64,000 nucleotides of DNA from NCBI GenBank assembly GCA_026168455.1, contig CM047426.1, positions 81,991,986 through 82,055,985 of the forward strand, given 5' to 3'. The position numbers were made by a program, and so were the translations under genes. This DNA is from Theocolax elegans (lineage: Eukaryota > Arthropoda > Insecta > Hymenoptera > Cerocephalidae). Shown piece after piece: positions 1 through 64,000 of the stretch (position 1 is its first letter; every line of letters starts with the position of its first letter). The notes beneath the pieces are model-generated. The model was not told the DNA's origin, did no database searches, and saw only the letters and a program-made list of their open reading frames with translations.

Positions 1-662
1 GATTTTTTTGCACGTTTGAGGCAATATTTACTCTAACTTAATTATTTAATTTATAATAGGAGCATTCAATAAGAATTGTAAAATGACATTATTGGATCGA
101 TAAAGATTAAAAATATTGCATTATTAAATGAACTGATATCGATTCTAAAATCTGTGTGGCAAGTTGGTGGTGAAATAATAACCAAGAGATAGTAACAGGA
201 TAAAATTAAATAATACAATGCGGTCATTTAAATTTAGTATGTTAAATTTCATTATACACGAACATTTTTATTTAATATTCTTGAAAGATACATTTTTCGT
301 TAAATTTTATAAATGCAAGTAAAATAACTTTTAAATTAAAATTAAAATTTGGAATTTAATTTAAGGGGTTTCGTGTAACAATTTTCATCGTAAAATGTAT
401 CTTACCTTATAGTTTACGTATTATGTTATAAAGTATCGTAGCATTATCATCCATTGAAAATTTTAGATTTTCCCTTAAAAGCAAAGTTTGAAATTTTTAA
501 TAATATTAATAAGGCTTAGATAATGAAAGATTAAACCATACTCTCTAGAATATTTAATTATAGCTGTATCGAACCGCTCAATTAATTTAACGACGAATAT
601 AATTTTGATCCATAATGAGTAGAAATATATATTTATCAATCTTAATTATTTTCTACCTGAAG

Positions 663-716
663 AATAAATAAATAAGTAAATAAATAAATAATTAAATAAA
701 TAAATAAAATAAAATA
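663..716. repeat. (AAAT)n microsatellite, imperfect
   Basis: AAAT/AATA units are repeated about 13 times with a few interruptions. Confidence 0.9.
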
Positions 717-1468
717 TCGATATATCAAAATCATGGTTGAGCTTATCCAGCGTAAGCTAATGAAACCATTTTCGGCATGACCGAAAATTTCCGTGCAGCC
801 TCTCTTTATTCCTATGTTATATATACGTATGGAGCGCGTAATTCGAACGCACATTAATTCGAAATTTTGCATGAGGGCATAATTAATTACCGTACGAAGG
901 GAGAATGAACGCCGTTAATTATACGAGGCTGGTGTAATTGCAAAATGTTATAACAAATAGAAATCACCACAAAATGTCTTTTGGGCATTAATATATATAA
1001 ATAATTCTATATATATATATACAGGTGTTTATGTCTCCGCGTAATTAAATTTATATTTTTTTATAAAGGACAACGATGACCACTGGAATTTGGTTAAACT
1101 TTTTCAAGAATTAAATTCTTTTTCCTCCTCGCGAATGCAACTAACGAAATTTTCGTCTTAATTAGAATAAACAAAAAGTGTGCATGTGTACGTACGGCTG
1201 TGTGAGTGTTTGTGTATTTTTTAAAAGGCGCCGAGTAATAAATAATCGAGCTCTTAGCTCACCCAAAAAAGTTAGTCCGGTTTGTTAAGTGCTCTCTTGC
1301 GGAGCACCGTTTCCTGGATTAAGAGTACCACTACTACTACGACCACTACTGTAGTATGAAAAAGTGCGGGCGTTGGAAAGAAAATTTTTTCCTTCCTGCA
1401 GGACGACGTCGATCCATTTTCATATCAGATTTCCCACTCTGTCGGTAAGTATATATACAGTGTAAAAT

Positions 1469-1515
1469 TGAGAGAGAGAGGAGAGAGAGAGAGAGGGGGG
1501 GGGGGAGGAGAGAGA
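1469..1515. repeat. (GA)n with an embedded G11 run
   Basis: A GA dinucleotide run (one interruption) passes into an 11-base G run (1495-1505) and back to GA. Possible triplex- or quadruplex-forming purine tract. Confidence 0.88.
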
Positions 1516-2639
1516 AGCTAAAGACAACGAACGTATGTTCCATTATCGGAACAATGGAGGTATATCCTTTTACTTTGTGGGAAACAAAAGTGAAGAAGGA
1601 ATGAAAGCTCCCGCGTATACAGTATAATAAATGGGCTTGAGGTCAGAGTGAAGCGTCGATACGATCTTTCGAATTGTAATTAATGACAATTTATCGATTC
1701 TCTTTACGACGCGGGGAAACATTTTCGCGAATACGAATGTTTGCCCTCGATAGTAGTTGTAAATAAGTGAATTTAAAACTGGATTAACGGTACTACCTTC
1801 CTGTAATTTTATTAAACTGTTGATTTATTATTTATTTTCCACTTTCTTTTTTTACATTTATTTTCTAAATAGTTAATCTTTCTTTTCAACGTTACTTTTG
1901 TAGAATATAAGGATTTATGGAAATTAATGATACTTATCAATTTATATACATTTATTCAATCTGTAAAATATTAAGTATTGTTATAAAAACCTATATTTAT
2001 ATTGGCAGAAGATAGAGGAATTTGTGATTTATACTTTATACGACTTAATAGAATGTGCATGTCGACGTGGTATTTTTGACGTATGTATGTATTTAATAAA
2101 AAAAGAAAAAAATAACTAAATTCCACTCGAATTATTAAATTTTTGATATATTTTTCTCTTGTGCACGTTAACGTTAAGTTGTCTTTATTAAATAATGGTA
2201 AAAAAATGTATTAAAATATTAAAAAGTTGATTTATTTCAATATGTTTGTTGTTTGGAGCGATAGATTGTCTACAAAAGATGGGATTTTTCATCGATAAAA
2301 ATAATAGTATACGACGAACGTCAACTACCGTTGAAGCATACAACATAGGAAAATTCCGTAGAAAAATGAGTAGGTTTGAATGAAAAGCTCATAGGAAGCT
2401 TTCCCGAGGGCATCGTGTGCAGGGGCGAGAGCGAAACAATTTTGCACGAACTGACAACTGCCCGGTTGGAATTTCGGAGGGAATTCCCACAGTCAGCTCT
2501 TGTACCCGCAGCTGAACGCATTAGCTTTTTCTCTTCGAGGAACCCCCAAAAAATCCTCGGGTGTACCCGCAGAAGCTGCGTCATCTCGCGAAACCATTTC
2601 GAAAACGTTGCGGAAACTCGGGTCTCTATAGCGTACATG

Positions 2640-2673
2640 TATATATATATATATACACACACACACGTATATA
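2640..2673. repeat. (TA)n(CA)n compound microsatellite
   Basis: About eight TA units followed by about five CA units and a GTATATA end. Confidence 0.88.
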
Positions 2674-2774
2674 CTACCAACCATAAGTCGTCATTAGCGA
2701 TTTACCGCTAAACCCAGATTTTGTATCCCCTTTTCGTTAATCCGAGATCATTGAACCCTCTTCCCTCCCTCGCA

Positions 2775-2798
2775 CTCTCTCTCTCTCTCTCTCTCTCT
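2775..2798. repeat. (CT)12 microsatellite
   Basis: Uninterrupted CT run followed by imperfect CT/TTTC sequence. Confidence 0.92.
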
Positions 2799-2880
2799 TT
2801 CTTTCCCTCTTTCTCTTACTCTTGCACTCTCAGTTTCGATCACTCTTTCTACCTTATTTATTGCTTCGCTTAAATTCTTA

Positions 2881-2913
2881 TTCTGGTTCTAATGAATTAA
2901 TGAAGAACCAGAA
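2881..2913. repeat. Perfect 10 bp inverted repeat
   Basis: TTCTGGTTCT and AGAACCAGAA are separated by a 13-base AT-rich loop. There are no neighbours that would make it a terminator in a eukaryote; function unknown. Confidence 0.6.
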
Positions 2914-4896
2914 ATGGGATAATTTCAATGGGATTATCTTCGTTTTGGTGGTAGATAATCTGAAGAAACGTAGTTAATTAGATCTAGAGAGTAAATTTGA
3001 GCTCTGGCAGAACTTTGACAACTTTTTTTACGAGCAATAGATGTGGCACGTGTGCAGTATAAATGAATGCATTATCTTCCTACTAGATTTTTATAAATTT
3101 TGAAAGATGTTTTTTTAGATCAAAAATATAATATAATAGACATAATTGAAATAACCAAATGTAAAATTTGAATATTTTTAATTAAACATACTATAGTTAA
3201 TTCTAGTTGGTCAATGTTTTAATAAAATATATATTGCGAAGCTAAAGCGAACATCACTATAAATTTTAATTATTTAGAAATATTTCTATTTACAATTCAT
3301 ATTTAAACGAGCTATATGCGATGTTAAATAATTGTGTAAGTAATGTTACATTATACCCTTTTTTTAACTATATACTGACGTAGTACAAATGGTTTAATAT
3401 AATTACTGGAACAAAAACCTGTGTCATACTTTTCGTATAAAGTTCCATAATATATGAAGTTTTATTTACGATAATTACAAAATTTGAATAGTAATTAATT
3501 TATCTAAATCATTTCTATCCGATATTAATAGTAACAAGGTGTTTTACTTTATGTACTGTAACTATAAACAAATATGCCGTTAATGTTATAAATATAAAGT
3601 AATATTGTTACACTATTATTCAGTACTTTAGTAACGGTGAAGTAAAAAAAAACCTTATAAGATCATTACTCACATAATAACGTAAGCGTAAAATAGAATA
3701 TTCAATTTCACAGTTTTATTAAACTCGCCGGTCTATAAACCAAGGGGCAATAAAAAAAATTGATAATTCAATCGCATAAACGCAAAATTGTATTCGATAT
3801 CGTTCTCACAAGGGTCAATGTTGATCCCATTCCCAATTCAATAATCTCGTATCAGAGGAAAAAAAATGGTGAAAAAAAATCGTAACAACTGCCATATCTC
3901 CCTCGTACACACGCACAAAAGCCGTGTATAAACTCTATTCGTATGCATCAGCTTGTGGAAAATCTTAATCCCGATTTCGAGCCCTAGGTTCTCATTTATT
4001 TGAACCTGCTTCAATACAACCTACACACCCATAGACGAGATATAGTTTGGCATAGATATTGCAAAAGGGGATGGTTCGCGCCTCGTCAGCAATGAAGCTA
4101 GCCCTTATACAGAGAAAAGTGAGCCGGGAGCGTCTGTCGAGGAAATTATAGTAGAGGCAATCTTGATCGTGGTGGTTGATGTCCACCAGGTTATTCGGTT
4201 ACCCACTGAAATAAGATTACCGGCTGACGACGACGTTCGCTTCGTGAAATAAAAAAGGGAATCGTTACGATGCGAAATCGATGCGCGACTAAGCAACGCG
4301 TATCGAATACTGTGGTTTACCTTACATTTTCTCGTCCACTGTAATGTTTCTAGTTTTCTATATTACCATTGTGTTTGTTCATCTTTAATATATTTAATAA
4401 GTCGTTCTAAGCCGTTGATTGTTAATAATCTAAGAATTTACTATTTACTTCCAAAAAAACTTTCTTTGTAAATAATAAAAATGTAAATATTAACTACGTG
4501 AATAAATTAATACGAATCGTAAGTTTCATTGTCGTACTAAAATTTACCTAATCCGGAATGAAATTAACGGACCACTTTTGGCAATGTGCCATGATTCGTA
4601 GTTCCCTTTTGCATTCGGGATTCATTCCTCAAGAAAGTACCTTGACAATATACTTAAACAGGCTTTATTGTACTTACAATTCAGAAACGCCATGACCAAA
4701 CTTTTTAGATCTATTGACTGTACTGTCAAATTAATTTAATTTTCAAGTAATTATTCTCGAACAGGTGACAAATCTCAGGTTTACCTCGCCGTCACAATAA
4801 TTTTTATTAGAAAATCTTCTCCATGTACATATTTCAATTCACGTAACAATATTGAAAATTATTTTGGAATTTCCAATACAATTTCGTATTATTGAA

Positions 4897-4950
4897 GCCT
4901 GCGATAGGTCGCTCGGCAGAGTGGTGGACTCGTACCCGCCCGATCGGAAA
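4897..4950 (+). mobile_element. SINE tRNA-like head fragment
   Basis: CCTGCGATAGGTCGCTCGGC, followed by AGAGTGGTGGACTCGTACCC, matches the SINE head at 49625-49700 (CCTGCGAT...GCTCGG...GT), including an A-box-like stretch. No clear B box or body follows in register, so it looks like a truncated or diverged copy. Confidence 0.45.
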
Positions 4951-5825
4951 CATACTTGGGGCGTTTATGAGGGTTGGATACGTAGCCTCAAAATAAACAT
5001 TAGGTTCTGATATACTTCCCCACCTAGTGTTTTTAATTAATTCTAACCTTAATTTATTTAATAAGGTATGATAACGATTAACAATATTCATAGTTAATAT
5101 AAAGTAAATACAATCACTACAGTTTGGCTTTTTATTATTAATTAAACGCGAATAGCGTAATTCAATAAACAAATTCAATAAAATATTTGTTTGAAACTAA
5201 GTAATATTAGGTAAGAACAAACAATTTTCAATTGAAAGGCTACAAAATATTTATTAGTTTCTAATAAATATTTGTTGGGAACTATTCAAACACATATTTT
5301 ATTAAATCTATTTTTCAATGTATACATAGTAGTTTTTTAATAAACAATAAAAATTTTAATATTTAAATTTCATTTTTAAATTAAATAACTGTAACTATAT
5401 TTTCTTTGTCTCGTTATTGCTGATATCAACTCCAATCTTTACAATTATTTATGACACTGCCAATATAATCTTTTATGGTTATCTCATCTAACAAGATACT
5501 AAAATTTTATCTACAAATCACTTTATCGGCAATATCTTGAAAATAGTATTTACCTTACATATTTTATATTAATAATATAATTAATCATTACACTATTTTA
5601 CAACAAGTACATTTAATAATAACCTTATGTAGAATATTTTTTACAATTCAAGTATAATTTATTTATAGAGGTTAAAAGTTAGTATTATTTTATTATTATT
5701 ATATAAAATTATTATATGATTTTCGAGTTTTGTTAAGGACAAAGCGTGGATGTCATTTTTCATTTGTCGTCTCAAATAAGGGCCTAATATACGTACCGTC
5801 ACTCGCCATATTAATAGCCTATCCT

Positions 5826-5912
5826 GGCACACTTATCAATGTATTTTCAACAAGTGCTTTCTGCAAAAAGACATTGCATGCCTCCGGTAGGTAATGTTAA
5901 AATTTAAAAAAA
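5826..5912 (+). mobile_element. SINE body fragment
   Basis: TTTTCAACAAGTGCTTTCTG, followed by CAAAAAGACATTGCATGCCTCCG, aligns with the SINE body at 49736-49800 (AACAAGTGCTTTCTTCACAA, AGACATCGTATGACCTCCG). It ends in an A-rich stretch at 5899-5912. It is about 0.9 kb downstream of the head fragment in the same orientation; whether they were one insertion is uncertain. Confidence 0.55.
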
Positions 5913-8900
5913 TGTCGTATACTTAATTAATTTATTTTTGTGAAAATATGAAAACCAACAATACCATAATATTGTAATTAATTCAATTCTTATATCAATG
6001 TACAAATTATATTAGTTATGTAAATCATTGTATACAAGTAGTGAAAGAAATACTAATGTACGTTACTCACATACTCCGCATGCAATATAAGCAAACCAAA
6101 CATGTCACAGCATAACCGAAGAACATTGTCAAAAGAAATAAAAAGTTGAGGCAATTACTATTACTTTCTCAGCTATCTGGAAAATTAGTATTTTGAAAAT
6201 TTATCAAACCAGCGGGGAGGACATTTTTATGTTCGAAGAACTTTATACGCCTGACGCATCCCGGCATTACTTCCAGAAGGATCGACTTTACGATTCTCTA
6301 TTTATTCGTATTTTTACGACTCTTTTCATAAACAGCTATAACTCCAAACACACACCGACGTTATCCTCCTAGCATTAATAACAAAAAATTCAGTTCGAAA
6401 GATTTTCTGGATCTTCTATCGCACTTGCGGATATGATTTATCGGTACAGTTAGTTAAACAATAATAAACCGGAAAACATTATCTCTTTACGATTAAGTCG
6501 ATATTCCTTTTACTTTTTAATCAGTAAACTTTCTGTTTTCAAGCAAGTTTCGAGAACAAATTCATGCAAGTAAATAAAAACGATTTTACGCTCTAAAATC
6601 CAAATTTTATTCCACACGGTACATCGAGTAATGCTGAAATGCGGTTTAAAAAACCTTGCGTTGAATGCAGATTTTACTGATGAATCAATTTAGATCCATC
6701 AGAATACATTTACTTTTAAGTAATAAGTCTAATGCTGTTGGTATTTGATTTTTCTTCTTTTTCTGTTTTCTATTAGAAATTGGTCATGTTATCGATTTAT
6801 TGTAAGTTGGAGTTATGTTTGACGAATGTTATTGTAGTCAAATATCAAATTTAAATAAAATATAACCTTTTAGATCTAAATTGCTTCACTGGTCAAACTT
6901 GCACAACATGCATCCTTTATGAAGCTAACATCACAAGTTTACCAGTTCAATGAACTGTGTAATTAAATTTGGTTTTGGGATATACAATCTGATAGTATGA
7001 TACATCCCCAATATCTACCTGATCAATAATTTAATAAACGATCACAACAACAATTCTTGCTTATTATAAATACCGTATAATTAATCATCATACTAGAACA
7101 AACTTTTTTACTTGCGGTTTACTCTTTAAGTTTTCTAAACGTTGCGATTAGTTAAGAAATTTCCTTAAATTGAACAGAATTAATTAATTTCAATGAAAAA
7201 CTAAATAATTTACGAACATTATACCAAAAGGTCAAACATATCTTGCAAAATTCATAAGCCTAAGATTTCTACAGGAAAATATTACCTCACTCGGACTCTA
7301 TCTTTTATTTATAAAACATTACCGTTCGTCGAGATAAAGCGACCAAAGAAAAAAAATATATATATACTATATATAGGTCGAGAAAAATCGAAGTAACTCC
7401 CTTAATTTTCCGAAATTGCGGAAGATTAATGGGCCGAGGGAATTCTAGAGGAGAGGAATAGACAGCCGCATACATATAGAGACATCGATAAAGACGGCTA
7501 CCGAAGCTCTGTCGCATAACCTTGGGGGATTCCTGCGATACTTGGCATGTCGGATGAACGTCCGATGAGGAAGCAAGATGGAAAAAAAGTAGCGCCCGTT
7601 GGGTCTTTTTCGTATGCGCCGCGAGCGATCCTCTCGATTCTTTTATCGCTTCGGACTCTTTCTGCCTCGTCTGTCGAGGAAGTTCCAAGCAGAATTGAAG
7701 AAAAAGAGAGACGAATTATAGGATTCGGTGTGCGGTAATGAGATTGGCGATTTTGGCAAACGTGACGGGCAGTACGGAGTAGACCTGAACTCTTCGGGTA
7801 TGCTCGGGAAAAAAAAGGGAAAAAAATGTTCACTCGAGTGTTATTACGTGGGATGGAATTATTTTTGTTAGAGACGATGAGACTTTTGAGTGATATAGTA
7901 CGTGCATTCGATGGTGCTGTCGTGATAACGTTTATTTTGTTCAATGAGAATGGCGAATAAGAGGGTTCCTTGTGGAACTGGATGATTGTTTTTCCAAATT
8001 AATTAATACCGGGAACTACTATTGGATTTATTAATTGAATATATGTCTATGATTAAATGTACTAGGTTCAACGTTCAGATGGATTGCAGAGGATATTGGT
8101 TGCATTAGTTAGGTTTACTGTGGACTCGTACCATAGCTTCTCATTAAACTGGTCTAATTAATAGATGCTACGATGTTTAGTAGACAGTATCTACGATTAT
8201 TGAGCACCATTTAGACAACTTTTATCAATATCAGCAGTATAATTTATACAACAATTTCAACTTGACGCTAACAAAAATAAAGAAAATTTTACGCGTATAT
8301 CTTTATATAATTCTTGCAATGTCTGAAAAGTTGATAAACGTTTATTAAATTAGCAATGTCATTTACGATTTTATAAATGTTCCCGAACTCGAGGAATTCG
8401 TTCTAATTATTGTTGGTTTATTATCTAAAATTTAATTGTTCAATTTCAGAAAGTGACTGCTGTAAGATGAAATTGCAAGAGTAAATATTTAATAACGGTA
8501 ACAAGATAAATCATAAAAGAAATTTAATATTTCTTTTGTTATTCAATTACGTATACCAGTTTACGTAGTTAGCTATTACAATGTTATAAATTACTTCAGT
8601 GCCATTAGATTCGAATAACTAAACAAATCTATTTTATCAGCCAACAATTTAATGTAAGAATCTTCAGACACGTTAACGGAGTGAAAATCTTATAAATTAT
8701 AGATAAACTTACAATACAATATATCCTTGTAATAGTATATTTTTAAAAAAATGTGATTAAAAATATTAATTGAAAGAAATAATTACGTTCTAGCCTCTTG
8801 AACGAAAATGCAATTCTTCGTATAGAACAAATATTATCTTTTAGATTTCATAAATTATATACGTAGATAAAAGAAACGAGTTAAGTAGCAGGGAACATAC

Positions 8901-9336
8901 TCCAGCTGCAACTAAGCTCGTTCAAGTCTATTTTATATTAAAATAATTATCCTCAAAACGCAAAGGACAATAAGAAGAAAAGTCGAGGATAACTATAAAA
9001 AGCATCAAGGTTGCTAAGAATCGAAAAGTAAATTAATGTAACTCAATTGATAAACATTTGCCAGGGGTCCGTTCCTTGGTTAGAAAGGAGAAAGAGAGAT
9101 TCCGCGGTACGGTTGAGTGCCAAAAGGAGATTATTTTTCTTTCGAACCGTGAAAAAGCAAAGAGCTTCGCGAGAAAGAGAGAAAAAAATATAAAGACCCC
9201 TCTCGCGTAAAAAGAAGGAAGAGAGACATATTGGTAAAAGAAGAGCAAGAAAAAGAAAAGGCACCCAAAGGATATACCCGAGGAATAAAGAGGAAAAGTA
9301 AAAGATGAAGAGTGAGGCTGAAGGGGCAGAGGGGGA

Positions 9337-9362
9337 GGGGGGGGGGGGGGAAGAGAGAGAGA
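9337..9362. repeat. G14 run plus GA tract
   Basis: Fourteen G (9337-9350) preceded by GGGGGA and followed by AAGAGAGAGAGAG. The whole 9290-9365 stretch is almost pure purine. Confidence 0.88.
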
Positions 9363-10471
9363 GTAAGGGAACCATTCGAAGAGTCAACAGCGACTTCATC
9401 TTCGTCTCACCCCAGGCGATTCGCGACGCGAAGACGACGCCGTCGCTTTATCGGAGAAACGAGCTTTTAGCGGAGAGGGAGAGATTTCAAAAGTGAGTTG
9501 ACGGATGCTCGGCCAGATGAATTGATATAGATGAAGCCTCCGTCGTTCTTCGCGCATTGATGATTTTCTTAGTTTTTTGCGACACTTTCGATGCGTTATT
9601 AATGTGATTTATGAAAAATATAAAGTGACTCGGTGAAAAGTGAGTCTAAATTATTTTGAGAAGTATAACTTAATTTTGAAATAGACAGTTCCTTTATGAT
9701 AAGCCTATATAGATGCGGATATTATTATAATATTAATGATGCTTTTCGTACAGTCCATTATCAACTAGCGAACTAGTTTATCTTCGAAATGTGCGATTCA
9801 CTGTGTATATAAACCGATATATCTTCGTGCTAATGACTAATATTTTTTTAAACTATTAAGCAGGACATCTAGATGGAGTCTGTGCACATCAAATTAATTT
9901 TAGTGGTGATGTTGCGTGGCGATTTGCGCGGGTTGTGAGGACAGGTAAACGATTTCGACGTTACAGTGTTTTTTTCGCGCTATAGTGACTTTAGTCCTTA
10001 ACTGTATCCACGTCATATTTTTATCATATTATTGCATTACATTATGTAAATTAATAAAATCTTTCTTTGCTTCGACTATCTCTCTAACCCGTGAGGATTT
10101 CCAGCGCCGAACTAAATGACTTTGTTTTTACGTATACGTTTCACTCTTTCATGATATTTTTTGTTTGAATTCACCTTGGTTTTCCTTAATTCATTAATTA
10201 TTTGAACAAAATGGATATGTTTATTCGATTCGAAATAGCAAACCCATGTTACAAATATTATTGAAAGTGAGTAATATATTAATACAAACATGTATTAATT
10301 TAAAATATATTTAATCGATACATAAAATTTACACGGTAGCACCGGTTAATATTTAGATGCGTCCACGCTAATAAAGTTTAACACGTTTTAAATAAATACT
10401 CACATCTTTATGCGCTGTCAATATAGCGTTAATGAAATTCCATTCACTTACCTGAAACATAAATAAAAGGG

Positions 10472-10541
10472 TATTATTATTATTATTGTTGTTGTTATAT
10501 TATTATATCATTATTGTTATTATTATTATTATTATTATTTT
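10472..10541. repeat. (ATT)n imperfect microsatellite
   Basis: ATT units with GTT substitutions in two blocks, 10472-10497 and 10510-10541. Confidence 0.88.
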
Positions 10542-13500
10542 ATAAGCATCAATGTGTATACAGTATTAATATAAATTAATAAATAAGTAAATATACATGT
10601 ATATATAAAATGTAAAATATATTATCAAATGCAGATTCAAACTTTTTTCCCCCTTACTCGTATCAATATGAAATTTACAAAACATCAAACGCACCAATTA
10701 ACACCGCGACCGAACGAAAATTTTCTCACTAATATTACAGCCAGTTTTTGTGAGCTGCACGTATATGATCAAGTTTAATTGCTCCATCCATCAAAAAGCT
10801 TTGAATAAAGAATAAAAAAATATTCAAATTCACGATAAAAAATGTTTTAAAGTTTCTGATTATTTGGACTAGCATTTTTAAAAGAAATGCATAAAGCGAG
10901 AGACGAGTCGTATAATTAATTTATTATGACCTATTCGTATGGCTTATATATAAATCTTTAATCTCAGACTGGAATCGACAAAAAAGTTCGCGCATGTATG
11001 TGTACTGCATTTCATTCGTTGACGCTTTGACGTCTCTTTTCTGCCTGGGTTTTTGAGCTTTTTGCATACGTCCTTCCTCTTTTTTCCTTTCTCCTCTCGG
11101 AAAAAGGATTGTAGTATTATACTGAAAATTTTCGAGAGCGCGTGGAAAAGGCACTCTAATTTTATGGTCCTTTTGTGGCATTATTTTTCCACGTACCTAA
11201 GCTATTACCAACTAAAATTTGGCCAGAAGTTAAAATAATTAAATTGGATATTTGGGTTTTAAATACATCTGTCAACGTTATATAAACAACTGAAAAAATT
11301 AATTATATAGATTTTATTTAGATTATTACGTTGGTTTTTCGATATTGACATTTGCTGTTTGTAATAAAATGGTTTTATAAATTACTTAATCTATAATTAA
11401 ACAATTTTAGTAAATTAAACGTAGCGTACATGAATAATTATATGTGACATTAATGAACATTGTAAACTTTATACATGATTTATATAACAAATGCAAAGCT
11501 ACATATTAAAAAGTAATTTTTGTTATAAATTGTGCTAGAAATTACTATATGCATGAAATATATTCTTACAATGCTATAAAATGTAGTAATTTTTAATATA
11601 CTATTTTTCTCAATGTACATACCGTAATATTACAAAATTTAAATTTCGTTTTATTTTTTTCGCAAGACACAAGGTAGATACGTACGTACGCTCATTGTAT
11701 TTGTTCAGAATACCTCATTCAAATATTTCCAATTTCCGAGTCTGAAAATTATACCGCGCGTAATCGATATAATGGAAAATACTTTTTGGAAAAAAATGTA
11801 GAAAGATTTCAAGGGGTTTCGAGCGGTATAACATATAATGACACCAGCTTCGTTGGTATATTTTCATTATTTCTTTCCTCCTATTTTCTTTTTTCATCAT
11901 TTTTTTTCTTCTTTCCCTCGACGTTTTTCGTCGAATGCTTTAGGTAGCGTTCTAATTTTCGAAACGTTCTCCATTTCTTTTTCCTATCGTAAAACTGTAT
12001 TCGCGATTTTTATCATTCTCCGCGCAACGGTCTTCATTTGTCAGTGAGGTATGTACAAAGGGACGTGAGCGCACCCGGAAATGAAATAGAAAGTCGAAAC
12101 CAGAACGAATTTAGTTTGAGCAAAGCTTCCCTCCGGTTAGCGCGAAAATTTACCGTTGAGTTTACGTCGTTCCAGTGGCATTTGTTTTGTTAATAACTCT
12201 AATGAATTCGATTTCTCCCTGCACAGGTGAACTTGCATCATTCAAAGACATTCCCCTCTTCTCTTCCTATTCCTCTCTATATCCCTCTTTCCATCTACGC
12301 TATTTGTAAGTTTGATGGATAAATTTTGTTTACTCGAGCGTACGGGGATGCGCAAATACCGAAGGGACAGAGATCCGACCTGACAGATTGCTCTCGAGGT
12401 CTTAACGAACTCGGTGTACGAAAAATTTACTTGGTATTTGGCTGTTAACCTAAATTTTACACTGCAAAGATATATTATCTGGTTATTATTATTACTCTAT
12501 ACCTTCACGTATACTTTCGAACTTTCATTAAGTTGGATAAATATTAATAAGCGATGGAAATCCGAAGCTGATCGATTATTCATTTTTCAAATTATGAACT
12601 TTAATCACGCAACACAATTGATCTACATACTTTCACATGCAGTTATAGTTTCATTAATATACAATTTATGCAAATCACTTATTCAAAATTTCAATGTTCA
12701 GTTTCAATTATGTAATTTTTGACAGACTAACATAAATGCGTGTTTTATTAAACATCTGATACAAACTTACCCAGCTTTGTGCGCGCACTTCTAGTTCCTT
12801 TAATAAGTTAGCATTTAAATTACAGTGGTTACAATATTTTGTGCCATTTAAAAATAATCACACGATTTCCCTATAATAATCCGAAAGCATTATTGGATTA
12901 ACTCGAAATCTACTTAATCGAGATTCATAATGAGACAACGATGGTTTAATATGATTATAATCATACGCGCAAATCAGATGCTAATTGATCATTTTATTCA
13001 GTTTTCTTTACGTAATTTATGCGAGTAACTAAAGTTTCAATGGAATAAATACAAACCACATACGAAAGTTAATCGAATAATATCAAAAAAAGGAAAAACG
13101 TTGAGAAAAATTTGACATAATGAAATACCATTGATCCTATATTAATCGCTCTTCTCCAAACGTCAGGTTAAGAAAAAAATATAAATATACTTTTTCCATC
13201 GAATAAAATTGAAAAGCAATACCCAGTCGTATTAACGAATTACGATCTATATAGGTATATATGTAGAGAAAGAGAGAGAGAGAGGATAGGTGGTGGTGGT
13301 TGAAAGCGCACACGCTCGTAGATCGTGGGAGGAGCTGGAAAGCCATAAATTATTATTGATTCGTCGGAGTAGCAACAACAGCAACAACGCCAGCGCACAA
13401 CCGTAATTAAATTCTGTTTTCGCGCGAAGTGCTCGCGGATCCGCGGAAACTGCCGACGCACGTAATTCTCGTATTGCGGACTTTCGGCCTGACGAATGTA

Positions 13501-15385
13501 TACGTGCACGCACCCACCAACTCTATGTACAGTATTATATACAACCGTGCGCGCATTCGTTTCCTCGCGTGCACTAATGGAAAACGTCGGTTAAACTAGT
13601 TTCTTTTTATTCTCCCCCTGCCCCCCCACCCTCCTCCTCCCCCCTTACTCCTTCTTATATTTGTATTTGAATATTTTTAAGATATTCTTTAATATTTTTC
13701 GGGTGGCTTACACGTTATCTTACAATTAATTGTAAATTGAATTCTTATTTATTTAATATCGAATATTCCTATTTTCGGCAAGGTTTCTAAAATTTTAATG
13801 AAGATTAGCACGACAATTATGTAATTTGGACTATTTTATTAGGAAAATATTAGGGTCATTAATTTATTGCTTATGCGCTCTTTTAGAGCATCTTCAAATT
13901 GTAGATTGCTTAGAAAACGAATATATAAAAATTGCGTTAAAAATCATTGTAAAATATAATTCTTTTATTTTATCAACTTGTAAATTATTATTTAATAAAA
14001 AGGTTTTCTTACAGTTTTATATAGCTAGAATGTAGATTCATTTATTTTTATTATTTTAAAGATTACTTGATCATATAAAGTTTTATTTATTTCTGAATGG
14101 ATGTATATATATTATTAACAACTGTAATATTTTAATAATTCAGCTTAAAAAAGAAAGACCATACTTGGAAGACATCTTGATAAGAATAAGTTCTTACATT
14201 GATACATCATAATTCATTCGACGATAATATACATTGTATATCATTAAACAAAATCAGCGTGCAATTAAAACGCCCGTTGAATATTTGTAAGGCATGAATA
14301 TATTTATACTTCTTTTTACCATATGCCCTGTGAAAATAAAACGAGCAAAAATGATTTCGCGGAACGATCATTACATAATTGCTCACAATGTTCACATGAA
14401 AATAAATTCAAATACAATGCGTGTTTAACCGTGTGCTCGAATTAATTAAAGAATATTTACCAATGTCGTGCTAATGTTAAGTGCGTGGAATGAATCGAAA
14501 AAAAATCCAAAAAAACATATGGTAGAAGATTGAACGTTTGCGAGATGAAGTTTTCCAAGAGACTACTGTGCCAACGTAATGATGACGTTCTATTATAATA
14601 AGTTGGGTAAAAGGTTTCAAATAGAGAATAAAGTAGCTTTTAAAGAAGATTCATTCGAGTTAAATATTTGTATTATTAAATAAATCATTTTGGAGACGCA
14701 AGAGGTATAAAGTAAAATTTTAATGTTTAACGATCCTGATGTTAAGTTATATATATAAACGATTCATTTATCTTGAATAACCGGTTATTAAAAAGATAAT
14801 ACGTATTTAAAATATGAATATAGGTATTTCCAAACATGGAAGGTTAATAAGGAAATAATCATATTGTTGGGAGTAATGATATATGTTTACATTATTACTC
14901 AAAGAAAATTAAACTAATCTTAGATTAATATTTCTGATAAGAGTATAAAAAAAATATTAATTACTGATCGTATTAATGATAAAATCTCTGTCACGATTCA
15001 TACGTTTACTATAGTAGTAATAACTTTAACGAGGATACATTCCCTTCTGGTATAGTATATGTGAAGTGGACTCGATTTCCTCGAGGGATAATTTACCCTT
15101 TGAAACGGTCGAAACAAATGGGTGAAATTAAAAGGTCGTTAAAAACCGAAAACTCCATCACGCACCTCGTCGAAAGAGACCCTAACCTCTTTGCATTTGA
15201 CTGCAATACCCTTTAGTAAAGCAAAGCTTTGCACAAACCATTTAACCCTTTACTGTCTAAACCTTCATATCGATGTTATCCTCAAAGATATTGTTTTACA
15301 TATCTAATATAATACAAATTAAAACACAAATTAATTTTATTTCTTTTGTTACTGACATTACCATATAATTAAGTTTTTTTTCTAA

Positions 15386-15570
15386 AGGGGATGTCGGAGT
15401 AAATATACAAAACTACACGCTTACCGACATTCTCGTACGTTCGTTTTTTTTTTCGTCAAATTTTGATTTTATTAATTATTTTCATCGTTACGTATTTTTT
15501 GATTCATAAAAACAAGTTTAAATAACGAAAAATGCAATGTAGGAATCTGCAATTAGCTACGACATCCCCT
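15386..15570. mobile_element. Short inverted-repeat element (MITE), possible PIF/Harbinger-like
   Basis: The 185 bp segment starts AGGGGATGTCG and ends CGACATCCCCT, perfect 11 bp inverted termini. TAA is present on both sides (15383-15385 and 15571-15573), consistent with a 3 bp target duplication of the kind made by PIF/Harbinger elements. The interior is AT-rich and non-coding. A related, longer copy is at 49139-49520. Confidence 0.7.
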
Positions 15571-16052
15571 TAAATTAAATATGTAGCACACATTTTCATT
15601 TGAAAAAGCAATATTTTATTCATAAAAACAATAATTTCAATAAATATGAAGATGCATTAAAAACAGTAATTTCGAGCAGCGAACGTACTGCATCGTTATT
15701 CAAGTTAGCCAGGATAAAGTAATAAAAAAATATTTACATCGTCGATACGGTGAGTTAGACGTCGTTCGATAAAGCTTAGCATACACATAGACATATATCT
15801 CGAATTGAATTTCATCTTCGTCGACAACCAAATTCCCAAGCGCTTTCGGAGGGACAGGTAAAGTTAAAAACGAGTCTCTAGAGGGAGGTTAGAGGAGGCC
15901 ATCGGTACACGGTATGGCAAACATCATTCACATATGAAATGCCGATGCGTGACTCGCGAGTGCGCGCGCTCGTATAAACAGTCGCGACGCGTCCCAGCTG
16001 ACCAAACGTTGGCTACCAACGGGGCAAGGAGAGGCGGTGGGAGAGCGAGGGG

Positions 16053-16076
16053 GAGAGAGAGAGAGAGAGAGAGAGA
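16053..16076. repeat. (GA)12 microsatellite
   Basis: Clean GA run in a GC-rich island (about 15830-16320). Confidence 0.9.
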
Positions 16077-17517
16077 TAAATAGAAGCGTGGTAATCACGG
16101 CAAAGTGCCTCCGCAAACAGAATCTCGCGGCCTCGTAAACGCACACCGTATACCTCGTTGAATAATCAGCTTTTCTCCTCCTCCTCTTGCTCCTCTTCCA
16201 TCCGCCGCCACCGCTGCCGCTAAGCGAATTTTTCCTTGGCCTAAACCGCGCCGCGTACCCTACATACCCTCGACTCGATTACACGAGATACCCAGCCAGA
16301 CCGTGAAACAGCCTCGATTTTGTTAAATTTTCACCTAAATTTATATTCATTTTACCATAAGCACGGTGTGTGGGCATGTAATACACGTTTAAGCTTTGCA
16401 CGCGAGATTTCTCGTTACAACGTCAACGAGAGGACGATCCGCGGATCTTCTTCTCTATCTATCGGTTGACACGTGTTTCTCTACATGCACGAGATGCTGG
16501 ATTACTTAAGATTATAGAGGCAACGGCTAACGATGCATGAAATGGATTTTGGCTTTCTTGAGATCTTACGTAACTATATCGTGGTATATAGCTGATTTGT
16601 AAAATTTGACGTTGCGTGTGATTAGTTTGCAATTCAGGTTTTAATATTTTTATTACTCATTTTGAACCTACATAAAGAATTTTTATCTTCCAGCTTGACG
16701 AAACTTCAAGACTGTTCTTGTCAAAATACAATTTTCACAGATGTATTAACACTTTCATTGTACGTTTATCTGGTAATTTATTTTATCATGAATTAAAACA
16801 TAATAAATCAATGACATTTAAAATTTAGTAACACTCATGACGACATGCGTATTGTCATTTGTATAAAACATAAGTAAAATAAAATGATTTTATTTCAAAG
16901 AAATATCTTGAGAAATACACTGTATAAGTCACAAATTGTCTTCTAAAAGTAGACGTGAATTTACTTTAATTTGTATACACGTTATTCTACAAATACCTAC
17001 TCTATTTAGTTTTAATGAGAATATAAAACTATTTTCACTCTCTAAAAAAATTATATCTCTCACAGTAGATGACGACAATAAAGTAATAAAAAAATAATTA
17101 AGCTACACAATGTAATCCAATAACGTGTATCTGTGAATTCCAACTACTTAATAATTGTTTCATCGTTAATATTCGAACAACTGTGAAAACAAGAAAATAT
17201 GTCAACACTAGACAGGAATTCATCAGAAAAGCTTTTCGAGTGATCGATTTATTCGATCGGCAAACATTCGAACCAATTAGCACGACCACTCGAGCGTCAC
17301 ACTTTCACTCTGCTACTTCTTAAGTGTATTCTTCGTCTTATCCATCAGGATTACATACGTACCCTCGAAAAAATAAGAATTAAGCAAATGACGGTAGCTC
17401 AATCACTGGCTATGACTATGCAATATATACAGCGAAAAAGAAAAAAAATCGTCGATCATTCCTACCTCAAGTTAACCCCAAAATCTCCCCTTTTTTTAAG
17501 GCACGTGCGTTGAGAAC

Positions 17518-17532
17518 ACCCCCCCCCCCCCC
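17518..17532. repeat. C15 homopolymer
   Basis: Fifteen consecutive C. Length may be uncertain in any assembly. Confidence 0.9.
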
Positions 17533-20500
17533 TCACTCTGTAGAACTATCAATCCCTCGTCAAAGCGCCTCTCCCTTTTCTGTTACATACGCACTCGATC
17601 ACACGGTAAGTATTACAAGGCTTACACGTATAAATCCATATGCATGTAAACTCGAAGGGAAAGGGGGAGAGTTTGAGAGCGCACACAGATGTATATAATG
17701 TGTAAGAGATCCGAAATGTTTGCGCAGTTTCGGAGATCCAGCGAAATTGCGAAAACGAGGAATCGTCTTAATGATAAATATGCATGGGAGGTTGAGGTGG
17801 AGAAGGTGGAACGTTTAGATAGAGACGTAACGGGTCTCGGTTCACCGTCGCGCAAGTGCCTCAACGAGCAGCCAAGACATTCGAAGCCGAATTAGAGACG
17901 CTCGGTTTGATGGTGGAGACACTCCTGCCCGTTCTACTTGGACTTTCTGCTATATATATAACTATATCAAGAGACTTGTCTTTTCCTTACATTGTTTATT
18001 CGTCGTTGGCCTGGAGATAATGGCAATGCAAATTTTCGTCAATTCGAGCAGGTCAAGAGAATCTTTATTTTATTAATTACGTGCTTCAAATATATCTGTA
18101 TTTCTACTTCAATTACGTAAATTTTACTTTATTTATAAATAGCTTTAAAATATATAACATTTTTTCAGGTCAAGGGGGTATATACGTTTTCTTCATTAAA
18201 CAAAGAGTGAATTGATTTAAAAGTTTAATGATATATTCTTTATGCTAATTCCAAGAGCTTAAAACGTAACGTCTCTGTTTTCAAAATTTTTAAATCCACA
18301 TTAAATTTATACACATGTATATACTACAGCACAAACTAAAATATTGAGATAATTTTATAAATATAAAAAAAATAAAAGTCAGTGAAACGAGTATATAAAT
18401 GGTCAGACATTTTACGATTATTGTAGTAGACTACATCAGACAAAAGTATTACTGTACCTGATCTCTAATTGCTTTTGTTACTCTAGGTAATAAAACAGGT
18501 TACGATTTTAAAATAATTTCTATACAATATGCTTGTAAAATAAACTTTTCCAACGTTCATAATCGTTGATATCTTCCTACCGATAAGTATCGTCTATTTT
18601 TTTGTTCGTTATATCTTTTGAATACTATAATACACGGATGTGACATTAAAAGAAAATTATTTTAATGGTACAATATCTATTTATATAAAAGGGGAGAAAG
18701 TGTACCTTATACAGTATCGACTTGAATGATAACTCAGTGCGCTGGAAAGTGAATTACACCCTTGCAACGTAGGAAGCGATGAGTCACTTCAATAAAGTGA
18801 AAACATCAATATATCCGTATTTTTAAAGTGAGGCATTTATTTATCATTTTTCTTTCTTTTCGGGACCCTATACAAACGTTTTATCGAATTTTATTTTTCA
18901 AATCGATTCTGTACCTTATAATAGGACAATAGGAAGAATAAGAATTCTGTTTACTTTATCTGTTTCACGGTTCCTCTAGCATTAAAATCAATATTACCTT
19001 ATACATTATATGCACTAGACAGAAACATTTCATTTAAATGTATATGAATTTGTAAGATATATATGAATGAGGAAAAAGCTTTGTAAGAAAACATATATAT
19101 ATCTGTATGGCATTATTTCGAAAAGAAGCAGCTGTTTCAAAGAATAGGAATTTGATTAACCCTTTTCCATTGTATTCTTTACAAACGATATTCAATATAT
19201 TTTTAAGAAAAAATTTAATAGATAAAATGTAAATACCTAAGATGTAATTTATTGAAAATAGTGTTTCAATATTGCATACCTTACTTGACTCAATTGCTGT
19301 TTGTGCATGCGAATGTTGAATATTAATGAATAGGATATAAAATTGGATTATTCGTTTTAAATATTTAAAAAGTTAAATTTTAAACTTTAAGAATCATAAA
19401 TTTAACTCACTAATTTAGATTTAATGGTATTTTATCTTCTTATATAATATACGAAATTTGCATAATAAGAAAATCATTTTGATTTATAATTGCTATTTAT
19501 AATACAAGATAATTTATTTTATAGAATGTGAAAGATCTTATTTTGCATTAAATGGTTTATATTGTCGTAAAAATTGGCTTAAAAAGTGAATCTGCGTTTT
19601 AAACAGATGGTATTCGAATAATTATACTATAATTAAATTTTAGAAAATTATACAATATATAATTCGCATTTTATACGTTTTTGTCAGTACATGTCGCGAA
19701 TTAAATAGGTGAAATGCTATACATATAAAATTATACATTAATATTACAATTTTTAACAAAAGGTATAGAACATTTTGCATAAATTTATTGCTATTTATAC
19801 AAGCAATGTATGAAATGATTCAAATCTTGCATTTCAAAACCGCATTTAAATTTCGAATTATCTATATAATACCTGCATTGTGATTTTGTAATATGGTAAT
19901 TTTTAATATAATTAGCATAATATAAAATTATCATTTATAATACACTTAAAATGTAATAAAACATATTTAAAGAAAATTAATTATAATTTTTGTGTTATAC
20001 ATAAAAATATCCTTAATTAATAATTTATAAAATTATTCGATCCATTTAACATATTCCAATCTCATCTAAAATAATTGATATTCATTATAAAATTTTTTAA
20101 ATTGAGATAATTATAGAATTATTACTCTGTGTAGATTATATTCACAATTAATGATTTTAAAAATAACTTAAACCTTATGATATTTTAAACTGCTAGAGAT
20201 CATCTTGCGCGCAATCGCGCACCTTGTATTTTTGTTGAATGTTTTAATTTTAAAACAGGTTATGTACTTTTCCAAAGCACACTCTTTTTTTAAAAACTTT
20301 TGTTTTGCCCGTTTTCATGGATACATGCAATTACGTCACTTTCAAGTTTCAATCAACCAATCATATCACATTTTAAGAAGCTTCACATTCTTATTAAAAA
20401 GATATAATCTTCTCTTTAATAAAAAAAAAGATATGAATGTAATAAGAACTACTGATTTATGTTGTTTTGTTATTTGTTTAATTATATTCAATTTTATTAA

Positions 20501-20649
20501 TATTTAATTAAACATAATCTAACTCAACTCAAAACTATTTATCATCTTTGTGACCTAAACTTTTACTTTTTTACTTATACTTTTCGACCGCTGGGTACTG
20601 AAGCGTGTAAAGCCGAATAAACAGGTGTAAATTGGAGAATCGTTAAAAT

Positions 20650-20652
<3 letters not shown>

Positions 20653-20698
<46 letters not shown>
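20653..20698. repeat. (GA)23 microsatellite
   Basis: The longest perfect dinucleotide run in the window. GA runs are binding sites for GAGA-type factors in insects, but no other promoter sign is seen here. Confidence 0.95.
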
Positions 20699-20701
<3 letters not shown>

Positions 20702-20980
20702 CGTATACATTATATACGTCTATATAAATGTACATGTAAGTTGAATCGATGTATGTATATCGCAATTAGAAGGCGCAAAAGCGAGTCTCGCATCAAAACA
20801 AACGATCGCCACGAACCGGAAAAATAATAACCACTCGAAGCTCTTATAAACCACGACGTGGCGCTCGCGGATTTATCGGGCAAAGCGACTTGCAACACGT
20901 AAGCTTGGCCGTCGCCACGTCGATTCTCGTCCCTCGACCACCTGGACGGCCAATAAACCCTTAGGCTGTTCTCTTTGTTG

Positions 20981-21028
20981 GTGTGTGTGCATATGTGTGT
21001 GTGTGTGTGTGCGCGCATGCGAGTGTGT
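20981..21028. repeat. (GT)n/(GC)n alternating tract
   Basis: GTGTGTGTGCATATGTGTGT continues through GCGCGCATGCGAGTGTGTG. This is almost perfect purine-pyrimidine alternation over about 45 bases, a Z-DNA-prone sequence. Confidence 0.85.
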
Positions 21029-21717
21029 GAGCACGGAAAAAGTTTTTATATCGAAGACTACGAGCTTGGCCTTTTAAGTTATACGCTTCGCGTAATTGGC
21101 AAAGTGCGAGCTGCACGTACACGCGCGGAGGGCTCAAGCTTTACCGATGATTAATTTTGGATGGAGAACTTTGTCCTTTGACCGAACGATATCGCACTAT
21201 GTTTCCTTCTTCTCCTTCTCCTTAGTCTTTTTTCTTTCGAGATTTTCTTCATCGCTCCTTCTCAGATGGTGTTATTGTTTCAGTTCCTCGATCGAAGTAT
21301 TAGTTTCTTTTTAGTTACGATGAGAATTAATGAAATTTTTTTTCGTTGTTTCGGGTTCAGTATTTACGAGTCTTCTCAATCGTTACAGATTAGTTTTTTA
21401 TTATTCAATTTTAATGGTACTTGCAATAACAATAACTTGCCATATTACACAATAAGAGATTCGATGCTTTATTTACATTAAACAACCAATGTTACAAGTG
21501 GTAAACTTATGTGACTGATACAGCTAGATATTTCAAACAATGATCAGGGTTGTTAGATAGAGGTATTCCTCGTTGCACAGTATGATTTCATTTACGCGAG
21601 ATAGTGCAAGACGGAAAACCCTAAATGGTAACCCTGACAACGATCGAGAAACGAACATTCGAATGAAATTAATGCCCAAAAAATAGCAATTCGGATATAA
21701 AGAAAATTATATTAATG

Positions 21718-21753
21718 TTCGTGGCTTCGAGTTGCCACAATATGTGCCACGAA
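21718..21753. repeat. 8 bp inverted repeat TTCGTGGC/GCCACGAA
   Basis: The arms are perfect at 21718-21725 and 21746-21753 with a 20-base spacer. It is GC-rich relative to its surroundings. Function unknown. Confidence 0.5.
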
Positions 21754-22875
21754 TGAAAATTGCATAAATAATTATCTAAAGAAAGGTTTAAAATCCATTG
21801 GAATGCAATATGCTCTTTACATAAATTTTGAATCAGTTCGGGAATACGTGACCCACATATTTTCGCAAAACGTTATAAATGAGTTTTAATAAAAGCCACA
21901 TACTTCATAGAAATGGAAATCACTCACGAGGTTTGCAAATGGAATTTGTTTCCGTTTCCACTTTGACGATCGATAATGATAATTACATAATTTTATTCAA
22001 CCTACGCCACTCGTCGATGCTCGAAATATATATCTATAATACGTCGACAACGAACTGCTTATAAGCACCCAGATTTCTATTGACCTTCCTAGATTTATCG
22101 AGAAATTCCGTGAATTCGATCGAGTACAATTATTTATTTTTAGTACCTTAGAAAATTTTACACCTGCGTCGTTTGAATGCTTCGAATCCTCATTCAAGAA
22201 TCGTGCATTGAGTACCAATCGGATATGAAATTATTCTAATTAACCTAATCAGATGGGATCAAGTGCCTTGATTAATTTATTAAATAACTGCAGGTTTATT
22301 GTAAGTAAAAGTTGAAAATAAAAATACATCAGTAAGAACTACTATACTAATGTAGAACTGTTGTACGGTTTCAAAGCAATAATTTAAATTAGCCACTATC
22401 TGTAGAACTTGGAATTGATCTGTACCGGAAAAAAACACTGAATTCTTTCTTTCGGTTGTCCTAACGACTAAAAGAAAATTAGATCCAAATAAGGACCGAT
22501 AACGTTTTCCTTTTCTACCCAGCACCGATATCCCGTGCACAGATGGATTAGCTCCTTCTTCCTCTTTCTCGAGAGAGAGAGAAAAAAAGAAACGAAAAGA
22601 CACAGTCGACGAAAAGAATAAGCGCAACAGTCGAGGTCTGGTGCCTGACCTGCTCTCTCGTTATCGGACACAATAAAAAGGCAGACCGCGTATCTCTGGT
22701 GAAGAAGAAGGTTAGAGACAAGCGTGCTCCCGAGTTTAAAATTGAGTTTGAGTAAGCTCTGCTTAGGCGGGGAATGGCCTGGGGAAAGAGGTTGCGGGGA
22801 GGCCTGCATTACGCGGTCGAAATACCCAATCAGCTGCCTGGATTCTGGAGTTAAGCACGGCTTATCTCAATAAGC

Positions 22876-22911
22876 TTCGCGCGCCCGCGCACCCGCGCAC
22901 CCGCGCACCCG
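22876..22911. repeat. 9 bp minisatellite, unit CGCGCACCC
   Basis: Three full units plus a partial one, inside a GC-rich island (22480-23060). Confidence 0.88.
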
Positions 22912-25900
22912 TGGCTCTCCTTCGCCCGGTAGCGATGAAATCAGCAGTTAATTATGGCAAGTCTCTTTCCCGTCCTCCGTAACGGCGAGTCGAGCAACCG
23001 CGGGAAAGTCGATGCTGGTTTTTCGGTAAGGGTTGTTACTGCTATACTGCCGTCGCCGTCGCGTTCACGTTCTTACGAGGTTTGCCAAAGGAAATGTTAT
23101 GAGATACTTCGGAGGGTAACTTTCTTGCATAATCCGAGGATATACTCGACTATTTGGATAGCCATCTTACGCTCTTAACGATAATCTACTAAATATAGGC
23201 TTCTAGGTAAACCTTGATAATATTTATACCTCTCAAATGTGCCAATCAATTTGGTATAGCTTTCATTTTGATCTTACGTTCGTTACGTATATTTTAGTTT
23301 GATTGACAAATTTATCAATAACAACGAATTTCATTGCACGTATCGAAACGTCTGTAAAGGGATGTTTTTTATCCGCGTTTAATCAAATAATAAATAAAAT
23401 ATCTTGCTAATTAAATCTACTGAACGTTTAATTGAAAAGTTTGGTAAAGTTTCAACTGATAGCAGCTACGAATAACCATAAAACTATAAGTAAACAACAA
23501 GCGATTGCTTATAAGATTTTGAATATGTTTGAAAATAATTTAAATATTTGGATTAGATTAATAGTCTCTAATTTACACAGCCAAAAATTTAACAAGAGAA
23601 TGTTACTTCAATACGTAAGTACGTACTTATGTAGTTAAGATTTCAAGAGAGTATTTTAATCTCCGCATTAATTAAAAGTTTCAAAAATGTCGATAACTAC
23701 TAGGTGACATAGTTTCGAGTAGTTTTAATTTCGAATGTTACCATCTCCACAAACTTTTGGCACTTGTATTTGCAAACATTCGTATTTACATCAGGCATAA
23801 ATACATTCACTTTTTACTTCTATTTCAATGTTGACTTATGCAACGTAGAATCTATTTCTTTAAAAATGATTTATAACTTGAGAAAGTCAGGTGAATAGAA
23901 TATGTCACGTATGTCTTAAAATCGTATATAAACAAACGAAGGTAGTTTTTTAAATCATATTATGTATTTTAAAGTTTTAAATATATTTAACTAAAAAAGT
24001 TATTTCTAAACATTGAACGATAAATCCGGTTGAACGAATATCGGCTCCAAAATGGATCGACTTTAATACAACGTTTCATTAAAAATAATTCGCTGCTACT
24101 ATTATTGGACAATCAAACACAACGCAATATTAAAAAAAGAGTTATCGGTAATGATAAAAAAATATGACTGATTTATTCTATTTGACACGCAATAAAAAAT
24201 GTATGCATTGTCAATAACGTGATAAAGTTAGAAAAATAGCAGTTACGGAATCAAAAATAGCGTTACATACATACAACGTATAGATCGATTTTTCGTTAAC
24301 CTAGATTAAAATTTTGGCCATCCCATCGGTTCTCTCACACTCGAATTCATGAGTAGCCGCCACTAGGGAATATTATAGGTTTAACCTGGTTTGGAATTTT
24401 CCGAATCAGTACGTATATTTCGAGAGGGTAGTATTTTCCCAAAACGAACCAATGATTTCCGCTCTGTTCGATAATTAAAAAAAAAACAAGAAGAAGGGTT
24501 CAATGTACTGTAACGTGAAAACAAGAAAATCGAGGGCGCTTTTCTTTCTTAATAAAGGTGAAAAAAAAATCTCCCAGGATGAAAGAAGTCAGAATGCCCC
24601 AGAGCTCTGGTTTATCGAGGTCGAGGGTCCGAGGGAAGAAAAACGACTTAGTGCATGTATACTTGGTTCGCTAGCAAGATGGAAGAACGTATACATAGAA
24701 TGGAGGGGAAGGGATTTGATTTGTTTGTTTATGTACCGCATGAAGCTGTTGTGAAACTTCGAATGGGTAATACGTGTAAGTGAATTCTGACGTAATTTAC
24801 TTATTTTTCCTTCCGTGATTCGTTCGACTCGCTAACTGAACAATAATTCCAAATTCTTTCGTTCGTATATAGGGTTACGGAGAAAAAATTTAATATATAT
24901 GCATTGGGTAATGTAAAAAGAAGATTCACTAGGTCGACGGCAGAGTCAAATGAAAATGAAAATATAACTTCGTCTATTCAACTGTAAATGTATTATCGAG
25001 TAAATCTGAAATTCGCTCGCTTTCATCTGCAATATTGTTGTACAAAATGACGTAGTATACGTATATAAACCTATTATTTACGAATCTTTTGAAGATTAAT
25101 GATATTTCAAAATACTTTTTTCAATCATTTAGAATATGAAAGATCTCTCTTAAAATCGATACTTTTTATATTGTACAAATGTTTGCGCATACCGAATGTT
25201 CAATGCAGGTATAAATTATTAAAACTAACTAGTTTATTCGTATTTAATAACGATGCCGATTACACAGTTCTTAAAACGAGTTTAATACCTATTAAGTGCA
25301 ATATTTGAAGTTTTACAAAACAATATATCAGAAACAGGATAGTCATATTAAAAATCTAAATACTTAAAGTTTTGAATATCCCATTATGAAAACTTCAAAG
25401 CAAAATAATGCTAATGACGATAATGCCCCGAGAAATTCCTTTATTCTACGCGATAACTCTTTTGGAAAAAAAAGAAAATAATAATGTAGAAACCATACTC
25501 GTTGAGCGGTTAATTAACAGAAACTTGAAGCATCAATGATCAGAGAAGCCGGTATATAATTAAAGTTAAGGGAGAAAAAAATGAAGTTTTCGCCAAGAGA
25601 GAATTTTTTTTATTTAGATCATTTATTTAAAATTCAAAAGAGAAAAGGAGGTAGACATAGAAAGAAAAGCCCCAAGGGGGCAGGCGAAGAGAAAGGACGT
25701 GGCCTACTTTTTTTCCTCATTTCCTCCGCCATTCTCTTCTTTATTTCTTTCATTTTTTTTTCTCTCGCTCGGTTCGTACTTATGGTTCGTTTTGACATCC
25801 CTTGAGTCTTCGACGCTTGAACGTCAAGAGTTTCGGCGAAAAATTTTTCGTCGTAGGTCTTCGACTAATTAAGAAGCTCGAGTTCTACCAGAGAATCCAA

Positions 25901-28900
25901 AGGACCATCTTCGTGGTTTTTTAGTTTTAAAATTTGAAAAGGATTACTAACTTTCCTAGGTGTTCGGTCTTATATACCGTGAACATTATTTTAAACAGAA
26001 TAAACATATATTATAAATTGACTAACATCCTTCATATCAGTATAATTAAATGTTTCTACATTGTATTTAATTAAACAGATCCTATGGGATACCCCATTAC
26101 GAATATTAAGTATTATCAAATTAGTTTACAAGTGATAATCATTATATTACATCCGTATTTATTACATGCAAATTTGATGAGCAAATAATAAAATTTTAGA
26201 AAATTATAAAAAAAAACTTGATGTAATTGTGTAGAATAACGATGTATACCAGAGAAGTTTCCACAGACTAATGAAAATAATATATTCTTCATTAAATAAA
26301 TATCACACTCGTTTCTCGGTAGGAGCAAAGTAAACTAATGTTATAAAAAACATAACGCAATATTTATGAGCCGTGTATCCCAGCGTAGTCACATAAAATT
26401 TTAACATTTATACCCTCGTAAATATATTTTTGAGTTATATAATTTGTTTAGATTCGCGTGAGCTTTTGTACGAAAAAAAAAGTAACAAAGTAATTCATAT
26501 TACCGAGCTTTCGTCGCAATAACTTCCAACTCAAGCTCTAACCCATTGTTAAGTTTACTAAAGTCCAGCTAGCTCTCTTTTTCCTTTTCGTTAACGAAAC
26601 TGCCATTTCGTTTTAAATACGCGACCACTAAACAAATGCAATCCACGACCTGCAACCGAGGGCATGGGTAAAAGCCTCAAAGAGAAATTCGTGGGTTTTA
26701 CTTGCGAAAGAATGCGCGCGTACATAACTCCACTGCGGAAGGATTATACGAGAGTAGCGTGGAATAAAAAAAAAGAAAGGAAAGAAAAGAAAAGAAAAGG
26801 GCGGAAACTAAGCTCTAACGGTCGACTACCGCTTGGGCGAAGCCTTGAACTTGCATTTCCGGTAATTGAGTTTAAAATTGCGCGCGTCGCTTTTTTCTTT
26901 AATTCTTTCCTTTTCCCCCTTTTCCTTACCATTTGTTTTCTCTTGCGTTTTTATCTCGCTTTGAATTTTGTGGATAATTTTTTCGCGCAAATTTTCTAGA
27001 CTTCAAAGTAACTAAATTTTTTTTTCTTCTCTCCCTCTCTTCATTCGGTACAAAGTTCTCGTTACTTTGGAGTTTCTTGAAAGTAATTTGTATAACTCGT
27101 ATAATAAGAGGATTCTTCATTTTTACAGTAAATTAATTTCTTAGCCCCGGTCGTTGGTAAAAACATTTATTTGCTCTGGTATACCTACTTAATTTAACGT
27201 TCAATTTATATTAATTTATAGTCGTACTACACTGCCAGGGACTTTATTAGTCATGAATTAGTTGAGGAGCCTCGGCTGGCATTCCCAGTCCCGAAATTAA
27301 ACTCTAAAAAGCGCATTTCGTTGACGAGGAAGAAAAAACAGGAGCGAAATTCGGAATGAGCGGAATGTGCTAGTAAAACTCGAGAAAATAATCAACTCGA
27401 ACATCAAATGCATTTAAATTCCTAGTGAGACGCTCTAAAAACTTAGAAATAAACCGTCTCGCGATTGCTCAAGTTCAAAAGTCTCTTTTCTCTCATTTAT
27501 CTGCCTTTCTATCGCTAATTTACTTCTCGTTCAGTATTTTCTTTATTCCACGCGAATTCCGCTGAAATTAGAACGCGAGTGCTTCGACGCCGGTAATTCA
27601 ACAGTTTGTATTGAAACAATAACAGCAACAAAAAATTGTGAGCGTGTACACAAGTTCGAGAGAAGGAAAAAGAACTCGGGGTGACGTAGAGTCACGCGAC
27701 GACTGCCTATAGTCACTGGTTAATGAAGTTTTATTACACTTTCGCGCGACCGTTTTCACTTGACCTTCGTTAACTCGAATTTTTCTAAACTCGAAGGCAT
27801 CTCCGCGTTTGCGCTTTATAAACTCGGACTCGTTGAAACAAAGAAGAGACAGTTTTTAACGGGACTCGCTAAAACTCGAGGGTTCGCCTCGTTATTTATA
27901 CGACTCGAATTAAGTCGAGCTACGGCGGTTTTCTCTCACCAGAAATAATATATATTCGAGATGTTTTTATTAAAGTGTAAGAAAACGCTTCATTTTCTGA
28001 AAATTGACATTTATTAAAATCCAATGATTAATATATTATGCTAATAATTTTTATCATCTGCAAGAGGTGGCGATTTATTTTCACGTAGTATTTTAACAAG
28101 ATATTATTAGCACTTTTGGCTATGATAAATAAACGTTAAAATTTACAAATTACAAAGATATTTTAATCAGGTGAAATAGAGTCGACAAGAGAAAGATTAC
28201 CTCGTCGTATAAGTTAATCGTTCCGACAAATTCGCGAATCTCGAAAATGCGCATACATCATCATCATTCTCGAGCTAATACCTATCCGAGGACAGCATCG
28301 TCTGCAATTAGTCAGAGCCAGGCCACTCACGAAGCTTTATCTCCTTTCGTACGAGCTTTTTTGACTTTCAGTCGCGCTTTCCCCGGGAAAAAAAAGATAA
28401 AAAGCCAGTTTTCACTGCAACGGGAAGTTATAGCTGCCTGCTAGTGCCAGGGAAAATATGTCACTTCTTCGATCTTTACCAGCTCACTTCTTACTTTGTG
28501 CTTTCCTCTATTTCTTTCTTTTTTGTGAGTCAGACCCTCGTTGTCCTTTGTTCTTGCCGACGCTTTGTCGTATTATTTTTGTCACACCGTTTCTTCTGAT
28601 ACTGCACATTTTATTTGTCTAACTTCTCCATTATGTTAATTGATTTTCTTAATTTTAAGAAAGATTTAAGCTGATTAGGCTTTGAATAAGTTGATTTGTT
28701 TCACACGAATAGAAGCACGATGTCTTGTTCGATATTTTATTTTTAATTTAATTTAATTCACATCTAGTTTATACAGACCATATATATGTATACTTAAAAC
28801 CGTTGATTAATTTGATCTAATTTTAGTCATTTGTGGATAATATGATTTTAATTACTGTTCAATTAAACTAAATTACATAGTTAGAGAATACATTTAGTAT

Positions 28901-31900
28901 GTTTATTCAAATAAAAACTATACCATTAAGCTAAAATTGTACACATTTTATAAATGGCAAGTTATGTGTAAATCAATTTCACATAAAAGTTTTAAAATAA
29001 TTAAAAAAAAAATTCTATTAAAACTAAACAAGTCTCACAATTTCATTAAACTACCCAAATTTAAGGAATATGCTTTTAACGATGTAAAATACGCTCTTCT
29101 TTCTATTTTAAGCCCTTTCCGAGAATTTATTTTTTTCAGACTACTGCGGTCGTTCCCTTACTTCTGTATTTTTATTGCTCGTCTTTGGTATCAGGATACC
29201 AGAGCTATGTAGGAAAAAAACTGCGAGAAAAGCAATGTCTTAAAAGCGTCTCTTTACAAAAGCAGGGTGTGAGCTAATGCGGACGAGCGATCACCCGTAG
29301 CTGCGTAAATCAGAGAAAACAGGGGAAGCTTTAAAAAAAGTTTCGGTCTTACACAGGCTGCAAGAGATACCATTTAAATTTGGAATAAAGTCTGAGTCAT
29401 AAAACAAGCCTTGCTAACCAATCAATTAATTTAAAATTACACTGTTAAAACATTTACGCTTAATAAAATCTGTTGAGAATTAAAATAATAAACAGAATAG
29501 AATTTATAGTTTGTATCATTATATAATGCCTTTAATTGTATACAAGAGCTCAAAGAGACGTTTTAAGATATTAAAAGCTAGTGGAAACTGAAATCCTACA
29601 TGTTTCTTTTATTCCTGTATGAATGTTTTTAAACGGATGTGATTAAAAAATTTAAAATACACTCGGTTCACAATTTAATCGTTAAAAAATTTTTCTGCAA
29701 AAGATATAATACAATTAAAATGTTTTCCAAGTAGTTATTTTTAGAAGCGATTTTAGTAATGAGAGGTACAATAATGATACGCAACCTTAACTATTCGCTT
29801 TTTAAATGTGAGATAAACGGTTGATAATTTTGATAAAAAGAAAAGTTAAATAAATTAAAAAGAATACCTTATTGTGAAAAAGTGAACAAACCAGTTCGTT
29901 TAGTAGTTACTGTTCAGTCTAAAGACGCCGAGCTGAGGAGAAACGTACGAGGAAAACGATATCGCGCGTGAACATCGTGACCTTACCGAGGAACGTAAAC
30001 AGCCCCGATAAAGCCCCGTTTTTCTCTCTTTTGCCTCGGACGTGCAAGGGAGGCAAAGAAGGAGCGAGAACACGTCGATAACGGCACCGCCTAGAAACCT
30101 ACAGGGGACTAATTGCCACTCTTGCTACCTGTGCTTTTCTCTCCTTTCCGTTTCTTATTCTTTCCCCCACCATCCACGACCCTCCTCTCTTTCTATCTTT
30201 TTCCTTTTTTATTTTCTTTGTTTCCTTTACGGCACCAAGAATTGATTTCCTCGGAAGCGGCAGTTCTCGCGGGCATTCGCGTCGCTCGTCGATTTTCCTT
30301 CTCGATATCGTTCGTTTTTCATTTCTCGCCGCGGTCGCCTACTTTTCGAAAGAATCAAATCAAACGTCACGCGAAGCTTTTATCACATATTATAATTTTA
30401 ATATTAATCTAATTTTTATTTCTAATCTTAACTATTAAATAGTGTATGAAATAGTAATCGTAATATCGTACTACAACAATTAAACAATCAAAACAATGTT
30501 ACAAACGTTAAAGCTGTTGAACTAAAGTTCAAATAAATGCAGCAAATATAATAATTTAAGGTTAAAAATAATGAACTTGGTCAGAATAACCAAATTACAT
30601 TTAAAGACATGACAAAACTTGAAATGGTCACTTCAAAATAAGCTAAATTATTTAATACAGAAAATCAGTTGTATTCCTTCGAAAAGTTTAATTTTAATCT
30701 CACGTAAGTTAGTAAAACTTTTTAGAAACCGCGCTTTTTTAAAACACTGGAGTTCTGCTTTAATTGATATAGACCAATTAACAGTTTGCGATTAATATTA
30801 TAAATAATCGATGTTCAGTAAGTATCGTAATTGTTTATTTGAATTTACTTATAAATCCGATAAAAGGAATTGAGCATGAATAATAAAATATGTAAGTGCA
30901 TGAAAAATGTTTTCATTAGTCAACGCATACTGGGGATTAAAGTATAAGTAAACAAGTAAATGAAGAGCTCGACACTCGTGACAAGGCAATTAAATATTCT
31001 TTATCGCGTACGCAGGTAAGTAAATAAATCACAAAGTAATGATATTAATCAAGTCGTAGGTTAAATTGAGAAAATAAAAATCTCCCGGTTAGCTCGAGAC
31101 TCGTGCGGCATAGGGAGAGGGAGAAAGGAGGGAGCGCCTAAACCCGCGAAAAAGGTAACCGCGCGTCAGATCCATTAAGAAAGTTTCAAGCGCCGCGCGA
31201 GAAAGAAAAATTAATGGCCTCGGCGAAAAAATTGAAAATTCATCAAAATCCCGGGACCCGACCGAGAGTCTCGCGTGCCCGCTCGCGGAAAAGCTTTAAA
31301 GCTCGCTTTCTTTCTCTCTCACTCCTTGCCTCCTTGGCACCAATAAATCTCGCGCATCTCCGCGTATATACGAAGGAAAGAAAAGCGGCTTCGAGGGGTG
31401 GGAAGAAAGAGATGGGGGAGTAAAATACAACGACGGCCGATCGTTCGCTTTATTCTTTTTTTGGTGCCAGTACCCAACCTACGTTAGCTCTTTCTTCCCG
31501 ATGGTACGTCGCGATAAATATTTCCTCGTCTTGGCGAGTTTCGTGCTTTCCAGCCAGTTGCAAACACCGAGATAGGTGGTTATATCGATGCATCAAAATG
31601 CAAATTCTTGGATTCATTTTTATTGAAACTTTTAGTTAAATCTATTGTTTAGTATTCCCTGATAATATACTTGTAATTCTCGTGTAATTAAATAAACAAT
31701 TTTTTTATGCAGTCGTGTAATATTATCCATATTCTATGTAGCAGAAAATGAAAATGATAATGAAAATTAAAAAATTCGTTTTACTGAATTTTCCAAGTTC
31801 TACAAGATTTTAAGATACTTAGAGAAAGGCTCTGCATGAGCGATTTTCTTTTATAACAGTGCCACCAGTTCGAGCAAATTTTATAAGAGATTTTTCTATG

Positions 31901-32495
31901 AGTATGTTAGAAATGCTAGTGAGCAACCCATTCGACGTTCACGAGAAAATTGTACGAACCCTTTCGAAATTACGCTTTTGAAATTGGCTTTTATCATACA
32001 TTCGCATGATGGAATATTGTTGAGATGTTTCCATAAAAAAAGAAGGTTTGTGACGTATAGAGTCTCGTTATGTACGAAATACCTAAACAAAAGTGTGCAA
32101 TGATAAAACGGGTGTGGGTAACACCAAGAAGTAGTTTAAAGTTTATAAAATTAGGTAAAAACAAATAAACTATTCGAGGAGTGGTAAAGAGCGAGGTTTT
32201 GAATTACGGTTGGAAAAAGTAAAAGCCCAAAAAATATCGGAGAGTACGGGTGTAGGTAATTACACGGAAAATGAGATTGAAATGGCGAGAAAGAGAAAAT
32301 GCAAGGTACGGAGGGGTTGGAGGGAACGAGAGACAAAGAGAAGCACGACTAGGACTTGCCCGGATGAAGGTAGGACTAGACTTTCCCCTTCGCAGCTCGA
32401 ATGTGTGCACCGAGAGAAACGCTCGCGCAATCACGGAAACCTCGACAAAGAGATAATTTACTCGGCTCTAATGGCATTACGCGGCGACGCGCAGC

Positions 32496-32536
32496 CCCCG
32501 TGCGCGCACGGGGAGAATTCGCGCGTATAACGCGAA
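32496..32536. repeat. Adjacent GC palindrome and hairpin in a CpG island
   Basis: CCCCGTGCGCGCACGGGG (32496-32513) is a perfect 18 bp palindrome. Five bases later TTCGCG-cgtataa-CGCGAA (32518-32536) forms a second stem. Both lie in the CpG-rich island at about 32180-32640. Confidence 0.75.
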
Positions 32537-35500
32537 CGGACGAAGAGAGCGAGAGAGAGAGAGGGAGAGAAACGCAACGCTGCGCTCGGATAGAGTGAGA
32601 AATTGCGGCATGTACGGGCGGTGCACAATGCGCCGTGGAAGGACTCTCTACTGTGAAGGTGGAAATGCAAAAGAACCCGCTATTCCCAGAGACGTCGTTG
32701 AAATTTCGTTCGAGAGACGTCGCTTGGAAACGCGTTGCGCAGTCCTGTAATAATTTAAGCCCTCGAAACCAAGAGAATCAACAAGTTGGGTCTTGTCGTG
32801 TCGTCTACAGGTACAACTACGTGTACATCTCTAATAGAATGCGCGAATGCTTTTTGAAAAGACGTTTTCTTTGGCCTACCTATGTGGATTATACTCCGAC
32901 GCGTGCAGGTGTACACTGGATATCATCTATATGTATCACTGATACTTATGGAGCTTCTTCCAAACCTACCGCAGTTCTTCGTACACGCAGGACTTTTCAT
33001 TTTGGTTACCTGACAGTTGACGTGCATCTGTCAATAGTTAAGGCGTGACGTATTTCTGTAAACGGAATTTATTTTCTTCCTTACGATCTCTCTTTTTGAT
33101 TTAACAAAACAAACGACACAGAGAAAAATGTTCTACTAAAAATATATATTATAATATTATTATTTATCGAGAGACAAACTTGATAAATAAATTATAAAAA
33201 ATACTTTGCATAGAAAAATTTACTATAGTTTTATTAATATGTAATATGTATCTGATAATTTTTCTTAAAACAATGTAATTTTATAATTAATAGTAATTAT
33301 TATTATAATAATTTTTATGATTTGTACATCATTTGCCAGAACCTTTTTCTTTATGTATTTCCCGCAAAGATTGTTATAAAATGTTAGCTTTTATCTTTGA
33401 AGAAGATTGTATTGAATTAAACCGCAGATATGAAAATACTATTAGATTCGTTTTACCGAATCATGCATTACGTTCAGTTTGTGTATTCCTGACTTAAATC
33501 CACAGGTGACATTAGGGTGTACATATGCAAGTGCTATGAAATTTTGTAGTGAAAACGATTTTCTTTTTATAAAGTTAATAATGTGCCTGAGTAAACCTTT
33601 AAAGCGTTAATAACTTGAATACGTTTGTTAAATCGAATGTTCCACTTTGTACCTCAGATGAAGATTAAACGTTAAAATTTTTAAATAATTTTACATTTTA
33701 TTAAGTAATATTTCATCCGCGCAACTACGTGATTGCAAATTTGTCGCCAGTAAAAAATAAATTTTTTAAGGTTATTCGTCAAAATCATTTTTAACGAAAA
33801 AAAATGAGTGTTTAATGGGCACGATTAATAAAGTTCAAAGTGATTGCACATTGACAAAATACACATATTGATAAAATATAAATCTATTATAGAATAGTAG
33901 AAATAAAGGTTATACCTATATAGACTGTACCACAAATTTACGAGAATGAGAGATTAATCGAAAGAGAAACAGAGGGGATGAAAATAAGGAGAAATTTGGG
34001 GTAAGACACGAAGACAGGGAACGAAGACAACTAGACGTAGTGAAGAAAGTAGATTCATATAACTTTAGAGTGTGTTTCACTTTCCAAATTTGGTTGACAA
34101 TGGAGCAAATGCAACGTATTGTTTATCAAAGCTTCAATAGCTGTCGCGCTTGTTGCGCGAAACATTAATTGCACGAGTAAGAGACTCATTCACGAGGACG
34201 GTTTGACGTTATCGGTTGAGTCTGTCGCCAACAACTGTTCCACTATACTCTTCCAACACTTAACACACGTACACCTATACATAGACGTACATACGTACAA
34301 ACTTGTATCTCGATGTATACGTATAACGAAAAGTAATTCATTCTCTTCATTATTGCAGCCCCAGGATTACTACTACTGTCAAATTTTTAATTACGTAAAC
34401 TATGCGCCAAGTAAATTAATTACAAAGTTCATCTTTTAGAATTGCTATTTAATTAAATTCCTTCTATGAATTGCTACGAAACTTTTCATTTGACCGTTTT
34501 CATGTTTCTTTACGACTATTCTCTATCGGGTTACCTTGGCTCTCTCTCTCTCTCTTTTTTTTTTGCTTCCAACTTTTTGCGAATTAATTTCAAAGGGACC
34601 AGCTACAAAATAAAGCAACCATTTACAATTTCATTACGAAGTATATTAAACTACAGGTTTTTTTTTAGAAAATCTATTATTGTATTTCGTAGAGCTGCTG
34701 TTCAAGATTTAAAGCGAATTAGTCAGTTTCGAAAGAAAAATATTCCTCATTATTTTTTACGTGAGTGGAACGTAACTGTAATTCAATTTTCGTAATTACC
34801 ACATTACACGCTAATTATTTCTTTCACTCGGAGATAATAGATGTTCCTTCGTTATCTTTGTTTCAATTAACTATTACGCAATATTTACAAATTATATTAC
34901 ATCTCGTGTTTTAATAACTATAATGGGTTTTGGCGTTCGACAATGTTGAACGTGTAACATATGAAGCACATATCTATTTAGTATAGCCCACTAAATATGA
35001 CGTGAACATTTAATTAAAATAACAATTTGACAGCGCAATAAACAAACCCGAAAAACAAACGAAAAATATTATCAATCCCGCATAACCACAAGAAACATTA
35101 ATTCGAACCCCCGGCGTCAACAGTATAAAAGATAAAATTGAATTATCATAAAATTCTCTTGATCCTTTTCTCTCTCCTCCAGTAAATCCCGTTTGCATCT
35201 ACCTCTCCTAATATAAATTCCGTCCCACCGGAAAACTTTTGGGTCAATTGAGCTCGCTCGCATTTTACCGATTTATCGACACGAGCTGCCGCTTAATTAT
35301 CCGACTGCACCAACGGCACCGGCTTTATCGTCGTTCTATCCTCTTCTCATTCATTAAACAGCCAAGCATTTTCCGCAACGCCCTCCGTTTCCCAGCAGCT
35401 TCGAATTATTAATTATGGCGCCCGCGTCATTTTGGCTCCCTGCGTAATGGACGCGGGCGCGCGGCCGCTCTCTCCCGCCGATAATTAAATCTGGACGTGG

Positions 35501-37069
35501 GACGAACGAAAGAGCTGAGCAACGGGGAGGCAAAAAGAGAGTATATACCTTGACTCCTAGGGGATTAATAGCACCCCTCTGCTCTCTGCTCGCCTCCACC
35601 CCCTTGAGAGGTTTCTCTTATAAAACGATGCTTCCTCGGGTACACCTATCGTGCTACATGGAAATTAAGGAATTTATTTTTCCTTTCTTTTTATCTTAAT
35701 GGATTGTTTTTCACGATTGTTTTCGATTCTCTTCGTATGGATACGATGTGTGTGTGTGCGTGTGTGTGCGTTTTCGGTGATCGATGTCTAAGTGGGGTTT
35801 GATCGATTAGTTTCGGTTCGGTGGTGTGCGGTTACCTTTTGTCGAGGTGCGCGATTGACGGAACGTTTGCCTATTAGGAAGAGACAATTTTAGTCAAGAG
35901 TAAAGAGGGTGTATAATGTTACCTCTACGTCAAATTTTGGATTATATTAGATGTTTTAATTAACCTTTACCAGAAAAGTAGAAAACTACGTTTTAATAAT
36001 ACCTCACGTATTCCATTCTAAACTAGAAATAATTAGATTCGTATCATTTCATTTGCCTCAATATATTCTAAAACTAAGCCATTATAAATTGTGCACTGAT
36101 AAGTGAAATATATAGCTGGTTACGTTAAGGTCACGTATATAATGAACAAAGTTAAACTTATGCTTTCAAAGTCGGAAGGTGATAAAGAAGTTAAAACGAC
36201 ATTATGAGCATGTACTCTCTTGCAAAGTATTTATATCATCAAACAAAAATTAATCTCAAACTTTGCGAAGCTAATTATGCCAAAATGCAAATTTTAATTT
36301 TATGATCATCTTAATCTCGGGATTCCTGAGTGAATCTAACGTTATTTTTTTATAATTGGTACGTTATCATTTGTATAAAAAGATAAATAAATACTCCGAT
36401 TAAATAAAATGAAGAATAATTAAAAAAAAATCATTTTCTTTCGGGATTTCTGTGAAAAGTTGAAAGTTATTCTTACCACCCGACGCTGAACAACTTTTAA
36501 CTTGTAAAAATAGGAACATTTTAAAAATTTCACCGAGTCCGATTCTTTCAAAATGTTCTACTTTAGTTTTAAATTACCAGAAAAGAAACTTTTCAATGTG
36601 CAATTTTAAAAATTACTTCTAGAAACAGTCTCATTACTTAGACTCTAGTTACGATAAGAATCAAATATACCGCATGAGAGATTTAATGTCACTCGACTCG
36701 TCCACACACATAGGTATATATATTAAACGTTGCACACGCGCAATTTTGCAACGAAAACATCTCATTTACCAACCAAGTGTTTTTACACGCGATTAAATTT
36801 TCGTAACAATTAATTCGTGATAATGTAAAGTTTCGCATAAAAAAAACAAACTAACTCATTAAAATAATAATTAAAAATATGTAGTAGTTATTATTCACCG
36901 TGAGTTAAAAAGAATTAACTAAGAAGATAAATGAAGGTAGAACCACTAATTTCCAACTCTTATACTATCCTTGCGAATACCAGTTAAAAAGTCACCCGAA
37001 AAGGCAATAAAAGTTTAAATATCTTATATCGTTTAGATATATGTATAGGGGTTATATACCCCTCTACTA

Positions 37070-37117
37070 AATCAGGTCCATCTAAAGGAGAGAAAAAAAA
37101 TTATTCGCGACCTGATT
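37070..37117. repeat. 9 bp inverted repeat AATCAGGTC/GACCTGATT
   Basis: Perfect arms at 37070-37078 and 37109-37117 with a 30-base spacer rich in A. AGGTC resembles a nuclear-receptor half-site; this is only suggestive. Confidence 0.45.
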
Positions 37118-37277
37118 CAGCCGCGTTTTTCATTGAAACGATAATACCCTGTCTAAGGTAAAGGTACGCTTGGATTTCATTCGGATATATTCATTCAGTG
37201 TTCTCGCGCGCGCGGGAGGTAGAATGCACCTCGAAAGAATGAGATTTTGCTAGACGAAGGGTAAGAAGGTGGCGAGA

Positions 37278-37302
37278 GGGGGTGAAGGGGGTGAGGGGGG
37301 GG
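37278..37302 (+). other. Potential G-quadruplex
   Basis: G5-TGAA-G5-TGA-G8 on the plus strand gives four or more G-runs with short loops, at the edge of a GC island (37130-37650). Confidence 0.6.
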
Positions 37303-39057
37303 TAAAAAGGAGCGCTTTATTCAGAAGCGAGCGCGGGTGCGCGCAGTCCCGCGAATACTTAAAGGCGGTATTACATTCCGTAAATTGAAAGAATGCTCTT
37401 ATTGCAGCAACTCTCGCGGAAGTAATCGTCGATCTAGCCGCGCCTTCTCCTTTTTCTGCCGAATCGAGCGAGGAATGGAAGTATAGGGAGAAAATAAACG
37501 GGAGACCTCGAAGAGATGCGCGATTATCTTTTCTTTACTCTTTCCCTCTCCCTCTCTCTTACTTTTTCTTTTTTTCGCAGAGTCGTTACGACCGGAAAGT
37601 AGGTACCACTGAGATTTTCCCGTGGGGTGGCAATCTAAGTGCACTTATATGTACGAACGAGAGAGTATTACGTATTTTAGACTAATTTTCGTGAGGGTTA
37701 CTGAAACGTTATTAATTGAGAGTGCACTCGACTCATTTTCTTCTCTCTCTCTCTCTCTCTCGCTGTTTGTTTATTTTTTTACTCCGTCGCTAGCCTAGAG
37801 AGTGCGTATTTTTTTGCACGAGGAACTCGTAAAAATAAATATCCAGCTCGAAAATGTGTGCTCGATCTTTCATAGTTGACGAGACACGGGGAAGAAAATG
37901 ACCGTAAACGTATAACGATGTCCTCTTTCCTTGTAACTGCCGTCTTGTCGAAAATGTCCTTTTTTCAACGGGATTGTAATGCTTCTTGTTATTTTACTCA
38001 TGTAAAAACTCGGTACATACACCAAATGATACTTTATCTTTTACGCTTCTATAATTTATTAAGGAATACAAAAATTATCCGCGGTTAAAATATATTTTTT
38101 ATTTCATACTAATTGTATTTCGAAAATAAATAATTTACAATAAATGATTATTAAATGAGTAGTTTTTAAATAGTGCAGTGCATGTTAAGTTGAATATTAT
38201 TTATAGATAAGAAAGGATATACATATATATTATACAATTATAAATAGCATGTATAATAATAGAGAAAAAAACTATAAATTTATTTATTATCGTTTAATTT
38301 AATAACTTAACCAAAATAGGATACTTTTATAATATAAAATAGTTAAACGAAATGATTAGTTAATCGGAATAATATAAATATAAAATCGTAACATTCCTTA
38401 TAGTAATTTCCTATATATAATTTGAATAATGAATACATAAAAGACTAGAAAATTGAAAGTAGGTAGATGTTAAAAAGAATGAGATAAGGAAAATGGTACA
38501 AAGTGGGAACGTGCAGATCTCTTTAAGTTTCACTTTCTCCCGACGCAGCAAAACACACGTTTAAGTAGGATTTTCGCAAATACTCGTACTAAACTTTACC
38601 GAACAAATACAACACGACTTGTGTAAATACTAAATCAAATTTACATGCATGTTAAAAGCATTTACGTACTATCTGATTAATTGTATTCAGAGTTTTTTAG
38701 GCACGATCGTTACACGGAAGTGCCTTATATTTTCATCATCGCAAAATATGTGATACCTCAAAAAAGTATATATTTTGACATAAAAATAAAATTTATGCAA
38801 GTTAGAACCCATCCAAATCTCTCCCTAAAATGTATGTATGGATGTGTGTATGTATGAAATCCTGTGACCAAAATAACTCTGCTAATTTTTAATCGATTGA
38901 GCTGAAATTTACAGGGAATATTTGTTATAATTATAGAACTCTGTGGTCCTATTTTCAGATGTATTGCTCATAAATTGTGGAAGTTATGGAGCGTTTTACA
39001 ATTTCGTAAAATTGGTTTATGCATATTATCTCCAAAAATACTGTTCTTACGTACATA

Positions 39058-39700
39058 ATGAATTTAGACAAAATTTTCGTCTTAAAATTATAAAACTTTT
39101 TCCTATACAACACTTTCTGATTCGAGCAATATTTTTAAAGATACGTACATAAAAACAATAAAAATCATTAAAAATCTACAAAAAAGCACGTTTTTTCGTT
39201 ATAAATTGAAATGTATCATTTTTATATAAAAAGCGTAAATAGACAAAATATTCGTCACAAAATTACAAAACTTTTTCCTTTTGTACACTTAACGCTCAAA
39301 ACAATATTTTCGAAGATAAACATAGAAAAACGGTCAAAATAATGAAAAAAGCACAAAAAAAAACACGTTTTTTTCGCAATAAAACGAAATGTATTGTTTT
39401 AACTGAAGAACTTTTAATGAACGAAATGTTCGTCTTAAAATAACAAAACTTTTTCCTATTGTACACTTAACGCTCAAAACAATATTTTCGAAGATAAACA
39501 TAGAAAAATGATCAAAATAATGAAAAAAGCACAAAAAAACACGTATTTTCGCAATAAAAGGAAATGTATTGTTTTTACTGAAAAACATTTAAGGAACAAA
39601 CTGTTCCTATTAAAATAATAAACCTTTTTTCTATTATACGCTTAACGCTAAAACAATATTTTCGAAGATAAACATAGAAAATCGGTTCAAGTAATCAAAA
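39058..39700. repeat. Degenerate ~175 bp tandem repeat array in Helitron 5' half
   Basis: The phrase ACTTTTTCCT and its surroundings recur with spacing 175, 178 and 174 bp (39095, 39270, 39448, 39622). They recur again in the second large copy (40193, 40369, 40542). Each unit contains CTTAACGCTCAAAACAAT, TTTCGAAGATAAACATAGAA and AAAAGCACAAAAAAACACG, or decayed versions. The first unit (39058-39230) is the most diverged. On the minus strand these units make repeated short frames (FIFENIVLSVKCT and similar), which are a by-product of the repeat and not a gene. Confidence 0.88.
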
Positions 39701-39757
39701 AAATATGAAAAACGTTAAAAAGTTGACTTCTATTGTATAATTATTGTTGATGTAATA

Positions 39758-39945
39758 TCAGTTTCTTTTATCAGTATTTGTTGTATGTAAGTCTTTAATA
39801 TCTTTCTCCGGTTCATCATTTTCGTCATCAGATAAATTGCTACCATCTTGTAAATCTGGTCCAACTATTTCAGAAATATAGTCAAGTAACGCCTTAACCG
39901 CCAATTTTTCAGTCTTTCTTGAAGTGTCAAATTTTGTACACCATT
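39758..39945 (-). pseudogene. Unrecognised exon-like coding piece, copy 1
   Basis: On the minus strand an acceptor (ATTAATTTTAG) at 39946-39947 opens a 61-codon frame ending in TGA at 39758-39760. It starts WCTKFDTSRKTEKLAVKALL, continues DYISEIVGPDLQDGSN and then becomes strongly acidic (LSDDENDEPEKD). Composition and the alternating charged/hydrophobic helix pattern look like real protein rather than translated AT noise. About 70 bp upstream in the same direction is another short frame (40016-40067, WVPEFQKVRLQNKNVR) behind a CTAG acceptor. I do not recognise the family. It lies inside the Helitron, so a third captured host gene is likely. The frame is intact in both tandem copies. Confidence 0.5.
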
Positions 39946-40677
39946 CTAAAATTAATCATATTTATGTAAAAAAAATAAATATTGAAATTATTATCATTGT
40001 TACTAAAAATAATTCCTATCTAACATTTTTGTTTTGAAGGCGTACTTTTTGAAATTCAGGTACCCAACTAGTATATGACTTCATCATTTAAATGCACTAC
40101 ACTTTCATACTCATCTTTAAAATAAATAAATTATTTTACAATTATTTTATAAAAAGCGTAAATAGACAAAATATTCGTCACAAAATTACAAAACTTTTTC
40201 CTTTTGTACACTTAACGCTCAAAACAATATTTTCGAAGATAAACATAGAAAAACGGTCAAAATAATGAAAAAAGCACAAAAAAAACACGTTTTTTCGCAA
40301 TAAAACGAAATGTATTGTTTTAACTGAAGAACTTTTAATGAACGAAATGTTCGTCTTAAAATAACAAAACTTTTTCCTATTGTACACTTAACGCTCAAAA
40401 CAATATTTTCGAAGATAAACATAGAAAAATGATCAAAATAATGAAAAAAGCACAAAAAAACACGTATTTTCGCAATAAAAGGAAATGTATTGTTTTTACT
40501 GAAAACATTTAAGGAACAAACTGTTCCTATTAAAATAATAAACCTTTTTTCTATTATACGCTTAACGCTAAAACAATATTTTCGAAGATAAACATAGAAA
40601 ATCGGTTCAAGTAATCAAAAAATATGAAAAAACGTTAAAAAGTTGACTTCTATTGTATAATTATTGTTGATGTAATA

Positions 40678-40865
40678 TCAGTTTCTTTTATCAGTATTTG
40701 TTGTATGTAAGTCTTTAATATCTTTCTCCGGTTCATCATTTTCGTCATCAGATAAATTGCTACCATCTTGTAAATCTGGTCCAACTATTTCAGAAATATA
40801 GTCAAGTAACGCCTTAACCGCCAATTTTTCAGTCTTTCTTGAAGTGTCAAATTTTGTACACCATT
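40678..40865 (-). pseudogene. Unrecognised exon-like coding piece, copy 2
   Basis: This is the second copy of the acidic-tailed exon-like frame, offset by 920 bp from the first and with the same acceptor, the same 61 codons and the same stop. By eye I see no difference between the two copies over this stretch. The companion short frame is at 40936-40987. Duplication of the whole block explains the copy; it is not an independent capture. Confidence 0.5.
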
Positions 40866-41115
40866 CTAAAATTAATCATATTTATGTAAAAAAAATAAAT
40901 ATTGAAATTATTATCATTGTTACTAAAAATAATTCCTATCTAACATTTTTGTTTTGAAGGCGTACTTTTTGAAATTCAGGTACCCAACTAGTATATGACT
41001 TCATCATTTAAATGCACTACACTTTCATACTCATCTTTAAAATAAATAAATTATTTTACAATTATTTTACAAAAAGTAAAAAATTATTTTCTTTTATGCT
41101 ATATATAATAAAAAC

Positions 41116-41920
41116 TTACATTACAGTACTTTTGATGTACAAAGGACAATTTAACTCTTCGTACATAGTGCAATTGAAATTCTCCTTCAAGAAAAATGAC
41201 CAAAATTGGAAGAGTGTGTTCACCTCTTGTAACTTCTCTATACCAAGTTGTTTACGCTCTGAAATAAAGAGATTCCATGAATTCTAAAGTGAATGGCTTT
41301 ACGTAAATTTTATAAATAATGCATTTAACAACATGATTAATATAAATATGATTTCTTTAGCTAAGAAAAGAAAACATATTATAATAATCATCATCACATC
41401 AAGAATTTATAACTTAGTTACAAAAACTAAATACAAGGTTTTTAATATCTTACCTTTTAAACAACGTGAATGATATTTATGATACACTTGTTGAGTGAAA
41501 CCGTTCACTTTCAATAACGAATGACTAGGATGTTGAAAAGTTGACAATGATTGCGGAGCACTACCGTAACTACTAACTAAGAAACCTTTGTTTGAACTTG
41601 TATCAGCACTACTTCTGTAAATATAAAATAAAAAGAAAAACCTATTTATTATTGTAATAGAAAATAAAGCTAAATATTCAAAAACATAAAAAATATCACA
41701 TTAAGTAATAAAAATTGTTAGAAGATAACACATTAAACATCAGTTAATGGATTGAAAATCTTAATGATGTTCGCAAAACACTTTAATTAATATTGCATAA
41801 TTACATAATTTAACAATTGTTATATATGTTAAATAAAAATTATACTGTGCTTAAATTATAAATTTTATAAGCTTATTTCAAAATTAATATCTATGTAATT
41901 TATATATTTACCCTGAATAT
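41116..41920 (-). pseudogene. Captured LARP1 (La-related protein 1) DM15-region fragment, with introns
   Basis: Minus-strand exons are spliceable in one frame. Exon 41454-41614 has acceptor TTACAG and donor G|GTAAGA, and encodes 53 residues including FQHPSHSLLKVNGFTQQ and VYHKYHSRCLK. After an intron of about 195 bp (41259-41453, acceptor TTTCAG), exon 41258 downward encodes ERKQLGIEKLQEVNTLF and QFWSFFLKENFNCTMYEEL. The split codon across the junction restores Glu. An upstream donor at 41911 follows a short LRPRTYSG-coding stretch in matching phase. These are hallmark sequences of the first DM15 repeat of LARP1, the domain that binds the m7G cap and 5'TOP mRNAs. The match stops after MYEEL; 11 unrelated residues then run to a stop at 41116-41118, and the later DM15 repeats and the La module are absent. 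It is a fragment and cannot make a full LARP1, though a chimeric transcript is possible. The parent gene is not in this window. Confidence 0.9.
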
Positions 41921-42472
41921 GTTCTCGGTCTTAATAATTATAAGTGCCGTATTGTATTTATTATTACATAATAAGAACTTTAATAGTAAAATAATAAATA
42001 CAACATTAAATGCAAACTTAATGTAATTTTAAATAAATTAAAAAATGTAATAAAAAATGTGACAAACCGTTAATGTATACCAGATCAACCTTGAGAAAGA
42101 TTAAACATCGCCAAAACTATCCCAATACAAAACAAGAGGCTCGTGGTTATTGTTGAATTGAACCATTTTTGTTCCACTCACTACCATTGTTACTCTTGTA
42201 TTAAAATTGACTAGTAGGTGAATTACTCCTATAATTCATAATTATTTTATATAATTTATCTTTAAATTTAATTATAAAGTATTCTACAAATTAATAAAAC
42301 ATAAATAAAACGTAAAAAAATAAATATTACTTAGTTATTGACAACTTACGGCAACTTAATATTTTCAAAAATAAATAAAATATAAATCTTATACAATAAA
42401 TATTAACTAAATAATAAATAAAAATTATGTACCATCCAAAAATAGTTATTATTCTATTATTTTCAAACACTG

Positions 42473-42543
42473 CCAACATTGGACAAATACTGGACAAGAG
42501 CTTCTGCTGTTTCGTAATGCTCACTTAACTTTATATTAGAATA
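42473..42543 (-). other. Short protein-like frame inside the Helitron
   Basis: On the minus strand a 23-codon frame ending in TGA reads YSNIKLSEHYETAEALVQYL and then SNVGSV. Its residue mix (E, H, A, Q, V) stands out from the K/N/I/F-rich translations around it. It could be the C-terminal end of another captured gene. No good acceptor or family recognition supports it further. Confidence 0.25.
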
Positions 42544-43331
42544 ACTAATATCACACAGTAAAACTTCATGAAAATCATATAAAAACTATGTGTATACGTA
42601 ATATATATATACATAATGTATATACATAACTTTATATACACAATAAAATAAATAAACTAACTATCCGTTATATTTATTGTCCGTTTAAATAGTGCCATCA
42701 GCGCCATAATATACACATAAGAATAATGTATATCGCATTTTATGTAACCCGCGTCCCGTATCCAAATTTGAATTTCAAATTTTTTTTATTTTTTTACAAA
42801 AATATTTATTTATAACAATTTTCTTTTTTTATTTATTTTTTAATACAAAAAATCGAATAAAAAAAATAATTATAATAAAAAATTTTATTTATTAAAAAAA
42901 AACTAATATTTTTATAACAAAATTTGATATAAAAAAATATAAAACAGTAAAAAATATTTACCACACACAAAAATAAAATTTTGAAAATAATCTAAACGTC
43001 AAACCCTGTAAAACATGTTTTCATTAAGTCCAAATTTTTCTAAAATTTTAAATTAAAATTTAATTAAAATTTTTAAATAAAATTGAACGAAAAACTTTGT
43101 TCATAAACTTGAAAAATTTGGACTTGAACGTTAAATAAACATAATGAATTTATTGTGTCCGCGAATTCTAAGAATATATTGATTTTATATTACTTAAATA
43201 TATTCGTCTTTTCAAATATTATAATTACTTTTTTCTTAATTTTTCTTAATTTATTTAATTAATAAAAAAAAGAAATTATTAACGTTTACATGTTATTAAT
43301 AACATTGTAATTTAATATAGAAGTTAATAAT

Positions 43332-43714
43332 TCACTCTTTATGTACATATTTCAATTTACTTTGTTCACTGAGTTTTTCATTTGACAAATTCATCAATTT
43401 AAACATAAAGTACATATACACTACTCTAAATATACTACCAAAGAAAGCACCCGATAACACATATTTGGGACCTAAATTAAATTTATATAATGCTCCAGTA
43501 ACCATTTCACCAGCTGCATAATAAAAAAAAACAAAGCTTCATACAAATGAATTTCTTTAAAAATTAACAAATTTAAACAATATACATGAATGCTGCTGTA
43601 TATCGAATAAATAAATTAATTATATTGTTTCATATAGACTAATTTAAATTGTACAATATTTTATCACATTTACTTACCTTTACTGTCCAAAATATACGTC
43701 CCATTAATAATGTT
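43332..43714 (-). pseudogene. Captured Tim17/Tim22/Tim23-family fragment, TIMMDC1-like
   Basis: A minus-strand exon at 43332-43513 begins after a good acceptor (TTATTATGCAG) and encodes GEMVTGALYKFNLGPK, then a hydrophobic stretch with GAFFGS and a short charged tail before TGA. G-x-x-TGALYKxNLGP is the signature style of Tim17-superfamily membrane proteins, closest in my reading to TIMMDC1, a mitochondrial complex I assembly factor. A short upstream exon (to 43678, donor AAAG|GTAAGT) ends in phase 1, as the downstream exon requires, with an intron of about 164 bp between them. Immediately upstream in that frame is a stop after about 12 codons, so the fragment is truncated. The usual GxxG-rich second half of the domain is degraded. 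The assignment to the superfamily is fairly firm; to TIMMDC1 specifically it is an inference. Confidence 0.62.
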
Positions 43715-44140
43715 TTACCAAATATTCTTTAGAAGAAACATTAATGTAAAAAAAACTATATGGTTTTATATAAACATATGTAAATTATGTATGTATGTAT
43801 TTTTTTCACATCACGTTACAAAAATGTGTTTCCTATTACTTCTTTCTTGCCAAATATTTTTTTTTTTAATTTTTGAAATATTTGAGGAACAACACTTTTC
43901 TCTTCAATACATTGATATTCAGAATATTAAAATAATATCTAAAATTTAATATCTATAAATACATTTTAAATTTATTATTAGAACATATATGTATATGCAA
44001 AATAATAATTCTGCATACTATAATTACAATTCTAATTTTTATTATTATTACTTTATATAATAACAAAAACCACTAACGGTGCGAGCGCGAAGCGCCAGCT
44101 ATAGCTCGACCCCCCTAGTATGTTAATGTTAATATTATAT

Positions 44141-44214
44141 CTGAAGTATGACAGTCCCAAGCCTGTTTAATAGCAGAAGGAAATGTGATAAAAATTTCCA
44201 AACCATTTAAATTT
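44141..44214 (-). other. Exon-like fragment just outside the Helitron 3' end
   Basis: After a textbook acceptor (TTTTTTGTAG) the minus strand encodes NLNGLEIFITFPSAIKQAWD and then CHTS. This looks like a genuine coding exon rather than noise. It lies between the Helitron 3' end and the right arm of the 16 bp inverted repeat. Continuing in frame runs into the Helitron terminus, where the terminal CTAG supplies a stop. It may be a remnant of the element or gene into which the Helitron jumped, or part of a longer Helitron if the true end is 44495. The family is not recognised. Confidence 0.3.
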
Positions 44215-44455
44215 CTACAAAAAACAATTGTAATGACTAATTCAAGTAATTTATGCTGTTCTTTTAAATGATGGAATCAGAAAATAGCCATCGAAAATTT
44301 AGAGTTTTTTTTAGAAGTTTTGATTCCTTTTTGTTACTTAATGTTTCTAATTTCTATTGTATATATTACGATCAAATTTTTTTTAATGTAAATAGGTGAA
44401 AGACACCATCAACACATAACCATTTAGTATATTATTGTAACGATCGTGCCTGGAA

Positions 44456-44495
44456 TGTAAAAGCGTATAGCTTTTACATATTTCGGCCCCACTAG
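44456..44495 (+). other. Hairpin followed by CTAG: alternative Helitron end
   Basis: TGTAAAAGC-gtata-GCTTTTACA (44456-44478) is a perfect 9 bp stem. It is followed 13 bases later by CTAG (44492-44495) and then T, the same grammar as a Helitron 3' end. It lacks the GC-rich character of the 44081-44118 end. It could be the terminus of a larger or nested element. Confidence 0.3.
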
Positions 44496-46136
44496 TTTAA
44501 ATTTCGATTAGTCGAATAGTGCATATATAAATTACAAGTATACGAACAATTCCTGCTATAAATTTTGTTTATGTCACTGTAATAAACTATTCAAGTTCAT
44601 GAATAATAAAAAGAAAGGAATCAATTATAAAATTCCATACCGCAATCGTTATAATCCAAATATACGATATAAGAAAACCGAGACGAAAATTCGATTGCTT
44701 GAGGGTTATCACTATACAAAAGAAAAAAGAAAGTAGAAGTAGAAACGTTCTAAAACCTCGGTAGAGTATAAGTATCGTAATATCAACAAAGCGTTTAAAG
44801 TCGTTTATTATCAGTGTTTAACGGGAAACGAGGAAGGAGTTTAAACTGGCTCGATTCGAGTGAGATAAAAACAAGCTTATAAAAGCTATCGGAAATTGCG
44901 ACTTCCCTCGAGGTCCGTCTCGGTCAAGATTACGCAGTGAGGTTCGACGACGCAACTCGAAGTAGGTGGACGATGGAACGTCATGTATTGTTGGTCGGCT
45001 CGAGTGGCTTTAAACAAGCGAGAGCGCGCACGTGCGGTACGAGGAACACGCGACACGCTCGTGTTAACACCAAGAGAGGAGCGGCTTGCCGGAAATTGTT
45101 CAAGATTTTACAACGATCGTGTTACCCTGATTCGTCCTCTTAGGCGTTTCGGAAACTTGAAGGGCTTCAAAGAATCGCATAGGTTGTTGTAAACCGTGTC
45201 TATGTGCACTCGAAATTAATGAGCTATTCACTCGAGGAAGAACGAATTTACGGAAAAAAAATAACTATACGGAATTATAGCTATATTATAATTATTTTCA
45301 CGTGATTGTTTGATTAAGAAACAGTATCTAACAAATTATTTTTTTTAAGTTCCCTTCATTCGTGTGAAAACAATCAAAAATATTTTGAAACAATTGTAAA
45401 AAGTAAATCAAACTTACACCTATAAATGTAATTAAACCGGTAATTGTTATTCATATAAATAACGAAATATCTACAGACATATGCCACAAAAATTAATAAC
45501 AAAATCGAATGAAACTAGTGATTATTCCAAAATCATGTGAAATAACCAAGTCAAACAATATCGATACACCCAAGAGTTCGATTCCAAGGAAGTTCGAGTA
45601 GTCGATTCATTAGTGCCGGTGCCACTGAATCATATATATGTGTATATAAATCACCGAGCACACGCGACCGCTTCATCAAATTGACTTGCTCCCGCAAAAC
45701 CTGTAAAGAAAAAAAAAGAACAAAAGAGGGAGAAAAAAAAAAGAATCGGGGACTCTCGATCGGCCACAGGCCAATAACAACCCTATCTCATAAAAAATCG
45801 ATAAATTCCATCGGGTCGCGGATATCTCCTCGACGTCCCTCCCCCGGCCGTTCCTCCTTTCCCAAAGTTCTTCGTCCCCATCCGAAAAACCAAAAACCAA
45901 TCACCATGCCTCGGGTAACTCGATAAATCACCATAACTCGCCGATTGATCAAAGGAGAAATGCCTTCGATCCTTATACTCTCCCCTCTCCTCTGCCCCTT
46001 GACGGTCCTCCATCAGCGTCCCTCGGCAATCCCAAGAATTCCCTGGGCTGAACTTTCTGCATTCAAGGCTACCGCCCATAAAGACGCGCAACCTAGAGAG
46101 ACCTATACGTGTGAACGTATACCCGTTTTAACTCGC

Positions 46137-46138
<2 letters not shown>

Positions 46139-46168
<30 letters not shown>
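46139..46168. repeat. (TCG)10 trinucleotide repeat
   Basis: Ten uninterrupted TCG units. In one plus frame this reads as poly-Arg inside an open frame, but that frame has no other protein-like character. Confidence 0.92.
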
Positions 46169-46173
<5 letters not shown>

Positions 46174-46447
46174 TATACATCGGCGAAGCTGCACAAAGCG
46201 ACGTAGTCGATCGCCGTCTTATAGTTACCCCTCCTCCCTCTCCCAGTTTTCCTTCTCTCCTCCCACCCCCCTCCTCCCCCCCGATGCTACCATGGCCCCT
46301 TGCGCGGAGCGACAGGAGACGTGAACGCGAGGCCGTAAAATTATTAACGACCCTCTTCGAGCCTGAGTTGAGGGGAATGAGGTACGGGGACTGAGCGAGG
46401 AAAGAGATAGTATTAACGGTTTAATGCTCGCTGGGTGGGGTCGTTCT

Positions 46448-46470
46448 TCCTTTCTTTCTTTCTTTCTTCC
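46448..46470. repeat. (TTTC)n microsatellite
   Basis: About five TTTC units followed by TCTTTTTTT. Confidence 0.85.
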
Positions 46471-48633
46471 TCTTTTTTTACGAAAAACTTTATCGTTTTT
46501 TAATCAAGGACTTAAATCACACTCCGTCCTATAAAGAGGGATTTTTGTTGGTTTCGATACGTGCCGAGGGTAATGATAAATAATTGGTTGAAACCCATAT
46601 ACTCGCCTATACAGCGAATTACTCTCGGTATCGCTGAATAGATTATAAATTTCTCGTAAAATATTTTTACTCGCTATACGTTCAACTTTTCTTATACTGT
46701 TCGTCTTCAACGTAACAGTAAATTTGTAAATGCAATTTCTCCAATAATTCTTTTGATTTTTCTTATTTTATACATTACATGTCAAGCATTACGCGATGGA
46801 CAAACGCTAATTTAAACACGATTACTATAAATATTTATGTGAACTTTTGAACAAACTTGATGGTTAATTAGAGGTTTGTATATTTACCGAACTAGATAAA
46901 CATAGAAGTAGAAGGTTCATTTCATTTTTCTATATATTTTTAAGTTTTTTTAAGAAATCTTTATAGTAAATATTCCTTATAAACATTCTGAAAAAGTAAA
47001 ATATTGATGAATGCAACATCGCATAAAGTACACACTGCTAATAACGGTATTAAAATTGTATTATATCGTAATTGACAACTCCAACTGAAGGTAATTTCGT
47101 TATAAATTTGCAATATTTCGTTAGTAATATTAATCTGTTACATAGCGCTCATTAATTATCAACTTTACGTAGTGTCAATATGTATCATTCGAATACTGAT
47201 CGATAAGTTAAACTTGCGAATATTAAAACAAAAAAAAACTAAGCTACATTTACATTGCTTCGCTAGAATAAGAAAGTGAAAAAAATTGTAATGAAATCAT
47301 GTATGCCCATGTTCGTATCATTATTATTTTATAATGACCTTTCATTATGTAATGACCTTCCACATTGACACAGCTAAAGTCATTATTCGGTCCATTGGAC
47401 CAGGCTAAAATACGTATTTTCGCTACGCTCGAAGTGTATTCTGCAGTAACAAAGCAATATTCATCTGCTAGGTTTTGTATTATAAATGAAATTGATGCAA
47501 TTTCATAGTAAAATTGATTAAATTTTAGTCCATACTACACATACCTCACTAAGTATCTATTATTGACCAATTTGTTCTTTATAATTTACATGAAAATAAT
47601 ATGTTTATCTATATAAAATTATGTTTTTCTTGTTTCTTACAGAGATAGATTACTTCTAAAATAAAAATTTTTATTTTTAATCCATCTATTCCAGATCACA
47701 TTTTTTACTCTTGTATATGTTAATTATTTAAAAATAATAAAAAATGTATTGAAAAAAATATTAATGAAAAAACTATTCTACGCAAAGTACTTACTGAACT
47801 AAATCAGAAAATTAGTTTGAAGAGTAATGATCGAAGCTTACCTGAAACAAAAAATAGAGAAACGTTACATATATAATCGATATTCGAAGAACATAAATAT
47901 TAAAATTTAATAAAATATTTTGTTTCTACGTAATTATTTCGTATTTAAAATGAAATTTTTGCAAAGAGAAATTTTTATTTGCATATCTATCAAACGTATA
48001 TTTAATTATTCTTTGCGCTACTTTGGGTAATTATTTTTACATGATACAAATTACGTAAAACTTGCTTAAATTCTCGTTCGTATAGATAATGTGTAATGAA
48101 AATGCAATTATCAAAAATTGTGATGGATTTTTAGATAATCATCAACTTAAATTTGACGAAATCATTTAATTTGTAACTAACGATTTAGCTTGAATTGTGC
48201 TATGTGTACAAAAACTGATAATTTCATTTATTTTATTGAATATTGAAGATTAATAATACCGTCAAATGTGCAGCTGTTGATCATTAGGCAAATCCGTAAA
48301 TTCATAGAATAGTTTTATGTTAATAAACGCAAATAATTGTATATATTTTGATGCATACAAAAAGCCTAAGTATTAAACTTCCTCTTAACAATTTTAGAAA
48401 AATAAACTAACTGCTATTTTTAAAGTAGTCAACAATCTAAGAAAAAAAGTGGGAAGATATCAATCTCTGATTAGTAAGTTTTCGGTAGGTATATTAATTC
48501 CTAGTCAAGACTATATGTAACTACGATTAGATTTATGTAAATTTTATTATTTTATTAAATTAATATAACTGATCTGAAATTGAGTCATGATCAACAATTG
48601 GGTACTTCACGGTAATGAAATATTCCATACTTG

Positions 48634-48660
48634 CGTCGGGAGCGCGAAGCGCGCCCCTTG
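48634..48660 (+). mobile_element. Possible second Helitron-type 3' terminus
   Basis: The hairpin GGG-a-GCGC-gaa-GCGC-g-CCC at 48638-48656 sits alone in AT-rich DNA and ends CCCCTTG at 48660. Its core GAGCGCGAAGCGC is identical to the 3' hairpin core of the 38818-44118 Helitron. The end CTTG departs from the canonical CTRR, and I cannot find a matching TC 5' end upstream, so this may be a decayed terminus or a solo end. Confidence 0.4.
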
Positions 48661-49138
48661 ATTATCAGAAAAGAATAATTTATAATAGCTTGTACATAAA
48701 TAATAAATTTTAACAACGCAAATTAAAAAGAAGAAATATTGATAACTTATTTGATAATTATAGTATTAATTAAAGAAAAGTTAACACCTGCATTTTTATT
48801 AATACTTCAAATTGATCATTATTAACGGAATTTAAGATAAATATTAGCTATAAATAAGTTAATTTTAGGTTAAAATTTTGTAGATACTATTTAGATAAGA
48901 ATTAGTTTATTGTATTAGGATAGTTTATCTGACATATAAAACTACTTAAGCGTATAGTATATCTAAATGCATAAAATGATTGATGCTTGTACGACGGTGC
49001 AACGGTAATCTACCTAGACCACAGAAGGGACCGTCATTTTCGGACAGTGGAACAAGAATGTTCCTATCGTGTCCACTGCTAGTGCTTGGAACTCACTGAT
49101 ATTTTATTATTATTTTTTTCATTTATTCAGCTTACTTA
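48661..49138. other. AT-rich, one compact hairpin
   Basis: Between the GC hairpin and the inverted-repeat element lies a structured stretch at 49045-49078. CAGTGGA and TCCACTG (49045-49051 / 49072-49078) enclose GGAAC-aagaat-GTTCC (49049-49064). No gene is seen. It may be a remnant of another small element. Confidence 0.4.
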
Positions 49139-49520
49139 ACGGGATGTCGGGCCCAAATTACAGGAATCTGCACATTTTAACCCAAAAATTATATCTAAAA
49201 TATTGCATTAAAAATCTGAGAAAATTCATATAGATAGCTGAAAACATAAGGAAGGGCTTGACGTTTTGATTTTTTTAATGAAAAAACATTTCTTAAATAA
49301 TAATTGAGTAAACAATGTTTGGTCGGTAATTATTAGTCAAAAAAGGCATAATCTTTCAACCCAAACATCTTACTCAAATTATGGATTTAAAAATTTGGAA
49401 AAATTTGAGTATATTATTTAAACCATGCCTAAGGACCTGACTTTCGGCGTTTTTTAAAAACTTTATTCATTTGTTTATAAAAAAAGTACAAATTACCATT
49501 TTCTGGGTTCGACATCCCCT
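49139..49520. mobile_element. Related inverted-repeat element (MITE), longer copy
   Basis: The left end ACGGGATGTCGGGCCCA and the right end TGGGTTCGACATCCCCT are imperfect inverted repeats with the same GGGATGTCG core as the element at 15386-15570. The interior (~350 bp) is AT-rich with no frame of note. Target duplication is unclear: TTA lies at the left and TAC at the right. The longer termini suggest this copy preserves more of the ancestral ends. Confidence 0.62.
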
Positions 49521-49624
49521 TACTGGAAAATACTTATGCAGCTTTACACACTTATACATAGTATTTTAAATTATGGTAACATTATAATATAATTTATACT
49601 ATGATCTCATTTATTATAATTAGT

Positions 49625-49868
49625 TGTAACCTGGGACCTCCAGATTACAAGCCCGACGCCCTACCCACCGAGCCATCGCAGGTCTCCAAAATCCAGGAAT
49701 CCAGGTTCGATTCCCGGCCCCGACCGATTGATACAAGCACCACTGGGGAATGAATTTTTAACAAGTGCTTTCTTCACAAAGACATCGTATGACCTCCGTC
49801 GCTGATTAGCACCGGTTTGGGAGCATAAAAAGAGAGACGTTAAAATAATAATAAAAAAAATTACTTGT
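49625..49868 (+). mobile_element. tRNA-derived SINE with inverted head
   Basis: The plus strand has a near-perfect pol III B box (GGTTCGATTCCC, about 49703-49714), then a body (ACAAGTGCTTTCTTCACAAA, ACCTCCGTCGCTGATTAG) and an A-rich tail (AATAATAATAAAAAAAA). Immediately upstream, the A-box and anticodon-arm part is present in the opposite orientation. On the minus strand it reads CCTGCGATGGCTCGGTGGGT, then a GGGCTTGTAATCT anticodon arm (TGT, threonine-type), then GGTCCCAGGTT. The two halves therefore point away from each other, either from an internal inversion or from two head-to-head insertions. No intact tRNA cloverleaf forms. Confidence 0.72.
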
Positions 49869-50588
49869 AACGTTTTATTATTAAACATCAAGTATAATTT
49901 CTTTACGGTACGTAAAGAATTTTTTAATTTCATTATTGCAACATTCAATATTTAAACTAACGTGTCGTCTAGCTTCTTAAATGTCACAGTATTTACCTTA
50001 CTTCATAATCGATCAAAACTAATCCATCAAATATTGTAGTAATTTATTATCTTTTAAAGTCTTAATGAATTCCGAAAATAACAGAGGAAGTGCCCTTTAT
50101 TTTATGTATATATACATATATTCTTCATTGTTTTTCCAGCAAAGTCTATTTTTATAATTAATAGTATATATTTAACAATATCTAACGATATCAATTTAAA
50201 ATTTGAGTAAGATATTCAATACTTTGAACTGATTGATAATCGCTATACTAATGAAAATGTATAAACATTGTATACTTCAATTTTATAGAGCTATTATTTC
50301 TTAGTAATACGTCTACCTATTTAAACAAAATTAAAAGAAATTTTGTAATTTACATTTATAGATATGAATATTGTAAAAAAATACGAAAGCTAATAACAGT
50401 AAAATTGAGGAAAAGGCAAAAGGAAGTTAAACATTCTTTTATAAAAATGTTGAACAATGACGTGTTTAACGCCGTGAAACTTCATTTATCCAACTGTATA
50501 GCCCCTATAGAAAAGAGAACCCTCGAAAAGTTACCCTCTCTTGTCGCAATGCCAGTCCGCAAAATAGGAAATTTGCATGACTAGAAAA

Positions 50589-50627
50589 GACGACGACGAC
50601 GAAGACGACGACGACGATGAGGAGGAG
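50589..50627. repeat. (GAC)n/(GAG)n trinucleotide repeat
   Basis: GAC units with GAA and GAT interruptions, passing into GAGGAGGAG. Possibly Asp/Glu-coding in one frame, but stops surround it. Confidence 0.88.
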
Positions 50628-50873
50628 AACACGAAAACCGCCTCTACAGTCTCTTGGGCGGCATCGAAAAGGGCGATTCGTACTAATAGTCGTCGAGCCG
50701 CTGCGTAAGGAAAAAAAGAACGGAAAGACCTCGCGAATTCAAGAAGGGGCTGGCCATATAAGAAGAAAGGGGTTGGGAGAAGAGCGAGCGCAAAGTTTCC
50801 TCGTTAAACATGCCCCAAGATCTTGATTTCCCGATGTTCGTTCGCCCAACTTCCGTAAGGAAGCCAATCTACG

Positions 50874-50884
50874 CCCCCCCCCCC
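50874..50884. repeat. C11 run
   Basis: Eleven C followed by ACCC, within a GC island. Confidence 0.88.
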
Positions 50885-53800
50885 ACCCTTCTTCTCCTCT
50901 CCCCATTTTTGCTCGCGGAATCTTTGCGGGGGTAAGAGAGAAAGGCGCCTGGTTTCAAACCCTCGGACTCGTTCGCTTATAAAGGGTCTTACTTATCGAT
51001 GAATTATCCAATGAGGAGGGAAACCAGGGAATCGTCGAAGAAGATGCATCTTTTGGTGCAGTTAATAGGGGTAACTTTTGCTGCTGATGACTGGAAATGT
51101 TCGACAGGGTGAGAGAAGCGCTTCTTTTCGATGACTGGACTTGATTCGACTCGATGAATTCATTAACTTTTCATCATTTATACTAAATTTACCGTCGATT
51201 TCATTTTAAATATATACAATTACATAATGCAAAAGTTGAATATAGAATTATATGGAACTACAGCAATAATTGCCATTCTTCGCATAATGAAAAAAATTTT
51301 TAACTTACGAAATAGGAATTTTCCCTATTCTCCCGATTTCGATGATACACCGATTCTATTAAAATAATTAATTGATTGGTTTATGTGCAGACTATCTGAT
51401 ACGGATAATATAGTAAACACAATTTCCGTATAAAATTAATATTGTGTATTCTGTATATAATTTAAATATCCATTTACTACAAAGATAAATAAATCTTAAA
51501 CGTGTTCATAAGACTAATAATAAAAATATACGAACTATAGTGTAATTTACTTTTATTTGTATAAGAGACAGAAAGAAAAAAACTATTGCACCTATCTATC
51601 GGTTGATAAATTTTCAATTTCTATGTAAATCACCTATAATGGTAAGTTAATAAGAGGTATTCAAATGAATTGGCGCCTCCGTAGATTCTTATATGGAAAA
51701 TGATCTCGAGTATATAGCTATAACTAGAGTTAAAAGCTCCTCTTACAGATGTAAAATCTTATCATTACATCTTTATCGAAGGTAAAAAAAACTTTTCTCT
51801 TTCGAGGAAGTAACAATGTCACGCTGAAGAATATAGCTGAAAGAAGGTACCTCCTTTTTTCTTCCATGCAGACAACAAAAGCGTCGATACCCTATTAAAT
51901 GTGAGCTTTTCACACCTGTCACACATTTCGAGCTTTCAACCGTGTTAGATATTTCTTTCTACGTTCGCGTACAAGATATATCGGCACTTATAAAAAGAGA
52001 AGATAAGGGGGTGGAGAGGGTGAAGGGAGTACGAAAAGTCCAATTTGCCTTCTTTAAAGGAAATTTATGAAATCCAGCTCTCCTTTTTTTCTGATGGGGG
52101 CGAGATTACGTAACGACTATTACCTTCTTTAAAGTTTCATTTCTAAAGTTTCGTAACGACTGAGGCACTCTTTCGGTGGATGGTGCCGTAAAAATATATA
52201 TAGTGCGTCTGCGCACATTATGTTTCCTCGAAGACGAGCATTTTTCATTTACATACTTTTTAGATGAAAACTTGGATTACCTTTTCACGACGCTTTCGCA
52301 CTTACTTCTTATGCGCGTTTCAGTATCAAACGTCTAAACACAGATAGTGACGGATGAAATATTGAAAGGTGCATCAGCTTGATTATCCCCCAACTATTTA
52401 TTATTCAATAATGTAATTTTATACTTGCGTTGATTCATCGGTGGAACAGTCAGGTTAACTATCATTAAATACATACAAATTAAATAAATTAAGTTAACAA
52501 GATTGAAGATTTTGAAATGTAATATTACAGACGGTACTGCGGTATTAATCTGAAATATAAAAATTAATTTGAAAAAATAGTCTAAAATAGATGATGGCGT
52601 TATTTGCAGATGTCTAACTCAGATGAAAATAAATTTTTTTGTTGCTGTAATTATACGCTTTAAATCGATTTATATGTTTTCAATTCAGTTAAACTTCAAA
52701 ATTTGTGTTTGAAACTTATTTTGCAGTCAGTTAATTTAATCGATCTAAACCGTATAATTACAACAACAACAAATTATTTTTGTCTGCGTTAAAAACTTTA
52801 TCATTATTAAAATACCGCTTTTAAATACGCTTAACATATTTAAATTCGAGTTAATTCATCGAAGTACAAACGTTAAATTAATACATTCTTTCGGTAAATA
52901 ATATGTTTAAGTATTAAGTAAAAACTGAATTTATATTTAATATACATTATACACATAGTGCATTCAAAATAATATTACTTTTCCTTAATATTATGAGAAT
53001 ATATTATTTCACTGTAGTTTCCATATGGGTGTATCGGTGCGCGATTATGCATCGTAATATTTTTTAAATTTATGGCATATTCAATATGCTTTTTTCGGAG
53101 TTATTTATTTCCCTATTTATTGAAGAAAATTGAAAAATTGAAAAAATCATTTATAAATCAAAATTTGTCAATACTATTTGTCTACTATCAAGTTAAAATT
53201 TGTTTTAAACACTATAAGCGCAATAATAACTAATAAGTTATAACAATTTTTCTTTCACGAATAATTGAATATTTTCGTAAAATAATTGTTCCAACACGTG
53301 AATTCAATTTTTCGAAATAGAAGATGTAATGATAAATAAAATTATTTTAAGAAAATGCTTTTATTAAAATTATAACAATGAATCAATAATTTCGGAAGAT
53401 TTATAAAAATTGCAATATATATTTAATAATAGAAAATTATAAAAAGTTCGGAAATTATTATAAAATGAGAGTGTAGAAAAAAACAAAAGTGGTATTAGAT
53501 TGATCAAAACGTTATTATTCATACAAATATAAATTAAATTAAAATTTTAGCATTTAACCGAATCCCAATAAACTCTTCATAACTTGAAAAAATATTTTCC
53601 TTCGCCCCTCGGAAATTTTCGTACAAACCATTTAGCTACCACCGTCGGGGCGTATTATTAAAAGGCGGAGCACGATAAACACGCGGAACGAAAATATTGC
53701 TCCAAATGCGCGCATTTATACCGCAAAAATACACACATATAAGAATTCTCGACATGTAAAACGCGTTTATTCGTATTCGAAGGATCGCGCAGACGCGCGC

Positions 53801-55480
53801 GAAGAAAAAAATAACCGTGACTGTGGGTAAAGAAGAGAAGAGAAAGCAAGGAAAAAAATGTCGAGCAAACAAATAAATAAATAAATATAAAAAAGAAAAA
53901 AAAATGAAGCGAGAAGGTAGGACACAGAGGGGAGACAATCAAGTGAAAGAGGCAGATGGATGGAGAGAAGAATCGTCGAGTTGGATCGAAGGCCGTCAGA
54001 AGCACCGGAGCATCATTATTGGCTGGAAGCTCGCCGAGCCGTAAGGGAGCGAAAGCACATAGAGGGAGAGGACGACATAGGCGGCGCCATGCGTGAACCT
54101 ATTTCAATGGTAATAAGCCGACGGACCGATCATTGGGTATGCTAAATATGTATATGCACGGGAGACTCGCCGCGTCCCGTAGACGTGCCAATCAATTAGT
54201 GGCGGCGCAGGGATGCCCCCGGAAGCGTCGCGACGCATACACAACCCTCAGAGACGCTCTCCTACTACCGGAGTCGCGTGTATTCAACAAGATTTTCCAA
54301 CACCGTAAATATACATCCATGCATATAGATCTATATATATATGTATATATATTTCTGTGCAAGAGCGAAAAATACGTTTGTGCGCTTCGTTAAAAGTGTA
54401 TGGTTGCACGAACGCGGTCATGATTTCGGATATATCCGGATGTTTTCGGATGAAAAAAAAATATTTTTTACGGATAGTTGTTTGGGTTAATCTAGAGTGC
54501 ATTTTGAAATGTTGTTCTGTTTATTGTTATGCAGAGGAGATGGATTTTCAGCTCCATGTAAGTCAAACATGTGCAATATTTTCAAAAATTTAATATAATT
54601 ATTGACATACATATATATATTAAATAAAGAAAATGGTGCGTGGTTCATTGATTAAATAGGCAAACGAAAACGCTCAACAAAATAATTAACTTAGTAATTA
54701 GTTAATTAATCTAGCTGTATTTATTTCGTTGTCTCAATCTTCTATTCATAAAAACAGGTGTTTTTAAAAAATGAAAATTTCTTTTAAATTATTTAAACAT
54801 TTAAAAATAATAAATTATTAAAGGTAACTGAAAAATAAACAAGATAGTTAGTACGAGATAGTTTCACAGTGATATTCGTGAAACGAAACAAAGTGAAGAC
54901 GGTCGAAACTACAAACTATTCCAGCAAATGTCGTACGAGTGTTTTGGGTACTGTAATTACAAGTACAAATTCACTTTTGACGGATGTAATAGTTAGTTTA
55001 ACAATATGTCGCTGCGCCGTGTGCTTTAGTTTTCCAGTTATGAAGATAGGGAAATAGAGGTTTAGTAGTTACAACTGCACTTCACAGGAGCTAACTGTCG
55101 GTAATTTGCACGCAACCGTTTGACGATTAGCTATGCCCATTCAACAAATACAAATATAATCAAATTATGCATATATAGAATTTTAATGTTTCAATTTAGA
55201 TATACAATTCAGATACATATGTTTCAATTGGCCTTCATCTACAAAATTGATACGTCTGTATATAGTTATTGAAGAGTAAACATGTAATTTGCATAATTTA
55301 GCAGTTAAAAACAAACGTTTTGCCGGTGTTCGTTTATTGCGATACTACCAAAGCTGTCTTGAAAAATAGTATCAATTAACTTTTATCCGTGATCCAAAAA
55401 ATAACTTTGTACTACTATTACAAATCAATGATGATTATTTATGTCAATGCTTTATGACACAGCGGTAAGCGCTCTTTTTT

Positions 55481-55536
55481 TTGATCGACCGTGCGTGAAG
55501 AGACGGTACTTTAGTAATTCACGCACACGCGATCAA
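55481..55536. repeat. Bipartite perfect hairpin
   Basis: TTGATCG-acc-GTGCGTGAA at 55481-55499 is mirrored by TTCACGCAC-acg-CGATCAA at 55518-55536. This gives 16 perfect pairs with one 3x3 internal loop and an 18-base loop. The arms are too short for a typical insect pre-miRNA. A T-run precedes it. Confidence 0.7.
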
Positions 55537-57838
55537 CAAACATTATATACTATACGCGTGCGTATTTTTTTTTCACTTGAAAAAATTCACTTCGCACCTA
55601 GTCGCTTATTATACTAACATTAAACACTCATCAACGGCCATTATAATATTTATTATACTAATATTTTTAAAGGAATTAACATACTAGAATAGAAAATAGA
55701 TTTATTTTATTTGAACTAGGAATTTTCTCGCCTGATCCTTGAAGTGACAAAGTAAAGAATATTTGTAGTGACTATTTTTAAAATTTATCCACTTTTTTGT
55801 AATTACATGATTAAGTTTGAAATAACCTCGAAAATAACAGAGATAATACCATTAAAAACTGCAAGCGTTGTATCATCCAAAATTAATAATTTAGAAAGGT
55901 CAAGAATCACGTAAAGAGAATGTACGTAACTACAATATAACACGTTCGAGAACGATTCTTCACGCGGTTGGGAGCGCAACCTAACCAATGAAGCAAACAC
56001 GCGTACCGACCAATAATTATCCGCGTTACGGTCGTGTTACACGTGACAGGGCAAACGCGTAACGCGCATCGTCTGATTCTAGGTAGCAGTAAGGGACTAA
56101 GAATACCTCAGTTGCATTCTAAACAGGGCCTTGGATCTTCCCTTGGGTTATATCCGACTCCCTGTTTGCCTCGGGATAGACACCTTTGCGCAATCTCGTT
56201 CGGTGGGGGTTACGTAGCTTATTTACACGTCCGCGTGACGCGTGTGCCGATGTGAAATTGAGTTTTTGAGAGGCGCTACACTGTTGGTGGTACCGCATAT
56301 GCTCTGGAGATCTCTAGCTGAACGCGATTGTTTGCCCCGCGGTGTTTGAATGGATTCAATCTTCTTGTTGGAAAACAGTCGGATGGAACTTTGCGAGTTG
56401 TTGCCGATGCAACGGCGCTCGGGATTATGGTTGACGCATGCTTCAGAAAATATGTTACATCCTTTTTCTTTTTCTCTTGTTTTCGACAAAAAAAACACTG
56501 CTGAGCTTCGCCAATCCGTTTTTCGAAATCAGGACCTTATTGGATTTTACAGTTAGTAACTCATTTTTCAATGAAATAATACCTATGTACATTACGTAAT
56601 TTTATTTTATAACTCGACCGGATGTCCAATATTTATACTTAACTATTGAAGAATAAATCCGATTAAGAATTATTATTTAATTAAAATAAAATTTAGTTAT
56701 ACTAAAAAATAGAATACTACTTAGATTAGTCATTTTTATTGCTCGTTAATTTAATATACTATTATTTTGTTAGAAGAGGAATATTACTGGAGTATTTAAA
56801 CCGATTTATTAAATATACCGAAGAACAATTTAAATTACAAATGTTAAAGCGGTTTTAATTAAGCACATAAGTTAGTACACGGTGTGCAAATTAATTTATG
56901 AAAGTAAAGCCACAATTTTTTTCCATTTTAGTACACGACATAAACAAATTGGATAATTCAAAAGAGCGAATATTTAAAGAATTCCGTTATCACGTAGAAT
57001 TCGTTCCTTCCGCTCATTCATTACCCGAAGCAAACAATGGAAAATTACAATTAGTTTAGTATCTCGTAATCGTGTAAAGCACAGTCCCCGCAGTGTCGTC
57101 AACATTCAAATGCACTTTGTAATTTAAATACCGAAAATTTCTTTCGCGGCAGGCATTTTATAACCTCTTTAAATTTCGTGGTTAAAAATAGGGGATGGTT
57201 AGAGGCCTCCCGCGAGAATTCCATCGTTATAATACGACGGTAATTCAAGGTAACAAATGCAACCCAATTGCTAATGAGGTCTAATAACCCGGAGAAGCAA
57301 GAAATCAGACTGCGCAGGCGCTCTCTCGTTGGGGGCAGACGGAGGGAGTCGGGTGGGGTGGGATGCATAAAAGGTATCACCTCAATTAGCTGCGCAAGAG
57401 AGCCATTGAGGTAACTTTCGACTGGGAGCCCTTGGTTGCGTTCACTCCCGAAATACTACTACCAGAAGACACGCCACCCAGGCATTAATCAGCCAATAAA
57501 GTTAAATAACGGCAGTTGAGCTTATTAAATGTAATTCACCAGATCAAACGTTAAAACATTCTCGCTTCCAGAAAATGTAAATAAATGACCCGAATACCCT
57601 TACCGTTATATACCGTTCTATTGCACTGCTTATCGAACGTCTAATCCTTCCGTTCCTTCCTTCCATGTTTATGCTGATTATCTTCAATTATCGTATGTAG
57701 TTCAAAGTTTCATTAAACTAAATTTAAATTAAAATGAATGCGAGAGGTGCGACTTTATTATTATTAGTCGAGAACAACGTATTACAACCTAGTCTAATCG
57801 AATGGTATTTAATAATAACCAATAAGTTGAGCAGTGTA

Positions 57839-57860
57839 CAGTAACTTGCGTAAGTTACTG
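57839..57860. repeat. Perfect 9 bp hairpin containing a C/EBP-like core
   Basis: CAGTAACTT-gcgt-AAGTTACTG. The centre TTGCGTAA resembles a bZIP (C/EBP-type) half-site pair. The palindrome could be either a protein site or incidental. Confidence 0.5.
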
Positions 57861-58326
57861 GGAAAGCAAACAATTCGAATGACTCGGGGCAGAGGAGTTA
57901 GTAAAAGAGGAAAAACGTGCATATCAACGTCCGTTTAATCAACGGAACAACGAAACAACAGTCTCTGAAGGTAACAAGTTAGGTAACAGCCATCACCGGT
58001 CATCCCTATGGAATCCCCGTCAAAATTCGTAAGCGCGTTGTCAACGTCCCGCATTAAATTACCGCAATTCATCAAACCATAATCAGTCCATCAGAGTCCC
58101 GGCGCACCCGGCTTTGAGAAGCGGAATCATTAAGGTAGCCCGGGGATCAGCTGCGCTTTTCAGATACATCCAACCACGTACGCGAAGCAAAGTTTGCCGT
58201 ACGCGCGCTCGCCTAATTTGCAGAAGCGAAACCGGAGCGCACCGAGGTCGAAAGGTTCCGGAGCGTGTCCCGGCTATTATCAGATCGTATCGCGGGGCCC
58301 GCGGGAAACTTACCGCGACTACCTCT

Positions 58327-58352
58327 CCCCCCCCCCCCGTGCCCCCTACCCC
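58327..58352 (-). other. Potential G-quadruplex on minus strand
   Basis: C12-GTG-C5-TA-C4 on the plus strand means G4/G5/G12 runs on the minus strand with 2-3 base loops. Such C-runs are also common places for assembly error. Confidence 0.6.
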
Positions 58353-59703
58353 TCTCTTCCTCACCGACTCTTATATACGCCCGAGATACAGACCGAATGC
58401 ATTATCGTCCCCTGACTTCGAAGGACTTTCCTCGCTTAGTTTTCCGCGGGCTTTGTACCAACTATACCTAATCTCGTTGGCCATTGTTGATGCCAAGAAA
58501 GAATCCCGGTTAACCACGATTCTGTGTTTGTTCAATCTTAGAAAGAAGCAACTTAAATTCCACATCGCGTGGAGAAATCTTTGCGGTATACTAGACTAAA
58601 GATGCGAAACAAAAATTTGAGTTATTTTAGTTCTTGCTCTTTTTACAAGTCGATACGAACTTTCTCGTTAGTTTAGTCACTAAATAATTTGAAGATTCAT
58701 AGTAATTACTTTAGTTGAACCGACGAAAACGTTATGTTCGATAGGAGCACGCAAAAGTTTCACTAAAAGTTTGGTTCTCTATGCCAAACTAGCTTACGTC
58801 TTCATCACAAGTTCTATTGCAACATTTAAATCTATTGTACTAATTATTTCGACGTATGCGACGCTATTAGTATTTTGGTAAATGGTGAGTCAATTCCTAT
58901 AATTGATTATCTGCTAATTTACAGCAGTATACCAAACTGTTCAATTTATTATTACTTTGCTCTTTGTATCAATATACCTTTGTCTTTGTATTCAATAAAT
59001 CATATACAATATAAATTGATTGATTTTAGATTGCTTGTAATGTAATAGAGGCTTTGCGAATAGTACTTGTTATTTTTATTGAATATCATTGGCTGAATCC
59101 TTTAACACCCCGTAGGGAGATTTTTACGATATACAGATCAGATCACGGCAGGCTTGTAGTGACTCTACCAATCATCATAACCCAAGAAAAGTGTAAAAAT
59201 AAGATAGATTTTATTAAAATAATTATTTGACGCAATGAGGAAAACTAGGATGATTGAAACCGAAAGAAATATTGATTTGAAAATACAATAAAATACAATA
59301 ATATTAATTGAATTAAAAAAATAGTTCGTCTCTTCAGAATTTCATAGAGTAAACGAAACAAATAAATTTATCTATCAAAGTGCATTATAAAAAAAATCTA
59401 TTCTCAAAAGTATTTAAACCAAAGTGCATCGCATCATCAAACGAAAGTAAACCGTAAAATGAAGAAACTACCAAGAGAAACACAGAACGAGCATTCGCTT
59501 TTAAAGAATTAAGTTTAAAAATAATCGGTCCCCTCCATTACGTAGAGTAAACAATGTAAAAGCTTTTCGTTATAATTGCCCGTTAAATACCTGGATTTTG
59601 CCGTAGACGATTCGCGTTTTAACAGGGAGGTGGAAAACAATGAGCAAGAAATAAACTGTACTGAAAACAAGACCGACAACTTCCTCCCTCTACACAGCAG
59701 CCC

Positions 59704-59713
<10 letters not shown>

Positions 59714-59743
<30 letters not shown>
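59714..59743. repeat. (CT)15 microsatellite
   Basis: Uninterrupted CT run with flanking imperfect CT. Confidence 0.92.
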
Positions 59744-59746
<3 letters not shown>

Positions 59747-61207
59747 CTTCCGCCGAGATTAATGGAACGAAGGCAGTCGCGCAAGTAGTAAAAGCCGTGA
59801 GTGACGAGACCGGCTAGAAAAACAAAGTGCGCCACGCGAAAATAATAATATCAAATGCGCAGCTAGGGCCTTTTAGCCGGGCGCTCGCGCGAGCTTTGAA
59901 AAGAAAGTCACTACTAGCCCTTTTAACAAAGGTGAAAAGCGGTGCGTGTGCGCGAACACGGGAGGAAAATTAATTTGATCATACGGCGACGCTGCTTTTC
60001 GAGAGGAGGAAGGAACGCAGTTTTCTCGCGAGCTAGCTCTATCCTTGGGAAAAGAAGGTAATAAACGTTGTTTTCATTGTCGACGTCGTAAACTCGCCCG
60101 TCTGTCTTTCCCTCCGCGAGAGCCCGGGAAAAATAAACGCCTCCTTTTCTGCCACTCCTCTCTTCTCCTTTTCTCCCTCTTGCTCTCTCTCTCTTGCGCG
60201 CGCGTGTACTTTTACCTTCGCTTCTCTTTCTTTTTCTCTTTCTGTCTGTCTATTTCTTTACTTCTTTTAGAGAGGGTGTGAAAAATGTGGCTAAAAGGAC
60301 GATTTCGATTTTTCCTTGCTTTGCGCTGTACGAATTTTTCAATAGAATTTAGGAGTTTGATAAATTTCTTGGTTGTTCCTACGATAAATTAAGACTGACC
60401 GGTACTGTGTTTCATCTGGTAGTATTGATTGAAATATAACAGTCTTTCATATCGAAGAGTGTACTTGAATTTAGTGTTTATTCTTGTACCTATTTTTCAT
60501 TTTCTGTGTCATTTTTTATAGCGTTTAGCATTTTAGAAACAGTAGCATAATTACATATCGTGTTTATTTACATTTATACAGCAAAACGGTGTTTTTGAAA
60601 CTTTTTTCCATTTCGCGAGTAATAAATTAAGATGACATTGAGCCATAATTCCGACTGATGTGCCATCTCCGTAATATAGTAGACATTTATTCATAATTAA
60701 CTGTTGAAAATCAACGAACTTTTGTCATCGTTCATTAATTCAAACTGTTGGCTAGCATTTTACATTTACATTTCCCGTTGAATAGTGCAATATTTTATTC
60801 AGACACGAGCAGGTATTAACACCCATTTTCCTTTACCATCACTTTTTCAACGTCCTGCGAAAAAAATGTGCAAATATCACAATCACACGAACAAAGCGCA
60901 AACGTAACAAACTAACGTCCGTACGAAAAAAACGTGCGCGGAATTCTCACGATTTCGATACCGTCGTGAATTTACAATTTCCCCCTTTTTCGAACCAGTA
61001 AACTCGATTGTCCACAATTATTCTGTTAATCGAAAATGCCACAAAGCGTTAACTTAGTAAAAAAAATATTATTCGAAAAAAATATGCCAAAAAATGCTTT
61101 AGAGTAGAGATGAGATAAAAGAGCCATCGAGTCACGCGCGCAGGTTTTAAAACCAATAACTATCATCCACAGCACGCAACCATTTTGTACCACGACCTTT
61201 CGAACCT

Positions 61208-61243
61208 CTTCTTCTCTCTCTCTTTCTCTCTCTCTCTTTCTCA
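61208..61243. repeat. (CT)n imperfect microsatellite
   Basis: CT units with TTT interruptions. Confidence 0.88.
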
Positions 61244-61825
61244 TGGGAGGAAAATTTGTTTGCTCGAAAACAAATCGACGCTTGGGTCCGTCATGGAATC
61301 GAGTCGACGGGAGGTAGGGCGAATATAAGGGGTGGAATCCCCGGGAAAAAAACATTTTCCAAGGTAAATGATGCCGAAAATTTTGCGCGTTCGAAACTGT
61401 TCAACCATTAAACGTTCACAGTTATACATGTGTATATGTACGTATATATAACAAAAAAAAAGAACGCTGTTTTGTTAACAGGCAAAAGTTTTCGTTTAAA
61501 ATTAACGGGAAACTTTTGTACGTCGCCAAAATTGTTCTAAACAAAATACTCGTTGTACTTTGCGGGAAAATTTACATAGAGATTGTGCAGTTTTAACGCA
61601 TTACGCAAGTGTTCCGTGCGCGCATACTAAATAGAGCATAAAGACAAAAATAATAAGTTTATCCGTGAAAAAGAGGGAAGAGGGGAGATGATGGTATGCG
61701 CAAATAACTGTAAAAATACGTTGAAAAAGAAAGAAAAGCAGAACGAACGTTTTGGATTTGTACTACGAGTTTTTACACAGTCTAACGGAAAAAGTTTTCA
61801 AACAATAAAATGTTTCTTTTTCCTA

Positions 61826-61945
61826 TACATATGCACACGCATACACATCCACATCTACACATACCTACACACGCACACAACCACCCACACCCACATATGT
61901 GTATATATAAATATATATATATATATATGTGTGTGTATACACTGT
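61826..61945. repeat. CA-rich / TA / GT compound repeat
   Basis: An irregular CACA/CATA-rich stretch, then (TA)n, then GTGTGTGT and ATACAC. The CA-rich left and GT-rich right arms are complementary, so the tract can fold back on itself. Confidence 0.85.
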
Positions 61946-63691
61946 AGGATAAAGTTGATCCAATATTAGTAACTGCTTTTCTGTTAAACTAAAACCGAGT
62001 TTTTAATAATAAACTTTGGTTTAGGTACAGAGGGAGAGGGTGTTACAATTTCCATAAGCTCTGTTTCGTCCAATCCCTTTGAGTATATAATAATCCTGGC
62101 GAGAGTAGCCTACGGTCAAGTAAGCTTTACGAAAATTATGAAGTCAGATAAAGATACCGCGCAGCCCTACGTGTGCTTAACCTTCGTCATTCATTGTGCG
62201 GGTTAAAACCGGGAAATAAACGAACTTTTACGTTGTTTAAGTAAATCATGTAGTTTATATTAAATATTATTTTATTCAAAATTTAGTATATTTTATTTTA
62301 CAACTGTTGTTACGATTTTAATTACATTCACGGTGTAACATAAATTTAAGTAATTACTATTTAATAATAAGTTATACACATTTAATGACGTGTTTAATTT
62401 CTATACATACATTTGGATGTAATTAAATAATTTATATCATTGTATATTATTATTAATTAGAAAATATCCACAAATATTTTGAATATCAAAGTTGTTTACT
62501 TTTAATAATAGTACGATAAACTTTGATATACTACTTAAAGGATATACCTTGGAAACTCTTTCACCGCTATAAAATCATTTATCATACCCTAGAAATGCTA
62601 TATTTCACGGTTCGAATAAAATATGACTTTTCGTAGATTTTCAAATCCATCGTAAGTAATCCATCGAATAGATCATCGCAAAATATACTGTAAATGGATT
62701 CAGATAAAATATTCCTAGGATAAATAAACGTGACTTTAACTAGCTCAACAAAAAATTTGATAAAGTATTTATCCTATCAAATATTTTCTATAATAATTCA
62801 AACTTGTTCCACATATTCTAGCCTCAATTATTCTTACACCTTCGGAAATCTTCATTATTGATTAATTATTAGTATAAATTTCAGTAAAATGAAGTATATT
62901 TTTTACTGCTATAAATAGGTCGATATTAATTAGTGAGTCGTCAATATTAGAATTATCGCAGTAAATAATTTAATAAGAAATTAACCGATAAAACAAAGCA
63001 AAATATTTTGACAATTTGCTGTTCCTTTTCGAGTGATTTCAAATAAATGAATCAATCTTATTATTTATACTATTTGTTCTCCTGCAATAAAGTGTAAATG
63101 CAAATAAAGGACATTGCTAAAATTTAAGAAATAATTTTAAAAACGTAATAACATTATTCGTGTAAATTTACAAAAAATGTAGAGGGAAAATCATTGAAAG
63201 CTTCTCTGCTTAATATTTAGATCGCAACCCTTTCGTTATCAAAGCACAAAACTAACCATACAGATCAACCAAATTTATTTATACTTCACGTGCAATTCCA
63301 ACAATAAATTCAGCTGGTGAGTTTTTCCGTTGCAGCCGCGCGAAAATGGCTCTCCTACATCCACGCACGTAGAGCCTACACAGATATAAAAGGAGAATCG
63401 GTGACATCGCCGTTGGCAATGCATCCGCAACGATGCGTCGCTCGCGTTGGGTCCCAGACTGCATAGGAGAGTGGGGAGTAGGAAGAGGTGGGTACTCGGA
63501 AAAGAGCCACAGCCAAACCCCACTGATGTGTGGCTCTGCGTATGTGTAGGCCCGTGAGAGAGGACGAGAGAATTGGGGAGAGTTTCCGGATGCCCGAGGT
63601 TCGCCGTGCTGCAGTTCCGATGTCAGTGTGCGAGAGAGGTAGAATGAGACGAAGAGAGGGAAAGAGGGACAGAAACTGAATACAGTAGAAG

Positions 63692-63719
63692 GCAGAGAGG
63701 GAGAGAGAGAGAGAGAGGG
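63692..63719. repeat. (GA)n microsatellite
   Basis: GA run in a purine-rich island that continues to the window end. Confidence 0.88.
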
Positions 63720-64000
63720 AAATGGCTTAGGGGGATGAAGTGGGACGGGTTATGGATTGCTCGGCCGAATCCGCTCGGTTTCTGTAACCCGAATACCTTA
63801 CCGGGTGAGAGGAATGAAGCCGGCACGAGGATGGAGATAGATTGGGAAGTGCTGGATGGTTGCGAAGTAACTTGGCTGTGTCGGAATTAAAGGGAAGCTT
63901 TTTCACGCAGATTGTTTTTTTTATTCTTGTATCCTTCGTACACTTTTTCCTCGACGACTCAAGCTCCTACTCGCCGTTTGTGCGCCTCTGCAATTCCGGG

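What the first reader, a model, noticed from the sequence alone, without database searches (positions are those of the whole stretch)
41116..41920. Helitron has captured the cap-binding DM15 region of LARP1
The minus strand of the Helitron encodes FQHPSHSLLKVNGFTQQ...HSRCLK and then, across a properly phased intron, ERKQLG...NTLFQFWSFFLKENF. These are unmistakable DM15 sequences. LARP1 controls translation of 5'TOP mRNAs through this domain, so a mobile copy of just its first repeat could produce a decoy peptide, an antisense or siRNA source against host larp, or nothing. Frames are open across both exons, so decay is limited.
Basis: partly seen in the sequence, partly recalled or inferred. 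Interest (0 to 1): 0.88.

Follow-up and report, generated by a model that had tools for sequence, protein, structure and literature searches.

The report
Jumping DNA carrying dead gene scraps
A repeated, self-spreading piece of insect DNA has picked up broken bits of three ordinary genes, including part of the translation regulator LARP1; the LARP1 bit looks decayed rather than made into working protein, so this is a nice multi-gene example of a known process rather than a new system.

Summary
Confirmed: window 41153-42135 (minus strand) is a captured piece of the host larp (LARP1) gene, introns included; its main part is 84% identical to a host locus on another contig. It sits in a 5.8-kb non-autonomous rolling-circle element (38698-44496) with Helentron/HINE ends: palindromic subterminal repeats, 3' hairpin, CTAG end, T-T target, tandem repeats and, for one copy, three fetched empty sites. 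The family is abundant (149 larp-fragment matches besides the host gene among 150 scored; 193 matching 3' ends). It carries pieces of three host genes on three contigs: Tim17-family (TIMMDC1-like), larp (two pieces, La-motif region missing between) and DPH6-like. Not supported: a cap-binding decoy. Of 39 complete second-exon copies held, 39 have a stop at the codon for human R879 and 39 have Gln for R840; the window copy lacks repeats B and C. Synonymous counts fit neutral expectation in the four of six fragments tested. No 21-mer of three larp exons occurs in the window element. Best reading: dead captured DNA amplified by a HINE, a new member of a known kind.

The parts
38698..44496 (+). whole non-autonomous Helentron/HINE-like element (5' end TAGGCACG, 3' end CACTAG followed by T; one T at the border is ambiguous)
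   Evidence: same ends in other copies with unrelated flanks; empty sites for copy L041
38700..38713 (+). 5' subterminal inverted repeat GGCACGATCGTTAC, with palindromic core AACGATCGTT (core read by eye)
44437..44450 (+). 3' subterminal inverted repeat GTAACGATCGTGCC, 45 bp from the 3' terminus
44456..44478 (+). 3' hairpin TGTAAAAGC-GTATA-GCTTTTACA, 17 bp before the CTAG end
   Evidence: coordinates counted from its printed sequence
39068..39702 (.). central tandem repeats, about 175-bp period
39240..41080 (.). tandem duplication with about 920-bp spacing that doubles part of the DPH6 fragment and the repeats (approximate limits)
43253..43528 (-). captured fragment of a Tim17-family (TIMMDC1-like) host gene
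   Evidence: 85% over 288 bp to host L050 = C4:68050900-68052300
41931..42135 (-). captured larp piece 1: host DNA upstream of the La-motif exons (promoter, 5' exon or intron not resolved)
   Evidence: 77% over 215 bp to host L029 3360-3568
41153..41931 (-). captured larp piece 2: exon tail, intron, DM15 exon, intron, start of next DM15 exon
   Evidence: 84% over 791 bp to host L029 8494-9278
41454..41614 (-). larp exon with SSADTSSNKGFLVSSYGS...HSRCLK
41153..41258 (-). larp exon start ERKQLG...NFNCTMYEE (R840-equivalent is Q)
41153..41154 (-). junction of the ~400-bp deletion that fuses DM15 to the DPH6-derived exon
40629..41154 (-). captured DPH6-like host gene fragment (introns included); second copy of part of it at 39709-40141
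   Evidence: 85% over 539 bp to host L049

Best explanation
A non-autonomous Helentron (HINE) lineage in this insect captured, at the DNA level with introns, pieces of three host genes on three contigs (TIMMDC1-like, larp, DPH6-like), and then multiplied by rolling-circle transposition into T-T sites using a partner's Rep/helicase. The larp part is passenger DNA: broken before or early in the amplification and drifting since. The window copy additionally lost about 400 bp. Shown: ends, target, empty sites for one copy, host source loci, abundance, shared lesions in larp, a substitution pattern that fits neutrality. Inferred: the trans-acting Rep/helicase, the capture step, and lack of function.
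For: Host loci found for the three fragments: larp, DPH6-like, Tim17/TIMMDC1-like. The host La-motif exon at L029 6388-6540 lies in the gap between the two larp pieces. Ends: TT before AGG in 18 of 18 and T after CTAG in 10 of 10 distinct ends that fitted the search patterns in held loci. Empty site: joined flanks of L041 match contiguous sequence in other places; three fetched ones lack the insert and have one T fewer than the joined flanks. Abundance. Decay of larp: TGA at the R879-equivalent codon in 39 of 39 and CAA at R840 in 39 of 39 second-exon copies; 16 of 35 first-exon copies open. Neutrality: synonymous changes observed/expected 15/12.6 and 18/16.3 for the two larp exons, 6/5.8 for the TIMMDC1-like piece and 8/8.2 for one DPH6 exon (two other DPH6 exons were not put through this test).
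Against: No Rep-encoding element with these termini was identified; only 150 of 1746 Rep candidates were scored, only the first 100 or so of 193 relaxed 3' ends were listed, and I compared them by eye on C1-C4 only, where the nearest pair is about 19 kb apart. Plain count-based dN/dS among copies was below 1 for DM15 (0.34 and 0.38; 0.57 and 0.61 on distinct changes), though the spectrum-matched test removes that signal. The TIMMDC1-like piece is mostly open: by my reading 147 of 150 scored matches show no stop (405 candidates), and 17 held copies had 0 new stops but 5 frame-breaking indels among 13; a ranking by protein score favours open copies, but some constraint there is not excluded. One 3' end (L038, CACTAC followed by A's print) departs from the rule and did not fit the pattern used for the count. 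Copies are related and some are tandem copies in one element.
Confidence: 0.92

Rival explanations
1. The element makes antisense or small RNAs that lower host larp (or DPH6/TIMMDC1) expression.
For: High copy number; larp piece lies antisense to the Helentron 5'-3' direction; 5 of 779 host 21-mers occur in some held copy.
Against: 0 of 779 21-mers of the three larp exons examined (limits estimated by me) occur in the window element; longest exact match 20 nt. No expression data. The DPH6 and TIMMDC1-like exons were not examined this way.
Confidence: 0.04
2. A decoy DM15 peptide is made that competes for 5'TOP mRNAs.
For: Window copy has open spliced frames with host splice sites.
Against: Residues that bind cap and TOP (R879, S882, Y883, E886, Y922; PMC5419741 passages) are beyond the window copy's fragment; R840 is Q; stop at R879 codon in 39 of 39 complete copies held.
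Confidence: 0.01
3. The element came by horizontal transfer carrying another insect's larp, DPH6 and TIMMDC1 pieces.
For: Host-versus-element differences in the larp exons are rich in third positions (3:3:15 and 11:7:19 for positions 1:2:3), as between two constrained genes.
Against: Host constraint alone gives such a skew; DPH6 pieces show 2:2:3, 2:3:2 and 4:3:8. No search in other insects was made, so no foreign source was looked for.
Confidence: 0.07
4. It is a canonical Helitron (TC...CTRR, A-T target).
For: 3' hairpin and CTAG end.
Against: No 5' TC; T-T not A-T target; subterminal inverted repeats.
Confidence: 0.02

Closest known systems
HINE / DINE-1 (non-autonomous Helentrons; Thomas et al. 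2014, PMC4067079, passages and section 12 seen)
   Same: 12-15 bp palindromic subterminal repeats near the 5' end and 38-60 bp from the 3' end, 3' palindrome, T-rich/TT target, no target change at empty sites, central or tandem repeats
   Different: carries fragments of three host genes, while that paper reports none in the mite HINEs; no autonomous partner was found here
Helentron-Cq-32A of Culex (same paper, section 12)
   Same: Helentron with two captured, broken gene fragments (histones), 83-84% identical to the parents, amplified (eight copies)
   Different: different genes; here three genes, introns kept, two separated pieces of one gene, more copies
Gene-capturing Helitrons of maize, bats and silkworm (PMC6544945, passages seen)
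   Same: DNA-level capture and amplification of host gene fragments
   Different: Helitrons with other ends and target (recalled for canonical Helitrons)
LARP1 DM15 region (PMC5419741 passages; PDB 4zc4 and others)
   Same: clear homology of the fragment to the start of the DM15 region
   Different: nothing after MYEE in the window copy, R840 lost, stop at R879 in 39 of 39 complete second-exon copies held

Membership tests
Helentron / HINE | palindromic subterminal inverted repeats, 2-4 nt from 5' end and 38-60 bp from 3' end | tested here: met
   GGCACGATCGTTAC at 38700-38713, complement at 44437-44450, 45 bp from the CTAG end; 10-bp palindromic core (criteria from PMC4067079 passages)
Helentron / HINE | short palindrome/stem-loop 8-35 bp from the 3' terminus | tested here: met
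   9-bp stem, 17 bp from the end
Helentron / HINE | insertion in T-rich/TT site without target site duplication | tested here: met
   TT in 18 of 18, T in 10 of 10 pattern-fitting ends; three fetched empty sites for L041; a single T is ambiguous; only one copy's site tested out of the six sent
Helentron / HINE | Rep/helicase-endonuclease partner with the same ends | tested here: inconclusive
   150 of 1746 Rep candidates scored; compared by eye, C1-C4 only, with listed 3' ends
canonical Helitron | 5' TC and insertion between A and T (recalled) | tested here: not met
functional LARP1 DM15 | cap/TOP-binding residues R840, F844, R879, Y883, E886, Y922 | tested here: not met
   R840 to Q and R879 codon to stop in 39 of 39 complete second-exon copies; window copy ends before R879 and has Q at R840. 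F844 is kept in the window copy
host larp locus | La motif and downstream DM15 exons contiguous | tested here: not met
   host locus is C1:84869387-84872443 and beyond; the window copy runs into DPH6 sequence

The most novel reading that the evidence does not exclude
The three captured genes (translation regulator larp, diphthamide synthesis DPH6, a TIMMDC1-like mitochondrial gene) make the family a trans-acting RNA source: transcripts of its many copies feed piRNAs or siRNAs that tolerate mismatches and tune these host genes, which would have favoured the captured arrangement. The mostly open TIMMDC1-like frame may in addition be read into a short peptide.
Probability: 0.04. Interest if true: 0.75.

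Novelty: new member of a known kind. Interest (0 to 1): 0.36.

Why it matters
Gene capture is well known for Helitrons, but the Helentron paper read in part here reports only few cases (Culex, Phytophthora; PMC4067079). This family gives an abundant case with host sources mapped, introns kept, and three donors on three contigs plus one internal jump in larp, so junctions can be used to test models of capture such as filler DNA and end bypass. It also warns annotators: well over a hundred LARP1 and TIMMDC1-like matches in this genome are, where checked, transposon passengers. If small RNAs from it touch larp, it would matter more.

Tried and rejected
NDUFB4 as third gene: weak Pfam hits below the cut-off, no host match above the cut-off; replaced by the Tim17-family gene after a direct host match. 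The name TIMMDC1 is my recall of that protein; the calls show the Tim17 family only, weakly (host exon 22.5 bits, under the cut-off of 32.7; fragment 17.5 bits). The name DPH6 rests on Pfam Diphthami_syn_2 matches at the host locus and recall. A protein search for the TIMMDC1-like fragment gave nothing; PDB searches gave nothing.

Selection on captured frames: looked for, not found after matching the mutation spectrum; four of the six fragments were put through that test. Other related 3' ends: L054 shares only a ~37-bp 3' end with this element. The host species was not identified; 'insect' rests on the LARP1 hits (best named hit a beetle at 76%) and general look.

Rows dropped before counting: L009 (same place as host L029), L010 and L022 (same places as L035 and L038), and hits not reaching within 8 bases of the fragment ends; this drops the window from the second-exon set. 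L001-L008 were not in that set. One search used 6 of the 9 joined flanks printed; its 40 scored candidates of 3086 all fell in the L041 block, so the other five sites stayed untested.

Full report
What was reported.

Both exons are present in frame with a phase-1 GT-AG intron. The spliced peptide hits Pfam LARP1_HEAT (E 6.2e-27, profile 1-62 of 149) and LARP1 chains in the PDB (E 3e-32). It is far beyond chance.

It is not the host gene. In the same genome the top DM15 hit is C1:84872165-84872443, an open exon. A La motif lies about 2.6 kb upstream, and the neighbouring ORFs fit the rest of larp. The window stretch matches this locus in two pieces: L029 3360-3568 (77%) and 8494-9278 (84%), with introns. 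In six of the seven other copies compared the second piece runs to 9546 in one stretch; in the seventh (L038) it does so in the last of three tandem copies. The host La-motif exon lies in the skipped 4.9 kb. Whether the first piece is promoter, 5' exon or intron I could not resolve.

Extent and type of the element. Alignment of the window with 18 other loci of 9-10 kb (L031-L048) gives common ends at about 38694 and 44497 (16 left and 11 right ends printed). The refined limits are 38698-44496. Ends are TAGGCACGATCGTTACA... and ...TGTAACGATCGTGCC...hairpin...CACTAG. The element is flanked by TT on the left in 18 of 18 and by T on the right in 10 of 10 distinct ends that fit the search patterns; L038, whose 3' end reads CACTAC and is not followed by T, and L044, with a variant end followed by T, did not fit the right-hand pattern. 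For copy L041, joined flanks match contiguous sequence elsewhere: the 40 scored of 3086 candidates fall in the L041 block. In three fetched ones the site is whole and has one T fewer than the joined flanks. These features match the description of HINEs, the non-autonomous Helentrons, in PMC4067079 (passages, section 12), rather than canonical Helitrons. Tandem repeats of about 175 bp lie near the left end, and the window copy has a tandem duplication with 920-bp spacing.

Abundance. A DNA search gave 639 candidates; 40 were scored, the window itself among them, and match. The DM15 profile gave 1073 candidates; the 150 scored matches pass the cut-off and one is the host gene. These are places, not elements, most were not inspected one by one, and some elements hold tandem copies. 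Exact 3' ends number 86; ends within two mismatches number 193, with no control match. Two copies, L046 and L048, are 99.5% identical over 3.56 kb, so some spread is recent.

Other captured genes. Next to larp lies a DPH6-like fragment, 87% over 670 bp in L033 and 85% over 539 bp in the window, against a host locus on C3. On the other side lies a fragment of a Tim17-family gene on C4, 85% over 288 bp in the window and up to 91% in other copies; 54 of 68 residues of the copies' consensus agree with the host. I call it TIMMDC1-like from recall. Thus three donors on three contigs.

The window's second exon is a fusion. Relative to L033 the window lacks about 400 bp between 41153 and 41154. DM15 residues end at MYEE; LNCPLYIKSTVM corresponds to the host DPH6-like LDCPLYIKSIVM.

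Decay. In 39 of 39 complete second-exon copies the codon equal to human R879 is TGA where the host has CGA, and the codon equal to R840 is CAA where the host has CGA. Human numbering was mapped from the alignment (chain number minus 77, my count; it puts R840, F844, R879, S882 and Y883 on the residue types named in PMC5419741, passages; the stretch around R879 is partly recalled human sequence and partly the second alignment). Of the held copies, 16 of 35 first exons read open, and 1 of 39 second exons reads without a stop, necessarily by frameshift. Plain dN/dS counts for DM15 were 0.34 and 0.38, which taken alone would hint at constraint. When the observed mutation spectrum is placed at random, synonymous counts match expectation: 15 against 12.6, 18 against 16.3 (larp), 6 against 5.8 (TIMMDC1-like), 8 against 8.2 (one DPH6 exon), P 0.25-0.60. 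Against a uniform decay story, the TIMMDC1-like piece is mostly open: by my reading 147 of 150 scored matches have no stop, and 17 held copies show no new stop, but 5 of their 13 indels break the frame. That search ranks by protein score, which favours open copies. So there is no sign of selection on larp, within the limits of related copies, and weak grounds to look again at the TIMMDC1-like piece.

Mechanism. Capture kept introns, so it took DNA, not mRNA. The donors lie on different contigs and larp shows an internal jump, which suits template switching or filler-DNA repair inside a replicating or broken element more than a single read-through past the 3' end; this is inference. By eye, junctions share at most a few bases with the donors. 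Amplification must use a Rep/helicase from elsewhere; the genome has many Helitron_like_N matches (150 scored of 1746 candidates), but I did not tie any to these ends.

Regulatory effects. For the three larp exons examined, no 21-mer of 779 is in the window element (longest exact match 20 nt) and 5 occur in some held copy. A small-RNA role for this copy would need mismatch-tolerant pairing. No RNA data were available.

Literature. Searches for Helentron with gene capture (6 of 6 papers listed in each), for Helitron with captured gene fragments or wasp (25 of 87 listed) and for Helitron with LARP1 or DM15 (15 of 46 listed) showed, among titles and abstract starts, no report of a Helitron or Helentron carrying larp. 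I read parts of three papers: PMC4067079, PMC6544945 and PMC5419741. Gene capture by Helentrons is in print for Culex and Phytophthora, by Helitrons in maize, bats and silkworm.

Verdict. A real, multi-gene capture by an abundant HINE; the LARP1 part is passenger DNA. A new member of a known kind.

Noticed in passing
L049 (C3:21957900-21962200): The host DPH6-like gene has a local tandem duplication of 859 bp (98.6%) that doubles several exons; real or assembly error not settled.
   Followed up: no
L038, L039, L021: Some elements hold two or three tandem copies of the larp DM15 stretch.
   Followed up: partly
window 43253-43528 and C4:68050900-68052300: The TIMMDC1-like frame stays open in most copies (147 of 150 scored matches by my reading), unlike the larp frame; chance, ranking bias or constraint is not settled.
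   Followed up: partly
G000:C4:52961524 and others: Copy L041 is inserted in another abundant dispersed repeat (40 scored of 3086 candidates for the whole six-flank query), not identified.
   Followed up: no
L054 (C1:64901500-64903550): A different repeat shares only about 37 bp of the 3' end with this family, hinting at several families using one 3' end type.
   Followed up: partly
G000 genome-wide: Very many Helitron_like_N (Rep) matches; most of the 150 scored list one TGA inside, perhaps one shared lesion of an amplified Rep lineage; whether it is the same codon was not checked.
   Followed up: no
L046-L048: A young subfamily, 97-99.5% identical over the longest aligned pieces (3.6-4.3 kb), with a left end only about 80% like the window's.
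   Followed up: partly
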